NCBI GenBank assembly: GCA_902363595.1
Contig: CABJAP010000008.1
Coordinates: 1 to 64,000 of the forward strand
Direction of reading: 5' to 3'
From: Clostridia bacterium
GTDB lineage: Bacteria > Bacillota > Clostridia > Peptostreptococcales > Anaerovoracaceae
Length of the DNA: 64,000 nucleotides
Part shown: positions 1-64,000 of the stretch, piece after piece
How positions within the stretch are numbered: the first letter of the stretch is position 1
Layout of the letters: each line of letters begins with the position of its first letter
Made by a program: the position numbers and the translations under genes
Notes under the pieces: generated by a model
Databases searched by the model: none
Told to the model about the DNA's origin: nothing
The model's input: only the letters and a program-made list of their open reading frames with translations

Positions 1-26
1 TATTCATGGTCATATTTACGTGCCAT
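1..26 (-). CDS. Transposase OrfA, 5' end only (IS3-like)
   Basis: An ATG at 26-24 on the minus strand is preceded by TAAGGAGGTACTC, a strong ribosome site. It opens a frame reading MARKYDHE before the window ends. This start resembles the N-terminus of IS3-family OrfA helix-turn-helix proteins (typically M-x-R-K-Y-x-x-E-Y-K). Only eight residues are visible, so the call is tentative and rests partly on its position as an insertion that breaks the next gene. Confidence 0.45.
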
Positions 27-102
27 TTTGAGTACCTCCTTATTCTCTTGATTCTATCATGAAATCCTTGAGAATAAGATGTCAACTTTTTTTATACCAC
101 AC
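1..102 (-). mobile_element. IS3-like insertion sequence, one end only
   Basis: The first ~100 bases contain the start of a transposase-like gene with a good ribosome site. They interrupt the DUF3991 reading frame: recognisable protein ends at the tryptophan codon around 103-105 and is followed by unrelated sequence. The IS end probably lies at about 100-105, where the minus strand reads TGTGGTATAAAAAAAGTTGAC. A TTGACA box (about 80-86) could be its promoter. The rest of the element is outside the window, so the family rests on the first residues of OrfA only. Confidence 0.6.
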
Positions 103-803
103 CAGAGCAGGGCTTTTTCTCCCACGCCGCCCAATGACAGGTAGCTTTGCTTCTGCCAATCCTTTTTGAACAGGCAGAGGAAAGAAAGCAGGTCAACGGG
201 GGCTTCAAAGACAAACACTCTTTCGCCCTCGCCCCGGTAGCAGAAGTTAAAGGCTTTGTCGCTGCCTTTCACATCAAGGCGGAAGTTTCCCGCCGTTCCC
301 TTGCTGTGGGCGTAGCGCGGTATTCCGTCCTCGTCCCGCCCCACAAATACGGCGTTGTGGTGGGCTGCGTCCTCGTAAATATCGCCGCTGGCAAAGAAAA
401 AGCCCGTCACATCTTCATCAATGCGGCGGGCGGCTGTGAGGTAGTTCCTCGCTGTTCGGTTGTCGGGGCTGCGGGGCGGTAGCCGGAAGTCGGAGAGGGG
501 CGCGGAGCTTGGTCTATCCGGCGGCGGTGCGGCTCCCTTTTCTCCTGTGAGAAGTTCAACGGCTTCGGTAAAACTCTTGCCAAAAAACTCCATGACAAAA
601 TCAATGGGGCCGCCGCCCTTGCTCTGGCTGTGGCGATACCACTTGTTGCCCCGGACGGTCAAGCTGTCGTGCCGTTTCCATCGGTATTCCTGTCCGGCGC
701 GTTCCAGCGGTTCCCCCTGCGATTGCAGGAACAAAACAAGGTCGGCTTGGTTCGCCCGGTCTATCTGTTCTTGGGTGTAGTACAAAAAACTCACTCCTTT
801 CAT
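57..803 (-). pseudogene. DUF3991/Toprim domain protein, 3' end lost to IS insertion
   Basis: The native start is the ATG at 803, overlapping the relaxase stop as ATGA; this matches the usual relaxase/DUF3991 gene order. The N-terminal part (residues about 1-80, with a TKR-like zinc-free DUF3991 core including WYRHSQSKGGGPIDFVMEF) and the start of a Toprim-type domain (VFVFEAPVDLLSFL, then SLGGVGEKALLW) are intact. Full-length family members continue with an acidic Toprim strand (LCLDNDxAG), which is missing. After residue ~233 the frame runs into IS DNA and stops. The protein would normally process DNA of mobilizable elements (primase-like); this copy is probably dead. Confidence 0.75.
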
Positions 804-2314
804 CGGTCTATGTCGTGCCGCTTTGTGCGGGTCTGTGTCTGCTCCGGCTGGTCGGCGCGGAGTGCAATATCCACGCATTTGCGGATTTTTTGAAGTTCGG
901 AAACATCGGCGCGGGTATCTTTCAGTTTGGCATAATCGCTGTCCCTCTGTGTTTTGAGGTCGGCATATTCCTGTTCCCATTCCGCAATAGGCAAGGTCTT
1001 TGTTCCTTTCGGCAGATTTGCATGGAGATAGCGGCTTGCTGCGTTCCATAGGGTCAACTCGGCGCGGTGGGCTTCCTCGTACTTGTCGCGCTTGTTTGTC
1101 CAGCCGTTTTGCAGCTTTTTCAGCTCATCGTGAACGGGCTTGTACTCGGTGTAGTTCTTCCCGTATTCAATCAGCTTTTGCAGCTTCTTCATGCGTTCCT
1201 CGGCGGTTTTCATTCCTGCCCGGATAGTGTCGGCCTGTTCGCTGACAGAGGAAAGGGCTGCGTCCAGCTCATCAAGGGTAGAGATACCATGCTCGGTCAG
1301 ATAGTTGACCGCTGCCGCTATGGTTTTCAGTTCATCGGCTGTGTGCTGTTGTTGCCAACGCTGCGAATACTTCCGGCTCTTTTCTCTCTGAACGCTCAAA
1401 TACTTCATCAGCAGATTTGCAAGGCCGGGGGATTGTTGCGGCTGTTCCGGGGCGGTTTCCCACGCTTTGAACAGGTCGGCAATCCATTCTTTGAGCTTTC
1501 CAATCTGCGCTCGGATTTCCCGTATAAGGCGGTTTGCCTTTTGGATATTCCGGTTCAGTTCGCCTTTCTCGGTGGCAATACCTTTCTTCTCCATCTGGCA
1601 AGCCGCCACGCCCATGTGGACGGTGGGTATCTCGCCAATGCCGCGCTCGGCGTTGCTGCGGTGGTCGATACGCTCCGGGCTTCCGGCTCGTTCAAGGTAG
1701 GCGTTTGAAATATCCGCCCATGCCTTACGCCACAAGAGGGCGTTGCCCTTGTCGTTCCAGCCGGTCAGGTCAACTTTGTGCGTCTTGTATCTGCCGCTTG
1801 GCAAGCGGATACGCTCGCCGTTTTCATCAAGGTCATATTCCTTTTGGGACTTTGCCGCCCATGCGCCGCGCTCGTCAAGGGGGCGCATGGTAAGCATGAT
1901 GTGACAATGGGGATTGCCCTTGCCGGTGTCGTGAATGGCATAATCAACGCACATTCCTCTGGAAACAAATTGAGAGGAACAGTATTCCCGGACAAGTCGG
2001 ATTTGTTCCTCTCTGGATAACTCTATGGGGAGCGCCGCGTCAATCTCTCTGGCAAGCTGGGCGTTCCCGGCTTTCTCGTAAAGCTCCACGCTGTTCCACA
2101 AGGTTGAACGGTCAGAGAAAGAGGGCGGGGCGTGGGGTGGCAGCATAATTTCCGTATGGACAACACCGCCTTTGCGGGTGTAGTCGTGTGTCATTCCGTC
2201 CCACTCATTTGTCAGCTTTTCGCCGCTTCGGTAGGCGGCTGCGGCAACGGCTGATTTGCCCTTGCCCCGGCTGACAATGCTGATATTACAATGATAGATG
2301 GCTATGGGTATCAC
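800..2314 (-). CDS. mobL: MobQ-family MobA/MobL relaxase
   Basis: Nicks and attaches to oriT to start mobilization. The N-terminal relaxase domain shows AIYHCNISIVSRGKGKSAVA, then YRSGEKL, a conserved GNPHCHIMLTMRPL histidine motif (HxH metal site) and R-rich DHRSNAERG. The C-terminal half is coiled coil (residues about 270-480). The start is odd: GGGAGGTG is followed seven bases on by ATA at 2305, where related genes would have ATG; the only standard alternative is the GTG at 2314, inside that ribosome site. I give the GTG. The gene lies downstream of DUF3847 with an oriT-like site between them, and its stop overlaps the DUF3991 start. Confidence 0.9.
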   Translation of the reverse strand: MIPIAIYHCNISIVSRGKGKSAVAAAAYRSGEKLTNEWDGMTHDYTRKGGVVHTEIMLPPHAPPSFSDRSTLWNSVELYEKAGNAQLAREIDAALPIELSREEQIRLVREYCSSQFVSRGMCVDYAIHDTGKGNPHCHIMLTMRPLDERGAWAAKSQKEYDLDENGERIRLPSGRYKTHKVDLTGWNDKGNALLWRKAWADISNAYLERAGSPERIDHRSNAERGIGEIPTVHMGVAACQMEKKGIATEKGELNRNIQKANRLIREIRAQIGKLKEWIADLFKAWETAPEQPQQSPGLANLLMKYLSVQREKSRKYSQRWQQQHTADELKTIAAAVNYLTEHGISTLDELDAALSSVSEQADTIRAGMKTAEERMKKLQKLIEYGKNYTEYKPVHDELKKLQNGWTNKRDKYEEAHRAELTLWNAASRYLHANLPKGTKTLPIAEWEQEYADLKTQRDSDYAKLKDTRADVSELQKIRKCVDIALRADQPEQTQTRTKRHDIDR

Positions 2315-2504
2315 CTCCCGGATAAAATGAAAACCCGCAAAAATGGTACAGACGCCAAAGGCGGGTATACTGTTTTTGTGGGTGTGCAGGGATAGCCGCG
2401 TAAGCGGCGCAAGGGGTGCAGCCCCTTGTTGCGGCAAAGCCGCCAATGTCGGTCAGAGAGGGAAGCAAGCGGCTTTCTCTCTGTGCCGACAAGCCCTCGG
2501 CAGA

Positions 2505-2552
2505 GCGCACGCACCCGTAAGGGTGTATAAGTGCGCCCTTTGTACCAAAGGG
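2505..2552 (+). other. Predicted oriT with RSF1010-like nic site
   Basis: Between DUF3847 and the relaxase, the plus strand carries the hairpin CACCC-GTAA-GGGTG (2512-2525), then TAAGTGCGCCCT (2528-2539). This is the same core as the IncQ/RSF1010 nic region cut by MobQ relaxases. Directly after it is a 7-bp inverted repeat CCCTTTG/CAAAGGG (2536-2552). A hairpin followed by the nic core next to a MobQ relaxase gene is the standard arrangement. The nick would be expected after TAAGTGCG (about 2535), by analogy with RSF1010. Confidence 0.8.
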
Positions 2553-2553
2553 A

Positions 2554-2859
2554 TTATTCGCTTTTCCCGCCCTCGGTGCGTTTTTTCAGATAGCCCCGCG
2601 CTTCCTCGCTCGTCAGGGCAAGCCGGAGAAAGGCGGCGGCTTCTTCGTCGGTCATGGTCTTTGCTTCTGGCACAATGCTCTCAAAGACCGCACCCCGGAC
2701 GATCAGCCGATGGCTGCGCGTCCTGCGTTCCTCTTGGGATAACTTTTGCCGCAACACCTTTTCCCGATTTTCAAGCTGCCGGATTTTCTTCTTCCCGTCC
2801 TCAATCTCGGCTTGCAATTCCTCGCGTTTTTTTCTCTCGGTTTCGTCATGGGTGGTCAC
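2554..2859 (-). CDS. DUF3847 family protein
   Basis: A 101-residue charged protein with an N-terminal coiled coil (residues about 5-48, ERKKREELQAEI then heptads) and a C-terminal segment MTDEEAAAFLRLAL resembling the family. DUF3847 proteins sit just upstream of MobL relaxases in many Clostridia mobile elements, so an accessory role in relaxosome formation is inferred from position; no biochemical function is known to me. The frame has a GTG start at 2859 that overlaps its AGGAGTG ribosome site. An ATG at 2849 is out of frame, so GTG is preferred. Confidence 0.75.
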   Translation of the reverse strand: MTTHDETERKKREELQAEIEDGKKKIRQLENREKVLRQKLSQEERRTRSHRLIVRGAVFESIVPEAKTMTDEEAAAFLRLALTSEEARGYLKKRTEGGKSE

Positions 2860-2881
2860 TCCTTTCTACCTGTCGGCATAG

Positions 2882-2915
2882 AAAAAGGACAGTCGATTTC
2901 CTCGGCTGTCCTTTT
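2882..2915 (-). terminator. Terminator after the methyltransferase gene
   Basis: AAAAGGACAG and CTGTCCTTTTTC form a 10-bp stem with a 13-base loop, ending in a T run on the minus strand. It lies between the stop of the methyltransferase and the start of DUF3847, so it would end the cargo transcript before the mobilization genes. Confidence 0.7.
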
Positions 2916-2980
2916 GATTAGGGTGTTTGGTTTACTCCGTTCTGCTCAATAAATGGGAATATTAAATATCAATACGCCCT

Positions 2981-3814
2981 TTAATACATTCCTATTAAAA
3001 CATCAGCTTCGATTGTCAAATGTGTGAGAGTACGCCAATCAACGCAATCTTTTTCAACGCAAAAGAGAAGCGGCGTCATTTCAATAAACGACATTCTTTG
3101 TTCTGATGACAACTGTACGGTGGCTGAAACCGTTTCTCTTGAAATGGTTTTAAGATGTTTCTCAAAATATTCAACGACAGACTCATTTGAATAATCTGGA
3201 TTTTTCAAGTGTGCTTGCACTTTAGTCCTGATTTCCCTCAAATGATTTTTCGTAGGAATTACTTTCACAACATATCCGTTAGGAGATAGCAATCGCTGAA
3301 ATTCTTTGTAGTGTGCAGGCGAAAATATGTCTAAAATACAATCCATACTTCCGTCTTTCAAAGGGATTTTTGATAAGTCAGTAACAAACCACTTCACTGC
3401 TTTGCGCTTGTCTTTTTTTGATGCAATCTGTATTGCCTCCCTTGACAAGTCAAAGGCAAAGATGTTTCGTTCTGTTCTTTGCTGTATCTGCCTTGCATAG
3501 AAACCCTCGCCGCAACCAACATCTAAAATGTTTCTTATAGATGGCGTATCAGAAATAAACTGTATGATTTTCTCCAACACAACATCATACATGCCATACT
3601 CCAAAATTTGGTGCCGGTTGTCAAAAGACCGCTTGCTGTAGTTGGTTTTGGGCGATGATTTTAACAACAAATTTACATACCCATATCTTGAAATATCAAA
3701 GCAATGTCCATGTCTACAAATTAGGCTATTGCCTTGTATATCCATTGATTTTGTGCAAATTGGGCATTGAAAATAAACCTTGCTGTCTGCAAAGCGTGAT
3801 AAATTATTATTCAT
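2981..3814 (-). CDS. RlmA/TlrB-type 23S rRNA (guanine-N1)-methyltransferase, mobile cargo
   Basis: Residues 17-37 form the N-terminal zinc site C-x2-C-x12-C-x3-H (C17, C20, C33, H37), the same spacing as in E. coli RlmA. FDISRYGYVNLL follows, then the SAM-binding motif ILDVGCGEGFY (96-106) of a class I methyltransferase. RlmA-I methylates G745 and RlmA-II/TlrB methylates G748 in 23S rRNA helix 35; TlrB gives resistance to tylosin-type macrolides. Base composition is far more AT-rich than the flanking transposon genes, which marks it as captured cargo. It has its own promoter, a leader ORF ending MRLR and a hairpin. The housekeeping copy would not need these, so drug-inducible resistance is inferred. 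Whether the target is G745 or G748 cannot be told here. Confidence 0.85.
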   Translation of the reverse strand: MNNNLSRFADSKVYFQCPICTKSMDIQGNSLICRHGHCFDISRYGYVNLLLKSSPKTNYSKRSFDNRHQILEYGMYDVVLEKIIQFISDTPSIRNILDVGCGEGFYARQIQQRTERNIFAFDLSREAIQIASKKDKRKAVKWFVTDLSKIPLKDGSMDCILDIFSPAHYKEFQRLLSPNGYVVKVIPTKNHLREIRTKVQAHLKNPDYSNESVVEYFEKHLKTISRETVSATVQLSSEQRMSFIEMTPLLFCVEKDCVDWRTLTHLTIEADVLIGMY

Positions 3815-3851
3815 TTGTTTTTCCTCCGTAATTACATCTCTGCTTCAATAA

Positions 3852-3893
3852 GCGAGTTATGCAATACGGATAACCGCAACATAACTCGCGGTT
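3852..3893 (-). promoter_or_regulatory. Attenuator hairpins between leader peptide and methyltransferase
   Basis: A perfect 10-bp inverted repeat (GCGAGTTATG at 3852-3861, CATAACTCGC at 3880-3889) overlaps a competing 6-bp stem AACCGC/GCGGTT (3872-3877 with 3888-3893). The competing stem starts at the base after the leader stop codon. A ribosome stalled on the leader would cover the first arm and change which stem forms. The long stem is followed on the transcript by TTATT, a weak terminator tail. The methyltransferase ribosome site (GGAGG, about 3824) is not in the stem, so transcription attenuation is more likely than site masking. Confidence 0.7.
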
Positions 3894-3920
3894 TTATCTT
3901 AATCTCATAAATGTAACCAT
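3894..3920 (-). CDS. Leader peptide MVTFMRLR
   Basis: An ATG at 3920, eight bases after GGAGG (3929-3933), opens an eight-codon ORF reading MVTFMRLR and then TAA. The Arg-Leu-Arg ending is the macrolide arrest motif known from ErmDL (MTHSMRLR) and from the mefA leader (MTASMRLR). The shared M-x-x-x-MRLR layout is unlikely to be chance in an ORF placed between a promoter and a hairpin. The predicted role is drug-dependent ribosome stalling that turns on the methyltransferase. Confidence 0.8.
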   Translation of the reverse strand: MVTFMRLR

Positions 3921-3968
3921 TGTGTTGTCCTCCAATCAATTCCGCAGTATTACTCTGCTTTTAGAAAA

Positions 3969-3997
3969 AGTATAGCACAAAACTATGAACATTTCAA
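3969..3997 (-). promoter_or_regulatory. Promoter of the methyltransferase unit
   Basis: TTGAAA (3992-3997) and TATACT (3969-3974) are separated by 17 bases on the minus strand, a good sigma-A promoter. Transcription would start near 3962, giving a leader of about 40 bases before MVTFMRLR. The -35 box lies inside the 3' end of the preceding ORF, so the cargo brings its own control inside a tight gene array. Confidence 0.75.
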
Positions 3998-4285
3998 CTC
4001 TATTTCAGCCTGTCGGCGACGTTGCTCTCTCTGGCATACCGCCCGCCGTTCCTCGCTGTATGGGGCGGTCAGACGGAAAGAGAAGCGGCCTTTCTCAATG
4101 TCAAACTCCATGCAGCCCGTTTCCGGGTCTGCGTCAGTCTGCTGGCAGATCGCCGGATAACGGCGGCTGTATGCAAGCAGACGCTTTTTCAAGGCGGTGT
4201 TGTGGGTGCGGATATGGATAAGGGGGTCTTTCTCGTCAAACCAAATATCGGTGGTCTTTTCCTGCTTGGTAAGCCCTGTTCTCAT
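3983..4285 (-). CDS. Conserved mobile-element protein, function unknown
   Basis: A 100-residue protein starting after AGAAAGGAGTTTGC. It contains WFDEKDPLIHIRTHNTALKK, a C-terminal EFDIEKGRFSFRLTAPYSEERR block, and an Arg-rich tail. I recognise it as a small protein that recurs in Tn4451/Tn1549-like elements beside the recombinase genes, without a defined function. The acidic-basic makeup and short length suggest a nucleic-acid or protein-binding accessory role, which is only a guess. The hairpin motif at 4301-4325 lies in its 5' UTR. Confidence 0.7.
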   Translation of the reverse strand: MRTGLTKQEKTTDIWFDEKDPLIHIRTHNTALKKRLLAYSRRYPAICQQTDADPETGCMEFDIEKGRFSFRLTAPYSEERRAVCQREQRRRQAEIELKCS

Positions 4286-4300
4286 GCAAACTCCTTTCTG

Positions 4301-4325
4301 TGCCCCTGTTACGCAATAGGGGCAT
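4301..4325 (-). promoter_or_regulatory. 5'-UTR hairpin with loop TATTGCGTAACA
   Basis: TGCCCC and GGGGCA enclose a loop that reads TATTGCGTAACA on the minus strand, about 20 bases upstream of the 4285 start codon. The same 13-base string precedes the rep gene start at 8649-8661, and a one-mismatch copy in opposite orientation forms the loop of another hairpin at 8750-8762. Confidence 0.5.
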
Positions 4326-4419
4326 TTTTCGGGTGTTTTCTCCGGCTCTTGACTTGGAGAAAACGGCGTTTTTGACGATAAAAACCGCCCGGACGTGGAA
4401 TGTATCGTCGGGGCGGCTG

Positions 4420-4635
4420 TTATCGCAAGATTTCCGATTTTTCCGGCTCTTGACCGTCAGACGCAGATAAACACGAACTGTCGGCAAGTATCGTCTTGAG
4501 CAGCTTGTCGCGGAATGTTTCTGTGCTGCTGTGATTGAAAAATAACTCCGCAACAATAGTCTGCCCGTTTCTCTGCGTCGTGATAATACTGTCGGGGTTC
4601 CGGGGCGCGGTGGGCGTCCCGTTCTGTTCTGTCAT
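4420..4635 (-). CDS. TnpW-family transposon protein
   Basis: A 71-residue protein with the TnpW-like core: RNGQTIVAELFFNHSS, then ETFRDKLLKTIL. TnpW is one of the genes of the Tn4451/Tn4453 mobilizable transposons; it is not required for transposition there and its job is unclear. The gene lies between the serine recombinase and the accessory proteins, as expected. The start ATG follows GAAAGGAGCCGCCT. The acidic C-terminal tail (SASDGQEPEKSEILR) is typical. Confidence 0.7.
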   Translation of the reverse strand: MTEQNGTPTAPRNPDSIITTQRNGQTIVAELFFNHSSTETFRDKLLKTILADSSCLSASDGQEPEKSEILR

Positions 4636-4656
4636 AGGCGGCTCCTTTCTCCGGGC

Positions 4657-4694
4657 GCAAAAGAGGGACTTCCCGTAGCCGGAAAATCCCTCTT
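4657..4694 (-). terminator. Terminator after tnpX
   Basis: AAGAGGGA and TCCCTCTT form a stem around an 18-base loop, with TTTT following on the minus strand. It lies 20 bases after the recombinase stop codon. Confidence 0.6.
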
Positions 4695-4713
4695 GGTTGT
4701 CGGTTATTCTGTT

Positions 4714-6564
4714 TTACTGTGCGGGCTGTGCGGCGGCGGTCTGCGCCTTTCTCCTTGCCCGGTATTCCCGCGCCTTGATACGGTCATACTCCCGCTGCTT
4801 TTCAAGGTTTCGCGCCCGGTACTCCCTTGAATACTGCCGGTGATAGGCGCGGCTCTTTTCCTTTTTGGCTTCTTCGATTTCCTCCCGCATTTGCCGGATT
4901 TCCTGCTCCGTTGGCTCTGTAAGCTGTGTCACTTCGTTCTCAAATTTGCCGATATAGTTGAAATATATCCCGATGTGCTGAATGGCTTGTTTTGCCCTTT
5001 TCTTGTCGCGCTCATGCACTTCAATCCGGCTGATAAACTCGTTGAGAATGGCGGGGGTCAGGTCGGTAAAGGCAGCGTAGCGTTCCGTCAGCTTCAAAAA
5101 CTTCTGCGCCCGTCCGCCCGCGTTCTCAAAAGCGGATAGCTGCTCTTGCAGCTCGGCAAGCTCCGCTTTCAGCGCATAGTATTCTTCTGAATACTTCTGC
5201 GACATTTGCTCATAGCGGTCTTGCGGGATCGTGCCGAGGGCGTTGTCCTCATAGAGCTTGTTCAGCACCTTGTCAATCTGTTCAAGGCGCGTCGTGATTT
5301 GCGGGATACGCTTCTGCTGTTTCTTGGTCTTGTCGGTCTGCTGCATGGCAAGGTTCTTTTTCACTAAGGCTTCAAATTCCGCCCAGTTGCTGATAGAATA
5401 GTCCTCGATTTTCTTCAGCACTTCCGCGATGGTCTGCATGAGCAAATCCGCGTCAATGATGTGCGGGGAATTGCATTTGGGGTTTTTGGCTTTTCCCTTG
5501 TGGTACTCGCTGCAATAGGCAACATGACGCTTGCCGCCATTCCGATAATCTATGCGAATGTGCATTTTCGCACCGCAATCCTTACAGAAAAGCAAGCCCG
5601 ACAAAGGGTGGATTTCCCCGTCCCCGTTGGGGCGTTTGACGGGCGCATTTTCCAAAATCCGCTGTACGGTTTCAAAGTCGGTGCGGTCAATAATCGGCTC
5701 ATGCACATTTTCGGTTATCTGCCATTGGCTCCGGTCTACATAGTGGTTCCGCTTGTCGCGGAAGTGCTTTGTGGTCTTGAAGTTGACAACATCACCGCAA
5801 TACTCCTGCCGTGTGAGGATATGGGTCAGGGTGGCTTTGTTCCACTTATAGCGGTTGGCCTCATTGAGCGCCCTGTTTTTACAGGTTCCCCGCCCGCGCT
5901 CTTTCATGTAGAATGTGGGCGTTGGGATTTGCGCCTGCGTGAGATATACGGCAATTTGGTTTCGGTTTTTTCCGTCCAGAAACAGGCGAAAAATCAAACG
6001 AACAACTCCGGCGGCTTCCTCGTCGATAATCCAAAAATCCTTGTTGTCCGGGGATTTGACATAGCCATAGGGGGCTTCGGTGGCAATCGGCTTTCCACTC
6101 ATGCCCTTCGTCTTAATGCCGGTCTTTACTTTCTTGCTGATGTCCTTTGCGTACCACTCCGACATGATGTTGATAAAGGGCGCAAACTCCAATGTATCGG
6201 GCTTTTCGCTGTCTATCCCGTTGTTGACTGCGATAAAGCGCACATTGTTCCGTCTGAATATCTCCATCGCATTGCCGACTTGGAGATAGTCACGCCCCCA
6301 GCGTGTCAGGTCTTTCATAATGCAGACACCGATTTTCCCGTTCTCTACATCGTCCATCATGCGGGAGTAGGCAGAACGGTCAAAAAATCTGCCGCTTTCG
6401 TCATCGTCAATGTAGTGCCGGATATTGGTTAAGTGCTGCCCTCTGGCGTAGTTCTCCAAAAAGATTTTTTGGTTCTGTATCGAGTTACTCTCACCGCCGT
6501 CCCTGTCCTCGTCGCCCACGGAAAGGCGGGAGTAAAGGGCTGTAATTTTACTATAATCAGTCAT
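4714..6564 (-). CDS. tnpX: TnpX-like large serine recombinase (Tn4451 family)
   Basis: Catalyses excision and insertion of the transposon. Counted from the ATG at 6564 (AGGAGGTTATGCAC upstream), the catalytic motif ALYSRLSVGDE puts Arg13 and Ser15 exactly where TnpX has them. Next come the resolvase domain (to about 150, with KDLTRWGRDYLQVG), the recombinase domain (about 165-300), a zinc ribbon (FCKDCG, then a CSEYH pair and C of PKCN) and a long C-terminal coiled coil with a basic tail. An upstream in-frame ATG at 6624 has no ribosome site. The gene sits at the end of the transposon, about 50 bases from the junction with virD4. Confidence 0.93.
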   Translation of the reverse strand: MTDYSKITALYSRLSVGDEDRDGGESNSIQNQKIFLENYARGQHLTNIRHYIDDDESGRFFDRSAYSRMMDDVENGKIGVCIMKDLTRWGRDYLQVGNAMEIFRRNNVRFIAVNNGIDSEKPDTLEFAPFINIMSEWYAKDISKKVKTGIKTKGMSGKPIATEAPYGYVKSPDNKDFWIIDEEAAGVVRLIFRLFLDGKNRNQIAVYLTQAQIPTPTFYMKERGRGTCKNRALNEANRYKWNKATLTHILTRQEYCGDVVNFKTTKHFRDKRNHYVDRSQWQITENVHEPIIDRTDFETVQRILENAPVKRPNGDGEIHPLSGLLFCKDCGAKMHIRIDYRNGGKRHVAYCSEYHKGKAKNPKCNSPHIIDADLLMQTIAEVLKKIEDYSISNWAEFEALVKKNLAMQQTDKTKKQQKRIPQITTRLEQIDKVLNKLYEDNALGTIPQDRYEQMSQKYSEEYYALKAELAELQEQLSAFENAGGRAQKFLKLTERYAAFTDLTPAILNEFISRIEVHERDKKRAKQAIQHIGIYFNYIGKFENEVTQLTEPTEQEIRQMREEIEEAKKEKSRAYHRQYSREYRARNLEKQREYDRIKAREYRARRKAQTAAAQPAQ

Positions 6565-6611
6565 GTGCATAACCTCCTGTGCGTCCATATAGGCTTCCTT
6601 TACACTTAAAA

Positions 6612-6917
6612 TTATGCACTCCAACGTGCAGAACCGTATTCCATGCCTTTTCGGTACTTCTTCGCGTTCTTGCCTTTCATGTAAACGGCAAGCCGGATAA
6701 TGACCGCCCCCGCAATGCCGATAAGCAGATCGGCGGGGTGCAGGCTCGGCGCGATACTGGAAAAGGCGGCGGCAAAGCCCGTCCCAAGCTGCAAGAGCTT
6801 TTCGCTTGCGTCTGCGCCGGGGGTAAGGCGTATTGCTGCGCCTATCTTGTCAAACAGATAGACAAAGAGCAGATAGGGCAGGTTGAGGATAAGCAGCTTT
6901 TTGACTTCCTGCTTCAT
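6612..6917 (-). pseudogene. VirD4/TraG coupling protein, N-terminus only (disrupted)
   Basis: The ORF starts by ATGA overlap with pcfB and reads as the N-terminal membrane domain of a conjugative coupling protein: two hydrophobic helices (about 8-24 and 62-80), then KGKNAKKYRKGMEYGSARW. In family members the motif GSARWG leads into several hundred residues of ATPase. Here it is cut right after the Trp codon (6621-6623), followed by two residues and a stop. Position and the adjacent tnpX indicate that the Tn4451-like transposon inserted here. The remainder of virD4 should lie on the far side of the transposon, outside the window. Confidence 0.85.
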
Positions 6918-7390
6918 AGCGATACCTCCCTGTCCTTGTTCTTTACCTTGTCCCGCTGCGCGTTCAAGCCCGCCGCCTTTTCTTTCAGAGAGGAAAGCAG
7001 CTTGCGGATAGAGGGCTTTTTCTCCTGTGTCAGCTTCTTTGCGGAAAACTCCTTAAAGGCTGCGGTCAGCACGTCAGCGTCGCGGCCTTTGAAAAACACA
7101 AGGTAGCGGGGCGGGTTTTCCGTCGTGTCCTTTTTCAGCGCAAAGTCGATACCGTACTTTTTCGCCGTACTCTCAAAGGCTTTGATATTGCCCTCGGTAA
7201 TCTCAATGTTGGAAACTCCCGCGTTCTGCTTCATAAGCTGCTTTAAGGTCTGCTTGCCCTGCGGCGTTTTGTCTTTCTGCTTCTTCATCTGTGCAAGCAG
7301 CGTTTTCATAGCCTTTTGAAGTGTCTGCGCGGTCAGCTTCCCGGTCTTGATGTAAAGGGCTATGGTCTTTTCGTTGATTTCATCTTGCAT
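6914..7390 (-). CDS. PcfB family protein (DUF3801)
   Basis: A 158-residue conjugation accessory protein. It has N-terminal IALYIKTGKLTAQTLQKAMK, central IEITEGNIKAFESTAKKYGIDFALKKD, and YLVFFKGRDADVLTAAFKEF, the core of DUF3801/PcfB. In Tn1549-type elements it directly precedes virD4, as here. In pCF10, PcfB is an accessory factor linked to the relaxase/coupling protein step. The C-terminus is basic and lysine-rich. Confidence 0.85.
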   Translation of the reverse strand: MQDEINEKTIALYIKTGKLTAQTLQKAMKTLLAQMKKQKDKTPQGKQTLKQLMKQNAGVSNIEITEGNIKAFESTAKKYGIDFALKKDTTENPPRYLVFFKGRDADVLTAAFKEFSAKKLTQEKKPSIRKLLSSLKEKAAGLNAQRDKVKNKDREVSL

Positions 7391-7461
7391 TTACCGTCCT
7401 CCTTTCGCGGTAGTCTGATAGTGTTAGGGTGGTACGCCGCTGCGGTAGCCGCCCATAAGCT

Positions 7462-7686
7462 TTAGATACGGACGCGCAAGCCGTTCAAATCCTCGGCGCG
7501 GATACCCACAAGGTACCATTCCTGCGCCGCGCTCATTTCAATGCGGGTCGGCTTCCATTTGCCGCCTGTGAATACGTCGAAACACTCTCCGCAATGCAAG
7601 CCGCCGTAATAGTCGGCAATGTCAAAGCGAATGTCGTAGCGGTCGGTCTGTTCGTCAAAAATCAAAGCTCCTGTTTTCTGTGCCAT
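7462..7686 (-). CDS. DUF5348 domain protein
   Basis: A 74-residue protein with the pattern IFDEQTDRYDIRFDIADYYGGLHCGECFDV, then W-x-P-T-R-I-E and WYLVG, ending LNGLRVRI. This matches the small DUF5348 proteins found between rep and pcfB in Tn1549-like conjugative elements. Function is unknown. It follows AGGAGGATTACCAC and is probably cotranscribed with rep, whose stop is 15 bases upstream. Confidence 0.7.
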   Translation of the reverse strand: MAQKTGALIFDEQTDRYDIRFDIADYYGGLHCGECFDVFTGGKWKPTRIEMSAAQEWYLVGIRAEDLNGLRVRI

Positions 7687-7700
7687 GTGGTAATCCTCCT

Positions 7701-8621
7701 TTAGATTTTGCCTGTCGCCATGTCGTGAGCGACAAGGGCGGTATAGTAGCTGTCAATGGTATTCGGCGCATTGAACAGCACCGCTTTAAGGTACTGTTTG
7801 ATGTTGCGGATTTTGGTGGTATTCTCTTTCATGCAGTCAAAGACAAATTCAATGTGACTGCTGTTGAGCTTCATAAACTTTGCCTTGACAAGCTCTGCCG
7901 GGTAATCGTCCCCGGCGATACGGATTGTCTTTCTCTTGCTGCATACCGTTTCAAGGATAATCGAAACAATTTCGTCCAGACGGTCTTTGTCTACCTGCCC
8001 GTAGCGTACAAAATGGTCGTACTCGATATTGTCCTTGATGATTTCCTCATAAACGCTGTATGCGTCTGTCGCTTCCTTTCGTTTCCGTTCCGGCGGCTCT
8101 GCCGCTTCCCCGTCGTAAGGCAAGGGATTTAGGGAATGGATAGGAATGGAATCGGTACTTGATAAATCTATATTTGATTTTTCTTTTTTGGGTAAGTTAG
8201 TCTTTTGTATATCTTTATTTAATTGCGTTGGATTTTCCAACGTAGGTTTTTTCTGCGTAGGTTTTTCCAACGTTGGATTATCCAATGTTGGATTTTCCAA
8301 TGTAGGTAAATCCGATACAGGCGGGGTCTGCGGCTGCTCAAAAATCACATAATCTGCGCCGCGCAAGCGTCCTTTCTCGTCGCGTTCCCTTGAACGCACG
8401 ATATACCCGGCGCGTTCCAGTTCCTTAACGGCTTCCCGGATAGCGTCGATTTTCTCCCGGTTGATAAAGGACAGCCCCGCAAGGGTGTAGTCCCAATCCT
8501 CTGGCAAGGACAGCATTTGCGATAACAGCCCTTTTGCCTTTAGGGATAGCTCCTTATTGCGTAAGTGGTGGTTGCTCATAACCGTATAGCCCTTGTTGCG
8601 CTCCACTCTGAAAACTGCCAT
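7701..8621 (-). CDS. Replication initiator protein (RepA-like, DUF6017 C-terminus)
   Basis: The ATG at 8621 follows AAGGAGTGATGAAGCT. The N-terminal winged-helix region starts MAVFRVERNKGYTVMSNHHL and includes SLKAKGLLSQMLSLPEDWDY and an EAVKELERAGYI recognition helix. A disordered linker (about 113-180) is built from five-residue NPTLE/KPTQK repeats encoded by 15-bp DNA repeats. The C-terminal domain (about 205-305) carries YDHFVRYGQVDKDRLDEIVSIILETVCSK and IEFVFDCMKENTTKIRNIKQYL, the DUF6017 signature. It would start autonomous replication of the excised element. A second initiator of the same architecture lies at 11300-12394. Confidence 0.8.
   Translation of the reverse strand: MAVFRVERNKGYTVMSNHHLRNKELSLKAKGLLSQMLSLPEDWDYTLAGLSFINREKIDAIREAVKELERAGYIVRSRERDEKGRLRGADYVIFEQPQTPPVSDLPTLENPTLDNPTLEKPTQKKPTLENPTQLNKDIQKTNLPKKEKSNIDLSSTDSIPIHSLNPLPYDGEAAEPPERKRKEATDAYSVYEEIIKDNIEYDHFVRYGQVDKDRLDEIVSIILETVCSKRKTIRIAGDDYPAELVKAKFMKLNSSHIEFVFDCMKENTTKIRNIKQYLKAVLFNAPNTIDSYYTALVAHDMATGKI
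8227..8316 (-). repeat. Six tandem 15-bp repeats inside the rep gene
   Basis: Units start at 8227, 8242, 8257, 8272, 8287 and 8302, with consensus GTTGGATTTTCCAAC, itself a 6-bp inverted repeat around TTT. They encode the five-residue repeat in the Rep linker. Origins inside the initiator gene are known for RepA_N replicons, so these may be initiator-binding iterons as well as linker coding sequence. Because 15 is a multiple of three, a purely protein-level origin is also possible. Confidence 0.6.
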
Positions 8622-8648
8622 AGCTTCATCACTCCTTTGCTGCATACC

Positions 8649-8661
8649 TGTTACGCAATAG
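8649..8661 (-). promoter_or_regulatory. 5'-UTR copy of the TATTGCGTAACA motif
   Basis: The 13-base string CTATTGCGTAACA on the minus strand ends 28 bases upstream of the rep start. It is identical to the hairpin loop string at 4307-4319, upstream of an unrelated gene. A shared regulator or RNA contact is possible; no strong stem is visible here. Confidence 0.35.
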
Positions 8662-8737
8662 AAACGCGATTTTGAGGGTTTAGGTATCAATCCCTTATCC
8701 GCTGAAAACCGCGTCCGCAAAGCCGCGTAAATCAAGG

Positions 8738-8779
8738 GCTTTTTCATGCCTACTGCGTAACAAAGGGCATGAAAAAAGC
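8738..8779 (-). repeat. Inverted repeat with TGCGTAAC loop upstream of rep
   Basis: CTTTTTCATGCC (8739-8750) and GGGCATGAAAAAAG (8765-8778) form a stem whose loop contains TACTGCGTAACA. It lies between the 8832-9194 gene and rep. Its T/A-rich base on both sides would let it act as a terminator in either direction. Confidence 0.5.
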
Positions 8780-8831
8780 GGCGTTCCTGTTCTTCCTTGT
8801 GGGAAGTGAGAAACGCCGCCTGTGCGGTGCG

Positions 8832-9194
8832 TTATTCTGCTTCTTCGGCTATGAGGTCTTGTATGACTTCGCCAAAGTCTGCCGTAAAGGAAAAAATGAA
8901 GTATTCCAAAACGGCGGGGTCTGCGTCCATAGGCTCGGCTTCCTCGGAAAAGGGCAAGCCCATAAGCCCATAGAGCATTTTTATGATTTTGAACAGCTTC
9001 CCCCGGTCGGCGGGGGTGTTCATGGTAACAAGTACGTCGGTCAAGCGGTTTACGGTTTCCATGTCGCCGCCTGTCGTTACCCATACCATTTCTGCGAATG
9101 GCTGCGTGATTGCTCCGGTTACAAGGTTTACCTTATCCTTGCTGATTTCGCCGGACGGGAGTATAATACCCTTGTCTAAAAGTACGTTTTTCAT
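8832..9194 (-). CDS. Hypothetical conjugative-element protein
   Basis: A 120-residue acidic protein starting after TAGGAGGACGACATG. It has an N-terminal segment KGIILPSGEISKDKVNLVTGAI, a mixed alpha/beta middle, and a C-terminal EYFIFSFTADFGEVIQDLIAEEAE. I do not recognise a defined family. It is the first gene upstream of rep in this fragment and shares its higher GC, so it belongs to the same module. Its upstream region (9195-9370) marks the switch to the lower-GC element. Confidence 0.6.
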   Translation of the reverse strand: MKNVLLDKGIILPSGEISKDKVNLVTGAITQPFAEMVWVTTGGDMETVNRLTDVLVTMNTPADRGKLFKIIKMLYGLMGLPFSEEAEPMDADPAVLEYFIFSFTADFGEVIQDLIAEEAE

Positions 9195-9371
9195 GTCGTC
9201 CTCCTATAATTTGTGGTGCCAAAATGGTGCCCGGTCTTACAAAATCATCTTATACGGAGATATGGCAAGATAAATGACGATATGCAGAAAACCTTGATTT
9301 TAAGCCATTTTCGCGAGGTTTTATAAACACTTGCGCGGGCTTATAAGAAGATTTCCGTCTATCAAATCAAT

Positions 9372-9403
9372 AAAAAAAAGATGCCAGGATTTCTCCTGAC
9401 ACC
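9372..9403 (-). terminator. Terminator at the end of the low-GC element module
   Basis: GGTGTCAGGA-GAAA-TCCTGGCATC forms a stem followed by eight Ts on the minus strand. It lies about 50 bases after the DUF6219 stop, so it closes the transcript that descends from the par/rep genes. A 13-base palindrome CATAGTGACTATG (9403-9415) abuts it. Confidence 0.8.
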
Positions 9404-9423
9404 ATAGTGACTATGCCAACTTC

Positions 9424-9438
9424 GTGCCCACTGGGCAC
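9424..9438. repeat. Palindrome copy 1, GTGCCCACTGGGCAC (parS-like)
   Basis: A perfect 15-bp palindrome (7-bp arms around one base), identical apart from the centre base to the copy at 11278-11292 and with one further mismatch to 11213-11227. All three lie next to the parAB-repA block and none elsewhere in the window was noticed. By analogy with parS, ParB of this element may bind them. Confidence 0.55.
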
Positions 9439-9451
9439 AAGGTTGATTGTA

Positions 9452-9661
9452 TTATTCTTCATTTCCTAATGATATTGGTTCTTTCTTTGTTTTCTTGTTT
9501 TTAGATATCATCTTATGACCTGTGTAAATAGCCATAATCATACAAAGCAAAGAACTTGCCGCAAAATATTTATGGCTTGATTTTGAACCTTTATATCCGC
9601 TATAAAAAGTTCCTAGCATCGTTATCAATGCTCCGACAGACCAATATTCATGAGCTTTCAT
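9452..9661 (-). CDS. DUF6219 family small membrane protein
   Basis: A 69-residue protein with two predicted membrane helices (about 8-22 and 32-49). The conserved pattern is KAHEYWSVGALITMLGTFYSGYKGSK, then HKYFAASSLLCMIMAIYTGHKMI. I recall this family as DUF6219, present in Clostridia mobile elements and without known function. The basic-acidic tail (KNKKTKKEP) faces the cytoplasm or the surface. It ends the low-GC module before a strong terminator. Confidence 0.65.
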   Translation of the reverse strand: MKAHEYWSVGALITMLGTFYSGYKGSKSSHKYFAASSLLCMIMAIYTGHKMISKNKKTKKEPISLGNEE

Positions 9662-9736
9662 TCTAACATCTCCCTTTGTGTTAATTTTAATATGTACCGT
9701 TTGATGAAATATGCAAACAGGAATTTGGAACGTGCT

Positions 9737-10261
9737 TTATAAATTTTTTCCGATCCCCTCAAGTTCGTTCATGGAATCCTTGTTTTTTTCAAGTTCATCT
9801 CTGGCTGTTGCATAATATGATTTTTTGAAAAGCATATCCCATGAAAGATATTTTGCCATACAGTCAAACTGCTTATCAATCAGCTCATACTGGATACTGT
9901 CTACGGGAGAACCGCCTACAACAATCGTGCCAACTTTTTTATTTTTTAACTGCAATCCACGGCAGTAGCACTTATCAATGATAAGTTTCAATTGTGCTGA
10001 CATTCCCCACCAATAAACTGGTGTAGCAAAAAGAATCATATCTGCGGCAGCAATTTTATCAATTGTAGGATTTGTATCATCCTTATCGACGCATCCCTTA
10101 GAGCATTGACAGACACCACATCCCTTGCATGGTGCAATGTTGAGTTTGTCAGGTTCAATGATTTCAATTTCATTCTTTTCTGATGCTCCTTTTATAAATG
10201 CATTGATTGCTGTCAGCGTGTTTCCTTTTCTGGCACTTCCATTAATGATTACAATTTTCAT
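9737..10261 (-). CDS. Flavodoxin-like NAD(P)H-dependent FMN oxidoreductase
   Basis: The start is the ATG at 10261 after GGAGGATACACGC. MKIVIINGSARKGNT is the FMN phosphate-binding loop of the flavodoxin_2/FMN_red fold. CKGCGVCQCSKGCVDKDD is the cysteine-rich insert seen in iron-sulfur flavoprotein-like reductases, and FATPVYWWGMSAQLKLIIDK is the second flavin loop. The enzyme would reduce quinones, nitro compounds or similar. It is cargo in the par/rep region and probably unrelated to transfer. The native substrate is not deducible. Confidence 0.85.
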   Translation of the reverse strand: MKIVIINGSARKGNTLTAINAFIKGASEKNEIEIIEPDKLNIAPCKGCGVCQCSKGCVDKDDTNPTIDKIAAADMILFATPVYWWGMSAQLKLIIDKCYCRGLQLKNKKVGTIVVGGSPVDSIQYELIDKQFDCMAKYLSWDMLFKKSYYATARDELEKNKDSMNELEGIGKNL

Positions 10262-10285
10262 GCGTGTATCCTCCAACTTCCGATT

Positions 10286-10843
10286 TCATGATATCATTTC
10301 TAATACAGATTTTACCGTATTTTTCAGATTCAGTCCATCTTTTAATCCCAGTCGATAGAAAAATTCTTCTGTTTCTGCTCCACTGCTAAAAATTGCATTA
10401 CAGTATTCCGTAATCACTTCTTCCTGTTCTTGGGATAACGTTTCCAGTAATTTCTGGTATTTCTTATCAATCTCACTTACTGGCTCTTTATCCTGCTTTA
10501 ACTTCCATTCTGAATATGCTTTCCCCATATGCTCTGTAATTGTCAGATTCACAAATTCCTGCACTTCCTCGGATATGGTGCTCGCAGATTCCTGTTTATC
10601 TTTCTTTTTATCATTTGATTTTTCAAGTGTCGTGTCATCAATATAACGAATGATTTCTCGAATATTTGACTTCATCGACTGCAGATATCCTTTCATCAGC
10701 ACAGCTACTTTTCTAGCATCCGATTTTTCGGTTTCTTTTTCCAGCATATAAAACTCTTCCAGTTCTTTCAGAATATCCATCCCTGCTTTCATCTGAAATT
10801 CCACCTCAAGCAAATCATCCATCACTTTATATAATTCTTCCAT
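10286..10843 (-). CDS. Hypothetical coiled-coil protein
   Basis: A 185-residue, highly charged, helical protein. Predicted coiled coils span about 1-60 and 120-150, with a low-complexity Lys/Asp/Glu linker (KSNDKKKDKQESAS). The C-terminus EEFFYRLGLKDGLNL resembles the end of DUF6809-type mobile-element proteins, but I am not certain. It sits between the flavodoxin gene and a membrane protein in the low-GC module. Function is unknown. Confidence 0.6.
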   Translation of the reverse strand: MEELYKVMDDLLEVEFQMKAGMDILKELEEFYMLEKETEKSDARKVAVLMKGYLQSMKSNIREIIRYIDDTTLEKSNDKKKDKQESASTISEEVQEFVNLTITEHMGKAYSEWKLKQDKEPVSEIDKKYQKLLETLSQEQEEVITEYCNAIFSSGAETEEFFYRLGLKDGLNLKNTVKSVLEMIS

Positions 10844-10888
10844 TGTTTATTTCTGCCTTTCCATATAGCGCCACTATATTTTCCACAA

Positions 10889-11194
10889 TCATCCAAAAAT
10901 AAATTCCTGTAATCCACATTTCACAACTTCAATTACTGCAACTATCCCCATACCGATATGTGGGAGTAGAACAAACACTACTGTCGTAATAATCGCTGAT
11001 TTCATTGTCCAGTCCGTACTGATTCCAAACCCAATACTCAAAACTTCTGTCACAACAGAGATTCCGGCTATCAGATAGCAGAATCCAGCAGATAACCCAA
11101 CCAGGAACACCAGCACAATATTCACCGCTGCAAGTACCAGCCAAACAGGAGCTGCAATAATTCGAAATGGCAGTTTTATCATAAATCTCAACAT
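10889..11194 (-). CDS. CD1845-like membrane protein of conjugative elements
   Basis: The chosen start (ATG 11194) follows GGAGGAAGAATT; an ORF extension to 11227 would overlap a palindrome. The ~101-residue product begins MLRFMIKLPFRIIAAPVW and has two or three membrane helices (about 10-60 and 70-95). It resembles the small CD1845-type membrane proteins found between rep and transfer genes in Tn1549-like elements. That assignment rests on general pattern and location. Its upstream region carries the palindrome copy 2. Confidence 0.6.
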   Translation of the reverse strand: MLRFMIKLPFRIIAAPVWLVLAAVNIVLVFLVGLSAGFCYLIAGISVVTEVLSIGFGISTDWTMKSAIITTVVFVLLPHIGMGIVAVIEVVKCGLQEFIFG

Positions 11195-11212
11195 AATTCT
11201 TCCTCCTACTTT

Positions 11213-11227
11213 GTGCCCAGTGGACAC
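11213..11227. repeat. Palindrome copy 2, GTGCCCAGTGGACAC (parS-like)
   Basis: This copy has a single mismatch in one arm relative to copies 1 and 3. It lies 18 bases upstream of the CD1845-like start and 50 bases from copy 3, all between repA and that gene. Confidence 0.55.
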
Positions 11228-11277
11228 AAGGTTATTTTAGCATATCTGCCAGATATGACTATCTCTTTTTAAACTTC

Positions 11278-11292
11278 GTGCCCAGTGGGCAC
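11278..11292. repeat. Palindrome copy 3, GTGCCCAGTGGGCAC (parS-like)
   Basis: A perfect 15-bp palindrome ending 7 bases before the repA stop. It sits 65 bases from copy 2, about six helical turns, so the pair could be bound on the same DNA face. Confidence 0.55.
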
Positions 11293-11299
11293 AAAGTTC

Positions 11300-12394
11300 T
11301 TACCTGTCTGGAATATCCTTCCCCCAGTACATGTCATGTCGAACTTCAGCATCATAAAACTGATTGATTGTTGCAGGAGCGTTATACAATACCGTCAGCA
11401 TATACTGCCGGATATTCTTCACTTTGCTTGTACTCCTGTCAAGACTGAAAAACACATACTGGATGTGTTCATACCCGACTTTGAGCAAACGGCTCTTGAC
11501 CACTTGTGTAGGCACAGCTTCCCCATTGATCTGTTGATATGTCTTTGTCGAACATATTGCATCCAGCATCAGCTCTACCAGCTCTTCTACTCGTCCAGTT
11601 CCATAGCTCTGACAAAGGATCTCATATTCGATATTATCATGAATTAACTGTCGATACTCATTTCTCTCCTGTATCCTATCTCTCCCTTTCTCTTGTTCAG
11701 ATAGATATTGATAAGATTCATTCTCACTAAATTCAGTATAATTATATTCAGTATTATTACAGTTTGTTTTTGAAACTTCTTGAAGTTTGTTTTCTAAACT
11801 TCTTGAAGTTTGTTTTTCAAACTCCTTGAAGTTTGTTTTTGAAACTTCTTGAAGTTTATTTTTCAAACTTCCTGAAGTTTGTTTTTCAAACTTCTGTGTA
11901 TTTACGGGCTTTTCCGGCTCTTTTTTCGCATATTCTTCTATTTCTGTCTCTGTATTTTCTTTTCTCTCTGCTACATTTTCCGGTGTTTCTTCCGAATCAA
12001 AGATTGCTGGCTCATCTGGATATTCTGTCAGGCTGAAATTTTTCACGTAAATAACATTTGTTTTTCCAAGTCCGATTCGCCTCTTCTCAATCAATCCAAT
12101 CCCTTTTTCCTGATCCAGCTCTTTTAGACAATTCACAGCCTTATTCCTGCCACAGTTAAGCATTTCCATAATCTCTTCCACCGAAAAGAAAATATATGCC
12201 CTGTCCTCTTCATCAAACCACCGGTTCTTGATGGACAGTGACATCCGGTCTAACATCAGTCCGTACAGCACCTTTGCTTCGCAGGAGAGATTTTTAAAAT
12301 ATTCACTTGTAAACAGCAGTTTGGGAATACGATAAAAACTGTACATATCGCATTCCATTCCTTGAAAATAATGGAATGTTGCTCTTATACTCAT
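11300..12394 (-). CDS. repA: Replication initiator RepA (RepA_N-type, DUF6017 C-terminus)
   Basis: A 364-residue initiator. The RepA_N domain (about 17-115) begins YSFYRIPKLLFTSEYFKNLS and contains EAKVLYGLMLDRMSLS and a winged helix ending EKRRIGLGKTNVIYV. A low-complexity linker (about 150-215) holds 23-residue repeats (EKQTSGSLKNKLQEVSKTN and copies). The C-terminal DUF6017-like domain carries YRQLIHDNIEYEIL, ELVELMLDAICSTKTY and KVKNIRQYMLTVLYNAP. It replicates the excised element. It lies 24 bases downstream of parB, likely in the same operon. The linker DNA carries 23-bp iterons, as in replicons whose origin is inside rep. Confidence 0.88.
   Translation of the reverse strand: MSIRATFHYFQGMECDMYSFYRIPKLLFTSEYFKNLSCEAKVLYGLMLDRMSLSIKNRWFDEEDRAYIFFSVEEIMEMLNCGRNKAVNCLKELDQEKGIGLIEKRRIGLGKTNVIYVKNFSLTEYPDEPAIFDSEETPENVAERKENTETEIEEYAKKEPEKPVNTQKFEKQTSGSLKNKLQEVSKTNFKEFEKQTSRSLENKLQEVSKTNCNNTEYNYTEFSENESYQYLSEQEKGRDRIQERNEYRQLIHDNIEYEILCQSYGTGRVEELVELMLDAICSTKTYQQINGEAVPTQVVKSRLLKVGYEHIQYVFFSLDRSTSKVKNIRQYMLTVLYNAPATINQFYDAEVRHDMYWGKDIPDR
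11773..11896 (-). repeat. Six 23-bp iterons inside repA
   Basis: The core AAACTTCTTGAAGTTT (an inverted repeat of AAACTTC) recurs at 11773, 11796, 11819, 11842, 11865 and (partial) 11888, exactly 23 bases apart. As 23 is not a multiple of three, the protein repeats only every 69 bases, yet the frame stays open. Spacing is therefore conserved at DNA level, as expected of initiator-binding sites in an origin. Confidence 0.75.
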
Positions 12395-12418
12395 GACACA
12401 TCCCTCCCTTCGTACTTA

Positions 12419-13285
12419 TCAATGATTCTGATTGCTCCATTCCTCCAAAAGCTGACATATAACAGTCCGTATCTTCTGTTCATCATACTCTGGAGGAAAA
12501 TACTTCTTAATTTCATCCTGTTTTAATGTTACCGTTGTTTTCTTTTTACGCTCTCCTATAACCAGGAGCCGCACAATCTCTTTTGTCAGCGTTTTTTCTT
12601 CTCGATGTTGCCTTATTTTTTTTGCCTGTTCCAGACTTGGATATTTTCCGGTACTCTCATGCACTTCCTCCACCATCTCCTGTTCTGGAACCGTAAGGTA
12701 GGAAAGCTCTACACCTACCTGCAATCCGATCACATCACGATCTACTGCGTTTAATAGGTCATTCATCAGATAAGTAAGCCGGATATAGCGATACACCTGC
12801 CTTGCACTGTCATTTGCGTTCTTTCCAATGTCTTTCGCACTGATACCGCCTGATGTTCCCTGATGATTCATTGCTTCCATCTTCATACGGTAAGCAAATG
12901 CCTTTTCACTTGGGAGTATATTAGGTCTCTGCAGATTGCTGTCTACCATCGCACGGACAGCTGTATCTTGATCCATATTTCTGATAATAACCGGAACCTC
13001 TTTAAGACCAGCAAGTTGTGCCGCATGTCTCCTTCTGTGACCGGCGATGATTTCATATTCACCATCACCCAGCGGTCGTACCAGTAATGCTGTAAGAATT
13101 CCCTCTTCTTTCACACTTTCCACCAGTTCCGCCATTGCCTCATCATCATTTACTTGAAATGGATGGTTCTCGAAAGAATGTAAATGCTCAAGTGAAACCT
13201 GCTGGATATCGTTCGTTTCTTCTCCTCCTCCAAGTAATTCATCATAAGATGTCAGTTTTATCTTCGATGCACTTCTACCTTTCAT
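12419..13285 (-). CDS. parB: ParB/RepB/Spo0J family partition protein
   Basis: A 288-residue DNA-binding partner of ParA. The N-terminal ParB/Srx fold spans about 28-118 (EHLHSFENHPFQ, then a GHRRRHAAQLAGL CTPase arginine motif and NLQRPNILPSEKAFAYRMKM). The middle HTH (about 130-200) includes SGGISAKDIGKNANDSARQVYRYIRL. It would bind centromere-like sites; the three 15-bp palindromes at 9424, 11213 and 11278 are candidates. Its start overlaps the parA stop by 11 bases, which implies translational coupling. Confidence 0.92.
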   Translation of the reverse strand: MKGRSASKIKLTSYDELLGGGEETNDIQQVSLEHLHSFENHPFQVNDDEAMAELVESVKEEGILTALLVRPLGDGEYEIIAGHRRRHAAQLAGLKEVPVIIRNMDQDTAVRAMVDSNLQRPNILPSEKAFAYRMKMEAMNHQGTSGGISAKDIGKNANDSARQVYRYIRLTYLMNDLLNAVDRDVIGLQVGVELSYLTVPEQEMVEEVHESTGKYPSLEQAKKIRQHREEKTLTKEIVRLLVIGERKKKTTVTLKQDEIKKYFPPEYDEQKIRTVICQLLEEWSNQNH

Positions 13286-14081
13286 CCAAAAGCACCTCCT
13301 GTGTCATCTGCCAATATGCAGCCGCTACTTTTCCTTTTGGATCATGCTCAAATATGCTGATTCCTTCCGCACTGATTTCAGCTGCTCGTACTGAAAATGG
13401 AATACTCTGTGGAAAAATCTTAATCTGGTTTCCATATGTATCAAAAATCAGATCAGATATATCTCTTGCATAGTTCGTTCGGTTATCCACCATTGTGATC
13501 AATATACCTCCAATTTTCAGTTGTTTGTTAAGCTGTCTTCGCACCTTTCCTATCGTCCGTATCAGCTGTTCTAGACCCTTTACAGGAAGATAAGCCGCCT
13601 GGACAGGTATAATAACTGCATCGACACTGGCAAGTGCATTGATCGTCAGCATTCCAAGTGATGGCATACAGTCAATCAATATATAGTCGTATTCTTCTCT
13701 CATTCTTTCTATATATTGTTTTAAGACAAGTTCCCTGCTCATAATATTTACAAGTGAAACTTCCATTCCAGAGAGTTCGATGTTTGCCGGAATCAAATCA
13801 ATTCCTTCCTGGTGATGTAAAATTCCCAGTGTATTTTCAAATAGTTCATCTTCTACAATCTTTGTCAGAATAGTAGCCAGTGTGATTGGTAATTCATCTG
13901 GGTTATGATACCCAAGACTTGCTGTCATACTTCCCTGCGGATCATTGTCAATCACAAGCACTTTCTTCCCTGCTTTTGCAAGTCCGACTGCCAGATTCAC
14001 GCAACTTGTTGTCTTGCCAACCCCGCCTTTTTGTGAACACAATGCCAGCACTTTACAATCCTTCATTACTTTCTCTTCCAT
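13275..14081 (-). CDS. parA: ParA family ATPase
   Basis: A deviant Walker A motif KGGVGKTT (about 18-25) is followed by VNLAVGLAKAGKKVLVIDNDPQGS, and Walker B reads YDYILIDCMPSLG. It is a partition ATPase that segregates or stabilises the replicating form of the element with ParB and centromere sites. The first ATG (14081) lies within the end of the upstream ORF; a second ATG at 14066 is an alternative start. Length (268) is normal for the family. Confidence 0.92.
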   Translation of the reverse strand: MEEKVMKDCKVLALCSQKGGVGKTTSCVNLAVGLAKAGKKVLVIDNDPQGSMTASLGYHNPDELPITLATILTKIVEDELFENTLGILHHQEGIDLIPANIELSGMEVSLVNIMSRELVLKQYIERMREEYDYILIDCMPSLGMLTINALASVDAVIIPVQAAYLPVKGLEQLIRTIGKVRRQLNKQLKIGGILITMVDNRTNYARDISDLIFDTYGNQIKIFPQSIPFSVRAAEISAEGISIFEHDPKGKVAAAYWQMTQEVLLDER

Positions 14082-14445
14082 CCTTTTTATCCTCCCATAA
14101 ATAACTTGAACCTTTCAGCATCCATAATGCTGCTTCCAAAAATGCAAGATACCGTTCTGTCATACTATCAAGAACCGATTCTGAAATAACTGGTTTTTCA
14201 GACTTCAAATCTTTTGCCACATCCTCCAAAACCAAACTCATTTCCTTCATTTCTGACCGGATAATCTCAATTGTTTCTTTCTTTCCAACAACACATACAT
14301 GATTGTAAATGCATGATCGGACGATATAATCCTGTTTTTTCATTCCGCTCACTTTCACTCGTTCTTCAATTGTTGCTTTTTCATAAGAATTCACCCGAAA
14401 AGAAATGGTCGTTGTGTTGTGTTTTCCATGTCTGTCACCAGCCAT
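14053..14445 (-). CDS. Ribbon-helix-helix MobC-like protein
   Basis: The N-terminus TTTISFRVNSYEKATIEERVKVSGMKKQDYIVRS is a typical ribbon-helix-helix domain of the relaxosome/MobC type (beta strand, two helices). The rest (about 60-130) is helical and mostly featureless. MobC-like proteins help relaxases bind oriT. No relaxase for this module is visible, so a regulatory role for parA or int is also possible. Its 3' end overlaps parA by 29 bases. Confidence 0.65.
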   Translation of the reverse strand: MAGDRHGKHNTTTISFRVNSYEKATIEERVKVSGMKKQDYIVRSCIYNHVCVVGKKETIEIIRSEMKEMSLVLEDVAKDLKSEKPVISESVLDSMTERYLAFLEAALWMLKGSSYLWEDKKDGRESNEGL

Positions 14446-14448
14446 CGC

Positions 14449-15528
14449 TTATTCCTCCTCTTCCTCATGTTTCTTATCTAGCAAACCTGCTAATTTACTC
14501 TGTGTAGACGGATACAGATGTGAATAAGTGTTCAACGTGGTTTCCACCTTTTCATGTCCAAGGCGTTCTGCAATCTCCAATGGAGCCACCCCCATATCAA
14601 CCAGCATACTGGCATGGGAATGGCGGAGATCATGAAGTCGTATCCGCTTTACACCAGACCGCTCGATTCCGGTAGCCATACAATGTTCCATATGCGATTT
14701 GGTAAACCGAAAAAGTCTTTCCTTTTTCATAATTCCATACAAATGACTGCAATACTCCCTAAATTCCTCTGCAAGAAAATCCGGCATCGTAATCACACGG
14801 ATACTCTTTGGAGTTTTCGGCTGCGTGATCATATCCTTTCCTTTCAGTCTCTGATAAGATTTATTGATTGATATGGTTTTCTCTTCAAGATTGATGTCAT
14901 TATAAGTAAGTGCAAGCAATTCACCGATACGCATTCCGGTCCAGTACAACAAAAGAAACGCCATTCTTGTCTCCGGCTTATCACTTACTGTTTCCAGAAA
15001 AGCATTGAACTCTTCCTGCATCCAGAAGTCCTTCGGTTCTCCTTTACTCTTGCCAATCGCTCCTGCCTTCCTGCAGGGATTATCCTGCAGGTTATAATAC
15101 CGCATTGCATAATTGAAGATTGCAGTCAGCTGGCAGTTCACTGTTTTCAGATAAGTAGGAGAATATCCTTTTCCATTCTTATCCTTATACGTCAGCAACT
15201 CATTCTGCCATGCACGGACGTCTGCCACCGTAATTTCACTGAGAATCTTCTTTTCAAAATAAGGCTTGATTTTCAGGTCAATAATATATCGCTTCGTGTA
15301 CATAGTGTTTTCTCTGAGACGGACATCCATATCTTTGTAATAAATCTCCAGAAAATTTCCAAATTCAATATCCACACCCTGGCTCTGCTGTTGCAGGAAA
15401 TCTCTTTCCCATTCCTTAGCTTCACCCTTGGTCCTGAATCCTCTTTTCTGTTTTCTTTTCCGATTTCCCTGCCAGTCTTTGTAATAGACCTGTACTTTCC
15501 AGTTTTTTCCTTCTTTGTAAACCCCCAT
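14449..15528 (-). CDS. int: Tyrosine site-specific integrase
   Basis: The N-terminal arm-binding AP2-like domain (about 1-50, VYKEGKNWKVQVYYKDWQG) and SAM-like core-binding domain (about 55-145) precede the catalytic domain. Catalytic residues are Arg200 (TGMRIGELLAL), His299 and Arg302 (HDLRHSHASM), His325 (RLGHEKVETT) and nucleophile Tyr335. All are present, so the enzyme should be active. It lies near the island end abutting guaA, as expected for an element that uses the 3' end of guaA as its target. The C-terminus is a poly-Glu tail. Confidence 0.93.
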   Translation of the reverse strand: MGVYKEGKNWKVQVYYKDWQGNRKRKQKRGFRTKGEAKEWERDFLQQQSQGVDIEFGNFLEIYYKDMDVRLRENTMYTKRYIIDLKIKPYFEKKILSEITVADVRAWQNELLTYKDKNGKGYSPTYLKTVNCQLTAIFNYAMRYYNLQDNPCRKAGAIGKSKGEPKDFWMQEEFNAFLETVSDKPETRMAFLLLYWTGMRIGELLALTYNDINLEEKTISINKSYQRLKGKDMITQPKTPKSIRVITMPDFLAEEFREYCSHLYGIMKKERLFRFTKSHMEHCMATGIERSGVKRIRLHDLRHSHASMLVDMGVAPLEIAERLGHEKVETTLNTYSHLYPSTQSKLAGLLDKKHEEEEE

Positions 15529-15530
15529 TG

Positions 15531-15728
15531 CTAATCCTCGACTTTCATGCCATAAATCTTTTCTGCCAGGAATTTCGTAGAGATTTTTCCAGCTACTACA
15601 ATATAGCCTTTTGCCTTCAATTCTTTGTTGTATTCTCGCATCAGACTATATGCATAAGTTTTTGAAACTCCAAGAATTGCACACACATCATCCACATCCA
15701 TATACATTTTTTCCTGCATCATACTCAT
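15531..15728 (-). CDS. Small HTH protein, excisionase-like (copy 1)
   Basis: A 65-residue protein with a winged/excisionase-type HTH: MYMDVDDVCAILGVSKTYAYSLMREYNKEL, then KGYIVVAGKISTKFLAEKIYG. It is closely related in layout to the next two genes. It lies two bases before int, so an Xis role is likely. Its start overlaps the previous gene's stop (ATGA-type). Confidence 0.7.
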   Translation of the reverse strand: MSMMQEKMYMDVDDVCAILGVSKTYAYSLMREYNKELKAKGYIVVAGKISTKFLAEKIYGMKVED

Positions 15729-15943
15729 ACCGCTTTATCCTCCTTCAAATACTGCTCAACATGTTCCAGACCATAGATCTTGTCCTCTACATAGCGGGTT
15801 GGCACCCGACCGAGAATCACATAATAGTTCTTGCTTGCCAGATCGGCATTCATTCTTTCCACTACCCGGTAAGCAAACGAAACTGATAATCCAAAGAGTT
15901 CTGCAATGTCTTCCACTGATAAATACATTTTTCTCTTACGCAT
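15725..15943 (-). CDS. Small HTH protein, excisionase-like (copy 2)
   Basis: The start ATG at 15943 follows AAAGGAATGGTTTC. The product reads MRKRKMYLSVEDIAELFGLSVSFAYRVVERMN, then GRVPTRYVEDKIYGLE. It has the same HTH-plus-wing architecture as its neighbours (conserved G-x-V/I-[PS]-T-[RK]-[YF]-x-x-x-[KR]-x-Y-G). Overlapping ORFs on both sides imply coupled translation of all three proteins. Confidence 0.7.
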   Translation of the reverse strand: MRKRKMYLSVEDIAELFGLSVSFAYRVVERMNADLASKNYYVILGRVPTRYVEDKIYGLEHVEQYLKEDKAV

Positions 15944-16163
15944 GAAACCATTCCTTTCCCTCTTCCTGTGGAATCTCACAAGTATCTTCTACTCCGTAGA
16001 AACGCTTCACAAAATACTTTGTCGGAACTTTTCCTCTAAGCGTCAGGTAGCCCTGTTCTTCCAGTTCCTTGTTCAGATTTCCGATGATTTCATAAGCCGA
16101 TGTCTGTTTTACTTCCAGAAGTTCACATATATCGGCTGCCTTTAAAAATAATTTATTCTGCAT
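15936..16163 (-). CDS. Small HTH protein, excisionase-like (copy 3)
   Basis: A 75-residue protein: KLFLKAADICELLEVKQTSAYEIIGNLNKELEEQGYL, then GKVPTKYFVKRFYGVED. It is the first gene of the leftward integration module and the third paralog of the HTH set. The extended C-terminus (EIPQEEGKEWFHA) is unique to this copy. It could be the regulator that starts excision, with the other two as Xis; this cannot be settled from sequence. Confidence 0.7.
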   Translation of the reverse strand: MQNKLFLKAADICELLEVKQTSAYEIIGNLNKELEEQGYLTLRGKVPTKYFVKRFYGVEDTCEIPQEEGKEWFHA

Positions 16164-16589
16164 AATCAGTACCTCCTGTGTTTTGAATATTTATCTCTTC
16201 ATATACTCTGTACTGGCAGATGCAAAATCGGACATCATTTTCCGAAATTTATCAAATTTTCTTGTTTTTTAATTCTCCATCAGTGTGATTACTGTGTCAT
16301 GGAGTTTAAGCTCATCGAAAGTAAAGAACCTTTCTGTGGTATCTGTTTTCTAAATGCAGGCAACAAAAAAACAGTCTGCCTTGACGAAAATCACTTCAAT
16401 CAAAACAAACTGTTCTTCATATTTACTCTAATTTTATTTTATGAGAATAACCGATTTCACGAAATTTGCAGGTGAATCTGGAATATAAACAAGAGAAAAA
16501 AATAATTTTTAAACTCCATTTGCACTCCATTTGGTCTTTTCGACACCCCGCAAAGCCTTTATTTATGGGCTTTTCCGCGATTTTTCAAG
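16164..16589. other. Island edge next to guaA, predicted att region
   Basis: No gene was found in these 426 AT-rich bases. They include a direct repeat CTCCATTTG (twice near 16516-16540), possibly an Int arm-site, and an inverted repeat AAAGCC/GGCTTT near 16553-16574 that may serve as the guaA terminator. The guaA 3' end (ending at 16590) is the likely attachment core because integrases of this class target that gene end. The second att copy is outside the window, so the exact core cannot be defined. Confidence 0.5.
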
Positions 16590-18134
16590 CTACTCGAACT
16601 CTATCGTCCCAGGCGGCTTACTAGTGCAATCATAAAACACCCGATTCACATGAGCCACCTCATTGACAATCCGGCTCGTCACCTTCCCCATCACCTCCCA
16701 GGGAATCTGGGCCGCCTCCGCCGTCATAAAGTCAATCGTATTCACAGCACGCAGCGCGATGGCATAATCGTAAGTCCGCTCATCACCCATAACGCCAACC
16801 GACCGCATATTGGTCAGCGCCGCAAAATACTGCCCGATATCGCGAGCGATCCCGGCCGCTGCGATCTCCTCACGGTAGATCGCATCCGCATCCTGCACGA
16901 TCTTCACCTTCTCAGCCGTAACCTCGCCGATAATGCGAATCCCAAGACCCGGCCCCGGGAACGGCTGACGGAACACCAAATGCTCCGGAATTCCCAGCTC
17001 CAGTCCAGCCTTGCGGACCTCATCCTTAAACAGATCCCGCAGAGGCTCGATAATTTCCTTAAAATCCACATAGTCCGGCAGGCCGCCCACATTGTGATGA
17101 GACTTGATGACAGCAGACTCGCCGCCTACGCCGCTTTCCACCACGTCGGGATAAATGGTCCCCTGAACCAAGAAGTCCACTGACCCGATCTTTTTCGCTT
17201 CCTCTTCAAAGACCCGGATAAACTCTTCTCCGATGATTTTCCGTTTCTTCTCCGGCTCCGTTACACCGGCCAGCTTCTCATAAAAGCGCTGCTGGGCATT
17301 GACCCGGATGAAGTTCAGATCATACGGGCCTGACGGGCCGAACACCTCTTCCACTTCGTCGCCCTCATTTTTACGGAGAAGGCCGTGATCCACGAATACA
17401 CAGGTGAGCTGCGATCCGATGGCTTTTGACAGCATAACTGCCGCCACCGAAGAATCTACGCCGCCCGACAGGGCGCAGAGCACACGGCCGGAGCCAACCT
17501 TGGCCCGGATGGCTTCGATGGAAGTTTCCACAAAGGAATCCATTCTCCAGTCGCCTTTGCAGCCACAGACATTATACACAAAATTGGACAGCATCTTTGT
17601 CCCTTCAGCAGTGTGAAGCACTTCCGGATGGAACTGCAATGCATAAAGACCCTTTTCCGGCATTTCCGCTGCCGCCACCGGACAGTCAGGCGTATGGGCT
17701 GTTACAACAAAACCCTGCGCAGCCGACTCAATGTAGTCATTGTGGCTCATCCAGCAAACCGTCTTTTCAGACACATCAGAAAACAGCTTGGACGATTGAT
17801 CCACCGTAACCTCAATTTTTCCGTATTCCCGAACCGGCGCCTTACAAACATGGCCGCCCAAAAGATGCATCATCAGCTGTGAGCCGTAGCAAATGCCCAA
17901 AACGGGAATTCCCAGCTCAAAAAGCTCCTTTGTATAAGTGGGCGAATCCGCTTCGTAAGCGCTGCTTGGACCCCCGGTGAGGATGATCCCTTTGGGGTTC
18001 ATCGCCTTGATTTCTTCAATACCTCTTTTATAAGAATAAATTTCACAGTACACGTTGCATTCACGCACACGCCGGGCGATCAGCTGATTATACTGCCCGC
18101 CGAAATCCATCACAATTATTTTTTCATGCTGCAT
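16590..18134 (-). CDS. guaA: GMP synthase, glutamine-hydrolysing
   Basis: Converts XMP, ATP and glutamine to GMP. The class I glutaminase domain has nucleophile Cys82 (GICYGSQ) with His169 and Glu171 (FHPE). The ATP pyrophosphatase P-loop SGGVDSS is at 223-229, and the dimerization domain ends KPPGTIEFE, the family terminus. Length (514) is normal. It lies 12 bases after guaB in a purine operon. The mobile island abuts its 3' end without altering the reading frame, typical of tRNA-like use of guaA as an integration target. Confidence 0.98.
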
Positions 18135-18146
18135 GGAATCCTCTCC

Positions 18147-19658
18147 TTATCTCAAGTTGCTGCTGTTTGAAGTATCCTTTAAGATAACGTCGTGTGCTCC
18201 GCCCTCCACAAGGCTGGTAGCGGAAACAATGGTCATCTTGGCCTTCTTCTGCAATTCCGGTATGGTCAAAACGCCGCAGTTGCACATGGTCGATTTCACT
18301 TTCTGCAGGGAATAGCGGACGTTGTCACTCAATGCTCCCGCATAAGGCACGTAGGAATCGACGCCTTCCTCAAAAGAGAGCTTGCTGTCGCCGCCCATAT
18401 CGTAACGCTGCCAGTTACGGGCGCGGTTGGAACCTTCGCCCCAATATTCCTTCACATAGTTGCCGTTGATATTAAGCTTGTTGGTTGGTGATTCATCAAA
18501 TCTGGAGAAGTACCTGCCCAGCATAATAAAATCAGCCCCCATGGCAAGAGCCAGGGTCATGTGATAATCATAAACGATTCCGCCGTCGGAGCAAATGGGA
18601 ATATAAACGCCTGTCTTTTCGTAATATTCGTTTCTGGCCTGAGCCACCTCGATCACTGCACTGGCCTGGCCACGGCCGATGCCCTTCTGCTCTCTGGTGA
18701 TGCAGATGGAGCCGCCGCCGATTCCGATCTTAACAAAATCAGCGCCCGCTTCCGCAAGATAGTTAAAACCTTCCCGGTCAACAACGTTTCCAGCGCCGAT
18801 TTTTACCGAATCGCCGTATTTAGCGCGGACAAAATCCAGCGTATCCTTCTGCCATTCGGAAAAACCTTCGGAAGAGTCGATGCACAGCACATCCGCGCCC
18901 GCCTCAACCAGCGCCGGAATACGTTCCGCATAATCCCTGGTATTCACGCCGGCTCCCACCATATAGCGCTTATGTTCATCCAGCAGTTCATTTGGATACG
19001 CCTTGTGGGTATCATAGTCTTTTCTGAAGACAAAATGAGTCAGTCTCTGATTATCATCGATCACCGGAACCGTATTCAATTTGTTATCCCAAAGAACATC
19101 ATTGGCTTCCGAAAGAGTGGCTCCTTCTTTCACATAAATCAGTTTTTCAAAGGGTGTCATAAATTCTTTAACCTTGGTTTCCAAAGACATTCTGCTGATC
19201 CGGTAATCCCTGCTGGTAACGATGCCCACCAGCTTGCCTTCCGCCGTTCCATCCTCAGTGACAGCCGTTGTGGAATGGCCTGTCCGCTCTTTCAGCTCCA
19301 GGAGTTCTCCCAAAGTCTGATCAGGACGAATGTTGGCGTCGCTGGTCACAAATCCGGCTTTATGGCTCTTTACCCGGCGAATCATCGCTGCCTGGTTCTC
19401 AATGGTCTGTGATCCAAAGATAAAAGAAATCCCGCCTTCTTTTGCCAGCGCAACGGCCAGCTTATCGTCGGATACCGCCTGCATGATCGCGGAAACAAGA
19501 GGAATTTTCATCTTAATGGAAGATTCCTCACCTTTTTTAAATTTAACGACCGGGGTGGCAAGGTTGACATTATCAACCCTGCATTCCTTTGAGGAATAGC
19601 CCGGTACCAGTAAATACTCGCTGAATGTCCTTGATGGTTCATTGAAATATACTGCCAT
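18147..19658 (-). CDS. guaB: IMP dehydrogenase
   Basis: NAD-dependent oxidation of IMP to XMP. The ATG at 19658 follows GGAGGGTAAA; upstream in-frame ATGs to 19781 overlap the vanY gene. Two CBS domains (about 100-220) are inserted in the barrel. The catalytic loop [20 protein letters not shown] puts the nucleophile at Cys319. The IGGGS in place of the usual IGPGS, the ~503-residue length and the long C-terminal loop are features of the long IMPDH variant. It is followed directly by guaA. Confidence 0.97.
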
Positions 19659-19680
19659 TTTACCCTCCTTTAAAACATCT

Positions 19681-20436
19681 TTATACTTCTCCCAAATACT
19701 CTTCGAGAGTGATTTTTTGTTCATAAATTTCTTTCGCAGCATCCTTTCCCACATAGCGGATGTGCCAGGGTTCATATTCATACCCCGTAATATCTTCTTT
19801 CCCTTTTAAATAGCGGATAATAAATCCGTATTTGTGGGCATTTTTAGCCAGCCATTCTCCTTCATCCGTATTGCCGTAAGCCTGCACCAGATTATAATTC
19901 ACTGAAGGCGACGATACATCTGCACAAAGGCCGCTTTGATGTTCGCTGTATCCCGGCTTTGCGCTGTATTGCTCGGCTGCGTACTTGCCATCCTTGCCCA
20001 CGTATTTCTCGTAGAGCACTTTCTGGTAAGCGTACGGCCGAAATCCGCTGGTAAGCTTGATGGTATGCCCCTGTTTATCAGCTGCTTTTGCCAAATCATT
20101 AAAAGCGGACGCTACCGTTTTTCGCAGCTTTTGATATTCCGATTCCCGGGATGAAACCTTGTACTTTACTTTCTTAAGGTCCCCCGGTTCATAATCTTTT
20201 CCAAGCCCATGGCTCTTATTGACAAGAATCAGATATTCCGAAGACTTGTCCACTGCCGGAGGCTGAGTCTGAATCGCGGCTTCAGTTGCCGGAACCGTCG
20301 CGTTTACCTGCGTGTCACCCTCCCCTACGTCCTGGTGAACATAAGGCGCCAGCAGAAAATAGAATCCGGAAAATACCAGCAGCATTAGTATGGCAACAGC
20401 TAGCCTGAGCGTAGGTTTTTTCCTATTCTTCACCAT
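19681..20436 (-). CDS. D-alanyl-D-alanine carboxypeptidase, M15B family (VanY-like)
   Basis: A single N-terminal membrane helix (about 10-30) anchors an extracytoplasmic domain. The zinc peptidase motif [10 protein letters not shown] gives ligands His166 and Asp173, and EPWH gives catalytic Glu222 and ligand His225. It trims the terminal D-Ala from peptidoglycan stem peptides. There are no vanA/B/S/R genes nearby, so it is cell-wall housekeeping rather than glycopeptide resistance. Its stop is 22 bases from the guaB start, so the purine genes may be co-transcribed. Confidence 0.9.
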
Positions 20437-20453
20437 TTGTTTCCCCTTTTTCT

Positions 20454-20571
20454 TATAATACAGGAACTATCGATTGCGCAGCATTTCCTGTATTTCAAAA
20501 AAGTTTACCTTGTGAAAGTGAGCGCAAAGCGCGAATAACGTTTCCAAAGAAAACTTTTTTTATTCAAAACT
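20454..20571 (+). repeat. Structured dispersed repeat, copy A
   Basis: About 107 bases match copy B (54018-54126, opposite strand) at roughly 95%. Two stems are visible: ATACAGGAA/TTCCTGTAT around an 18-base loop, then a larger one closed by AAAAAAGTTT/AAACTTTTTT with an inner GCGC-AAA-GCGC hairpin. It contains no ORF. It lies between divergently transcribed genes, so it is not simply a terminator. Confidence 0.75.
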
Positions 20572-20679
20572 ATATTAACATATTTTATAATAAAAAACCC
20601 TCTTTTACAAATAAATTTTCCGCATTTCTCCTTGTTCCGCATTACGAAACCACCTGTCTGCATAATAAAACACACGGCG

Positions 20680-20708
20680 TTGACTAGCTGAATTTTCGGA
20701 CTTATTAT
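20680..20708 (+). promoter_or_regulatory. Promoter of the FIST gene
   Basis: TTGACT (20680-20685) and TATTAT (20703-20708) are 17 bases apart, upstream of the 20771 ATG and its TAAGGAGG ribosome site. Confidence 0.7.
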
Positions 20709-20770
20709 GGGTGTTGAAAAGGGGTTAAGAAAAAATATATTGAGATAAGTCTTATAAGGAGGTACGAATT

Positions 20771-21937
20771 ATGTTAAAGGTAAAAACAGGCGCAAGCGTA
20801 AACACCAATGCGGCGGCGGCCGGGAAAGAAGCTGCCTTACAAGTAAAAGAAAATGCAGCTGATATGAAAATGGCTTTCGTATACAGCGGGGTGCAGTATG
20901 ATCAGAAGGAACTGCTGGCCGCCATTGCAGCCGAGCTTCCAGGTGTGCCATTGATCGGCAACACATCCTTTACAGGTGTCATCACCCAGGACGGATTTAT
21001 CTCCGGTGAAGATGGATTTGTAGGCATCATGGCCATGTCTGACGAGGCGTTGAAGGTCGGCGTAGCCGGAATGGCCAAGGAAGGCACTGCAAGAGAAACC
21101 GGTAAAAAAGTTGCCGAAATGGCCTTGAAAAACGCAGGAACGGATGCTGCGCCCGACTACTTTTATATGACAGCGCCTCCGGGAGAAGAGGAATTCTATC
21201 TGAAAGGAATCACAGAAGTAATCGGCCGGGTTCCCTTCTTCGGCGGCAGCGCTGCTGACAATGCCATAGCCGGTGAATGGCTGCTTTACACCGATCAGAT
21301 GGTGACAGCCGATGGACTTGGCGTCGCATTCTTCTACACAGATAAACCTTTTGCCAACAAATATACCGGAGCCTATGGTGAAACCGACAAAATGGGCATT
21401 ATTACAAAGGTCGCCCAAAACCGGACCCTGCAGGAAATCGATGGAATTCCCGCTCTGGAAAAATATCGTCAGTGGACCGGAGCCTCAAAGGAACAGGTCA
21501 CAGAAGGCAATTTGCTCGCCTACAGTATCACCAATCCGCTGGGCGTGAAAGACCGCATGGGTGATCTGATCGCAATTCGCCACCCGATGAACGGTAATGC
21601 CGATGATTCCATCAACGTGGGCAACAACCTGGCTGTTGGAACGGCGGTCATTCTCATGGAAGGAAGTGTCGACGGCCTGATTTCTTCGGTAGGCAAGACG
21701 CTGGAAGATTTGAAAGCAAGAATGAATGGCGAAATCGGCGGACTGCACCTGGTACACTGCGGCGGCAGGAGAGCCGGTATTGACAACCGGATTGACGAAG
21801 TTACCGCACAAGTGAAAAAAGCGGTGGGAGATATTCCATTCATCATGGAGTTCACCTTCGGGGAATACGGATATGAAGATGACGGATGCAACACCTGCGG
21901 CGGTCTGATGTTGTCCTTCACCGCATTTGGAAAATAG
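20771..21937 (+). CDS. FIST-domain sensory protein
   Basis: Full-length FIST architecture: the N-terminal FIST domain (about 30-200) shows FVYSGVQYDQKELLAAI, then GVPLIGNTSFTGVI. The C-terminal FIST_C domain (about 220-370) ends GCNTCGGLMLSFTAFGK, the usual ending. FIST domains are proposed to bind small ligands such as amino acids and are normally joined to or paired with signalling proteins. Here no kinase or chemoreceptor is fused and the next gene is an aldehyde dehydrogenase, so its role is unclear. It may sense a metabolite of that pathway. No signal peptide. Confidence 0.9.
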   Translation: MLKVKTGASVNTNAAAAGKEAALQVKENAADMKMAFVYSGVQYDQKELLAAIAAELPGVPLIGNTSFTGVITQDGFISGEDGFVGIMAMSDEALKVGVAGMAKEGTARETGKKVAEMALKNAGTDAAPDYFYMTAPPGEEEFYLKGITEVIGRVPFFGGSAADNAIAGEWLLYTDQMVTADGLGVAFFYTDKPFANKYTGAYGETDKMGIITKVAQNRTLQEIDGIPALEKYRQWTGASKEQVTEGNLLAYSITNPLGVKDRMGDLIAIRHPMNGNADDSINVGNNLAVGTAVILMEGSVDGLISSVGKTLEDLKARMNGEIGGLHLVHCGGRRAGIDNRIDEVTAQVKKAVGDIPFIMEFTFGEYGYEDDGCNTCGGLMLSFTAFGK

Positions 21938-21985
21938 ATTACATACATAAAGAAGGGATTGTTCAGAAGAAAGGAGATTATCACT

Positions 21986-23419
21986 ATGAAAATGATTATT
22001 AATGGAAAAAAGGTTGACAGTGTGAGCGGAGAAACCTTTGACGTGCTGGCGCCGGCCACCGGAGAAGTGATCGAATCCGTGCCCAAAGCAACTGCTGAAG
22101 ATATTGAAAAGGCCATCGACGCAGCGGAAGCCGGCCAAAAAATATGGGCGGAAGTGCCCGTCTGCGAAAAAGCCGAGGTCCTTTATCGGTTCCTGGATAT
22201 CGTGGAAGAAAATAAGGAAAGCCTGGCCCAGTTGTTGTCCGCTGAAAACGGTAAACCAATCACAGAAGCCAGGGCGGAAATCGGAAACATCAAGATCGGC
22301 TTTTCCGGTTTTATCGAGCATGCAAAGCACTATTACGGCGCTATTATCCCTCCGGGTACGGAAGCCGGGCAGGCAGCCAACCTGCAGCTGGTAACCAGAG
22401 AACCCATCGGGATTGTGGCCTGCATCATACCATTCAACTTCCCGTGCGACTTATATGATCAGAAGGTTGCGCCGGCCTTGATGATGGGGAATGCTGCCAT
22501 CGTGCTGCCATCATCCGATAATCCGTTGACCCTGATGCGCCTCACCGAGATGCTGGTTGAGGCCGGCGTACCAAACGGAGTCATCCAGTGTCTCACTGCT
22601 CCCGGCGCTGTGAAAAGTGCGGCTGTAGCTGATCCCAGAGTCCATCTGGTCACCTTAACCGGAAGCACGGAAGTGGGAATCGATACCGCTCAGATTGCTG
22701 CTAAGAACTTGACCCATACAGCCCTTGAACTGGGGGGCAATGACGCCTTTATCGTATTGGAAGACGGTGACGTGGATTTGGCTGTAGAAGAAATGATCTG
22801 GGGCCGGATGTACAATACCGGACAGGTCTGCTGCGCCAGCAAGCGTTTTCTGGTCCACAATTCCCTCAAAGACGAATTCGCAGAAAAATGTGTTGCCAGA
22901 ATCAAACAGATGAAAGTAGGTATGCCCAAGGAAGAGAACACCCAGATTGGTTGTCTGATCAGCGAAAAAGCAGCTGTTAAAGTTGAAAAAGAGGTTGAAC
23001 TGACCGTCCAGCAGGGAGGAAAAGTCATCCTGGGAGGAAAAAGAAACGGCGCCTTCTACGAGCCGACCGTTATCGTCGATGTTCCTAAGACCGCAGACGT
23101 TGCCAAGGATATGGAAATTTTCGGCCCGGTCGTTCCTATCATCGGCTTCGATACCGATGAGGAAGCCATCGAAATCGCCAACGCGTCCATCTTTGGATTG
23201 TCAAGCTGCGTCTTCTCCAAAGATCAAAAGCGCGCCTTCAAGGTTGCAAAAGCCATGGAAGCAGGCGGCGCGGTCATCAACGGAGCCAGCTTCTTCAGAG
23301 CCTTTGAAATGCCTTTCGGCGGCTGGAAGCACAGCGGCATCGGTACGGAAGGCGTCATGTCCACCTTCGATGAAATGACCCGCGTCAAAAACATCGTTTT
23401 AAAGAATATTTACGAATAA
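21986..23419 (+). CDS. Aldehyde dehydrogenase family protein
   Basis: An NAD(P)-dependent oxidation of an aldehyde to an acid. The start ATG at 21986 follows AAGGAGATTATCACT. The general base is Glu248 (TALELGGND) and the nucleophile is Cys282 in NTGQVCCASKR. The coenzyme loop reads LTGSTEVG. Length (477) and overall pattern fit the succinate-semialdehyde/glycolaldehyde-like group, but the substrate cannot be assigned. It follows the FIST gene by 48 bases in the same direction and is closed by a strong hairpin terminator. Confidence 0.93.
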   Translation: MKMIINGKKVDSVSGETFDVLAPATGEVIESVPKATAEDIEKAIDAAEAGQKIWAEVPVCEKAEVLYRFLDIVEENKESLAQLLSAENGKPITEARAEIGNIKIGFSGFIEHAKHYYGAIIPPGTEAGQAANLQLVTREPIGIVACIIPFNFPCDLYDQKVAPALMMGNAAIVLPSSDNPLTLMRLTEMLVEAGVPNGVIQCLTAPGAVKSAAVADPRVHLVTLTGSTEVGIDTAQIAAKNLTHTALELGGNDAFIVLEDGDVDLAVEEMIWGRMYNTGQVCCASKRFLVHNSLKDEFAEKCVARIKQMKVGMPKEENTQIGCLISEKAAVKVEKEVELTVQQGGKVILGGKRNGAFYEPTVIVDVPKTADVAKDMEIFGPVVPIIGFDTDEEAIEIANASIFGLSSCVFSKDQKRAFKVAKAMEAGGAVINGASFFRAFEMPFGGWKHSGIGTEGVMSTFDEMTRVKNIVLKNIYE

Positions 23420-23431
23420 TCATACAAAGAG

Positions 23432-23488
23432 AAAAAGGGGCTGTCGCACATTTCAAAATAAGTGATGTGTGGGATCAGCTCCTTTTTC
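23432..23488 (+). terminator. Terminator after the aldehyde dehydrogenase gene
   Basis: AAAAAGGGGCTG and CAGCTCCTTTTT form the outer stem, with an inner CACAT/ATGTG hairpin. The T run on the plus strand closes the FIST-aldehyde dehydrogenase transcript. Confidence 0.8.
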
Positions 23489-23574
23489 GCACAAATTTCG
23501 CAAATTGATGGTTGAAACGTGGAGGCTTCCTAAAAGCTCCGCCTTCGCAGCGGATTAAGTCAGCAGGTTTGCGT

Positions 23575-24501
23575 TTATTCTTTTGATAGAGTAACGGGAG
23601 CTACCCAAATTTCCATGCGATTGGTTTCTTGTAAGGTCATATTATATTTTTCAGCAGAAAATGGTTTTGTAGTTAGACCATGCCTGGGAAGCCATGTGCT
23701 AAAAAGATATTTTCCTGCCTGGTCCAGCGCTGATGATACAAGTTCTTCAAAGCTTTCAGCCTCTATGGAACAAACAATGTAGTCTCCTTCTGGCAACTCC
23801 TGTTGCACAAAACCACCGTTCAGCTTTTGCGGAATGTTTTTGGCAAGCCCCCCTGCAAAATAGGAGAATGTTTCTTTTTCCTCATCCGCGGAATATGACA
23901 TGCCCAATTCAATGTTCGGATGAATATATTGATCAATTGCCTTTTTTTCTTTATGATAACTAATCCAAAGCTGTCCTGGTACATCTATGCCTGTCCTTTC
24001 TCCAACTGGTGTTTGTGCCGTTATGGAAACATCTGCTGAAAGACCCAGATAAACTTCCGGAGTGTCAAGGTGTTCTCTGCGTATTTCTAAAATGATATTT
24101 TCAACGATTAGAGGAACACCCTCATCCGCCATTTCATAACCCAAAGAAAGAATCGGTTTTACAAAAGTATTGAGAAGCGGTCGATGTTTTTTATATTCCT
24201 CTGGTGTAATCCCATAGGTGTCCTTAAAGGCCCTGGTAAAATTTGAATGACTGGCAAAGCCATAGTCTAACGCCACATCTAAAATCCGCGGGTTCCCTGT
24301 ATTTAGTGTATCGATCGCTTCTGCCAAACGCCGCAGTTTGACGTACTCTTGCAGCGGTTTATTTACCAGCCGCTTAAACAATCTTTGAAAATAAAATGGT
24401 GACAATCCAGCTATTTCAGCTAAAACTTCTGCCCGTATATTTTCCTGTAAATGTTCCTCAATGTAATCGACAGATTTTTGAACTGCTTCCCATGCGTGCA
24501 T
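23575..24501 (-). CDS. AraC-family regulator with GyrI-like effector domain
   Basis: The N-terminal double HTH (about 1-105) includes VDYIEEHLQENIRAEVLAEIAGLSPFYFQRLFK and the second HTH with LDVALDYGFASHSNFTRAFKDTYGITPEEYKKHRP. A C-terminal GyrI-like/Bacterial_transcription_effector-binding domain follows (about 110-308; VYLGLSADVSI, then GDYIVCSIEAESFEELV and TFWLPRHGL-like SAE). Such proteins respond to drugs or small molecules, as MDR activators like Rob or BmrR do. Its own target is unknown because it does not adjoin a transporter. Confidence 0.88.
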   Translation of the reverse strand: MHAWEAVQKSVDYIEEHLQENIRAEVLAEIAGLSPFYFQRLFKRLVNKPLQEYVKLRRLAEAIDTLNTGNPRILDVALDYGFASHSNFTRAFKDTYGITPEEYKKHRPLLNTFVKPILSLGYEMADEGVPLIVENIILEIRREHLDTPEVYLGLSADVSITAQTPVGERTGIDVPGQLWISYHKEKKAIDQYIHPNIELGMSYSADEEKETFSYFAGGLAKNIPQKLNGGFVQQELPEGDYIVCSIEAESFEELVSSALDQAGKYLFSTWLPRHGLTTKPFSAEKYNMTLQETNRMEIWVAPVTLSKE

Positions 24502-24719
24502 ATTGTTTACCTCCTGTTTGATTGTGTCATTATTATATCAAATGAATCACGCTTGGGCTTTCCCTGCAATGCCCAGTTGGAAATCAGAATTGTGAACATC
24601 CTTCTAGAAAAAAAGCTCTAAGCGCCTTCACCAACCATAAAAAAACTCATGATTAAGAAGTTGCTTAGAGCAGGTATCATCCAATAAATTTATATAATCC
24701 AAAGCACTTATGCAGTCTT

Positions 24720-25232
24720 TTACAGCGTCAGTGACGGTGCGTTATATGTCCTGCCCGCCAGTTCGCTGTCCAGCATATACAGGCCCTTAGCATCACTGCC
24801 GAACAATTCAAATTTACGTACCAAGCTGTCTGCCGTGTCTTCTTCCTCAGCCTGTTCTTTTACAAACCAATCCAGGAACTGCATAGTCCGGAAATCCTTA
24901 TCCTGATATGCGGCATCATAGATGTTATGAATCAGACCAGTTACATACCGTTCATGCTCCGCACCCGCTTTCAAAGGATCGATAAATTCTTTGAATTCCT
25001 TATCCGGCTTGCCGATCGCTTCCAATGTGACGGATTGGCCGTTCTGCTGAAGATATTCCATGAAAAGCATGGCGTGATCCCGCTCTTCCTGTGCTTGAAT
25101 TTTATACCAGTTATAAAAACCGTCCAGATTCTCATCCTTATAATAATTCGCCATATCCAGATACAGATAGGCAGAATAAAATTCCTTATTCACCTGGTCG
25201 TTCAACAATTCTACTACTTTTTTTGATAACAT
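24720..25232 (-). CDS. ftnA: Ferritin (FtnA-type, non-haem)
   Basis: A four-helix bundle with the ferroxidase ligands visible as NKEFYSAYLYLD and AQEERDHAMLFM (Glu-x-x-His) and the third-helix EQAEEE. It stores iron in 24-meric cages and lowers oxidative damage. The ORF begins with MLSKKVVELLNDQVNKEFYSAY, the standard Clostridia start. It is monocistronic, with an upstream AGGAGG ribosome site. Confidence 0.95.
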   Translation of the reverse strand: MLSKKVVELLNDQVNKEFYSAYLYLDMANYYKDENLDGFYNWYKIQAQEERDHAMLFMEYLQQNGQSVTLEAIGKPDKEFKEFIDPLKAGAEHERYVTGLIHNIYDAAYQDKDFRTMQFLDWFVKEQAEEEDTADSLVRKFELFGSDAKGLYMLDSELAGRTYNAPSLTL

Positions 25233-25304
25233 ATCGCTTCCTCCTTATCTTACAAATGTCACTACTCTTATATGTATACCACATTTTTTTAAATTGTAAC
25301 AAAT

Positions 25305-26084
25305 TTATTCAACATAGCCCATGCTCCGCGACAGCTCCAGTGCCACCTGCTTTACATAGGCAGCCGTGTCCTCAATGCGGTCATCTGTCAGTACACGTAC
25401 ATCTCCGCTGGCGCTGATAGAAGCAATGATATCACCACGATAATCGTAGATAGGCGCTCCAATACATCGATGCCCGATCTCAAATTCCTGATCATCCATA
25501 GCCCAGCCTTGCCTGCGTACCTTGGTCATTTCCTCATGAAGTTCTTCCATGCTGGAAATGGTGTTGGGCGTAAATTTAATGAAGCTGCAGTTTTTCATTC
25601 GGTCTTCCAACTCCTCCTTTGAGTAATTGGAAAGAAGACATTTGCCCAAAGATGAACAATAGGCGTGCATTCGCAGTCCGATCTGGGAATACATCTTCAC
25701 CGTGGAAACCACATCCATCTTTTCGATATAGACTACTTGATCTCCGTCCAGTACGCCTAAATGGGAGGTCAATCCCAAATGGGATGTAATCTGTACGATA
25801 TAGGGCCGGGCCTCGGTCTGCAGCTCCAGGCTGTTGATGTAGCAGCTGACCGCCTCAATCAGCTTCAGTCCGATCTTGTAAGTGCCCGATTCTGTCTTTT
25901 CTATGTAATTTCTTCTCGTCAGCGTCGCTAAAAGTCGATGTGCCGTACTTTTATGGAGTCCCACACGGTTTGCCAGCTCGGTAACACCCAGGCCCTCCTG
26001 TTCCTCTGCTAAAACTTCAATCATGTCCAGCACTCGATCCACAGATTGTACGCCTTTATCATCGTGGGTCGAAGGCTTTGTCAT
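25305..26084 (-). CDS. IclR-family transcriptional regulator
   Basis: The start at 26084 follows GGAGGTGGATTT. The N-terminal winged HTH has LGVTELANRVGLHKSTAHRLLATL. The C-terminal GAF-like effector domain (about 90-255) shows GLRMHAYCSSLGKCLLS and FEIGHRCIGAPIYDYRGDIIASISASG, the family core. IclR members control catabolic genes, but neighbours (ferritin, groL) do not point to a target. The direct neighbour upstream is only intergenic DNA. Confidence 0.92.
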   Translation of the reverse strand: MTKPSTHDDKGVQSVDRVLDMIEVLAEEQEGLGVTELANRVGLHKSTAHRLLATLTRRNYIEKTESGTYKIGLKLIEAVSCYINSLELQTEARPYIVQITSHLGLTSHLGVLDGDQVVYIEKMDVVSTVKMYSQIGLRMHAYCSSLGKCLLSNYSKEELEDRMKNCSFIKFTPNTISSMEELHEEMTKVRRQGWAMDDQEFEIGHRCIGAPIYDYRGDIIASISASGDVRVLTDDRIEDTAAYVKQVALELSRSMGYVE

Positions 26085-26176
26085 AAATCCACCTCCTCGC
26101 ATTACTGTGATAACGTTGCAAATTCAAGTTTGGGTCTATTATACCACAGTTAAAAAGGTTGGGGAGCTTTTTTTCT

Positions 26177-26215
26177 TTTGAGAAAAGGAAGAGCAGTCTG
26201 CTGGGCAGACTGCTC
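26177..26215 (-). terminator. Terminator of groESL
   Basis: An 11-bp perfect stem GAGCAGTCTGC/GCAGACTGCTC with loop TGG (26191-26215) is followed on the minus strand by a T-rich stretch. It lies after the groL stop. Confidence 0.75.
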
Positions 26216-26241
26216 GAAACTATTCTTTTGGAAATGTCAGC

Positions 26242-27885
<1,644 letters not shown>

Positions 27886-27905
27886 TCATTACCTACCTTT
27901 CCTAA

Positions 27906-28184
27906 TTACTCCACGGTTGCTAAAATGTCTCTCTGGTTTAAGATCGTGTATTCTTCACCCTGATATTTGATCTCTGTTCCGGCATACTGGGAAAAGATCA
28001 CTGTGTCTCCTGCTTTCAGTTCCATCTTTTCTTCTTCTGTCCCAGGTCCCACTGCAACGATCTCCGCCATCTGAGGCTTTTCTTTCGCCTGACCAGGCAG
28101 TACAATGCCGCTGGCTGTCTTTTCTTCTGCTTCTAATCTTTTAATAACCACACGTGCGCCCAAAGGCTTAATTCCAAAACTCAT
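27906..28184 (-). CDS. groES: Co-chaperonin GroES
   Basis: The 92-residue lid of GroEL. The mobile loop is [17 protein letters not shown] (about 17-35), and the family ends with [23 protein letters not shown] segment. It is the first gene of the groESL operon. The ATG at 28184 follows AAGGAGATGAAAC. Confidence 0.98.
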
Positions 28185-28231
28185 AGTTTCATCTCCTTCA
28201 CTTTTATAGTTATTTTATTATCTACGATTTG

Positions 28232-28258
28232 TTAGCACTCACTCTTTACGAGTGCTAA
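28232..28258 (-). promoter_or_regulatory. CIRCE operator (HrcA-binding) of groESL
   Basis: TTAGCACTC (28232-28240), nine spacer bases, then GAGTGCTAA (28250-28258): a perfect CIRCE element. HrcA bound here represses groESL until heat shock. The upstream promoter is TTGACA (28286-28291), 17 bases, TAAATT (28263-28268), so the operator overlaps the start of transcription. Confidence 0.97.
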
Positions 28259-28262
28259 CTAT

Positions 28263-28291
28263 AATTTAATACTTTCAGTCCCAGTTGTCAA
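28263..28291 (-). promoter_or_regulatory. groESL promoter
   Basis: TTGACA (28286-28291) and TAAATT (28263-28268) are 17 bases apart on the minus strand, immediately before CIRCE. Confidence 0.7.
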
Positions 28292-28389
28292 CAGGTTTTT
28301 TTGGTTTTTTGCTAAAGATTTTTTAAAGAAAGGAAAAGCGGCAGGCTGCCCGGACTCTTCTCCGTTCAGCTGCCGCCTTAAATCAGATT

Positions 28390-29172
28390 TTATTTTTTCT
28401 TAAATCCTTTTCCCGCTAAGTATTCATCAACAAAGTGATCAATGTCTTTGCCTTTGTAATTCTTAGCGTCAGCTATATTGGTTTCTTTTCCGCCTGTACT
28501 ATAAACTTCTCCATTCACTTTGATGATCCCTGCATTCCAGGAACCCTGGGGGTTCCCCTCCGAATATGGGGATAAATTTGCAAAATATATGATATTCCCG
28601 TTACCCAACTGATAAGGACGCCAGTACATGGTTTTTCCATCATAGCCTGTGCTGGCAAGCTCTGTCTCGCTGACCTTAGGCAGGCTTCCGTAGGCCTTAT
28701 AGACATTCCTAATCAGCTCGCTATCCTTGCCGCTATTATTCAGCTCTTCCGCAGCCTTCTTCACCGCTGCAGCAAACTTACTGAACTCATCCGCTGCGCA
28801 CCCGCAGGTAAACTCGCCCCGATAGCCGGCGCCGGAAGGAATCAACTTAAACTCATAATCCTGATCATATACCGGGCATTTGGTTTCACCTTCATAATAT
28901 CCGTTATCCAGCATGTACTTTGCCACATTGGTACCAGTAATCTTTATCACATCTGCGGTCGTAGTGCAGCTGCGTATCTGAGGATCATAATTAAACATAG
29001 CAATAAACTTCTTTTCCAGATCACCCCGCTGAATGGCGCATTTTGTCTTTTCCGTCTTTTTAATATATCCAGTGTATGCCGGAATCAAAATCGCAGCCAG
29101 TATGGCCAAGATTACCAGCACCACTATCACTTCGACCAGTGTGAAGCCTCTACTACCTTTCCTTCTTTCCAT
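28390..29172 (-). CDS. Type IV prepilin-like protein
   Basis: The likely start is the ATG at 29172. A short basic leader RRKGSRG precedes FTLVEVIVVLVILAILAAIL, the prepilin peptidase cleavage site (after Gly) and N-terminal alpha helix. The long C-terminal domain (about 230 residues) has two Cys pairs (CTTT, then CGCAADEF) that may form disulfides. Pili, competence pseudopili or secretion pseudopilins are all possible. No pilus assembly genes adjoin, so it is an orphan pilin-like protein. Confidence 0.85.
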   Translation of the reverse strand: MERRKGSRGFTLVEVIVVLVILAILAAILIPAYTGYIKKTEKTKCAIQRGDLEKKFIAMFNYDPQIRSCTTTADVIKITGTNVAKYMLDNGYYEGETKCPVYDQDYEFKLIPSGAGYRGEFTCGCAADEFSKFAAAVKKAAEELNNSGKDSELIRNVYKAYGSLPKVSETELASTGYDGKTMYWRPYQLGNGNIIYFANLSPYSEGNPQGSWNAGIIKVNGEVYSTGGKETNIADAKNYKGKDIDHFVDEYLAGKGFKKK

Positions 29173-29301
29173 ATCAAATCCTGCCTCTTTCGGAAAAATC
29201 CACGCGATCATAATCAGCCCGGCGATGTTTCTATCGTTCTCTTTCAACCGTTCGCATCTATTTTACCACAAATTCAAAAAATGAACACCCCCGGCAAAGG
29301 T

Positions 29302-30210
29302 TCATTTCCTGCGGTTCTCAAGAGTCAAAGGATCCGCGGATTGCCTGCGGCTGATTTGGCGAACATAGTAGAATAAATATTGCTGGGCGATTCCGCCGTA
29401 GCTGCCATAGGTACGGCCCGCAAAATCACTGATCTCCTTCACTGACTCCAGCCCGTAAAGATCGTTCATTACCTTTTTCATCCACACATCCACCGGAAAG
29501 CAATCGTACTTGCCCATGGAAAAAAGTAAAATACAATTTGCAACCTTGGGCCCCACACCGGGAAAGCTGGTCACATATTCAAAGGCTTCCGCAGCGGATA
29601 CATCCGGCGCCCCCATCGTTTCCAGCCGCTCCAATCCGTCTGCGGCCACTTTTCTGGCGGTGCCGATCAAGTATTTTGCCCGGTAGCCCAGCCGGCATTC
29701 CGCCAAATCTTCCGGCTCCAGACAGGCCAGAGTCTCCGGCGCAGGAAAGGTGTAGTAGACCTCTCCGTCCAGCTGGCCGGCCTTTTCCCCAAACTGACAG
29801 CACAAAGCTTCAATACATTTTTTAATCCTTGGAATATGGTTGTTTTGAGAAAGGATAAACGAAATCAGTGTCTCCCACTTGTCCTGCCTCAGCAGGCGAA
29901 TTCCCTGTCCTGCACCAATGGCTCTTCCAATAACGGGATCCTTTGCCGCCAATTCTTTTTTGATGGCGCCATAATCCCGGCCCAAGTCCAGATAGTCCTT
30001 CCAAAATCCATTAAAATCCTCATCCGTTACATTTGAAAGTATCAGCCGGCCCCCTTGCTGGCAGGGATCAAATCGCAGATTAGCAATACGTCTGCCTGCA
30101 ATACCGGCATAGCTTCCGTCGGGCCGGCGGTTCCACCTGAATGCCTGCCCGCAATCAAAGATATGGTCCAGGTCAAAATCGCGGATGCCTTCTATGCTGA
30201 CCTGCCCCAT
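29302..30210 (-). CDS. OGG1-type 8-oxoguanine DNA glycosylase
   Basis: It removes 8-oxoguanine or alkylated bases. The N-terminal OGG_N domain (about 5-105) has FDCGQAFRWN, then GRRIANLRF. The HhH-GPD domain has ILSQNNHIPRIKKCIEALC, then the hairpin FPGVGPKVANCILLFS and PVDVWMKKVM. Both catalytic Lys (in GPKVA) and Asp (in PVDVW) are present. Its first base overlaps the stop of the preceding gene (TAATG), so the two are co-translated. Confidence 0.93.
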   Translation of the reverse strand: MGQVSIEGIRDFDLDHIFDCGQAFRWNRRPDGSYAGIAGRRIANLRFDPCQQGGRLILSNVTDEDFNGFWKDYLDLGRDYGAIKKELAAKDPVIGRAIGAGQGIRLLRQDKWETLISFILSQNNHIPRIKKCIEALCCQFGEKAGQLDGEVYYTFPAPETLACLEPEDLAECRLGYRAKYLIGTARKVAADGLERLETMGAPDVSAAEAFEYVTSFPGVGPKVANCILLFSMGKYDCFPVDVWMKKVMNDLYGLESVKEISDFAGRTYGSYGGIAQQYLFYYVRQISRRQSADPLTLENRRK

Positions 30211-31016
30211 TATTTCAGACCTCTTACTTCAATATCAAAGCGGTTTACATTGAAAGCCGTCATATCTTCGATCTGCCGGGTCGCTTCTTTTTGTAGAGCT
30301 GCAGCCTGAGCCACTATGTTAAATCCGTAGCGCATATTGACCAATGCCGTCAGCTCCACCCCTTCCATAGCCGTGATTGTCATCACCCGCAGGATATCGT
30401 CCACACTCTCCATCCGGGCCGCCACGCATTCCACAATATCGCTGAATACTTTGTCCGACAGATTGTAATCCCCCAGATAGCTGTAAGTCGGCCGCACCAC
30501 GGATTTTTCCGCGAACCCGCCCTTATTGGCGCTCCATCCGCGAAAGATGCGCAGCGGCGACATAAAATAACCGGAGAACTGACGCTTGAGCTGAAAAACC
30601 GGAGCAGGGATAACGTGCTGTCCCATTTCATGCCGCTGTTTGTGGGCAATCGCCCGCTCCTCTTCCGTAGTGATATCCGTTATATACACGGTCTCCGATA
30701 TTTGCGGGAGTGCCAGTCTCTTTGCAATTCGTTTAACCATCTCATCGGAAGTGCCAATTACTAAAAGCTTTTGCGGAGGTGTTCTACGGATGCTTTCAGC
30801 CACCTCCTTCTGGTGTTCCTCCTTAGTAAATAGGGCCGTTTTGACTGCCCCGACTTTTGTAGACTGCCTTTTGGCAGATATACCGGCCATAACTTTATTC
30901 TCATAAATAAAGAGTCCATCATCGATGATACCCTCAATATTTAATTCTTTACATAGGTTCTGGGCCTGGAAGCTCTTTCCTGTTCCACTTTTGCCCACAA
31001 GTGCGTAAACTTTCAT
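30210..31016 (-). CDS. P-loop NTPase fused to Asp23/Gls24-like domain
   Basis: The ATG at 31016 follows GGAGAATTCAAG. It begins with a Walker A motif VYALVGKSGTGKS. The middle is a kinase-like fold (EIIDDGLFIYENKV, then VIGTSDEMVKRIAKRLALP). From about 175 it continues with an Asp23/Gls24-like domain (YNLSDKVFSDIVECVAARMESVDDIL, then MEGVELTALVNMRYGFNIV and FNVNRFDIEVRG). The combination of a nucleotide-binding domain with an Asp23 domain is unusual in my experience; a link between nucleotide state and cell-envelope stress is a guess. It overlaps the glycosylase gene. Confidence 0.8.
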   Translation of the reverse strand: MKVYALVGKSGTGKSFQAQNLCKELNIEGIIDDGLFIYENKVMAGISAKRQSTKVGAVKTALFTKEEHQKEVAESIRRTPPQKLLVIGTSDEMVKRIAKRLALPQISETVYITDITTEEERAIAHKQRHEMGQHVIPAPVFQLKRQFSGYFMSPLRIFRGWSANKGGFAEKSVVRPTYSYLGDYNLSDKVFSDIVECVAARMESVDDILRVMTITAMEGVELTALVNMRYGFNIVAQAAALQKEATRQIEDMTAFNVNRFDIEVRGLK

Positions 31017-31017
31017 C

Positions 31018-31046
31018 TTGAATTCTCCATACCCTTCTGTTATAAT
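31018..31046 (+). promoter_or_regulatory. Ferredoxin promoter
   Basis: TTGAAT (31018-31023), 17 bases, TATAAT (31041-31046). It overlaps the start of the divergent P-loop gene and lies 42 bases before the ferredoxin ATG. Confidence 0.8.
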
Positions 31047-31087
31047 CAGATGTATCGTGAAGATAAACATTAAAGGAGGTTGTTACA

Positions 31088-31258
31088 ATGGCTTATGTAA
31101 TTAAAGATGCTTGCATCAGCTGCGGAGTATGCGCAGGTGAGTGCCCGACGGAAGCTATCTCTGAAGGCGACGGAATCTATGTAATCGACGCTGATAAGTG
31201 CATTGACTGCGGCGCATGCGCAGGCGCTTGCCCAGTTGACGCTCCAGTAGAAGCTTAG
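31088..31258 (+). CDS. 2[4Fe-4S] ferredoxin
   Basis: A 56-residue clostridial ferredoxin, too short for many gene callers. Two C-x2-C-x2-C-x3-C clusters are visible: CISCGVCAGECP and CIDCGACAGACP, with symmetric halves. It starts MAYVIKDA after AAAGGAGGTTGTTACA and ends PVEA. It carries low-potential electrons for hydrogenase, pyruvate or nitroreduction pathways. A strong promoter and a hairpin terminator bracket it. Confidence 0.97.
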   Translation: MAYVIKDACISCGVCAGECPTEAISEGDGIYVIDADKCIDCGACAGACPVDAPVEA

Positions 31259-31283
31259 TTTATACATAATAATTTGTATACGT

Positions 31284-31325
31284 AATAACCGTTTCTTGCA
31301 TAAAGAAACGGTTATTTATTTTTTG
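31284..31325 (+). terminator. Terminator between ferredoxin and rex
   Basis: AACCGTTTCTT-GCAT-AAAGAAACGGTT stem followed by TTATTTATTTTTT on the plus strand. It can also stop rex transcription on the other strand. Confidence 0.85.
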
Positions 31326-31970
31326 TTATATATTTTCCGAAGTATTGCGGTTCATATGGTACGCCAGGGAGTGCAGGCTGTCGCTCAGATGCACATTCTC
31401 AATGGCTACGTGGTCCGGCACTTCCAAATCTACCGGAGCAAAATTCCAAAGGCCGCTGACTCCGGCAAAGCAAAGTTTGTCCGCAACCTCCTGAGCGCTG
31501 TCCTTGGTCGTACAGATAATCCCAATGTTGATTTGGTTCTCTTCCACATATTCTACGATATTCTCATAATCCATAACCTCAATATCGTTGATCTTCAAAC
31601 CGATCAGCCTTGGATTGATATCAAAAATACCGCAAACCACAAAGCCTGCTTTGTAGTAATAGGTGTAGTTAGCAATGGCCTGGCCCAGATTACCGGCACC
31701 AACGATAATCATCTTATATTCCTTATCCAAGCCTAAAATGGCGCTGATCTCATTATACAGGCCCTCAACGTTGTACCCGTATCCCTGCTGTCCAAAACCG
31801 CCGAAGTTATTGAGATCCTGACGGATCTGCGAAGCCGTGTATCCGATCAAGCTGCTGAATTCATTGGAAGAAATTTTGTCGACTCCCTTTTTCTGCAATT
31901 CTTTCAGATATCGTCGATATCTGGGCAGGCGCTTGATAACCGCATTTGATATTTTCGTATCTTTTTTCAT
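31326..31970 (-). CDS. rex: Redox-sensing transcriptional repressor Rex
   Basis: The N-terminal winged helix (about 1-75) has AVIKRLPRYRRYLKELQKKGVDKISSNE and SQIRQDLNNFGGFGQQGYGYN. The C-terminal Rossmann domain has the NAD motif VGAGNLGQAI. Rex senses NADH/NAD+ and represses fermentative and alcohol dehydrogenase genes. Length 214 fits the family. It may regulate the iron alcohol dehydrogenase at 52.5 kb, but no clear Rex box was seen there. Confidence 0.95.
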   Translation of the reverse strand: MKKDTKISNAVIKRLPRYRRYLKELQKKGVDKISSNEFSSLIGYTASQIRQDLNNFGGFGQQGYGYNVEGLYNEISAILGLDKEYKMIIVGAGNLGQAIANYTYYYKAGFVVCGIFDINPRLIGLKINDIEVMDYENIVEYVEENQINIGIICTTKDSAQEVADKLCFAGVSGLWNFAPVDLEVPDHVAIENVHLSDSLHSLAYHMNRNTSENI

Positions 31971-32037
31971 TCCACTTCCTCAATTACCTTATAATTTGCA
32001 AAACCCGCCTTGCGACGGGTTTTCCTGATCTGCTGTC

Positions 32038-32265
32038 TTACGCTTTTTCCTCGACATATTTGATAATATCGCCTACAGTCTGGAATTTTTCTGCGTCTTC
32101 ATCGGGAACTTCGATGTCAAATTCGTCCTCGATCGCCATAATGATCTCAACTGCATCCAGGGAATCCGCTTCCAAATCTTTCATCAGATGGGTTTCTGTC
32201 TTTACCGCATCCTCTTCAACGCCCAGCTGTTCAGCAATAATTCCCTTAATCTTATCAAAAACCAT
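32038..32265 (-). CDS. acpP: Acyl carrier protein
   Basis: A 75-residue ACP. Ser36 in [19 protein letters not shown] accepts the phosphopantetheine arm. It carries growing acyl chains in fatty-acid synthesis. It is alone, between rex and the ABC-F gene. Confidence 0.97.
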
Positions 32266-32415
32266 AATATACCTCCATTCAGTTAAACATTACCGGTTTA
32301 TCATATTTGCCCATTGCAAAGTTTATCCGCAAATAACTCAAACTTATTATAGTAGACAGTTCTTTATATTGCAACCGTTTTTTAACTTTTTTTCCATCGG
32401 ATCGTCCAACTTCCG

Positions 32416-34371
32416 TTAGATGTCCTGCAATTCCATCCATCTTTCGTATTCGCCGGCCATCTCTTCCTTGGCCTCGTCCAGCTCTTTGCTCAAGGTTTTC
32501 AGCTGCTCCGGATCGGTCATCACTTCCTCCAGGCATAGCTGTGCCTCAATGGATGCAATCCTGCTTTCCAGGGATTCAATGTTCTCTTCCGCCTGCGCAA
32601 GCTGTCTTGCAAGCCTTCTTTTTCGAGCCTCTTCTTCCTTTTTCAGGCGGCGCTGCTCATTGACGGAAAGTTTTTCCTCCTGGGTTTTTTCCTCTTTTCC
32701 GGCCAGCTCTTCCAGATACTTCTTGCCGGATTCGATCTCCTGCTTCTTTTCCACGTAATAATTATACGTTCCCAAAAAAGCCGTGATGCCTTCCCGGCCC
32801 AGCTCAAAAATTCTGGTGGGAATTTTGTTGAGAAAGTACCGGTCATGGGAAACCACGATAACGGTTCCGGGAAAATCCAGCAGCGCGTCCTCAAAGACTT
32901 CCTTGGATTCAATGTCCAAATGGTTGGTTGGCTCGTCCATGATCAGGGTGTTGGCTCCTGACAGCATCAGCTTCAGCAGCGACAACCGCGCCTTTTCGCC
33001 GCCGCTGAGGGCGCTTACCGGAAGAAATACCATATCACCCTGAAAGAGAAAGCTTCCCAGTATGGAGCGCAGCTCCGTGTCCGTATAAAGCCGATATGCG
33101 TCGTGCAATTCTTCCAGTACCGTATTGCTTCCGCCCAGCAGCTGCTGTTCCTGATCGTAATAGCCGAAATCCACGTTGTGGCCCACTTTCAGCCTGCCGG
33201 AATTTGGTGAAAGATCGCCCAGCAGGATTTTTAGCAGCGTAGTTTTTCCCACGCCATTTGGCCCAACGATACAAATCCTTTCACCCCGTTTGATATCAAA
33301 GTCCACCTTTTCAAAGAGATGCTTTTCATTGGAACCGTAGCCGAAGCTTTTGGAGAGGCCTTCCCCTTCCAGCACGTCGTTTCCCGTTTTGAAATTCTGC
33401 CGGAACTGCAGCTTCATTCTGCCTCGCGATGCTTCCGGGCGGTCTACCATTTCTACCGCCTCCAGCCGTTTCTCCCGGGAAGCGGCCCGCTTGGCCAATT
33501 TTTCGGTGCCGTGCTGCTTGAAACGCCGGATAATTTCTTCTTGGCGGGCGATTTCTTTTTGTTGCTGCTGATACTTGCGCATCTGCGCTTCCCGCCGCTG
33601 TTTCTTCTGCTCGGCATAGCTGCTGTAGCTGCCTTCATATGTATAAAGCTTGTGATGTTCCACTTCGAAGATGCGGTTGACTGTTTGATCCAGAAAATAA
33701 CGGTCGTGGGAAACCAGCAAAATCGTCCCTCGATATGATTTTAAATATTGTTCCAGCCACTTGAGCGTACCGATGTCCAGGTGGTTAGTGGGCTCGTCCA
33801 AAAACAGCAGATCCGGTTTTTTTAAGAGCAGGCACGCCAAAGCCAGGCGAGTCCGTTCTCCGCCGCTCAATGTGGAAATCTTTTTGTGATAAAACTCTTC
33901 TCCAAAGGCCATGCTGCTGAGAATTCCGTTGATTTCGCTCTTGTAGCTATATCCTCCTTGATCCCGATATTCTTCCTGCATCCGGTCGTATCGCTCCAGG
34001 AGCCGGTCCACCTGCGGACCTGATTCGCCTCTCTCAGCTTTCTTGGAAATTTCGGCGGAAAGGGCGAGCATGTCCTGCTCCATTTGTTCCATTCCCGAAA
34101 AGATGGCCTCTACCTCTTCCATGACGGTATGTTCCGAATGAAAGTTATCGCTCTGCTTCAAGTATCCAATCGTAGTGTCCGCAGACACAAAAAAATCACC
34201 GATGTCCGCGTTCAGTTCACCTGAAAGGATTTTAAGCAGAGTTGTCTTACCGGCCCCGTTGGCTCCGATGATGCCGATCCGGTCTCCTTCGTTGATATGG
34301 AAAGAGACGTTCTCCAGGATTACATCGACGCCGTAAGCCTTGGTCAAATCCTTTGCTGATAAAATAATCAT
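32416..34371 (-). CDS. ABC-F family ATPase (ribosome-associated)
   Basis: Two ABC domains in one 651-residue chain: Walker A GANGAGKTTLLK (about 35-46) with signature LSGGERTRL, and second GPNGVGKTTLLK with LSGGEKARL. No membrane domain. The C-terminal coiled coil (about 540-650) is long and charged, as in the YdiF/Uup group. ABC-F proteins rescue stalled ribosomes; some give antibiotic resistance. No leader or mobile context suggests resistance here, so a housekeeping role is preferred. Confidence 0.92.
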   Translation of the reverse strand: MIILSAKDLTKAYGVDVILENVSFHINEGDRIGIIGANGAGKTTLLKILSGELNADIGDFFVSADTTIGYLKQSDNFHSEHTVMEEVEAIFSGMEQMEQDMLALSAEISKKAERGESGPQVDRLLERYDRMQEEYRDQGGYSYKSEINGILSSMAFGEEFYHKKISTLSGGERTRLALACLLLKKPDLLFLDEPTNHLDIGTLKWLEQYLKSYRGTILLVSHDRYFLDQTVNRIFEVEHHKLYTYEGSYSSYAEQKKQRREAQMRKYQQQQKEIARQEEIIRRFKQHGTEKLAKRAASREKRLEAVEMVDRPEASRGRMKLQFRQNFKTGNDVLEGEGLSKSFGYGSNEKHLFEKVDFDIKRGERICIVGPNGVGKTTLLKILLGDLSPNSGRLKVGHNVDFGYYDQEQQLLGGSNTVLEELHDAYRLYTDTELRSILGSFLFQGDMVFLPVSALSGGEKARLSLLKLMLSGANTLIMDEPTNHLDIESKEVFEDALLDFPGTVIVVSHDRYFLNKIPTRIFELGREGITAFLGTYNYYVEKKQEIESGKKYLEELAGKEEKTQEEKLSVNEQRRLKKEEEARKRRLARQLAQAEENIESLESRIASIEAQLCLEEVMTDPEQLKTLSKELDEAKEEMAGEYERWMELQDI

Positions 34372-34389
34372 CTTTCTTTTCCTATCTGT

Positions 34390-35406
34390 CTATAATGGTA
34401 AATTGGGGATCGCATCCAGCGTCAGATCGTCTGTGATCCCGGATTTATATTTGTAGTACGCTGCACAGCCGATCATTGCAGCATTGTCCGTACATAGGAT
34501 CGGCGACGGATAATAAAGGGCGATGCCTTGCCTGCGGCACGCCGCTTCCATCATGCTCCGCAGCTTGCTGTTGGCAGCAACGCCCCCCGCCAGCACGATC
34601 TTATCTTTTTTCATCTTTACTGCCGCGGAGATGGTTTTTGTCACAATGACATCCAAAACAGCCTGCTGAAAGCTGGCGGCCACATCGGCCGTGTTAATCG
34701 CTCTGCCGGCTTGTTTTTCCGAGTTGATATAGTTGAGCACACCGGTCTTAATACCGCTGAAGCTGAAATCCAGGCTGTCCTTCTCCAGGAATACCCGCTT
34801 GAATTCCACCGTATGGGGGTCTCCTTCTTTGGCGATCTGATCGATCAGCGGTCCGCCAGGATAACCCAATCCCAGCACTCTGGCCACCTTATCATACGCC
34901 TCTCCGGCAGCATCGTCCCGGGTCTTTCCCAGCACCCGGCATTCATTATAGCCGGTCACTTCCACAATATTGGTATGTCCTCCGGATATGACCAGAGCCA
35001 TAAAGGGCGGCTCCAGATTCAGGTGTTCTATGTAGTTGGCGCTGATATGACCCTGAATATGATGCACGCCCACCAGCGGCTTGTCCGCCGCCAAGGCATA
35101 TGCTTTGGCTGTTGCCAGACCGATCAGCAGCGCGCCTACAAGGCCCGGACCATAGGTTACGCCAATCAGGTCCACCTGCTCCATCGTTATCCCTGCCTGG
35201 ACAAGAGCCTGATTCGTGACGTGGTTGATATTGGAAAGGTGGTGGCGGGATGCGATCTCCGGCACCACCCCGCCGAACACCTGATGCACCTCAATTTGTG
35301 ATGCAATGATATTGGAAAGGACCTGCCGCCCTTCTGCCACAATCGCCACCGATGTCTCATCGCAGCTGGATTCGATGCCCATTGTCAATAATTTTCCGTC
35401 TTTCAT
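34390..35406 (-). CDS. tsaD: tRNA N6-adenosine threonylcarbamoyltransferase TsaD
   Basis: Transfers threonylcarbamoyl to A37 of ANN-reading tRNAs. The start [21 protein letters not shown] is typical. The metal site HHIQGH (His116, His120) and the ATP-binding ASKH-fold motifs are intact. Length 338 fits. It works with TsaB and TsaE, whose genes lie nearby on the same strand. A small Cys-rich ORF follows upstream by ~10 bases. Confidence 0.98.
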
Positions 35407-35415
35407 AATTATCCT

Positions 35416-35622
35416 CTATTCTAAAGGGAAGATCTGATTCTGTGCCTTGACTACACACTGGTTATCCGACGACAGGTGTCTGCAGTTTTCACAGGATTGA
35501 TAGGTTCCCATGTTGAACATATCAAAATCATGCCTCCTGGAAAAGCGGCTGCAATGGCTGGCCACTGCTACCATGTCATCTCCGAAACGGTCTTCCTCAT
35601 AAAAATCGTTATTGTGTCTCAT
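35416..35622 (-). CDS. Small cysteine-containing protein of the tsa cluster
   Basis: A 68-residue protein, start ATG at 35622 after GAGGAGGGAATC. It contains C-x2-C (CENCRH) with a second half CVVKAQ, and an N-terminal acidic stretch (NNDFYEEDRFGDD). The Cys set could bind a metal. I do not recognise a named family. It ends about 10 bases before tsaD, so the two are probably co-transcribed. Confidence 0.65.
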   Translation of the reverse strand: MRHNNDFYEEDRFGDDMVAVASHCSRFSRRHDFDMFNMGTYQSCENCRHLSSDNQCVVKAQNQIFPLE

Positions 35623-35765
35623 GATTCCCTCCTCGAACGCTATTCTTAATACTAGTATCCTCCGGGAATCGGTTTTTATTCTGTTTTCACTATTTTAGTG
35701 CGGCGTTGACGCTTTTGGCTGCGGGCCGTTTCCATGCTCCCATGGGATCGCCGCTGCAATCGCAC

Positions 35766-35823
35766 TTTTATCGCTGGAAAACATCATCGTAAATGCCGCT
35801 CTGCATTATCTCCAGCGATAAAA
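35766..35823. repeat. Inverted repeat in the tsa gap
   Basis: TTTTATCGCTGGA (35766-35778) and TCCAGCGATAAAA (35811-35823) form a perfect 13-bp inverted repeat. Inside it AATGC and GCATT make a small inner stem. The region between rimI and the Cys-rich ORF (35640-35898) carries no ORF that I can support. It could be a processed RNA or an insulating terminator. Confidence 0.5.
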
Positions 35824-35898
35824 TCAGCAGCTGCGGGATTCATCCATGCTGCGGGCCCCTTATACAAACCTAAAGGCACTCCTGAACACTCTTGCCCC

Positions 35899-36363
35899 TT
35901 AGTTCTTCAAAGGCTCGGAAGGGTCTCGCCACATGATCACTGCATCTTCACCGTTATCCTGATAGTATCCTTTGCGCAGTCCTTCTTCCTTAAAATTAAA
36001 TTTGCGGTAAAGTCCTTTGGCCGCTTCATTGGAGCTGCGGACTTCCAGCGTAAAGCGCTTGATGCCCTGGCCCTCGGTAAACTCGATCATCACGGCAATG
36101 ATGGCCGATGCGATATGTTTTCCCCGATGTTCTGGCAGCACTGCCACATTGGTAATGTGCCCTTCATCGATCACCAGCCACATACCGGCGTAGCCGACGA
36201 TCTCTCCGTCCAGCTCCGCAATCACATAGAAGGCCAGTTTGTTTTCTGTCAGTTCCTGGCGGATCGATTCCCGGCTCCAGGGGGTGGCAAAGCAGATTTC
36301 TTCCAGTCTTGCAATGGCGTCGATATCCGTTTCATCCGCCTGTCTAATTACTAAATTACTCAT
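35899..36363 (-). CDS. rimI: Ribosomal protein bS18 alanine N-acetyltransferase RimI
   Basis: A GNAT acetyltransferase of 154 residues. The acetyl-CoA motif is VLPEHRGKHIASAII, and the C-terminal segment SSNEAAKGLYRKFNFKEEGLRKGYYQDNGEDAVIM matches RimI. It overlaps tsaB by eight bases, the usual tsaE-tsaB-rimI order. It acetylates S18 and possibly other proteins. Confidence 0.93.
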   Translation of the reverse strand: MSNLVIRQADETDIDAIARLEEICFATPWSRESIRQELTENKLAFYVIAELDGEIVGYAGMWLVIDEGHITNVAVLPEHRGKHIASAIIAVMIEFTEGQGIKRFTLEVRSSNEAAKGLYRKFNFKEEGLRKGYYQDNGEDAVIMWRDPSEPLKN

Positions 36364-37045
36364 GTCTCTTCTCTTCCAATTTCCGTTCTGCTTCTGCCTT
36401 GCGCATATAGTTGGGCTTTAATTCCTCGCAGCATACGGCCTTACCCTGCATAAACAGATCCTTAGCCACACGGGCCACCGAGTCTGCCGATTGGAGACGG
36501 CACTCCTTGGGCGCCAGCTCTGCATCGTCAAAATAATCTCGATAAGCCTTGGTGCCGTCGCCGAAAAACATTCTCTGTCCGCCCAATGCATTTACTTTGT
36601 TTAAAAATTCTTCAATCATATAGGGCGCACCTTCAACAGCTTCCTTAATTTTCCCGTCCTGCCAGCGATAGGCGCCGGCATAGACCTGGCTCCTCCTGGC
36701 ATCGAAAACCGGGCAGATCAATCCCGTGTATTGGGGCATGTGATAGGCAAAAGTCATCAATGTAGGAACCGCGATTGCTTTGATATCCAGTACTTGTGCC
36801 AGCGCTCTGGCAGAAGACACGCCGATGCGGATTCCGGTAAAGGACCCGGGTCCCTGGGATGCCGCCACAGCTGTTAGGTCAGACAGTTTCAAACCATTTT
36901 CTGCAAGAAGCTCTTGAACCATTGGCATCAGGTTTTGCAGGTGGTTCAATACGCCTTCTGATTTTTTCAAAATAACATGATCCGCTTCGTCGATAATCGC
37001 TGCCGATGCGTGCGCTCCGGTCGTTTCCAACGCTAAAATGTACAT
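36356..37045 (-). CDS. tsaB: tRNA threonylcarbamoyladenosine biosynthesis protein TsaB
   Basis: A 229-residue TsaD partner of the same fold. It starts MYILALETTGAHASAA, with the conserved GPGSFTGIRIGVSSARALA motif. It binds TsaD and TsaE to form the t6A-modifying complex. Overlaps tsaE by 13 bases and rimI by 8, so the three genes are translated together. Confidence 0.95.
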   Translation of the reverse strand: MYILALETTGAHASAAIIDEADHVILKKSEGVLNHLQNLMPMVQELLAENGLKLSDLTAVAASQGPGSFTGIRIGVSSARALAQVLDIKAIAVPTLMTFAYHMPQYTGLICPVFDARRSQVYAGAYRWQDGKIKEAVEGAPYMIEEFLNKVNALGGQRMFFGDGTKAYRDYFDDAELAPKECRLQSADSVARVAKDLFMQGKAVCCEELKPNYMRKAEAERKLEEKRHE

Positions 37046-37458
37046 TGATATATCCTTTCTCCCTCATTTTTACCATATTGGATAAAGATCGTCTTTGCTT
37101 CCGGGGGAATCAAGTCTTCGATCACGTCCGCCCATTCGATGACGCATACGCCGTCTCCATAAAAATATTCTTCATATCCCAGCTCGAACATTTCATCCGG
37201 GTCTCCGATCCGGTACACATCAAAATGATACAGCGGCATCCTGCCGTCGTGATATTCCTGTACAATGGTAAAGGTTGGGCTGGTAATGGTTTCTTCAATG
37301 CCAAGGCCCTTTGCGATATACTTGGTGAGGGCCGTCTTTCCAGTGCCCAGATCGCCGATGAGCGCGATCACATCGCCCTTTTGGGCTTCCCTCCCCAGCT
37401 GCAGCCCGAATTCTTTTGTTTCTTCTTCGTTTTTTAAGGTTATTGTTCTCATATCCAT
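37033..37458 (-). CDS. tsaE: tRNA threonylcarbamoyladenosine biosynthesis ATPase TsaE
   Basis: A small P-loop ATPase of 141 residues: GDLGTGKTALTKYIAKGLG is Walker A, and SPTFTIVQEYHDG, then YHFDVYRI and EWADVIEDLIP are the family core. It supports turnover of the TsaBD complex. First gene of the tsaEB-rimI unit, diverging from the AraC regulator gene. Confidence 0.95.
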   Translation of the reverse strand: MDMRTITLKNEEETKEFGLQLGREAQKGDVIALIGDLGTGKTALTKYIAKGLGIEETITSPTFTIVQEYHDGRMPLYHFDVYRIGDPDEMFELGYEEYFYGDGVCVIEWADVIEDLIPPEAKTIFIQYGKNEGERIYQCTF

Positions 37459-37545
37459 TTATTCTACCACAAGAAAAGGGAAATTGAAAACTCAATTCCT
37501 TGAGATGTATGTTAAAATAGAAGAAGAATATAAAGGAACGGGGAA

Positions 37546-38958
37546 ATGATGATGCTTCAGAGAGAAGATATTAGCTTTATTCCAGACACGCCTACCGCGG
37601 TGCGCGCCTATAATATTACCGATTATCCTCCTCATTGGCACGATGATTGCCTAGAGGTAATTTTTGTACTGAAAGGCCAGGTGCAGGTTTTGGCCAGCTA
37701 TGACCGCTTTCAGCTGCAAGAGGGAGATTACGTCGTCCTCAATGAAGGTGATATCCATTATCTCCATGGAAACGGGGATAATTTGGTTATATCTTTATAT
37801 ATTGATCTTCTGCAATTTGAGGATCAGCAGCCATACATCCGATATTTGAACTTTATCTGTGAAAGCTTTAATACCAACAGCATGCAGGAGAAGTACGTGC
37901 CCGAATTAAGAAAGCTTTTAGTAATGGTTATTGTGGAAGCGGCAAAGAACGACAAGGAAATCGACAAAATCAATGAAAACATGAGGCAAATTATGGAGCT
38001 CCTTGTCTATAAATTTGATATGGCTCATTATTATAACGGACGGGATATTGCGGAAGACCAGCTCCAGAGATATCATAGGATTATGAAAGAAATTGAGGAG
38101 GGGTATGAAGAGAAGGTCAGTCTGGAAGCGCTGGCGCAGAAGGAGTTTATCGGCAAAACTTATATTTCCCAATTTTGGAAGAAGATGACTAATATGAATT
38201 TTACTGAATACCTCAACTCCAGGAGAAGTGAAATGGCGGAAAAGCTTCTCTTTACTACGGAAAAAAGCATTAATGAAATTTCTCTATACTGCGGTTTTTC
38301 CGATCCGAAATATATCTATAAGAGTTTTAAAAAGTGGTATGACCGCACACCGTCAGCCCATAAAAAAGCTTACCAGGAATATATGCAGCGGGGAGCATGT
38401 TTTGAAGAATATGATGGAACACAGCTCTTGGGCAGTTTTGGCCGTGATCTCATTGATTCCTTCATGGATGAAGAAAAATCCTATTTGATCCACTCCGCGG
38501 ATTTGTCCCATAACTGGAAAGAAAAATATGAATACCAGATGAGAAAGTACACTGGCAGCAGAATTAAAAAAGAAATGATCCGAGAAAGCCACCAAACGCT
38601 GGGACTACGGGAAATCTATATGCCTCTGCTGGATAAAAACGCGGCCGGGCTCAGAGATGGAAAAATAACGTATGATACCGAGTTTGTAGAAAATATTTTT
38701 CGAATCGTCAGAGAAATGTCGTATGTCCTCTGCATTGAGATTCGATTTGAGGAGCGGAGCGCAGAGGAATGGGAACAGATTATTACAGGCTTTGCCTCTT
38801 CCATACAGCATCAAGAAGGAAAAGAAGCCTTGAGCCGATGCAGATTCTGCATTTATTTCAGTGAGTTTGAAAAGGATGTGGAGGTAAAAGGCCTGATTGA
38901 TCGGTTAAAGGGGCACATCGATCCGAAGAATATAAAAATGGCATTGAAGTTCGATTAG
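37546..38958 (+). CDS. AraC-family regulator with N-terminal cupin
   Basis: A 470-residue regulator. N-terminal cupin (about 15-100; HWHDDCLEVIFVLKG, then LQEGDYVVLNEGDIHYL), a middle AraC double HTH (about 180-280; VSLEALAQKEFIGKTYISQFWKKM, then INEISLYCGFSDPKYIYKSFKKWYDRTPSAHKKAYQ). The C-terminal ~170 residues form an extra helical domain that I cannot place. It lies just before a saccharopine-dehydrogenase-like gene and an amino-acid permease, so it probably controls them in response to an amino acid. Its ATG has two further in-frame ATGs next to it. Confidence 0.88.
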   Translation: MMMLQREDISFIPDTPTAVRAYNITDYPPHWHDDCLEVIFVLKGQVQVLASYDRFQLQEGDYVVLNEGDIHYLHGNGDNLVISLYIDLLQFEDQQPYIRYLNFICESFNTNSMQEKYVPELRKLLVMVIVEAAKNDKEIDKINENMRQIMELLVYKFDMAHYYNGRDIAEDQLQRYHRIMKEIEEGYEEKVSLEALAQKEFIGKTYISQFWKKMTNMNFTEYLNSRRSEMAEKLLFTTEKSINEISLYCGFSDPKYIYKSFKKWYDRTPSAHKKAYQEYMQRGACFEEYDGTQLLGSFGRDLIDSFMDEEKSYLIHSADLSHNWKEKYEYQMRKYTGSRIKKEMIRESHQTLGLREIYMPLLDKNAAGLRDGKITYDTEFVENIFRIVREMSYVLCIEIRFEERSAEEWEQIITGFASSIQHQEGKEALSRCRFCIYFSEFEKDVEVKGLIDRLKGHIDPKNIKMALKFD

Positions 38959-38998
38959 GCTGCATAGCTGTTTTTTCGAAACAAAAACTAAAAATTGA

Positions 38999-39047
38999 CA
39001 AGGACGTATTTTCGGAGGCCGACCGAAAAGGCGTCCTTGTTTTTTTC
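38999..39047 (+). terminator. Terminator after the AraC regulator gene
   Basis: CAAGGACG/CGTCCTTG stem with inner TTTTCGG/CCGAAAA and a run of seven Ts. It separates the regulator transcript from the catabolic genes. Confidence 0.85.
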
Positions 39048-39196
39048 TTCCCGGAAAAAAGAAAAAAGGTCAAGGATAAAACCGACTAAGTTTTGTAAAA
39101 AACATAGAATTTGGAGCAATTGATGAACCGGGCCAAATCTCTTAAGATAAAGAAAACGAATTATTTGAATGATCTGACAGAAAGGAAGAAGAAAAA

Positions 39197-40501
39197 ATGA
39201 AATTAATGGTTGTAGGCTGCGGCGGTGTTGGTGAATCAATTATCAAGATTATGAAAGAAAGAGATCCACAGGGCTCTTGGCTGGAAAAAGTTGTAATGGC
39301 GGATTACGATCTTGGAAAAGCGAGAGATATTGCAAAAGAGATCAGTGACCCGAGGTTCGTACCGGAAAAGGTAAACGCGAAGAGCAAGCAAGAATTGGTA
39401 GCCTTAATTGAGAAACACAAGATTGACTTTGTAATGGATGCGGCGCTTCCGTTTTTAACAAATACGATCTTTGACGCGGCGCTGGAAGGCGGAGCCAACT
39501 ATTCCAACATGGGCGTATGGACAGTCCCAGAGGATGAACCGAAGTGCTATGGAACAGGAAAGCAGTGCTTTAAAGAGTTCATGGCCGATTATAACTTCAA
39601 TAAAAACAAGGAGTGGGAAGAAAAAGGCCAGCTGGCTATCATTGGTCTGGGAATCGAGCCTGGTACCATCGACGTCTTTGCCAGATTCGCGGCGGATCAC
39701 CTCTTTGATGAACTGCACACGATCGACATCAAAGATGGAGCCAACATGGAAGACCCCAACGGCGGCGCGGATGACGTTGCGTTTGGATTTAACGTATGGA
39801 CCGTGCTGGATGAATGTATGAATCCGAATATCACTTGGTATGATGATAAAGGTTATGTGTGTGATGAGCCCTTTGCAGGCGAAGAAGTCTTTGAATTCCC
39901 TGATGGCGTAGGCCCTGTAAAGCTGTATAAAATTGAGCACGAAGAAACCGTATTCATGCCAAGAGTGCTGAAGGAGAAGGGCCTGAAGCGCGTTTCCTAT
40001 AAAATCGGACTGGACGACAACCTGGTAAGCGCTCTGAAGGCAGTCAACGCGCTGGGACTGAGGAGCACAGAGCCGGTTGAAATGAATGGAACGCTGATTT
40101 CACCAAGAGATTTGGTTGCAAAAGTGGCGCCCCAGCCGGACAGCATCGACGACCATGTATTTGGAAAGACTTGCGGAGGAATTTTGTGCGAAGGAATCAA
40201 AGATGGAAAACAGAGAAAAATCTTTATGTATCAGAGTACGGACCAGCAGGAATCTTTGAAACGTTTCGGGACACAGGCGGTCGTTTCCCAGACAGGCTTC
40301 GGCGCTTCCATCGGAATCGAGCTGGTGGGCAGAGGCATCTGGACCGGAAAAGGCGTTCAGACTCCGGAATGTTTCGACGCGGTACCATATCTGAAGATCA
40401 TGCAGGAAGCCAATTTCCCATTTGGTATTGTTGAGTACGAATCGGAATATAAGGCGGAAAAAGATCAGAAAGACTTGCAGGCACTGTTCGAAGCGCTATA
40501 A
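39197..40501 (+). CDS. Saccharopine dehydrogenase-like oxidoreductase
   Basis: A 434-residue NAD(P)-binding enzyme. Rossmann motif VVGCGGVGESIIKIM at the N-terminus; the catalytic saccharopine-dehydrogenase C-terminal region follows (about 120-400). This family acts on imine-linked amino-acid adducts (saccharopine, carboxynorspermidine, and others) or forms them. The strong context (regulator, then permease 18 bases on) suggests amino-acid uptake and catabolism rather than lysine synthesis. The substrate cannot be named. Confidence 0.87.
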   Translation: MKLMVVGCGGVGESIIKIMKERDPQGSWLEKVVMADYDLGKARDIAKEISDPRFVPEKVNAKSKQELVALIEKHKIDFVMDAALPFLTNTIFDAALEGGANYSNMGVWTVPEDEPKCYGTGKQCFKEFMADYNFNKNKEWEEKGQLAIIGLGIEPGTIDVFARFAADHLFDELHTIDIKDGANMEDPNGGADDVAFGFNVWTVLDECMNPNITWYDDKGYVCDEPFAGEEVFEFPDGVGPVKLYKIEHEETVFMPRVLKEKGLKRVSYKIGLDDNLVSALKAVNALGLRSTEPVEMNGTLISPRDLVAKVAPQPDSIDDHVFGKTCGGILCEGIKDGKQRKIFMYQSTDQQESLKRFGTQAVVSQTGFGASIGIELVGRGIWTGKGVQTPECFDAVPYLKIMQEANFPFGIVEYESEYKAEKDQKDLQALFEAL

Positions 40502-40519
40502 ACACAAGGAGGAACCTTT

Positions 40520-42106
40520 ATGCATATTCCAAGTCAAGCAGGGGAAGTCCTGCTTGAGAATGAAAACCCGTCATTAAAAAAATCTGCTGTAAAGCTGTCC
40601 ACCGTATTTTTTCTGCTCTATTGCTATATCGCAGGAGGCTCTTATGGAATCGAGGATATGGTGGGCCAGGCAGGCCCGGGGATGGCAATTCTTCTGCTGG
40701 TTCTGCTGGCCATTTTCTGGGGATTGCCCTACGGATTAATCTGCGCGGAAATGAGTTCCACCTATCCGGAAGCAGGCGGGATCTATGTGTGGGTAAGGGA
40801 AACGTTTGGAGACTTTTGGGGATATAACTGCGGTTGGTGGTATACGCTGATGGGATTTATCGACACCGCGGTATACCTGGTCCTTGCAGTCAGCTACATA
40901 GAGAGCTTTATTGAGATGTCGACGTTAGCCCGGATTGCGCTGATCGTAGCATTGGTCGTTATTTTTACCTATATTAATGTAAAAGGTTTGGAAATGCTGG
41001 GGGCCAGCACCATTATTTTGGGTATCATCAGCCTGGTTCCCTTTGCGCTGCTGACAATTATGGGGTTTGTAAACTGGCAGACAAACCCCTGCCTCCCTTT
41101 TTTCAATACGGAGAGCGGAGCGTTGGGCAGCTTTGGCCTGGCGCTGGTTGTCGGCATGTGGATGTATTCCGGCTATGAGGCCATTTCCGCCCTGGGAGGT
41201 GAGATCGAAGGTGCGTCCAAACTGATTCCAAAAGGGTTGATGCTGGCGATCCCTTTCGTAGCATTGACTTATATTCTGCCGACGGTAGCAGGTATTGCTG
41301 GGCTGCCGGAAGGGACCTGGTCCCAGTGGAGCGCGGAAGAAGGGCTTTCCTATGTGGAGATTGGAGGCATGATCGGCGGAAAGCCGCTGATGATTATCTT
41401 TGTCATAGGCGCGGTGTTTGCCAACCTTGCGATTTACAACGATTATGTGGCATCCTCCAGCAGAGCGCCTTTTGTTATGGCGGAAGACAGGCTATTCCCC
41501 AGATTTTTTATGAAAGTGGATAAAAAGAATGGAACGCCGTATGTGGCGATCTGCGTTGTAACCGCAGCCACTCTGCTGCTGGCGATGATTGGCTCCTTCG
41601 ATGTCCTGATTGTTATGGATGTTTTCCTTTATATGTTCTGCCTGCTGCTGGTCTTTGGCAGTGCCGTGTATATACGCTTTAAAAAGCCAGATTTACACGG
41701 CGAATACCGGATTCCGGTAGGCAAGAAATTATTCTTTGTCATTGCACTGTTCCCGATTGCAATTTGCATCATCGCCCTCTGTACCAATGGGCTCGGAGCT
41801 GTGATTATCGGGATTGTTGCCCTTTTATCCGGTCCAATCACTTACTATCTGTTTAAAGAGATGTATGGCGGAAGGGACGGGGAAGGCTATTGTGCCGAGC
41901 TGACCATACACACCAAGCTTTGGGCATGGCTGGTTCCTCTGTACGCAGCCTTCCAGTGGAAAAAGCATCGGTACCGCAGCAAGCTTGCGGCCCGGTCCAT
42001 GGAGCGAATGATGATTCTTAATATCTGCACCTGGATGCTGATTCTGCTGGTGGCAGTCGGCTGTCTCAAATTCGGTTTAATTGATTTGATCATGGCATCG
42101 GCATAA
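40520..42106 (+). CDS. APC-family amino acid permease
   Basis: A 528-residue membrane protein with about 12-14 predicted helices and the APC N-terminal signature YIAGGSYGIEDMVGQAGPGMA, then VRETFGDFWGYNCGWWY. Imports an amino acid or amine by proton/antiport. It starts 18 bases after the dehydrogenase gene (AAGGAGGAACCTTT ribosome site), so both are one operon. The probable substrate is that of the dehydrogenase. Confidence 0.92.
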   Translation: MHIPSQAGEVLLENENPSLKKSAVKLSTVFFLLYCYIAGGSYGIEDMVGQAGPGMAILLLVLLAIFWGLPYGLICAEMSSTYPEAGGIYVWVRETFGDFWGYNCGWWYTLMGFIDTAVYLVLAVSYIESFIEMSTLARIALIVALVVIFTYINVKGLEMLGASTIILGIISLVPFALLTIMGFVNWQTNPCLPFFNTESGALGSFGLALVVGMWMYSGYEAISALGGEIEGASKLIPKGLMLAIPFVALTYILPTVAGIAGLPEGTWSQWSAEEGLSYVEIGGMIGGKPLMIIFVIGAVFANLAIYNDYVASSSRAPFVMAEDRLFPRFFMKVDKKNGTPYVAICVVTAATLLLAMIGSFDVLIVMDVFLYMFCLLLVFGSAVYIRFKKPDLHGEYRIPVGKKLFFVIALFPIAICIIALCTNGLGAVIIGIVALLSGPITYYLFKEMYGGRDGEGYCAELTIHTKLWAWLVPLYAAFQWKKHRYRSKLAARSMERMMILNICTWMLILLVAVGCLKFGLIDLIMASA

Positions 42107-42111
42107 AAAAA

Positions 42112-42146
42112 GTGTGAATGACGGGAGCACAGCTCCCTATTCACAC
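42112..42146 (-). terminator. Leftward terminator facing the permease gene
   Basis: GTGTGAAT and ATTCACAC enclose an inner GGGAGC-ACA-GCTCCC stem, with seven Ts on the minus strand. It ends leftward transcripts from the tRNA-Pro side. A second stem with a GCAA tetraloop (TGTCGGCC/GGCCGACA, 42148-42168) follows. Confidence 0.65.
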
Positions 42147-42164
42147 ATGTCGGCCGCAAGGGCC

Positions 42165-42237
42165 GACACTTTGCAAGGTACTTTCTTTGAAACTCCGTCA
42201 ATATCGATTGCATCGATATTTCCTGCGTTATAAAAGA
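42165..42237 (-). repeat. Structured dispersed repeat, diverged copy C
   Basis: About 70 bases read like copies A and B on the minus strand with roughly three quarters identity: GCAGGAAATATCGAT, then TTTCAAAGAAAGTACCTTG and CAAAGTG. It lies between the permease gene and tRNA-Pro. The outer stems have changed, so only the core is shared. Confidence 0.5.
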
Positions 42238-42279
42238 AAAAGACAAGTTCCAACTTTTCTCTTAGTTGAAACTTGTCTT
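42234..42279 (-). terminator. Terminator of tRNA-Pro
   Basis: AGACAAGTTTCAAC/GTTGGAACTTGTCT stem followed by TTTTTCTTTTAT on the minus strand, 3 bases after the tRNA 3' end. Confidence 0.85.
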
Positions 42280-42281
42280 AC

Positions 42282-42358
42282 TGGTCTGAGTGACAGGAAT
42301 TGAACCTGCGGCCTCGTGGACCCCATCCACGCGCGCTACCAAACTGCGCCACACCCAG
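42282..42358 (-). tRNA. tRNA-Pro (anticodon GGG)
   Basis: A 77-base cloverleaf. The acceptor stem CTGGGTG/CACTCAG is followed by A73 and an encoded CCA. The D arm is GCGCAGTTTGGTAGCGC. The anticodon stem CGTGG/CCACG carries the loop ATGGGGT, giving anticodon GGG. The T arm is CAGGTTCAATTCCTG. It decodes CCC/CCU proline codons. Confidence 0.95.
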
Positions 42359-42487
42359 CCGCTGCGAATTTTAGATTCTCTTCTATTTTACCACATAAAA
42401 TCGGATTGACAACCACCAATTTAAAAATACCCGGCAGAATTTTATAATCCGCCGGGTATCTTCTTATATGGACAATTACATGAATCT

Positions 42488-43060
42488 CTATTTGTGCAGG
42501 AATTTGGATATTCTCTTATAAAGGAAGAAGGTCAGCACTGCATTGATCCCTGCCTTTGTAAAATTGAAGGCGATAATAACCGGAATCATGGCCACGACTG
42601 CTGATCTTGGTGCGCCCATAAAATACGGTGTAATCAGAATGTTGGCCGGGACCATTATCACTACCATGGCCAGGACTCCGCAAAGAAGTGCAATGATCGC
42701 CTTTTTTCTAGTCTTTTCGCCTCTGTAGATAAACCCTGCTACCAGAACAAATGCTCCTGTGGCGATCACGTGCATCAGAATTCCATAAACCCCGCTGGCT
42801 GAACTGACCGTAAGTCCCTGAATGACAGAAGTCACCACTGTCAGAAGGAGCCCCGCCCAAGGTCCGAAAGCAAAGGTTCCGATCAGAATTGGAATATCCG
42901 CCGGGTCATATTCGTAAAACGCCGTAAACATTGGGATATGTATAAAATATACCAATACAACCGATATGGCTACCAGCATGCCCATCTTGGCCAATTTCAC
43001 TGAGTTGGACTGTCTGTGTCCGCTTTGATTTAAGTTCTCTCCCATTTTTGCCTCGCTCAT
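42488..43060 (-). CDS. ribU: ECF transporter S component, riboflavin type (RibU-like)
   Basis: A 190-residue membrane protein with five to six helices. It has the ECF S-component N-terminal motif KLAKMGMLVAISVVLVYF, then IPMFTAFYEYDPADIPILIGTFAFGPWAGLLLTVV, which fits RibU. It would take up riboflavin with the energizing EcfAAT module, encoded elsewhere. An FMN riboswitch in the leader gives independent support for the substrate. Confidence 0.92.
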   Translation of the reverse strand: MSEAKMGENLNQSGHRQSNSVKLAKMGMLVAISVVLVYFIHIPMFTAFYEYDPADIPILIGTFAFGPWAGLLLTVVTSVIQGLTVSSASGVYGILMHVIATGAFVLVAGFIYRGEKTRKKAIIALLCGVLAMVVIMVPANILITPYFMGAPRSAVVAMIPVIIAFNFTKAGINAVLTFFLYKRISKFLHK

Positions 43061-43111
43061 TTTTTGATTCCTCCATTTTCTATGAATAAGTTCAGGAATC
43101 TGTCAGGTCAC

Positions 43112-43138
43112 TAAAAAACCCTGGAATAAATTCCAGGG
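43112..43138 (-). terminator. Riboswitch-linked terminator of ribU
   Basis: CCCTGGAAT/ATTCCAGGG stem followed by TTTTTT on the minus strand, just after the FMN aptamer. FMN binding would favour this terminator. Confidence 0.85.
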
Positions 43139-43171
43139 CAAAGTCACTAAATACAAGAACCGTATCCGTGT

Positions 43172-43293
43172 TTCTTTCATCCGGACTATACCGTCGGTAC
43201 GGGGATCTGACCCGTTCGGCCAAAAAGGCTCGTGGACTCGTAGCTCATGCTCATTACCACCGGTGAGGAATTTCGCCTCGCCCTGAAACAGAT
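43172..43293 (-). promoter_or_regulatory. FMN riboswitch (RFN element)
   Basis: On the minus strand: ATCTGTTTCAGGGCGAGG, then GAAATTCCTCACCGGTGGT, GAGTCCACGAGC, GGTCAGATC, CCGACGGTATAGTCCGGATG. These are the conserved RFN blocks in order. It is followed by a terminator and ribU. Confidence 0.97.
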
Positions 43294-43368
43294 TTGTTTT
43301 TACGATAATATTATAGTGGGAAATCGGGGCGTTGTCAAATTTTTGTTGTAAAATGCGTTTTAATCCCC

Positions 43369-44112
43369 CTATTGATCCGCCTTTACAATTCTTTCTCCGG
43401 CCACCGCATTCCATTCATCGATTTGCCGATAGACCAGATCCTTAAAATCATCGGATACCCATAGTAGATAACGGGGCGAACCGGGGGTGGCCTGATAATA
43501 TGCGGCCACGGTTCTCATTTTCTGTTCCCTCCCATCCTCAAATTGTGTAACGCCGTCCACACTGTCCTCCGGATCAGAAGAAAAGGTCATGGTCACCTCA
43601 TTTTTCATGGGTTTTCTTTTAAAGGTCCTGCTCCACATAGAGCTGGTACAGTGAATAACCTCCGCCAAATATTCATACTGTTCATTTTCCGCCACCAGCT
43701 CGGCTTCCCCATAGAGACATTCGTATGACGGTCCGCTAAAAGTCAAGTTATACTTAGTAGGTGTTTTTTTATCCTGCACCACCGAAACCTTTACCTCTTC
43801 ATAGGACATGGGCGTTTCCACCAGCTGCATAAAGATCGATAGCCCCGTCCAAAGGCCTGCCAAAAGCGCTGTAATAACAGCCAGGATCACATACTTTTTT
43901 CGGATTTTCTTTTTTATTCTCTGTAAAGCGCTTTTCCCTTCATCAGCAGTGATGGGAGCCTCGACCGGCATGTTCATTTGTTCGAATATTTTTTTACAAT
44001 CACTGCATTGCGCCAGATGCTCATCCACAAGCTTTTGGCTCTCCTCACTGCAGATACCGTCCATATACAGCGGCAGCAAATCTCTTACTGTTTTGCATTC
44101 CAATCTATTCAT
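43369..44112 (-). CDS. Anti-sigma factor with zinc finger
   Basis: The N-terminal zf-HC2 motif reads HLAQCSDCK (His-x3-Cys-x2-Cys). One membrane helix (about 70-95: YVILAVITALLAGLWTGLSIF) links to a 150-residue extracytoplasmic sensor domain of unknown type. It binds and silences the ECF sigma factor encoded just upstream, with which it overlaps by 8 bases. The signal is unknown. Confidence 0.88.
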   Translation of the reverse strand: MNRLECKTVRDLLPLYMDGICSEESQKLVDEHLAQCSDCKKIFEQMNMPVEAPITADEGKSALQRIKKKIRKKYVILAVITALLAGLWTGLSIFMQLVETPMSYEEVKVSVVQDKKTPTKYNLTFSGPSYECLYGEAELVAENEQYEYLAEVIHCTSSMWSRTFKRKPMKNEVTMTFSSDPEDSVDGVTQFEDGREQKMRTVAAYYQATPGSPRYLLWVSDDFKDLVYRQIDEWNAVAGERIVKADQ

Positions 44113-44596
44113 GCTGTTCCTCCTCCAACCTTTCCTGAATCTTCACTTTGGCCCGATAATAAATCACCCGGGCCCAGCCTTCGCTTTTGCCGAAAATTTG
44201 CCCAATTTCTTTAAACGGCAGTTCGCCAAAGGTCCGGACAGAAAAGACCTCTTTGTACGGCTCCTCCATATGATGAAGGATTTGATAAATTTGCAGGGCG
44301 CTTTCTTTTTTAATAAAATCCGCCTCTGTATCCGTTCGGTCCGGCTGCTCCAGATCCAGCTCTCCAGCCACATGTTTATCTTTCTTTAATTCTCTAAAAT
44401 AAGTATGCTTGGCGATTTGGCAAAGCCACACGCGCAGATCGCAGTCACCACGAAAAGAATCGATTCCCTTGAGCGCTTTGAAAAAGGTTTCCTGCGTGAT
44501 TTCTTCCGCAGTCTCTTTGCTTTGGCTCAAAGCAAAAATATATTTATAGACGTCTTTAAAGTATTGATTATAGATTTTATCAAAATGCTTCACCAT
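44105..44596 (-). CDS. ECF-type RNA polymerase sigma factor
   Basis: A 163-residue sigma-70 family member with region 2 (FALSQSKETAEEITQETFFKALKGIDSFRGDCDLRVWLCQIAKHTYF) and region 4 (EPYKEVFSVRTFGELPFKEIGQIFGKSEGWARVIYYRAKVKIQERL). Pairs with the downstream anti-sigma factor. An ECF-like promoter (44613-44641) suggests autoregulation. The diverging secreted protein gene is a candidate target. Confidence 0.92.
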   Translation of the reverse strand: MVKHFDKIYNQYFKDVYKYIFALSQSKETAEEITQETFFKALKGIDSFRGDCDLRVWLCQIAKHTYFRELKKDKHVAGELDLEQPDRTDTEADFIKKESALQIYQILHHMEEPYKEVFSVRTFGELPFKEIGQIFGKSEGWARVIYYRAKVKIQERLEEEQHE

Positions 44597-44612
44597 CTCA
44601 CCTCTTTAGCTA

Positions 44613-44641
44613 TATGACTCCTCTGACGGAAAAACGTTACA
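44613..44641 (-). promoter_or_regulatory. Possible ECF-sigma promoter of the sigma gene
   Basis: TGTAAC (44636-44641) followed by GTTTTTCC and, 17 bases later, GTCATA. This resembles the TGTAAC...CGTC layout of autoregulated ECF operons. The fit in the -10 box is imperfect. Confidence 0.45.
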
Positions 44642-44745
44642 GCTTTTTTAAGCATACCACAAAATTTTTCGTTCATTAATGTTTCTTTAATCTTCCCGTG
44701 GTTTAATAAACACATAATCAAGAAGCATATAAAGGAGGGAGTAAT

Positions 44746-45426
44746 ATGAATACAGGTATCGCAAGGAAAGCCACTGCCATCATTCTGACGCTGGCTATGA
44801 TCATGACCATGGGAATCTTTACTACCGGAACCGTATCCGCCGCCAGTTCGTCGGCGCCGAAGATCGAAAAAATCAAGTATGACGGCAAAGGAAAAGTCGA
44901 AGTTGATTTTTATGGTAAGGTCAAGTATAAAAAAGTCAAAGTAACGGTCAAGGACAATTCCGGCAAGAAGTATAAGGCTTCTATCCGGGACAAGGATAAT
45001 GATGAGCTGGAATTTAAAATCAAAAAATACAAAAAGGGGAAAAAATACACATTCACTATTAAAGGTATCAAAAAATCCAAGGCATCAAAATACACTTCCG
45101 TGAAGGGAAAAGTAAAAATTCCGGCAGCCAAATCGGCAAAGAACAATATTAAGATGAAAGACATTGACTACGACTACGAAGATCAGGAAGTAAGCTTTGA
45201 TTTCAAAACCAAAGTGCAATGGAAAAACCCAAAAGTTAAGATTACAGATTCCAATGGAAACTCTTACAGCACCAGGATCACCGATAAGGACAGCGACGAT
45301 CTGGAAGTATGGGTCGGCGGTTTGACCTACGGCGAGAAGTATAACTATTCCATTTCCGGGATCAAAGCAAAAGGAGCATCTTCCTATACAACGATTAAAG
45401 GCACTTTTAGAGCGATCGATGATTAG
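44746..45426 (+). CDS. Secreted Lys-rich protein with two Ig/FN3-like repeats
   Basis: A signal peptide (ATAIILTLAMIMTMGIFTTGTVSA, cleavage near SA-AS) precedes a mature protein rich in Lys. Two ~90-residue repeats (about 44-125 and 142-225) share F-x-x-K-V-x-[YW]-K-x-x-K-V, D-x-[ND]-x-[DE]-[LE]-x and G-[IL]-K-x-x-x-A-S-x-Y-T-[ST]-[IV]-K-G. The repeats look like beta-sandwich domains. It diverges from the sigma/anti-sigma pair, so a surface or cell-wall role under their control is inferred. No cell-wall anchor is visible. Function is unknown. Confidence 0.7.
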   Translation: MNTGIARKATAIILTLAMIMTMGIFTTGTVSAASSSAPKIEKIKYDGKGKVEVDFYGKVKYKKVKVTVKDNSGKKYKASIRDKDNDELEFKIKKYKKGKKYTFTIKGIKKSKASKYTSVKGKVKIPAAKSAKNNIKMKDIDYDYEDQEVSFDFKTKVQWKNPKVKITDSNGNSYSTRITDKDSDDLEVWVGGLTYGEKYNYSISGIKAKGASSYTTIKGTFRAIDD

Positions 45427-45442
45427 TCGTACATGATAAACA

Positions 45443-45509
45443 TAGAGAGGCCGGGCATTGCATGAAGCTGAAGCAAATCACTTCTTTCATGCAGCGCCCG
45501 GTCTCTTTG
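45443..45509 (+). terminator. Terminator after the secreted protein gene
   Basis: A long stem AGAGGCCGGGCATTGCATGAAG with CTTTCATGCAGCGCCCGGTCTCT and a T-rich end. It would stop the rightward transcript and overlaps the end of an old transposase remnant. Confidence 0.7.
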
Positions 45510-45524
45510 ATTGCTGCCAATTCT

Positions 45525-45928
45525 TTATTCGGTCTCGTCGCTTCCGCTTGCCAGCAGTTTTTCGTAGATTGCTTCCGTATCCATCTGGGGATGCTCTTCC
45601 ATATATTGATAGATCCGTTTCACTTGCGCTGCATCCTCCAGCAGGTCTTCTGCGACCTCTTCCGGAGTCTGGCCTTTTTCCTTCTCCCCTCATGCGGAAC
45701 GTGTATCGGTACAGCCCTTTTCCAAAGAGGTCAAAGGGCATGATCATGATGACATATACGTCATTCAGCTGGTTATAGTCGATCACCCCTTGGCAAATGC
45801 TTTAAAACGACCTCTTTTCCAAGGATGATCTCCAGGATGCAGGCTGCGATTTCCGGATCCTCCATGGCCTCCGCGAACAAAAACCGATCCAGCAAGTTTA
45901 AATCCTTCAAATTCTTTTTTAATGTCAT
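45525..45928 (-). pseudogene. Rpn-type PD-(D/E)XK transposase remnant
   Basis: The minus strand has pieces in different frames: DLNLLDRFLFAEAMEDPEIAACILEIIL (start ATG at 45928), then IDYNQLNDVYVIMIMPFDLFGKGLYRYTF, then a C-terminal EDAAQVKRIYQYMEEHPQMDTEAI ending at TAA 45525. These three segments in order match the recombination-promoting nuclease (Rpn) family, but the middle is missing and frames shift at least twice. A decayed, non-functional copy of a mobile gene. Confidence 0.75.
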
Positions 45929-46021
45929 TTCTATTTCCCTTTATTATACCCATTCTATATGTATTGTTCAAAATATTCCCAAATTAGTCAATTTATTGAT
46001 TGCTACTTTTTAGGAAATTGA

Positions 46022-46055
46022 AATAACAGGTACAAAAAGAGCTGCCGGGAGTCAT
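46022..46055 (-). terminator. Terminator after the DEAD-box gene
   Basis: GCTGCCGGG-CATGACT-CCCGGCAGC followed by TCTTTTTGT on the minus strand, 18 bases after the helicase stop. Confidence 0.85.
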
Positions 46056-46072
46056 GCCCGGCAGCGGATGGA

Positions 46073-47467
46073 TTAATTTCTGCGACGTCCTGGATTGCGT
46101 TTCCGCTTTCCGTCTCTTTTTTTCTTTTTAGCAGGTGCTGCAGCCCAGTGGGGCTCCTGACTGATCTCCGTGATTTCATCGCCCATCTGCATCTGCAAAA
46201 GCGCTGCGGCCAAGTATTCAATGGGGTAGCCGCTTTCCTTCGCTTTCTTATGGAGCATGCTGCCCGTCAGCTGCAGATTATGGCCTTCGGCCAATCGGAC
46301 TGCCTGATTGAGAATTTTATCCGATTTCTGCTTCATAACCGATGTGGCCGACGGCAGAGTTCCCTTGGCCAGCCGGGTTTTGCAGTAGCCTTCGATGCTC
46401 CGCAGCTTATAAATCTCTTTTCCGACCACAAAGGTAAAAGCCTTGCCTTCCTTACCCGCGCGGCCGGTGCGGCCGATCCGATGGACATAAGCCTCTTCTT
46501 CCTGGGGGATGTCATAATTAAAGACCGCTTCCACATCATCCACATCCAAACCTCTAGCCGCCACGTCGGTTGCTACCAGAATGTTTGCCTTGCCATGGCG
46601 GAATTGGGCCATAGCCGCGTTTCGCTGACCCTGACTCAAATCTCCGTGGAGCGGTTCTGCAGGATACCCTTTTCCTTTCAGCTCTCCCGACAAGGCATCG
46701 GCTCCCCGCTTGGTTTTGCAGAATACCAGCGCCCGCTTTGGGTCGTGGACATCCAGCAGGCGGCACAGGGCCTCCGTTTTATCCTTGCTTTTCAGCTCGA
46801 AATAAAACTGCTCGATCAGGGGAATAGTCAGTTCTTTTTTGGTAATTTTAATCAGAGCTGCATTCCTTTGATATTTCTTTGTAATATTGAGAATAGCCTG
46901 GGGCATGGTAGCGGAAAACAATACGGTCTGGCGCTCCTGCGGCGTATCCTCCAGGATCGTTTCAATATCCTCGCGGAATCCCATATTGAGCATTTCATCG
47001 GCTTCATCCAGCACCACCGTTTGGATTCCGTCCAGTTTTAAGGTCCTGCGCCGCATATGATCCATAACCCGCCCCGGCGTGCCGACGACGATTTTTGTTC
47101 CGCTTTTCAGCATCTGTATCTGTTTTGACATATCCTGCCCGCCGAAAACGGGAGCAATTTTTACGCCCTTCATATATTTAGAAAACCGCCGCAATTCTTC
47201 CGTAGCCTGGATGGCCAGCTCCCTTGTGGGGCATAAGACCAGGGCCTGAACGCCGCTGCTGTCCGGCTGGATTTTCTGGATCAGCGGAATGCCGAATGCC
47301 GCGGTCTTTCCCGTACCCGTCTGCGCCTGGCCGACCAAATCTTTGCCTTCCATCATCACTGGGATCGCCTTCTGCTGGATGGGTGTCATCTGCTCAAAAC
47401 CCATTTCCGCCACTGCATGAAGAATTCCCTGATTAAGTCCCGATTGATTATAATTCATTTGTTCCAT
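46073..47467 (-). CDS. DEAD-box ATP-dependent RNA helicase
   Basis: Motifs in order: Q-motif (FEQMTPIQQKAIP), Walker A AQTGTGKT (about 48-55), DEAD (LDEADEMLNMGF, about 150), SAT, and C-domain with YVHRIGRTGRAGK. A helper domain is followed by a basic RKKKKRDGKRKRNPGRRRN tail. The 464-residue size and tail resemble CshA/DeaD-type RNA helicases that act in ribosome assembly and cold adaptation. Confidence 0.95.
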   Translation of the reverse strand: MEQMNYNQSGLNQGILHAVAEMGFEQMTPIQQKAIPVMMEGKDLVGQAQTGTGKTAAFGIPLIQKIQPDSSGVQALVLCPTRELAIQATEELRRFSKYMKGVKIAPVFGGQDMSKQIQMLKSGTKIVVGTPGRVMDHMRRRTLKLDGIQTVVLDEADEMLNMGFREDIETILEDTPQERQTVLFSATMPQAILNITKKYQRNAALIKITKKELTIPLIEQFYFELKSKDKTEALCRLLDVHDPKRALVFCKTKRGADALSGELKGKGYPAEPLHGDLSQGQRNAAMAQFRHGKANILVATDVAARGLDVDDVEAVFNYDIPQEEEAYVHRIGRTGRAGKEGKAFTFVVGKEIYKLRSIEGYCKTRLAKGTLPSATSVMKQKSDKILNQAVRLAEGHNLQLTGSMLHKKAKESGYPIEYLAAALLQMQMGDEITEISQEPHWAAAPAKKKKRDGKRKRNPGRRRN

Positions 47468-47510
47468 TCAAATACTCTTATCTTTCCTTTTACTTACAAA
47501 CAAGAAAAGC

Positions 47511-47546
47511 CGGCGCTCGTTTACTGGAGCGTCGGCTTCTTTTTTA
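47511..47546. terminator. Bidirectional hairpin between pepV and the helicase gene
   Basis: AGCCGGCGCTC/GAGCGTCGGCTT with T runs on either strand: TTCTTTTTT on the plus strand and TTTTCTTG on the minus. Confidence 0.75.
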
Positions 47547-47584
47547 CGATTCTTAATTAGTATACGCTATAATTGCCGTTCAAG

Positions 47585-49021
47585 TCAACTATTTTCTTCT
47601 TCGTCCGCTGCTAGGCGGAAGATTGCTTCTGCGTAAATTTTGGCCATAGCTACAAGGCTTTCCACAGCTAGGCATTCGTTTTTCTGATGCCCCAGCTCCG
47701 GCTCACCAGGAAACCTGGCGCCAAAGGCGATCACATGCTTCATCGCCCTGGCATAGGTGCCGCCTCCGATCACCAGCGGCCTGCTGTTTTCATCACCAGT
47801 CTGCCTTTTGTAGATATCCATGAGCGTGGCGATCATGGGATCATCCTCAGGAATATAGATCGGTTCCTCGTGCTTTTCCTTGACAATGCCCAGATTATAG
47901 CGATCCAGCACCGGCATGATGCTTTCATAGACCGCCTCATCGCTGGAGGTCACCGGGTAGCGGACATTGATGGTAAAGGATGCGGCCTGAGTGGACACCG
48001 CCGCCATCCCCACATTGAGCACCAGCTTGCCCGACGGCTCATCCGAAAAGCCGCAGCCCAGGGATTGACCATCCAATTCATAACCAATGTAGGTATTATA
48101 AAACTCGATTAATTCATTGATATCATCGCTGGCAAAGTTCAGGTTTCCCAAAAAATCCATTAAAATAGAGATGGCATTCTCGCCCTGCTCCGGCTTGGCG
48201 CCGTGGGCGGAGACGCCTTCTGCCGTAATCTCCAGGCTCTTGCCGATGCCTCTGCATTTCAGCTTCACCTGATGCTGCTGGCGAAAAGCCGCCGCCTTTT
48301 CCTTAATCGTCTCATAGCCTCCGCCCGCCGTATCGCGGACCACGGCTCTGGCATGGTCCGCAACCATGTTGGCTGCGTTACCGCCGCTTAGGGAGCGGAG
48401 TTCCAGCCCTTTGGAAGCGCTGCTGCCAAACTTTTTGGCAATTTCAAAAACCAGAATGCCCTTTTCCCCATGAATGGCTGGAAAATCGCCGTCAGGCGTA
48501 AATCCGTAGTCAGGCGGTGCCACCTTCTCCAGGTAATATTTCATCCCTTTCCAGTTGGTCTCTTCGTCCAGCCCCAAAATCAAGCGCACGGTATCTTTGA
48601 GAGGTACGCCGCTGTCCTTCACCGCCTTCATGGCATAGAAGGATGCCACCACCGGACCTTTATCGTCCATCGTACCCCGGCCGTAAATCTTTCCATCCAC
48701 GATCTCGCCGCCATAGGGATCGTAATCCCAATCCGTACCTTCCGGAACCACATCCAGATGGCCGACAATTCCCATGACGTCGCCGCCGTTTCCAGGCAAG
48801 TCGATATGTCCCCCGTAATGGTCCGCATCCTTCACTGCAAAGCCTTCAGAAGTTCCTTTTTCCAGCATATAGGAAAAGGCCTGCTCAACGCCTTCCCCGA
48901 AGGGATATTGGCCTTCCATCTCTTCGGCCACGCTTTTTATTTGAACAAGCTCCTGCAGCGTCTTGATCATCTGTTCTTTGTTTGCTTCTATGTTACTGAT
49001 TATCGATTGCAAGTATTCCAT
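47585..49021 (-). CDS. pepV: Dipeptidase PepV (Sapep family, M20)
   Basis: A zinc dipeptidase releasing free amino acids from dipeptides. The metal site motifs are VGHLDVVPEG (His, then Asp) and GRGTMDDKGP (Asp), with the catalytic Glu in LILGLDEETNWKGM. Length about 478 fits PepV. The chosen ATG at 49021 follows GGGAGGATGCAA. It overlaps the capA gene end by ~29 bases. Confidence 0.93.
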   Translation of the reverse strand: MEYLQSIISNIEANKEQMIKTLQELVQIKSVAEEMEGQYPFGEGVEQAFSYMLEKGTSEGFAVKDADHYGGHIDLPGNGGDVMGIVGHLDVVPEGTDWDYDPYGGEIVDGKIYGRGTMDDKGPVVASFYAMKAVKDSGVPLKDTVRLILGLDEETNWKGMKYYLEKVAPPDYGFTPDGDFPAIHGEKGILVFEIAKKFGSSASKGLELRSLSGGNAANMVADHARAVVRDTAGGGYETIKEKAAAFRQQHQVKLKCRGIGKSLEITAEGVSAHGAKPEQGENAISILMDFLGNLNFASDDINELIEFYNTYIGYELDGQSLGCGFSDEPSGKLVLNVGMAAVSTQAASFTINVRYPVTSSDEAVYESIMPVLDRYNLGIVKEKHEEPIYIPEDDPMIATLMDIYKRQTGDENSRPLVIGGGTYARAMKHVIAFGARFPGEPELGHQKNECLAVESLVAMAKIYAEAIFRLAADEEENS

Positions 49022-50216
49022 TTGCATCCTCCCTGGCCTGCTTTGCCCTGGACAAATGTCCCGAGGCCGCCAAAGCCTCGTTGTCCTTCAGCCCGTCATC
49101 CAGCGGAACAACCGCATAGACCTGTTTACCGTCAGAATAATACTTATCTACCCAAGTGGGCACAGCACTCATGGAAATCTGGCTGATTCCACTGCCTTCC
49201 ACATATGTAAGATCCACCTGGGCGATCACACCCTGCTCTGTGTAACGATTATTCAACGTTTCTGTCCTCTGGTTAGAAATAAAATTGCCCATGCTGTAAA
49301 AAACCGGCACCTTTTTCTCCGAATCGCCGGCCTTAAGCCAGGCAGTTTCCTGCAGCACGTGAGGATGGGAGGCAAAAATAATATCTGCACCCAGATCGGC
49401 CGTCATCTGTGCCAGTTCTTTCTGATGCTTATTGGCGGACTTCTGATACTCTTCTCCCCAATGGTAATAGGCTGCGATCACTTCCGCTCCTGCGGCTTTG
49501 GCTTGATCGATGGCTTCCTTGATCTTCTCGCCATCTTCTTTCAGCGTGTTGAAGTTAAAGGAATTGATGCGGGCCGCCACTTCATCGGAAACTGCGCTGC
49601 CGTTGATGGAAACGCCTCCGCTGCCTGATCCGGTTTCATAAGTAAACGCTACAATGCCCACTTTGACACCCTTCACGTCCTGAATCAGATACCGTTCATC
49701 GGCCTCTTCTTTCACGCTGCCAACTGTCGGAAGCTGATTCTCTTTAAGTACTTTCAGAGTCCGCAGTATTCCGTCCAGGCCTTTATCCGCCATATGGTTG
49801 TTGGCGGTAATCGCCACATCAAAGCCTGCATTTTTCAACGAAGTCGCAAGGGCGTCGGGTGAGCTGAAGTTAGGGAAACCCGAATAGGGCTTGCCCGCGA
49901 AGGTTGTCTCCACATTGCACAACGCCAGATCAGCCTCCTCAATATATGATTTTACATATTGAAAATTGTTGTCGTAATTATATTCTTTTTTATCCGAGTC
50001 ATAAGCAGCATTGGTTTGGGGGTTGTGGGACATAATGTCGCCCACACATAGAATGGAGAGGGGAATCTCCTTTGGCGGCGCTGTTTCTCCAGCCGGAGAG
50101 CCGGCAGGCACTGCACCCGATATTTTTGTCCAGGCTAAAAGAATAGCCAGCCCTAGAAAAACCAGGGCCAGCGCGCTAAAGACTCCTATTTTTAATTTGT
50201 TTGTCTTTTTTTCCAT
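48993..50216 (-). CDS. CapA family poly-gamma-glutamate synthesis-type protein
   Basis: An N-terminal membrane anchor (about 10-30: IGVFSALALVFLGLAILLAW) precedes a calcineurin-like metallophosphoesterase-fold CapA domain (about 50-390), with LCVGDIMSHNPQ, NVETTFAG, ANNHMADKG and FASHPHVLQ histidines. In Bacillus CapA handles poly-gamma-glutamate. Clostridia carry CapA-like proteins without the capBC genes, and none are seen here. Its role is uncertain. The next gene, pepV, overlaps. Confidence 0.88.
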   Translation of the reverse strand: MEKKTNKLKIGVFSALALVFLGLAILLAWTKISGAVPAGSPAGETAPPKEIPLSILCVGDIMSHNPQTNAAYDSDKKEYNYDNNFQYVKSYIEEADLALCNVETTFAGKPYSGFPNFSSPDALATSLKNAGFDVAITANNHMADKGLDGILRTLKVLKENQLPTVGSVKEEADERYLIQDVKGVKVGIVAFTYETGSGSGGVSINGSAVSDEVAARINSFNFNTLKEDGEKIKEAIDQAKAAGAEVIAAYYHWGEEYQKSANKHQKELAQMTADLGADIIFASHPHVLQETAWLKAGDSEKKVPVFYSMGNFISNQRTETLNNRYTEQGVIAQVDLTYVEGSGISQISMSAVPTWVDKYYSDGKQVYAVVPLDDGLKDNEALAASGHLSRAKQAREDANGILAIDNQ

Positions 50217-50232
50217 GTTCTCTTCCGTAAAA

Positions 50233-50457
50233 CTACTGAACTGCTTCTACGCCTTTGATTTCGGGATAGCTTTCCATAAGGATTCTCTCAACGACTCCTT
50301 TGATCGTCATCTGCGCTCCCGGGCATCCCGCACAATGTCCCTGCAGTCTCACTTTTACAATATGATCGTCCGTATACTCCACGAACTCAATATCTCCTCC
50401 GTCTCTCTGTAGGAAGGGTCTGATCTGTTCTAAACCTTCTTTGATTTTCTGTTCCAT
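50233..50457 (-). CDS. NifU C-terminal-like Fe-S scaffold protein
   Basis: A 74-residue protein with RPFLQRDGGDIEFVEY and the cluster-binding Cys pair in HCAGCPGAQMTIKGVVERIL (C-x2-C). It carries or transfers Fe-S clusters. It starts where the binding-lipoprotein gene stops (overlap at 50457), an unexpected operon partner. Confidence 0.93.
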   Translation of the reverse strand: MEQKIKEGLEQIRPFLQRDGGDIEFVEYTDDHIVKVRLQGHCAGCPGAQMTIKGVVERILMESYPEIKGVEAVQ

Positions 50458-51704
50458 TATTCATTCTCCTTTTTCTTCTCTTTTTTCTTAACATTTTTCT
50501 CCGGTTCTACCGGATCAATCGTACATATGGGCTTGATTTTTTTATTAGCAATTGTATTTATAACAACGGATTTCTTAGGATCTCCGACGCTATCAAAGGT
50601 AATTTTTCCGGAGGCGCCAGAAAAGTCGGCCGTCTGGGCCAGGGCCTCACGGACATCTTCGCCGGTGCAATTCGCCCCTGCGGTCTCGATGGCATGAATG
50701 AGCAGCAAATACGCATCGAATCCCAATGCCGTTTCAGCTGCCGCAGTTTCGTCTTTGCCGTACTTTTTACTGTAGGCATCGAGAAATTGCCGGGAAGTCT
50801 GTGTCACCGCCTCATCCTCCGTATAAAGTGTGGAAAAGGCAACGTTATTGTAAATGTATTTTCCGGCAATGTCCATAAATTCGTCCGTCGACCAGTCGCT
50901 GTCACCTAAAAAAGTCACATTGCTGATCCCCATCTTTTTCGCCTGTTTGAGAATCGCTGCCGCATCGGGGATATCTCCCGGGAGAAATACCGTGCTCACC
51001 CTGGAATTGGCAATCGCCTGCAGCTGCTGTGAAAAGTCCTTATCTCCTGTCTTAAATTTTTGATAAACGGCTATGGCTTCTCCATCCCCCGTTAATTGGA
51101 CAAACTTGTCTTTAAAGCTGCTGGCCATTGCCGTAGCCTGATCATCATCATCCGGCAGCAGGATCCCGCTTTTCTTTTCTTTGAGCTGCTCATAGACATA
51201 GCGGGCCAAAGCCTCGCCCTGATAGGATTCCACAAAGCATACCCGGAAATAATAAGGGTGGTTCTTCGTTACCAGCGGATTGACATTGGTTATTGCGATA
51301 CCGGGAATCTTGGCCGCCTCCAGATATCCGTTGGCTACCAGCGAATAAATACTGCCATAGCTGCCCAAAACAGCCAGAGGCTGCTTTTTAATCAGATCCG
51401 CCATAGCAGTTTCGGCTGCATCAAGATCTGACTTATTATCCGCATAGACCAGCTCTACTTGTTTTCCCAAGACATTGGGATAAAGATCATGAGCTAGTTC
51501 AATCCCCCGAACCTCCAGCTCTCCCTGCTCCTTATCGGCGCCGCTCATTGGTTCGTAAACCCCGATTCTTATAGTATCGTCCGATGATGCGTTTTTATTT
51601 ATAAACGCTTCTTTAAAGTTATTAAACGTCGTGCATCCTGCCAGTGACAAGGAAAAAACACCTGCCGCAAGGATGCCGGCCATTATCTTTTTCGCCTTTG
51701 ACAT
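50457..51704 (-). CDS. Branched-chain amino-acid-type substrate-binding lipoprotein
   Basis: Lipobox LSLAGCTTF near residue 22 (ATG at 51704). The mature part is a two-lobed periplasmic-binding fold of the Leu/Ile/Val type (IRIGVYEPMSGADKEQG, then ELAHDLYPN, YADNKSDLDAAETAMADLI, ALGFDAYLLLIHAIETAGA). The C-terminus is Lys-rich. The membrane and ATPase subunits are not nearby, so it is either an orphan or uses a distant permease. Confidence 0.88.
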   Translation of the reverse strand: MSKAKKIMAGILAAGVFSLSLAGCTTFNNFKEAFINKNASSDDTIRIGVYEPMSGADKEQGELEVRGIELAHDLYPNVLGKQVELVYADNKSDLDAAETAMADLIKKQPLAVLGSYGSIYSLVANGYLEAAKIPGIAITNVNPLVTKNHPYYFRVCFVESYQGEALARYVYEQLKEKKSGILLPDDDDQATAMASSFKDKFVQLTGDGEAIAVYQKFKTGDKDFSQQLQAIANSRVSTVFLPGDIPDAAAILKQAKKMGISNVTFLGDSDWSTDEFMDIAGKYIYNNVAFSTLYTEDEAVTQTSRQFLDAYSKKYGKDETAAAETALGFDAYLLLIHAIETAGANCTGEDVREALAQTADFSGASGKITFDSVGDPKKSVVINTIANKKIKPICTIDPVEPEKNVKKKEKKKENE

Positions 51705-51897
51705 GCTGTCCTCTTCACCTTCTTGCCTGTATTCTCTAATTCCAAACATTTCCCTCTAAGTTACATGTACATCAAATTATACCTGTTTTTTGCAAAAAGG
51801 TAAAGTCTGCTGCAAAAAAAGGTTGTTTCATTCCATATAATGGTGGTATAACTAGATTAGAGTAAATTAAGACTAAACTATTGGGAGGTAGAAAATT

Positions 51898-52440
51898 ATG
51901 AAATGGACTTGTTCAGTATGCGGATACACGCACGAAGGACCGGAACCACCAGCTCAGTGCCCACAGTGTAAAGTGCCCGCCGAAAAATTTGTAAAAGTTG
52001 AAGAAGGTAAAAGAGAATGGGCTGACCAGCACGTAGTCGGCGTTGCCAAAGATGTAGATCCGGAAATCGTGCAGGGCCTTAGAGATAATTTTAATGGGGA
52101 ATGCTCCGAAGTTGGTATGTATCTGGCTATGGCGAGAGTCGCTCACAGAGAAGGATATCCGGAAATCGGACTTTATTGGGAAAAAGCTGCTTGGGAAGAA
52201 GCTGAGCACGCTGCCAAGTTTGCAGAGCTTCTGGGAGAAGTGGTTACGGATTCCACCAAGAAGAATCTGGAAATGCGTGTAGACGCAGAAAACGGCGCTT
52301 GCGCAGGCAAGAAAGCTCTGGCTAAAATGGCTAAGGACCAGAATCTGGATGCAATCCACGATACGGTTCATGAAATGGCTAAGGACGAAGCAAGACACGG
52401 CTGTGCTTTTGAAGGTTTACTTAAGAGATATTTTGGCTAA
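51898..52440 (+). CDS. Rubrerythrin, reverse type
   Basis: The N-terminal rubredoxin domain has CSVCGY and CPQCKVP (C-x2-C twice), followed by the four-helix diiron domain: [45 protein letters not shown] [17 protein letters not shown] and [18 protein letters not shown] ligands. In classic rubrerythrin the rubredoxin lies at the C-terminus, so this is a reverse rubrerythrin. Such enzymes reduce H2O2 and protect Clostridia from oxygen. It has its own AGGAGG-type start and precedes the iron alcohol dehydrogenase. Confidence 0.93.
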
Positions 52441-52527
52441 AATCAAACATAACGAGGATGCGGCGTGTCTGCATCCTTTTTTCTTTATACAGGAAACCAC
52501 GTTTTTATGTAAGGAGTGAAGAAACCG

Positions 52528-53691
52528 ATGAAAAAATTTCAGTATTATATTCCCACCCGGATTTTGTTCGGAAAAGGAGCGCTGGATGGCCTGCACAAGC
52601 AGGCTCTGCCCGGAAAAAAGGCGCTGATCGTCATCAGCAGCGGAAAATCAACCAAGGCCAACGGGTATCTGGCCCGCGTGGAAGAGCAGCTTGAAAAAGC
52701 CGGCTGTGAGCATGTTCTCTTTGATAAGATTCTGCCCAATCCAGTGCTTCGCCACGTGATGGAAGGCGGCGCGCTGGCTAAGGAGACAGGCTGTGACTTC
52801 GTTGTCGGCCTGGGCGGCGGCAGCAGCATGGACGCAGCCAAAGCCATTGCCGTCATGGCCACCAATCCCGGCGATTATTGGGATTATAACGGCGGCAAGA
52901 CGGGCAAGGGACTGCCGCTGGTATGCGATCCTCTTCCCATCGTCGCCATTACCACCACTGCAGGAACAGGTTCGGAAGCCGATGCTGCTACCGTTACCAC
53001 CAAAGAGGAGACCAATGAAAAATGCGGGTATGTCAATGAAAAACTCTATCCTGCCATCTCAGTGGTGGACCCGGACTTGATGATGACCATCCCGCCGATG
53101 CTGACGGCTTATCAGGGATTCGACGCCCTCTTTCATGCAGTGGAAAGCGTTATCAACAAATACGAAAATCCGATGGGTGAAATGTTCGCCCTCAAAGCCA
53201 TCGAATATATTGCCAAATACCTGCCGACGGCGGTCAAGGATGGAAGCAATGAAGAAGCCCGCAGCTACGTGGCTCTGGCAAACACACTGGCCGGATTCTT
53301 TATGATGTGCACCTCGGAGCATTCCATGGAACACGCCCTCAGCGCTTATCATCACAGCCTGCCCCACGGTGCAGGACTGATTATGATCAGTCTGGCTTAT
53401 CACGACCACTTTGTCAAAACCAGCGCTTGCGACGAGCAGTACATCAAGATGGCCAAAGCCATGGGAAAACACCATGCCAAGGATGCCGGCGACTTTATAG
53501 ATGCGTTAGCACAGCTGCAGAAGGACTGCAGCGTGGACCAGCTGAAAATGAGCGATTACGGAATTAAACAAGAAGAACTGGATAAATATGCGGTTAATGC
53601 CAGAGAGTCCATGGGAAGGCTCTTTGCCTGCGACCCGGTTTCTCTGTCTGATGAAGATGTCGTGAAAATTTATCAGAAATCCTATCGCTAG
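52528..53691 (+). CDS. Iron-containing alcohol dehydrogenase
   Basis: A group III (iron-dependent) dehydrogenase of 387 residues. The ATG at 52528 follows AAGGAGTGAAGAAACCG; a GTG at 52516 is part of the ribosome site. The nucleotide motif GLGGGSSMDAAKAIA is present, as is the metal site including TTAGTGSEAD, LFHAVESVI and SMEHALSAYHHSLPHGAGL histidines. It reduces an aldehyde such as acetaldehyde or butyraldehyde, using NADH. The gene ends with a terminator. Confidence 0.94.
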   Translation: MKKFQYYIPTRILFGKGALDGLHKQALPGKKALIVISSGKSTKANGYLARVEEQLEKAGCEHVLFDKILPNPVLRHVMEGGALAKETGCDFVVGLGGGSSMDAAKAIAVMATNPGDYWDYNGGKTGKGLPLVCDPLPIVAITTTAGTGSEADAATVTTKEETNEKCGYVNEKLYPAISVVDPDLMMTIPPMLTAYQGFDALFHAVESVINKYENPMGEMFALKAIEYIAKYLPTAVKDGSNEEARSYVALANTLAGFFMMCTSEHSMEHALSAYHHSLPHGAGLIMISLAYHDHFVKTSACDEQYIKMAKAMGKHHAKDAGDFIDALAQLQKDCSVDQLKMSDYGIKQEELDKYAVNARESMGRLFACDPVSLSDEDVVKIYQKSYR

Positions 53692-53716
53692 TTTTTTTGC
53701 GATATTGGAACTTACG

Positions 53717-53753
53717 AAAACGCGGCTTGCCACTTGCAAGTCGCGTTTTCTTT
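53717..53753 (+). terminator. Terminator after the iron alcohol dehydrogenase gene
   Basis: AAAACGCGGCTTGC-CACTT-GCAAGTCGCGTTTTCTTT, a 13-bp stem and T run on the plus strand. Confidence 0.85.
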
Positions 53754-54017
53754 ATGGGTTCAGCTCCGAATCCACAGTCCAGGGTCCCGGAAAATTTTTA
53801 TAAAATTTTTTATTTTTTACGCGAAGTTGTGGGTTTGCGAGGGCTGACCCCGCCAACTTGACTGCCCGCGCAAACTCAAGTCGGATCTGACAGCGTCTGG
53901 CTGTTGAAACCTGCGCAAAAAGTGAAATCTTTTTTTATTTTTTTCTCAAAGATCCCCACGCCCCCTCTCCAAGCCGCAGCCGCCCCATATTCCGATTGCC
54001 GTAGTCTCACCCTAATA

Positions 54018-54126
54018 TAAAAAAGTTTCCTCTGGAAACGTTATTCGCGCTTCGCGCTCACTTTCACAAGGTAAACTTTTTTGAAATACAGAAAATGCTA
54101 CGCAATCGATATTTCCTGTATTATAA
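54018..54126 (-). repeat. Structured dispersed repeat, copy B
   Basis: About 107 bases nearly identical to copy A (20454-20571), in the opposite orientation. Differences are single bases, some in loops. It contains the same two stems. It sits between two convergent genes. Confidence 0.75.
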
Positions 54127-54183
54127 AAAATCCCGCACTGGACGTCCCTGCGGGATTTTATTTTACAATACACACTTGATTTT

Positions 54184-55053
54184 TTATATAAAGTTAATTT
54201 CCGTATCTCCAGTATCGCAATTCGTCTCAATATGATTGGCCGCCGCCGGATTTTCCGCAAGATAAGTGCTGCCCACGCTCTTTCCATTAATGGAGCAGTC
54301 CCCCAAGTCCGTCTGCGTTTTTATGGAATAGGAATCCTGCGGTAGGTAGGTGGTCAAAGTACAATCCCCCATGTCACCGTCGATTTTCGTCATTCCTGCA
54401 AATTCTCCGGAGAGATTCATATCACCCGCATTTAGCTTAATCGAGGCAGAGGAAGATTTAATGCTGGCCCCTTGGATACTGCCCATATCGGCACGCAGGT
54501 CCAGTTCTCCGGCTATAATCCCGTTCATGGTAACATCTCCCGCATCCGACTCGATGTGCAGCGTTTTTGCCGATAGATCATTGAGCTTTACATCCCCCAT
54601 ATCGCTGTCAATCTCAACGCGATCAAAGGCTGTACCTTGGGGGTAATAAATTTTTATCACCGTATCTTTGTGGTCGCCCAGATTGAAAAGATTCAAGTTA
54701 AACCAGCGGATTTTTTTCCCGGATGGCTTTACATTCAGGATACCGTTTTCCACAGAAACCCTGGGTGCGCCCATGGCTTTGTCATAACTGGTTTCCACTG
54801 CGAAGGTCTGCCCTTGGACAAATTCCACCCGGCCCAGGTCCGAATCCACATTGATGGAAGAAAAGGCTTCTGTCGCTCCATTCTGATGCTCTTGCTGTCC
54901 GCCGGTAAGGCTGATCCATGGAACCCGCTCCTCAACACTGGCCAAACCCCGAATTCCTCCCAAGGCCGCGCCGGCAATGCTGAGAAGCAGTCCTGCGCCG
55001 ACCACGATTCCGCAGACCATTAAAAAGGTTTTCATTCTCTTACTCATTTCCAT
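54184..55053 (-). CDS. DUF4097 domain protein (adhesin-like beta-helix)
   Basis: An N-terminal membrane helix (about 8-30) precedes a ~230-residue repetitive beta-rich domain. Repeated motifs include [V/I]-x-x-D-x-G-D-[VC]-x-[LM]-[NT] (for example VEIDSDMGDVKLNDL, SDAGDVTMNGI, IDGDMGDCTLTTY, DTGDTEINFI). The DUF4097 fold forms a beta-helix. It is the last gene of a PadR-DUF1700-DUF4097 operon found widely in Firmicutes, probably a membrane-stress or envelope-sensing module. Function is unknown. Confidence 0.85.
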   Translation of the reverse strand: MEMSKRMKTFLMVCGIVVGAGLLLSIAGAALGGIRGLASVEERVPWISLTGGQQEHQNGATEAFSSINVDSDLGRVEFVQGQTFAVETSYDKAMGAPRVSVENGILNVKPSGKKIRWFNLNLFNLGDHKDTVIKIYYPQGTAFDRVEIDSDMGDVKLNDLSAKTLHIESDAGDVTMNGIIAGELDLRADMGSIQGASIKSSSASIKLNAGDMNLSGEFAGMTKIDGDMGDCTLTTYLPQDSYSIKTQTDLGDCSINGKSVGSTYLAENPAAANHIETNCDTGDTEINFI

Positions 55054-55660
55054 GCCCCTCCTTTGCCAGCTTTTTCTCCCGTCTCCTCTGACTGCTCTTC
55101 TGCATTTCTTTTGCAGTCAAACGGATGAGGGCCCTGGCACCTATCACAACACCTACACACAAAACTGCCATTAGACCGGCGGCTACAAGCCCCATGCCGA
55201 TCAGCATCATACCGCCCGCCACGCTTCCGGCCAGCCCGGCAAATCCGATGGCGACAAGAGCAATGCCGCCGATGCAGAATGCGATCAGACAGGCAAGCAG
55301 CGCTGCGATCACCGCAAAGATACTGATAAAGACGGCAAAGGCTACGGCCCCCAGAGCGATCGCCAGCGGCAAGGCGACCGGCGCCGCAAAGATGCCCATG
55401 ATCACCCATAAAATCGCTGACAGCCCTTTTTTGGTGCTCTGGCGGCCATTGTCGTGATCCAGCTGGCGGACAGCGTAATCAGCCTTAATCTGGGTCGCAA
55501 CTTTAGATGGACTTCCCAGCTCCTGGATAGTCTCTGCTTCCCGTTCCGGTCCGGCCTCATCAAAATATTCACTGTAGTATTCCATCGCTGCCTGAATCTC
55601 TTCCTTCGGCAGCTTTGATAACTCGGCGGCCAGCCGGTTCATAAACTCTTGTCTATTCAT
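55040..55660 (-). CDS. DUF1700 domain membrane protein
   Basis: ATG at 55660 follows GGGGGTGAAGATC. The N-terminal DUF1700 segment (about 1-75) reads MNRQEFMNRLAAELSKLPKEEIQAAMEYYSEYFDEAG, then ELGSPSKVATQIKADYAV. The C-terminal half has four to five Ala/Gly-rich membrane helices and a basic tail. It is flanked by padR (overlap) and DUF4097, the standard trio. Possibly a membrane partner that senses signals for PadR. Confidence 0.9.
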   Translation of the reverse strand: MNRQEFMNRLAAELSKLPKEEIQAAMEYYSEYFDEAGPEREAETIQELGSPSKVATQIKADYAVRQLDHDNGRQSTKKGLSAILWVIMGIFAAPVALPLAIALGAVAFAVFISIFAVIAALLACLIAFCIGGIALVAIGFAGLAGSVAGGMMLIGMGLVAAGLMAVLCVGVVIGARALIRLTAKEMQKSSQRRREKKLAKEGHGNE

Positions 55661-55973
55661 GATCTTCACCCCCGTTGAGCAAGGAATCGATTTGATCCTT
55701 GTAAACTTTCCATTCTTTCTTATACATTTCACATCGTGTAAGCCCTTTTTCTGTTACCGTATAGTAACGCCGGTTCCTACCTTGATAGGGCTGGTCATAG
55801 GTCCGCAGATAATCCTCTTTCTGCAGGCGCCGCAGCACCGGATACAAGGTTGACTCGGATATATCCAGAACTTTTTTCATGGATTGAGTCAACACATACC
55901 CATAGGTATCTTCTTTTGAAAGGACCGACAATACACACGCTTCCAGAAGGGCTGAATCAATTTTAAATCCCAT
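55653..55973 (-). CDS. PadR-family transcriptional regulator
   Basis: A 106-residue winged helix: ALLEACVLSVLSKEDTYGYVLTQSMKK, then ISESTLYPVLRRLQKEDYLRTYDQPYQGRNRRYYTVTEKGLTRC, the PadR core. It likely controls its own PadR-DUF1700-DUF4097 operon. The overlap ATGA links it to DUF1700. Confidence 0.93.
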   Translation of the reverse strand: MGFKIDSALLEACVLSVLSKEDTYGYVLTQSMKKVLDISESTLYPVLRRLQKEDYLRTYDQPYQGRNRRYYTVTEKGLTRCEMYKKEWKVYKDQIDSLLNGGEDHE

Positions 55974-56066
55974 AGAGCATCCTTCTTTCTTTTATTATAT
56001 TGTTCATCTGCTAATACTATACGACGTATAATATTATTTGTCAAGCAGATTATGCAAACTTTTCTA

Positions 56067-56083
56067 TTGACCAGATCGGTCAA
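56067..56083. promoter_or_regulatory. TetR operator 1 (TTGACCAGATCGGTCAA)
   Basis: An imperfect 17-base palindrome, TTGACC...GGTCAA. Its left half is also the -35 box of the promoter TTGACC-17-TATACT (56067-56095), so bound TetR would block RNA polymerase. A near-identical site lies 33 bases downstream. Confidence 0.85.
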
Positions 56084-56099
56084 TGCTGTTATACTGTTA

Positions 56100-56116
56100 T
56101 TGACCGAATCGGTCAA
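56100..56116. promoter_or_regulatory. TetR operator 2 (TTGACCGAATCGGTCAA)
   Basis: The second 17-base palindrome, centred 33 bases (about three helical turns) from the first and just after the -10 box. The pair brackets the promoter of the tetR-ABC operon. Confidence 0.85.
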
Positions 56117-56133
56117 CGAAAAGGAGTTTTTTT

Positions 56134-56763
56134 ATGAACGACAAATTTTACAACCTGCCCGCCGAAAAACAAAACGCGATTATCAACGCTGCGCTCCATG
56201 TGTTTGCGGAAAATGATTATAAAAAAGCGTCAACAGAGGAGATCACCCGGCTGGCCGGTATTTCCAAGGGCCTGCTTTTTCATTATTTCGGCAGCAAAAA
56301 AGAGCTGTATCTCCACCTCTATCAATATGCGGAAAAGTCCCTGATTGAGGGAATGAGGCGGTACTACGATTCTGAGGAGACGGATTTTTTCAAAGCTCTG
56401 ATCAGCGCACAGATGGCGAAAGTTCAGGTGCTTCATCAGCATCCGGATCTAATTTCCTTTTTGGTGAGAGCCTATCTGGAACACGATGACGCCGTAGAAG
56501 CACAGATAGATACCAGGTTCAGAGACATTATCTCGGCCAGCCGCACCACAGTCCTGGAACGCACCGACGGCAGCAAATTCAAAGAAAGCATTTCCCCGGA
56601 CCAGGCCCTGGATATCATCCTTTGGATGTCGGACGGTTTTATGCGCAGCCGCACGCCGCAGCAGCTGGCAGACCTGGAAGCGCTCAATGAAGAATTTTTG
56701 TCCTATATGGATTTGCTGCGCCGTCATTTTTATAAGGAGGAATATTGGGATGAACATAATTGA
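56134..56763 (+). CDS. TetR-family regulator
   Basis: N-terminal HTH (about 10-55): AIINAALHVFAENDYKKASTEEITRLAGISKGLLFHYFGSKKELYLHLY. The C-terminal ligand domain (about 60-200) is helical and specific to this protein. The gene is first in an operon with an ABC exporter and is preceded by two palindromic operators overlapping its promoter. Autorepression relieved by an unknown ligand is the simplest model. The ATG follows AAAAGGAGTTTTTTT. Confidence 0.92.
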   Translation: MNDKFYNLPAEKQNAIINAALHVFAENDYKKASTEEITRLAGISKGLLFHYFGSKKELYLHLYQYAEKSLIEGMRRYYDSEETDFFKALISAQMAKVQVLHQHPDLISFLVRAYLEHDDAVEAQIDTRFRDIISASRTTVLERTDGSKFKESISPDQALDIILWMSDGFMRSRTPQQLADLEALNEEFLSYMDLLRRHFYKEEYWDEHN

Positions 56764-57640
56764 AACAAAAGGTCTGACAAAATACTACGGCAAATCCCGG
56801 GGGATCATTGATCTGGATTTGTCCGTTTCGGAGGGAGAAATCTTCGGTTTCATCGGCCCCAACGGAGCGGGAAAAAGTACAACGATCCGCCTGCTGCTGG
56901 GTCTGATTTCCCCTTCATCGGGAACCGCCAAGGTTCTCAATATGGATTGCGGCCGGGAGCGAACGTCGATTTTGGCTGAAATCGGCTATATGCCGTCGGA
57001 AGCTATGTTTTATGATAATTTGCGCGTGAAGGAGATAATCCAGCTCTCAGCCAAGCTGCATAATAAGGATTGCAGCCGGGAAGCTGCCTTGCTCTGTGAC
57101 CGTTTTATGCTGGATAAAGAGAAGAAAATTCGGGAGCTTTCTCTGGGAAATCGGAAAAAGGTCGGGATTGTCTGTGCCTTCCAGCACCGCCCTCAGCTGT
57201 ACATACTGGATGAACCCACAAGCGGGCTGGATCCGCTGATGCAGAAGGAGTTCTTTTCGTTGGTGGAAGAGCGGAACAAAGAAGGTGCCGCTGTCTTTCT
57301 CTCTTCCCACGTGCTTTCAGAAATTCAGCGTCATTGCCATAGCGCCGCCATTATCCGGGACGGGCAGCTGGTCGTGCATGGCTCAGTCGAAGCCCTTTCC
57401 AAAACATCGGCGCGGAAAGTGGAGGTTCACGGGATTCAAACGCCGCCGGCCATCGATGGTATCCTCGATGTGGACTGCGGCGCAGAAAGTGTCCGCTTTT
57501 TATACCAGGGGGAGATGAAGTCGCTGATCGCCTCGCTGAATGCCCTTCCTGTCCAGGACCTTTCGATATCCGAACCGGATATCGAAGAAATCTTTATGCA
57601 CTTTTATCATGAAAGGAGTGGGTCCAATGATCTTATTTAG
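56750..57640 (+). CDS. ABC transporter ATP-binding protein (exporter)
   Basis: Start ATG at 56750 after AAGGAGGAATATTGGG, overlapping tetR by 14 bases. Walker A GPNGAGKSTTIRLLLG, signature LSLGNRKKVGI (a variant of LSGGQ), Walker B LYILDEPTSGLDP, H-loop SSHVLSE. It powers export with the next membrane protein, CcmA/DrrA-like. TetR control suggests drug, lipid or bacteriocin efflux. Confidence 0.93.
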   Translation: MNIIETKGLTKYYGKSRGIIDLDLSVSEGEIFGFIGPNGAGKSTTIRLLLGLISPSSGTAKVLNMDCGRERTSILAEIGYMPSEAMFYDNLRVKEIIQLSAKLHNKDCSREAALLCDRFMLDKEKKIRELSLGNRKKVGIVCAFQHRPQLYILDEPTSGLDPLMQKEFFSLVEERNKEGAAVFLSSHVLSEIQRHCHSAAIIRDGQLVVHGSVEALSKTSARKVEVHGIQTPPAIDGILDVDCGAESVRFLYQGEMKSLIASLNALPVQDLSISEPDIEEIFMHFYHERSGSNDLI

Positions 57641-58415
57641 ACATGAATTGCGGCAGGGCCGCAGGATGCTGCTGATTTGGAGCGCTGTGGTCGGTTTTAT
57701 GATTTTGATCTGTATGCTCATGTACCCGGAAATGGGAAAGCAGATGGGCGGTATCGACAAAATCTTTTCTCAGATGGGGGGTTTTACCGAAGCCTTTGGC
57801 ATGGATAAGCTGAGTTTGGGTTCGGTGATGGGCTTTTACGGTATCGAATGCGGAAATGTTCTGGGAATCGGCGGTGCTTTTTTCGCGGCTCTGCTGGGGA
57901 TCAGCAGCCTGGCTAAGGAGGAGGCCGGTCATACGGCGGAATTTCTCCTCACCCATCCCATCAGCCGCATGAGGGTCACTTGGGAAAAGCTGGCTGCTCT
58001 GATCTGCCAATTGATTCTTTTTAATGCAATCTGCATCGCCTGTTCATTGATTTCTTTTGTTCTGATCGATGAACAAATAGAGGTTAAGGCGTTTGTCCTC
58101 TTTCACATCGCCCAGTTCCTGCTTCAGCTGGAAATCGCACTTATCTGTTTTGCCATTTCCTCCTTTTTGCGTAGATCCGGGCTTGGACTTGGTCTTGGCT
58201 TTGCCGCTCTACTGTATTTCCTCAATATCATCGGAAACATCAGCAGCCAGGCCGATTGGCTCAAATATATCACGCCATTCAAATATGCTGACGCTTCCTC
58301 CATTATTCCCGATGGGACGCTGGACGGCAAGCTGATCATATTGGGAATGGTATACACGCTGGCAGCGGCGCTGATCGCTTTCCTGCATTTCCGGCGCAAG
58401 GATATCAGCGTGTAG
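57627..58415 (+). CDS. ABC-2 type transporter permease
   Basis: ATG at 57627 after GAAAGGAGTGGGTCCA, overlapping the ATPase gene by 14 bases. 262 residues with about six membrane helices (for example RRMLLIWSAVVGFMILICMLMYP, IGGAFFAALLGISSLAKEEAGHTAEFLLTHPISR) and the family motif around the second loop. Forms an exporter with the ATPase. Substrate unknown. Confidence 0.9.
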   Translation: MILFRHELRQGRRMLLIWSAVVGFMILICMLMYPEMGKQMGGIDKIFSQMGGFTEAFGMDKLSLGSVMGFYGIECGNVLGIGGAFFAALLGISSLAKEEAGHTAEFLLTHPISRMRVTWEKLAALICQLILFNAICIACSLISFVLIDEQIEVKAFVLFHIAQFLLQLEIALICFAISSFLRRSGLGLGLGFAALLYFLNIIGNISSQADWLKYITPFKYADASSIIPDGTLDGKLIILGMVYTLAAALIAFLHFRRKDISV

Positions 58416-58459
58416 GTGCGTAGGCAGATACACATTCAGCCCATACCAAACCTCCCGGC

Positions 58460-59419
58460 TCATTCGCCAATGCGCTCGATTTCCCGCCTCAGTTCCTCCA
58501 GGTCGGTAATGCGGTTAATCGTCCTTCTTACCGCCGCGGAACCTCTGATCCCTTTTAAATACCAGCCCACATGTTTGCGCATCTCCCTGACGGCCGCATA
58601 CTCGCCCTTGACTGCTGTCAGCCGCTCCAAATGAATGAGCATGGTTTGCAGCCGCTGCTCAAGGGAGGGCGCCGGCGGCTTTTCATCGCCTTTCCAAATG
58701 GCAATCGCATCGCGGAAAATCCAGGGGTTCCCGAGGGCGCCCCTGGCAATCATCACCATGTCGCATCCGGTCTCTTTCAGCATGCGATTGGCATCTTCGC
58801 CTGAAAAAACGTCTCCATTTCCAATCACTGGAATATTGACGTTTTCTTTTACCCTGCGGATCATATCCCAGTCCGCATGGCCCGTATAATACTGCTGCCT
58901 TGTTCTGCCGTGAACTGCAACAGCAGCGGCCCCCGCAGCCTCAATGGCTTTGGCGGTCTGGACCGCGTTGATGGAATCGTGATCCCATCCGATGCGGATT
59001 TTGGCCGTCACCGGCTTTCCCGCATGATCCGCAGCCGCTTTTACCAGCTCATATATTCGATCCGGATCTTTCAGCAGTGCGGAGCCTTCGCCGTTTTTTA
59101 CCACCTTGGGCACCGGACAGCCCATATTAATATCAAACGCCGCATTTTTACGACCCCGCAAGGTTTTTGCCGCATGGGCGATGATGTCCGGTTCGCTCCC
59201 AAACAACTGATAGGCGATCGGCTCTTCGCCTGGAAAGATTTCTAAGAGACGCTCTGTATTTTTATCTTTGTACCAGAGTCCCTTGGCGCTGACCATTTCC
59301 GAGTACAGAAGGGCAGCCCCCTGCTCCTTTGCCAAACTTCTGGCAGGACCGTCGGTAATCCCGGCCAGCGGCGCTAAAACGAAAGGGTTTTCCAGCTCAA
59401 TATTCCCTATTTTCATCAT
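58460..59419 (-). CDS. dusB: tRNA-dihydrouridine synthase DusB
   Basis: TIM-barrel FMN enzyme, 319 residues. Catalytic Cys101 in [23 protein letters not shown]-binding [20 protein letters not shown] and [11 protein letters not shown]. Reduces uridine in tRNA D-loops. It overlaps coaX by 4 bases (ATGA), so coupled. Confidence 0.96.
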
Positions 59420-60207
59420 TTCTGTCTTTTATTCTTCCTATGGATAATTTCCAGGCCCTCCAAAGTCAGCAGCTTGTCCACATGATCGATGCAGTCGATC
59501 CCGCTGTCAATGAGAGTAGCCAGCCCTCCTGTGGCGATAACCTTTACCGGTTCTTCCGACTCGCTGTAATCCTGCAGTTCCTTCTTCATCTTTTTTACAA
59601 TATAGTCCACCATTCCCATATGGCCGTAGACCAGCCCCGACTGCATGCTGTGGATCGTATTTCTGCATATTACGTTCCCCGGTTCCTCCAGCTCGACCTT
59701 AGGCAGCTTGGCAGTCTTTTCGAACAGAGCCTCTGAAGAGATTTTCAATCCTGGCGCAATGGTACCGCCGATATACTCCGCTTTTTCTGAGATCGCGCAG
59801 AATGTTGTAGCCGTTCCGAAATCAATGATGATCAGCGGTCCGCCGTACTTGGCGTGAGCTGCCACCGCGTTGACAATTCGGTCTGCGCCTACCTGCTTTG
59901 GGTTATCGTATTTCACCACCAGGCCGGTTTTGATACCCGGTCCGATGACAATCGCTCTTTTATTAAAATATTTCATGGATAGATGCTGCAGCGTGAACAG
60001 TACGGAAGGTACTACCGTGGAAATGATCACGTCCTCCACTTCCCCTACGTCCAGTCCTTCGTACTGAAACAGCTGATTGATCACCATTCCGTATTCGTCG
60101 GCGCTCTTATTGTTATCCGTTTCCAGCCTCCAGTTTTGGATCAGCTCCCCCTCTTTAAAAACGCCCAGTACAATATTGGTGTTTCCTACGTCAAATGCTA
60201 GTAGCAT
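59416..60207 (-). CDS. coaX: Type III pantothenate kinase CoaX
   Basis: The first step of CoA synthesis. N-terminal [22 protein letters not shown] and [12 protein letters not shown], then [37 protein letters not shown] are the acetate/sugar-kinase-like motifs. Length 263 fits. Co-transcribed with dusB. Confidence 0.96.
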
Positions 60208-60355
60208 GGCTTTGTTTCTCCTTTGCTCTGCCTTTTTTAGAATTCTGCAAGCTATTATACTCCAATATGCGCGCTATGTCGAGCATATTTATACCTGACA
60301 ATGAAAACTGGCGGGTCGCATGTGCCCGCCAGTATATTCATCAAATCAAATTCAC

Positions 60356-60751
60356 TTATTTAAGAGTAACCAGAACGTCTCCGGCATTTACGGACGCGCC
60401 CTTGGCTGCAGGTACGGTATCTACGGTTCCTGCTGCTGGTGCCATGATTTCGTTCTCCATTTTCATAGCTTCCAGAATGATCAGAACGTCTCCGGCATTT
60501 ACAGCCTGACCCGGTGTAACTTTCACTTCCAGAACTGTTCCCGGCATCGGGGCGCTTACCGTGTTTGCTCCCGCTGCCGGAGCTGCGGCAGCAGGTGCTG
60601 CCGGGGCCGGGGCTGCTGCCGGTGCAGGAGCAGGAGCCGCAGGCGCTGCCGCTGGTGCCGGTACAGGCGCTGCTGGTGCCGCTGCTCCGGCTACTTCTTC
60701 AACTTCTACTGCATACACAGTACCATTTACTGTAATGTTATATTTTTTCAT
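60356..60751 (-). CDS. Biotin carboxyl carrier subunit of Na+-pumping decarboxylase
   Basis: 131 residues. N-terminus [17 protein letters not shown] is the family cap. Then an Ala/Pro linker of ~40 residues, and a biotinyl domain ending with biotin-accepting Lys97 in EAMKMENEI. It carries CO2 from the carboxyltransferase to the membrane subunit. Upstream are the delta-type and alpha subunits. The reading frame is very Ala/Pro-rich on both strands, so shadow ORFs occur. Confidence 0.93.
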
Positions 60752-60787
60752 TTTCGTTTACTCTTCCTTTCCTGATAAATCCTTCAC

Positions 60788-61201
60788 TTAAAACTTTCTG
60801 CTGTCAATGCAGTCGGCGCGGCCAGCATCACCCCATGCTGTCGTGTCACCGGATATTCTGCGTATTTTCCGAACGATGAAATTATTTGCGCCCCCCTCAT
60901 AAGCAGTGATCGCTGCTGTAATGACTGCGATCAAACTGTCATCGGCAGTGACTGCTGCCGCTCCTGTGGGAGCTGCCGGGGCTGCAGCGGGTGCGGCATC
61001 TGCCTTCTGCGGCGCCTTATCTCCCTTGTTGGGACGATATGTAAATTTTGTCATGATTGCGATGCAGGCCCATAACAGGATCAGCACGATAAACGTGATC
61101 CCCATTCCCATCAGGGTCGTGATCCCGGCCCCTGCCATCTTTTCTCCAAAAGTCATGTTATGCATCACATCGGGATTTGCAAATTGCTCCATTAAGCTCA
61201 T
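60788..61201 (-). CDS. OadG/MmdD-like small membrane subunit of the decarboxylase
   Basis: A single membrane helix (MAGAGITTLMGMGITFIVLILLWACIAIMTKF; about 23-54) followed by an Ala-rich linker and a C-terminal AVITAAITAYEG-x-FIVRKIRRI motif, the signature of OadG/delta subunits. It anchors the alpha subunit to the membrane. It lies between the alpha and biotin-carrier genes. Confidence 0.9.
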   Translation of the reverse strand: MSLMEQFANPDVMHNMTFGEKMAGAGITTLMGMGITFIVLILLWACIAIMTKFTYRPNKGDKAPQKADAAPAAAPAAPTGAAAVTADDSLIAVITAAITAYEGGANNFIVRKIRRISGDTTAWGDAGRADCIDSRKF

Positions 61202-61212
61202 TATGCCACCTC

Positions 61213-62754
61213 CTACAGCGGAATGTTACCGTGCTTCTTAGCAGGTAAGGATTCTCTCTTTGTGCTCAGCATATCCAGAGCGCTGATGATTCTCTGTCTA
61301 GCTGTAGCCGGTTCGATGATGTCATCTACATAACCCATCTCCGCGGCTCTGTACGGATTGTTGAACCGATCTTCGTATTCAGCAATTTTTTCCTGTCTCT
61401 TTGCTTCCGGATCGTCGGCTGCTTTGATATCTTTTTTAAATACGATATTGGCGGCTCCTGCGGCTCCCATTACAGCGATCTGTGCCGACGGCCAGGCCAT
61501 AACCAGATCTGCGCCCAATTCCTTGTTGCACATTCCGATGTAAGCGCCGCCGTAAGCCTTTCTCAGGATCATGGTGATCTTTGGAACGGTTGCTTCGCAG
61601 TACGCGTACAGCATCTTGGCGCCGTGGCGGATAATTCCGCCGTATTCCTGATCGGCTCCCGGAAGGAATCCAGGTACGTCTTCCACGGTCAACAGAGGAA
61701 TGTTGAACGCGTCGCATCTTCTGATAAATCTTGCCGCTTTGTCGGATGCGTTGATGTCCAGGCATCCGGCTCCGAACTTGGGCTGGTTGGCAATAACGCC
61801 TACCGTTGCTCCGTCCATGCGGATGAAGCAGGTGATCATGTTCTTCGCATAATGGGGCATAACGTCAAAGAGTTTACCGTCGTCTGCGATCTTGGTAATA
61901 ATATCGTACATATCATACGCTTTATTGGGGTTATCCGGAATGATATCGTTGAACTCCGGAATCATTCTGTTGGGGTCGTCGCTCGTCGCATAGATCGGAG
62001 CTGTTTCCAAATTGTTGGAAGGCATGTAGCTGAGCAGCTCTCTTACCTGCATCAGTGTATCCGTATCATCCGTTCCTATAAAGTGAGCAACTCCGCTGAC
62101 CGTGTTATGGGTCATAGCGCCGCCCAGCTGCTCGGCGGAAATATCTTCACCAGTAACCGTTTTAATGACTTCCGGTCCTGTTATGAACATCTGGCTTGTT
62201 TTGTCTACCATGAAAATAAAATCTGTGATGGCCGGTGAATAAACCGCTCCGCCTGCGCAAGGTCCCATGATTACGGAAATCTGCGGAATAACGCCGGAAG
62301 AGATCGTGTTGTTGTGGAAGATCTTGCCGAATCCGGAAAGCGCGTTAACCCCTTCCTGAATTCTCGCTCCGCCGGAGTCATTTAAGCCGACGATCGGTGC
62401 TCCCATTTTCAGAGCCATGCCCTGCACCTTGACAATCTTCTCTGCATGGTATTCACCCAGAGATCCGCCAAGTACGGTAAAGTCCTGCGCATAAGCAAAT
62501 ACAAGTCTGCCGTCCACTGTACCATAACCAGTAACAACGCCATCCCCAGGAGCCTTGGTGTCAGCCATGTCGAAATTGGTGCATCTGTGAGAAACAAACA
62601 CATCGTTTTCTACAAAGCTTCCTTCGTCGAAGAGAACATTCAATCTCTCTCTTGCGGTCAGCTTTCCTTTTTTGTGCTGCGCATCGATCCTTTTTTGTCC
62701 TCCGCCCTGAGCTATTTTTTCTTTCAATTGGCGAAGTTCTTCAAGCTTGTTCAT
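61213..62754 (-). CDS. mmdA: Acyl-CoA carboxyltransferase alpha subunit (methylmalonyl-CoA decarboxylase-type)
   Basis: 513 residues of the Carboxyl_trans fold in two halves. Motifs include LNDSGGARIQEGVNALSGFG, GPCAGGAVYSPA, the second half GGAYIGMCNKELGADLVMAWP. It moves the carboxyl group of methylmalonyl-CoA (or glutaconyl-CoA) to biotin. With OadG-like and biotin subunits it would form the Na+-pumping decarboxylase. The exact acyl-CoA cannot be told from sequence alone; MmdA and GcdA differ in length, and 513 favours methylmalonyl-CoA. Confidence 0.9.
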   Translation of the reverse strand: MNKLEELRQLKEKIAQGGGQKRIDAQHKKGKLTARERLNVLFDEGSFVENDVFVSHRCTNFDMADTKAPGDGVVTGYGTVDGRLVFAYAQDFTVLGGSLGEYHAEKIVKVQGMALKMGAPIVGLNDSGGARIQEGVNALSGFGKIFHNNTISSGVIPQISVIMGPCAGGAVYSPAITDFIFMVDKTSQMFITGPEVIKTVTGEDISAEQLGGAMTHNTVSGVAHFIGTDDTDTLMQVRELLSYMPSNNLETAPIYATSDDPNRMIPEFNDIIPDNPNKAYDMYDIITKIADDGKLFDVMPHYAKNMITCFIRMDGATVGVIANQPKFGAGCLDINASDKAARFIRRCDAFNIPLLTVEDVPGFLPGADQEYGGIIRHGAKMLYAYCEATVPKITMILRKAYGGAYIGMCNKELGADLVMAWPSAQIAVMGAAGAANIVFKKDIKAADDPEAKRQEKIAEYEDRFNNPYRAAEMGYVDDIIEPATARQRIISALDMLSTKRESLPAKKHGNIPL

Positions 62755-62993
62755 ATATATTTCCTCCTTAAGTATTTTGGATGTTTTGTGAAATATTTAT
62801 CAGTGCATGGTACACCAACCTCACTATAACGTAATTCAAGCTCTTTTGCAACCAAAATTCCGTTGTATACATTATTCTTCCAGCTGGTCTTTACAAGGGA
62901 GACAGCCGTTTTTTCAAAGTTTCGGCAATATCGTATCCAGGACAAGTATAACCCGTATGTTTCTACCCACACTATCTAGTAGGAGGTGATAAA

Positions 62994-63170
62994 ATGGATC
63001 TTGGAGATATGACTTCAAAAGAGCTGGGCGAACTTACTTCAAAAGGCCTTGTAAGTCTCGGTAAAAAAATTCTTGAGGAGCAGGAAGGGGAAGTTCCCGG
63101 AACTCTAAAAAATCAAAACCTGGGGCACAATTCGAAGAAGGAAGGACTGGGGCCCAATACTCGGCGCTAG
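62994..63170 (+). CDS. 58-residue hydrophilic protein, unknown
   Basis: ATG at 62994 follows AGGAGGTGATAAA, a very strong ribosome site. The product begins MDLGDMTSKELGELTSKGL, with a repeated LG-[DE]-[ML]-TSK element (residues 3-9 and 11-17), and ends GLGPNTRR. No membrane or known domain. It diverges from mmdA and is followed by a hairpin terminator (63205-63255), which supports expression. Confidence 0.6.
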   Translation: MDLGDMTSKELGELTSKGLVSLGKKILEEQEGEVPGTLKNQNLGHNSKKEGLGPNTRR

Positions 63171-63204
63171 GCGAGTCAGTTCGCGTATTGCACACGAATT
63201 TCTA

Positions 63205-63255
63205 AGGGGGGGGCCGTCGCATTCATGAAAACGAATGCGATGTGCCCTTTTTTTC
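63205..63255 (+). terminator. Terminator after the 58-residue ORF
   Basis: CGCATTC/GAATGCG stem closed by GGGC/GCCC, then seven Ts on the plus strand. Confidence 0.85.
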
Positions 63256-63435
63256 GATCCCTTTTATGGAAGGAGCGGACCCTTCGGGCCCGGATTAGTA
63301 AAGGGTGAAAAGTAAAATGATCGCTCGAGCTTGTTTTTGTCTAAGATTACGATGATTTTTTATCGTGGGAAAGGCCTGCCAGGCACAGATCGCGATGATT
63401 TGTTCCCGGCCTCAACTCCTGGAGAATGACGGTAT

Positions 63436-63466
63436 CAAAATAGAGGCAGTGTAAACACTGCCTCTG
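63436..63466 (-). terminator. Perfect 11-bp hairpin, possible terminator
   Basis: AGAGGCAGTGT and ACACTGCCTCT (63442-63465) with a 2-base loop; followed on the minus strand by ATTTTG. It could end a leftward transcript from glyA. Confidence 0.5.
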
Positions 63467-63835
63467 GGTGCCAGAGCATCCTTAATTGCATGCGGGCCGG
63501 GCCAACAACCAAAAAACTTTTTTTGCCGGTTTCTATTCGAAATGACCTCAATTTGATGCAAAGTCCATAGAAGAACAGGGCATTTTGCCGTTTTCACAGC
63601 AAGCCAGGATGGCAAAATTCATTTATTTGCTGCATATAGGCGCATACAAGCGACTTGCATGCGGTTACCTGCATCTAACACCGGATGCAATCCGGCCTGC
63701 AGCGCCATTTTATATGGACATTGGCTGCCAAAAGGCCGGTTTCGAATAGGATTTGCAATATTTTTTGTTTTGCTGCATTGTAAAGGGTTCGCACCAACAG
63801 TTTTGCCTGCCGTCAATATGCGAGCATTTCAAACT

Positions 63836-64000
63836 CTATTTCTGAATAGTATGCAGCGGATACGTTTGGCAAAGCTCTTTGACGATGGCTTTTGCCTGCT
63901 CCATGGCTTTCGGATCATCCGGGTTATCCAGAACAAGCGCCATGGCCTCCACTGTTTTTTCCACATCCTCTTCCTTAAATCCTCTGCTGGTCATGGCCGG
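63836..64000 (-). CDS. glyA: Serine hydroxymethyltransferase, C-terminal end only
   Basis: The window edge cuts the gene. Visible residues read PAMTSRGFKEEDVEKTVEAM and continue to a stop TAG at 63836-63838; TPAxTxRGxKEED is the C-terminal-domain signature of GlyA. The enzyme interconverts serine and glycine with tetrahydrofolate. 54 residues are present. Confidence 0.85.
   Translation of the reverse strand, partial: PAMTSRGFKEEDVEKTVEAMALVLDNPDDPKAMEQAKAIVKELCQTYPLHTIQK

What the first reader, a model, noticed from the sequence alone, without database searches (positions are those of the whole stretch)
2981..3997. Mobile RlmA-type rRNA methyltransferase under an MRLR leader-peptide attenuator
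On the minus strand a sigma-A promoter (TTGAAA-17-TATACT), a leader ORF reading MVTFMRLR and then stop, a competing pair of hairpins, and an RlmA/TlrB-type 23S methyltransferase occur in order. The MRLR ending matches the macrolide-arrest leaders of ErmDL (MTHSMRLR) and mefA (MTASMRLR). The methyltransferase has the RlmA zinc spacing C-x2-C-x12-C-x3-H. It is AT-rich cargo in a Tn4451-like transposon. Together these suggest a macrolide-inducible resistance gene outside the Erm and Mef/Msr families. I do not know of a described case of this pairing.
Basis: partly seen in the sequence, partly recalled or inferred. Interest (0 to 1): 0.93.

Follow-up and report, generated by a model that had tools for sequence, protein, structure and literature searches.

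The report
Mobile rRNA methylase with stalling leader
A small DNA cassette that has recently spread through many gut bacteria carries a probable tylosin-type ribosome methylase behind a tiny leader peptide that most likely senses the drug and switches the gene on; this kind of switch is already known from Bacillus, but we found no description of this mobile, simpler form.

Summary
The parts described are there: a promoter with extended -10, a leader ORF MVTFMRLR-stop (3920-3894, minus strand), competing RNA helices near the SD, and an RlmA-family methyltransferase (2981-3814). The claim that the pairing is undescribed is wrong: Bacillus subtilis tlrB (RlmAII, G748) is induced by tylosin through leader MIIQFIRYR, and 180 such leaders were predicted (PMC6851288). 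Here 36 of 150 RlmA-family upstream regions carry an ORF ending [RK]x[RK] (shuffles: mean 4.7, max 10). The 33 kept as credible all have Phe at -5; the ten Erm/Mef/Msr leaders tabulated in PMC4335068 have Ser or Ala there. So the window's leader is of the tlrB class. Unlike the other 32 it has no hairpin with U-rich tail, and its enzyme lies in an RlmAII clade where 27 scanned relatives show no credible leader. The cassette is 99-100% identical in 38 genomes of 26 named genera, within backbones averaging 82-98%: a recent sweep. Best reading: a mobile G748 methyltransferase induced by tylosin-type macrolides through terminator-less attenuation. Stalling, inducer, target base, resistance and switch direction are inferred; folding did not confirm that a stalled ribosome opens the SD.

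The parts
3969..3997 (-). promoter TTGAAA-17-TATACT; -35 lies in host-element sequence, extended -10 in the cassette
   Evidence: boundary from L001
3929..3933 (-). SD of the leader ORF (GGAGG)
3894..3920 (-). leader ORF MVTFMRLR-stop, predicted macrolide-stalling peptide of the tlrB class (Phe at -5, R-x-R end)
   Evidence: intact in 36 of 38 copies
3909..3919 (-). leader-ORF arm of a long-range helix with the pre-SD region (partner about 3829-3839)
   Evidence: prediction
3872..3893 (-). hairpin A (-10.1 kcal/mol), excludes C
   Evidence: prediction
3852..3889 (-). hairpin C (-21.8 kcal/mol), followed by UUAUUGAA, only 4 U in 8
   Evidence: prediction; no U-rich tail by the test
3825..3870 (-). 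hairpin B (-17.1 kcal/mol), takes up part of the methyltransferase SD, excludes C
   Evidence: prediction; two natural variants fit it
3823..3827 (-). SD of the methyltransferase (GGAGG)
2981..3814 (-). RlmA/TlrB-family 23S rRNA (guanine) methyltransferase, 277 aa, RlmAII clade by the tree
2900..3999 (-). cassette core that is 99-100% identical on average in 36-38 loci; 36-40% GC (nearby bins 2700-2899 average 0.988-0.991)
4714..6624 (-). large serine recombinase of the carrier element (Resolvase, Recombinase, Zn ribbon, DUF4368)
800..2446 (-). MobA/MobL relaxase of the carrier element
2554..2859 (-). DUF3847 protein of the carrier element, directly downstream of the cassette

Best explanation
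A mobile, drug-inducible resistance cassette. Without drug, ribosomes finish MVTFMRLR and leave, and the RNA folds so that the methyltransferase SD region is closed off (leader ORF with pre-SD helix, or hairpin B). When a macrolide sits in the exit tunnel, the ribosome stalls at R-L-R with Leu7 in the P site and Arg8 in the A site, covers the leader ORF and the 5' edge of hairpins A and C, and keeps the SD open. The enzyme, of RlmAII (TlrB) type, then N1-methylates G748 of 23S rRNA, which hinders drugs such as tylosin whose mycinose touches G748. Because the leader has the Phe(-5) of tlrB leaders, mycinosyl 16-membered macrolides are likelier inducers than erythromycin. Shown here: anatomy, protein family, leader class, recent sweep, no hairpin with U-rich tail. 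Inferred: stalling, inducer, switch direction, target base, resistance.
For: RlmA zinc ribbon and methyltransferase domain, alignment to RlmA 1p91, tree position with streptococcal/clostridial RlmAII (S. mitis relative 48% identical). Leader 36 of 150 against 4.7 in shuffles; Phe(-5) in 33 of 33 kept, 13 distinct peptides. Precedent with toeprint, reporter and methylation data in B. subtilis (PMC6851288). Leader intact in 36 of 38 copies. Cassette 99-100% identical in 38 genomes. A Mef(A)-like gene beside one copy and a TetM-family gene near another.
Against: Masking a stalled ribosome did not open the SD in general: GGAGG unpaired 0.60 free, and 0.56, 0.70, 0.54, 0.52, 0.34, 0.34 for footprints ending at leader nt +30 to +35; 0.46 free and 0.33 stalled on the longer RNA, 0.72 only for a stall one codon earlier. 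In partial transcripts hairpin C forms with or without the ribosome. The leader/pre-SD pairing (18 of 27 nt) equals the best of 60 spacer shuffles. The enzyme's own clade has no credible leader in 27 scanned relatives. No data on drug, rRNA or resistance. Known G748 methylation alone gives only low-level tylosin resistance in S. fradiae (PMC6851288).
Confidence: 0.58

Rival explanations
1. Same cassette, but induced chiefly by 14-membered macrolides such as erythromycin, like ErmDL and MefL.
For: The last four residues MRLR equal those of ErmDL/MefL; short MRLR peptides stall ribosomes with macrolides (PMC8298421 passages; PMC4335068 passages).
Against: Residue 4 is Phe; in ErmDL all changes of Ser4 except Ala or Gly lower erythromycin stalling (PMC8298421). 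B. subtilis tlrB, with Phe at -5, is not induced by erythromycin (PMC6851288). G748 methylation is not known to protect against erythromycin (recalled).
Confidence: 0.17
2. The methyltransferase is a housekeeping-type RlmAII carried along by the element; the leader is a chance or decayed ORF and expression is constitutive.
For: 27 scanned relatives in the same clade have no credible leader; folding does not show a clean switch; promoter-like sites are common in the region; two of 38 copies have lost the leader.
Against: Leader ORF, SD, R-x-R end and Phe(-5) together; 36 of 38 copies keep the leader, though these copies are too young to prove selection; the sweep suggests a selected function.
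Confidence: 0.13
3. The enzyme methylates G745 or another RNA site, so the phenotype is not tylosin-type resistance.
For: The best NCBIfam model is the G745 enzyme (158 bits, cut-off 303).
Against: The window protein groups with streptococcal sequences, the genus in which RlmAII acts on G748 (PMC4605293).
Confidence: 0.12

Closest known systems
B. subtilis tlrB (yxjB): tylosin-inducible RlmAII with leader MIIQFIRYR (PMC6851288)
   Same: RlmA-family enzyme behind a short leader with F-[IMV]-R-x-R-stop; leader ORF predicted to pair with the pre-SD region.
   Different: Window copy is mobile; 32 of 32 other tlrB-class leaders here have a hairpin with a U-rich tail and the window has none; spacer 79 nt against 101-192; enzyme from another part of the RlmA tree.
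Streptococcal RlmAII (S. pneumoniae; PMC4605293)
   Same: Same clade; an S. mitis member is 48% identical.
   Different: Described as intrinsic to the genome (PMC4605293); no credible leader in the scanned members of the clade.
ErmDL / ErmK / MefE / MsrA leaders (PMC4335068, PMC8298421)
   Same: MRLR stall motif and attenuation logic.
   Different: Ser or Ala at residue 4 in all ten tabulated leaders (nine Ser, one Ala), Phe here; downstream genes are Erm, Mef or Msr.
TlrB / MyrA / ChrB G748 methyltransferases
   Same: RlmA family; 71-94 bits on their NCBIfam models.
   Different: Far below those models' cut-offs (550-625 bits); from antibiotic producers (recalled).
Priestia megaterium plasmid operon MTHFMRLRFPTLNQ - RlmA homologue - msr(I) (L043)
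   Same: An MRLR leader with Phe at residue 4 ahead of an RlmA homologue.
   Different: Leader 336 nt upstream and longer; enzyme 35% identical; followed by an Msr-type ABC-F gene. Only one of the Priestia plasmids was fetched.

Membership tests
RlmA-family 23S rRNA methyltransferase | RlmA zinc ribbon (PF21302) plus class I methyltransferase domain | tested here: met
   48.1 bits, cut-off 27; Methyltransf_25 and _11 above cut-off; 1p91 E 5e-28
RlmAII (TlrB, G748) | groups with a genus whose RlmAII acts on G748 | tested here: met
   streptococcal-type and S. mitis sequences in the same part of a quick tree of 82 rows; several long branches, no bootstrap
RlmAII (TlrB, G748) | reaches a curated NCBIfam cut-off | tested here: not met
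   clade controls do not reach one either, so the feature does not discriminate
RlmAII (TlrB, G748) | methylates G748 | not testable with these tools
   needs primer extension
tlrB-type attenuator | short leader ORF ending R/K-x-R/K before the gene | tested here: met
tlrB-type attenuator | Phe at -5 (a feature derived here from 33 leaders) | tested here: met
tlrB-type attenuator | leader-ORF / SD-region pairing that a stalled ribosome would undo | tested here: inconclusive
   pairing predicted; opening by a masked ribosome not shown
tlrB-type attenuator | intrinsic terminator between leader and gene | tested here: not met
   no hairpin followed by 6 U in 8; 32 of 32 others have one; one search finds none in the spacer either
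tlrB-type attenuator | tylosin-dependent stalling and NusG-dependent pause | not testable with these tools
   needs toeprinting and pausing assays
Erm/Mef/Msr MRLR leaders | MRLR stall motif | tested here: met
Erm/Mef/Msr MRLR leaders | Ser or Ala at residue 4 | tested here: not met
   Phe in the window; PMC4335068 Table 3
Erm methyltransferase | rRNA adenine dimethylase domain (recalled as Pfam RrnaAD) | tested here: not met
   not among the 10 Pfam families matched
Tn4451 | large serine recombinase of TnpX type | tested here: met
   domain architecture only; not compared with TnpX itself
Tn4451 | Mob/Pre-type relaxase TnpZ (recalled) | tested here: not met
   MobA/MobL (PF03389) found instead

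The most novel reading that the evidence does not exclude
A G748 methyltransferase of the leaderless streptococcal/clostridial RlmAII clade gained, by convergence or recombination, a tlrB-class stalling leader without the terminator, and so became a compact inducible tylosin-type resistance cassette that has swept gut Firmicutes of many genera; and Phe at -5 is what sets this leader class (G748 methylases, mycinosyl macrolides) apart from the Ser/Ala class (Erm/Mef/Msr, erythromycin).
Probability: 0.42. Interest if true: 0.72.

Novelty: new variant of a known kind. Interest (0 to 1): 0.55.

Why it matters
If true, a resistance determinant that reaches no NCBIfam cut-off is already common in gut Clostridia; its 90% protein cluster counts 1,152 member sequences. 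It would make drug-inducible G748 methylation a transferable trait, and it offers a direct test of which leader residue selects the inducing macrolide, which PMC6851288 leaves open (it places the specificity among the first six leader residues; Phe(-5) is one of them).

Tried and rejected
Rejected: the 'undescribed pairing' claim (PMC6851288). Rejected: NCBIfam as a judge between G745 and G748, because clade controls behave like the window protein. Led nowhere: plasmids by near DNA search (no match) and by protein (72 records, all under 60% identity); phage records by protein (13 records, all under 60%); viral contigs by leader DNA (0), by the protein (none) and by an alignment (13 loci, 25-47%); a close copy in 197 genomes of the genus of G888, unnamed, probably Streptococcus (0 of 197, no positive control); leader-region DNA in plasmids (one match, E 0.5); Rfam (0). 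The one genome-contig scan works from short peptides and finds close relatives only. DNA around the 65-87% relatives (P0004, P0007, P0008, P0010) was not available, so whether they carry the leader is unknown and no covariation test was made. Empty site not shown: element DNA was found in 4 of 391 genomes of the class, and the same 4 carry the methyltransferase. Equilibrium folding did not settle what hairpin C does, nor show that a stalled ribosome opens the SD.

Papers: PMC6851288 (outline with abstract, sections 7 and 13 whole, passages); PMC4335068 (passages, Table 3 within them); PMC8298421, PMC4605293, PMC8116656 (passages). Takamatsu 2018 (rlmAII and mirosamicin) seen only as a title in a reference list. 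Figures S2-S4 of PMC6851288 were not seen, so leaders found here may be among its 180. No paper on a mobile RlmA with such a leader appeared in the listings; those searches cover only the open-licence library and show at most 10 to 20 titles each.

Rows left out: of the hits, three (G023, G401, G1158) were not fetched. In one search, 3 of 36 hits (L060, L109, L165) were set aside as chance-like before the Phe(-5) count; none of the three has Phe at -5. Two leaders on the reverse strand are probably mis-oriented loci and were not counted. L043 (MRLR internal) is not in the 36. L087's upstream is partly masked. The 33 leaders come from related Bacilli in good part (13 distinct peptides, 10 and 7 copies of the two commonest), so they are not 33 independent cases; likewise several of the ten Erm/Mef/Msr leaders are identical.

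Full report
What is there. On the minus strand, in order: TTGAAA-17-TATACT with an extended -10, a leader SD, the ORF MVTFMRLR-stop (3920-3894), a 79-nt spacer, a second SD and a 277-residue methyltransferase (2981-3814). The enzyme has the RlmA zinc ribbon (PF21302) and a class I methyltransferase domain and aligns with RlmA 1p91.

Mobility and sweep. One scan of the species-genome collection gave 39 loci. 38 are 99-100% identical in the matched part (L038 over residues 1-204 only); 36 are placed in Bacillota, 1 in Bacteroidota, 1 unplaced; 34 of 38 have a genus name, 26 genera in all. The 39th (Companilactobacillus) is 46% identical. In 100-bp bins, the cassette core (2900-3999) averages 0.990-1.000 identity in 36-38 loci, while bins from 800 to 2599 and from 4000 to 6599 average 0.82-0.98 in the loci that align there. 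GC is 0.36-0.40 in windows inside the cassette and 0.47-0.59 in the flanks. This points to a recent sweep of an AT-rich cassette through related element backbones. The carrier has a large serine recombinase with DUF4368 and a MobA/MobL relaxase. Element DNA occurs in 4 of 391 genomes of the class, the same 4 that carry the methyltransferase in that sample. The protein's 90% cluster counts 1,152 member sequences.

Surroundings of other copies. In L001 (Agathobacter ruminis) a Mef(A)-like efflux gene (57-58% identical to the best annotated Mef(A) copies; 541.7 bits on the MefA model, cut-off 675) lies between the element and the cassette. The element's GAGTTGAAATGTTCATA, which supplies the window's -35, stays on the far side, so the cassette begins at GTTTTGTGCTATACT. 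L009 (Oscillibacter valericigenes) has a TetM-family gene nearby and a frameshifted leader, which could also be a sequencing error. L038 (Prevotella) has an IS1380-family transposase directly upstream, a cut leader and a gene cut after about residue 204. The leader peptide is intact in 36 of 38 copies: 35 exact and one with a synonymous change (L033). One copy (L018) has a change in the leader SD.

The precedent. PMC6851288 shows that B. subtilis yxjB (tlrB) is RlmAII, that G748 methylation gives tylosin resistance, and that tylosin, not erythromycin, induces it through stalling at the end of MIIQFIRYR, with a NusA-dependent terminator, an SD-sequestering structure and a NusG pause. Its authors predicted 180 leaders ending R/K-x-R/K upstream of tlrB homologues (figures not seen).

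How general the leader is. I took up to 400 nt upstream of 150 RlmA-family genes (the window and 149 relatives) and asked for a 5-16 residue ORF with an SD-like stretch and a final [RK]x[RK]. 36 of 150 qualify; 40 rounds of dinucleotide shuffling gave 4.7 on average and at most 10. I set aside three chance-like hits; 33 remain, with 13 distinct peptides. All 33 have Phe at -5, which was not selected for; -4 is I, M or V; -2 is L, Y, F, N or I. Many are from related genomes, and the Phe codon is TTC in 30 of 33, so part of the conservation may be at the RNA level. The ten Erm/Mef/Msr leaders of PMC4335068 Table 3 have Ser (nine) or Ala (one) at that place. A Priestia megaterium plasmid carries MTHFMRLRFPTLNQ, an ErmDL-like peptide with Phe at residue 4, ahead of an RlmA homologue and msr(I). 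In ErmDL all changes of Ser4 except Ala or Gly lower erythromycin stalling (PMC8298421 passage). The window's leader is thus of the tlrB class, and a tylosin-type inducer is the better guess.

How it differs. 32 of 32 other tlrB-class leaders have a hairpin (-12.0 to -33.6 kcal/mol) with a U-rich tail; the window has none by the same test. All 33 leader-to-gene RNAs fold better than shuffles (z below -2, mean -6.6; window -5.3). The window's leader ORF pairs with the pre-SD region (18 of 27 nt; shuffled spacers mean 5.3, but the best of 60 also reaches 18). The spacer is 79 nt against 101-192. In a quick tree of 82 proteins the window enzyme lies with streptococcal-type and clostridial proteins, where 27 relatives with scanned upstream DNA show no credible leader, while the other six leader rows lie in another part; the leader label needs 5 changes, reached by 2 of 500 shuffles. 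The tree has long branches and no bootstrap. A separate gain of the leader, or repeated loss, is indicated.

The switch. Hairpins A (-10.1), B (-17.1, includes part of the SD) and C (-21.8 kcal/mol) are predicted; A excludes C, C excludes B, and the leader/pre-SD helix excludes B. Two natural variants fit B: one in its bulge (five loci that share other changes, so perhaps one event) and one that keeps a G-U pair (L005). A ribosome stalled with Leu7 in the P site (as in ErmDL) would cover the leader ORF and the 5' edge of A and C. But the computed SD accessibility rises above the free state for one assumed footprint only (0.70 against 0.60; others 0.34-0.56), and falls in the longer fold (0.46 to 0.33). 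The direction of the switch is therefore inferred from the B. subtilis precedent, not from folding.

Verdict. It is a new, mobile and simpler variant of tlrB-type attenuation. Drug response, target base and resistance remain to be shown.

Noticed in passing
L001 3300-4818: A Mef(A)-like efflux gene (57-58% identical to annotated Mef(A)) sits directly upstream of the cassette; by eye it has its own short upstream ORF (MLICVR) followed by a hairpin and a T run.
   Followed up: partly
L043 2613-5333 (NZ_CP009919.1, Priestia megaterium plasmid): An ErmDL-like leader with Phe at residue 4 (MTHFMRLRFPTLNQ) precedes an RlmA homologue and an msr(I)-type gene.
   Followed up: partly
L040 (NZ_CP119346.1) and similar records: Small plasmids of about 3 kb in Staphylococcus and Mammaliicoccus carry an RlmA-like gene, 32% identical to the window's; no leader was found in the one copy fetched.
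   Followed up: partly
L038 3483-5741: In a Prevotella contig an IS1380-family transposase lies directly upstream of a cut copy of the cassette.
   Followed up: yes
window 11300-18134: ParA/ParB/RepA-type genes and a tyrosine integrase (14449-15528) lie beside a gene that reads by eye like guaA (16590-18134), as if a larger integrative element ends there.
   Followed up: no
window 3983-4285: The small element ORF just upstream of the cassette ends differently from its counterparts in L001 and L009 because of an indel near its 3' end.
   Followed up: no
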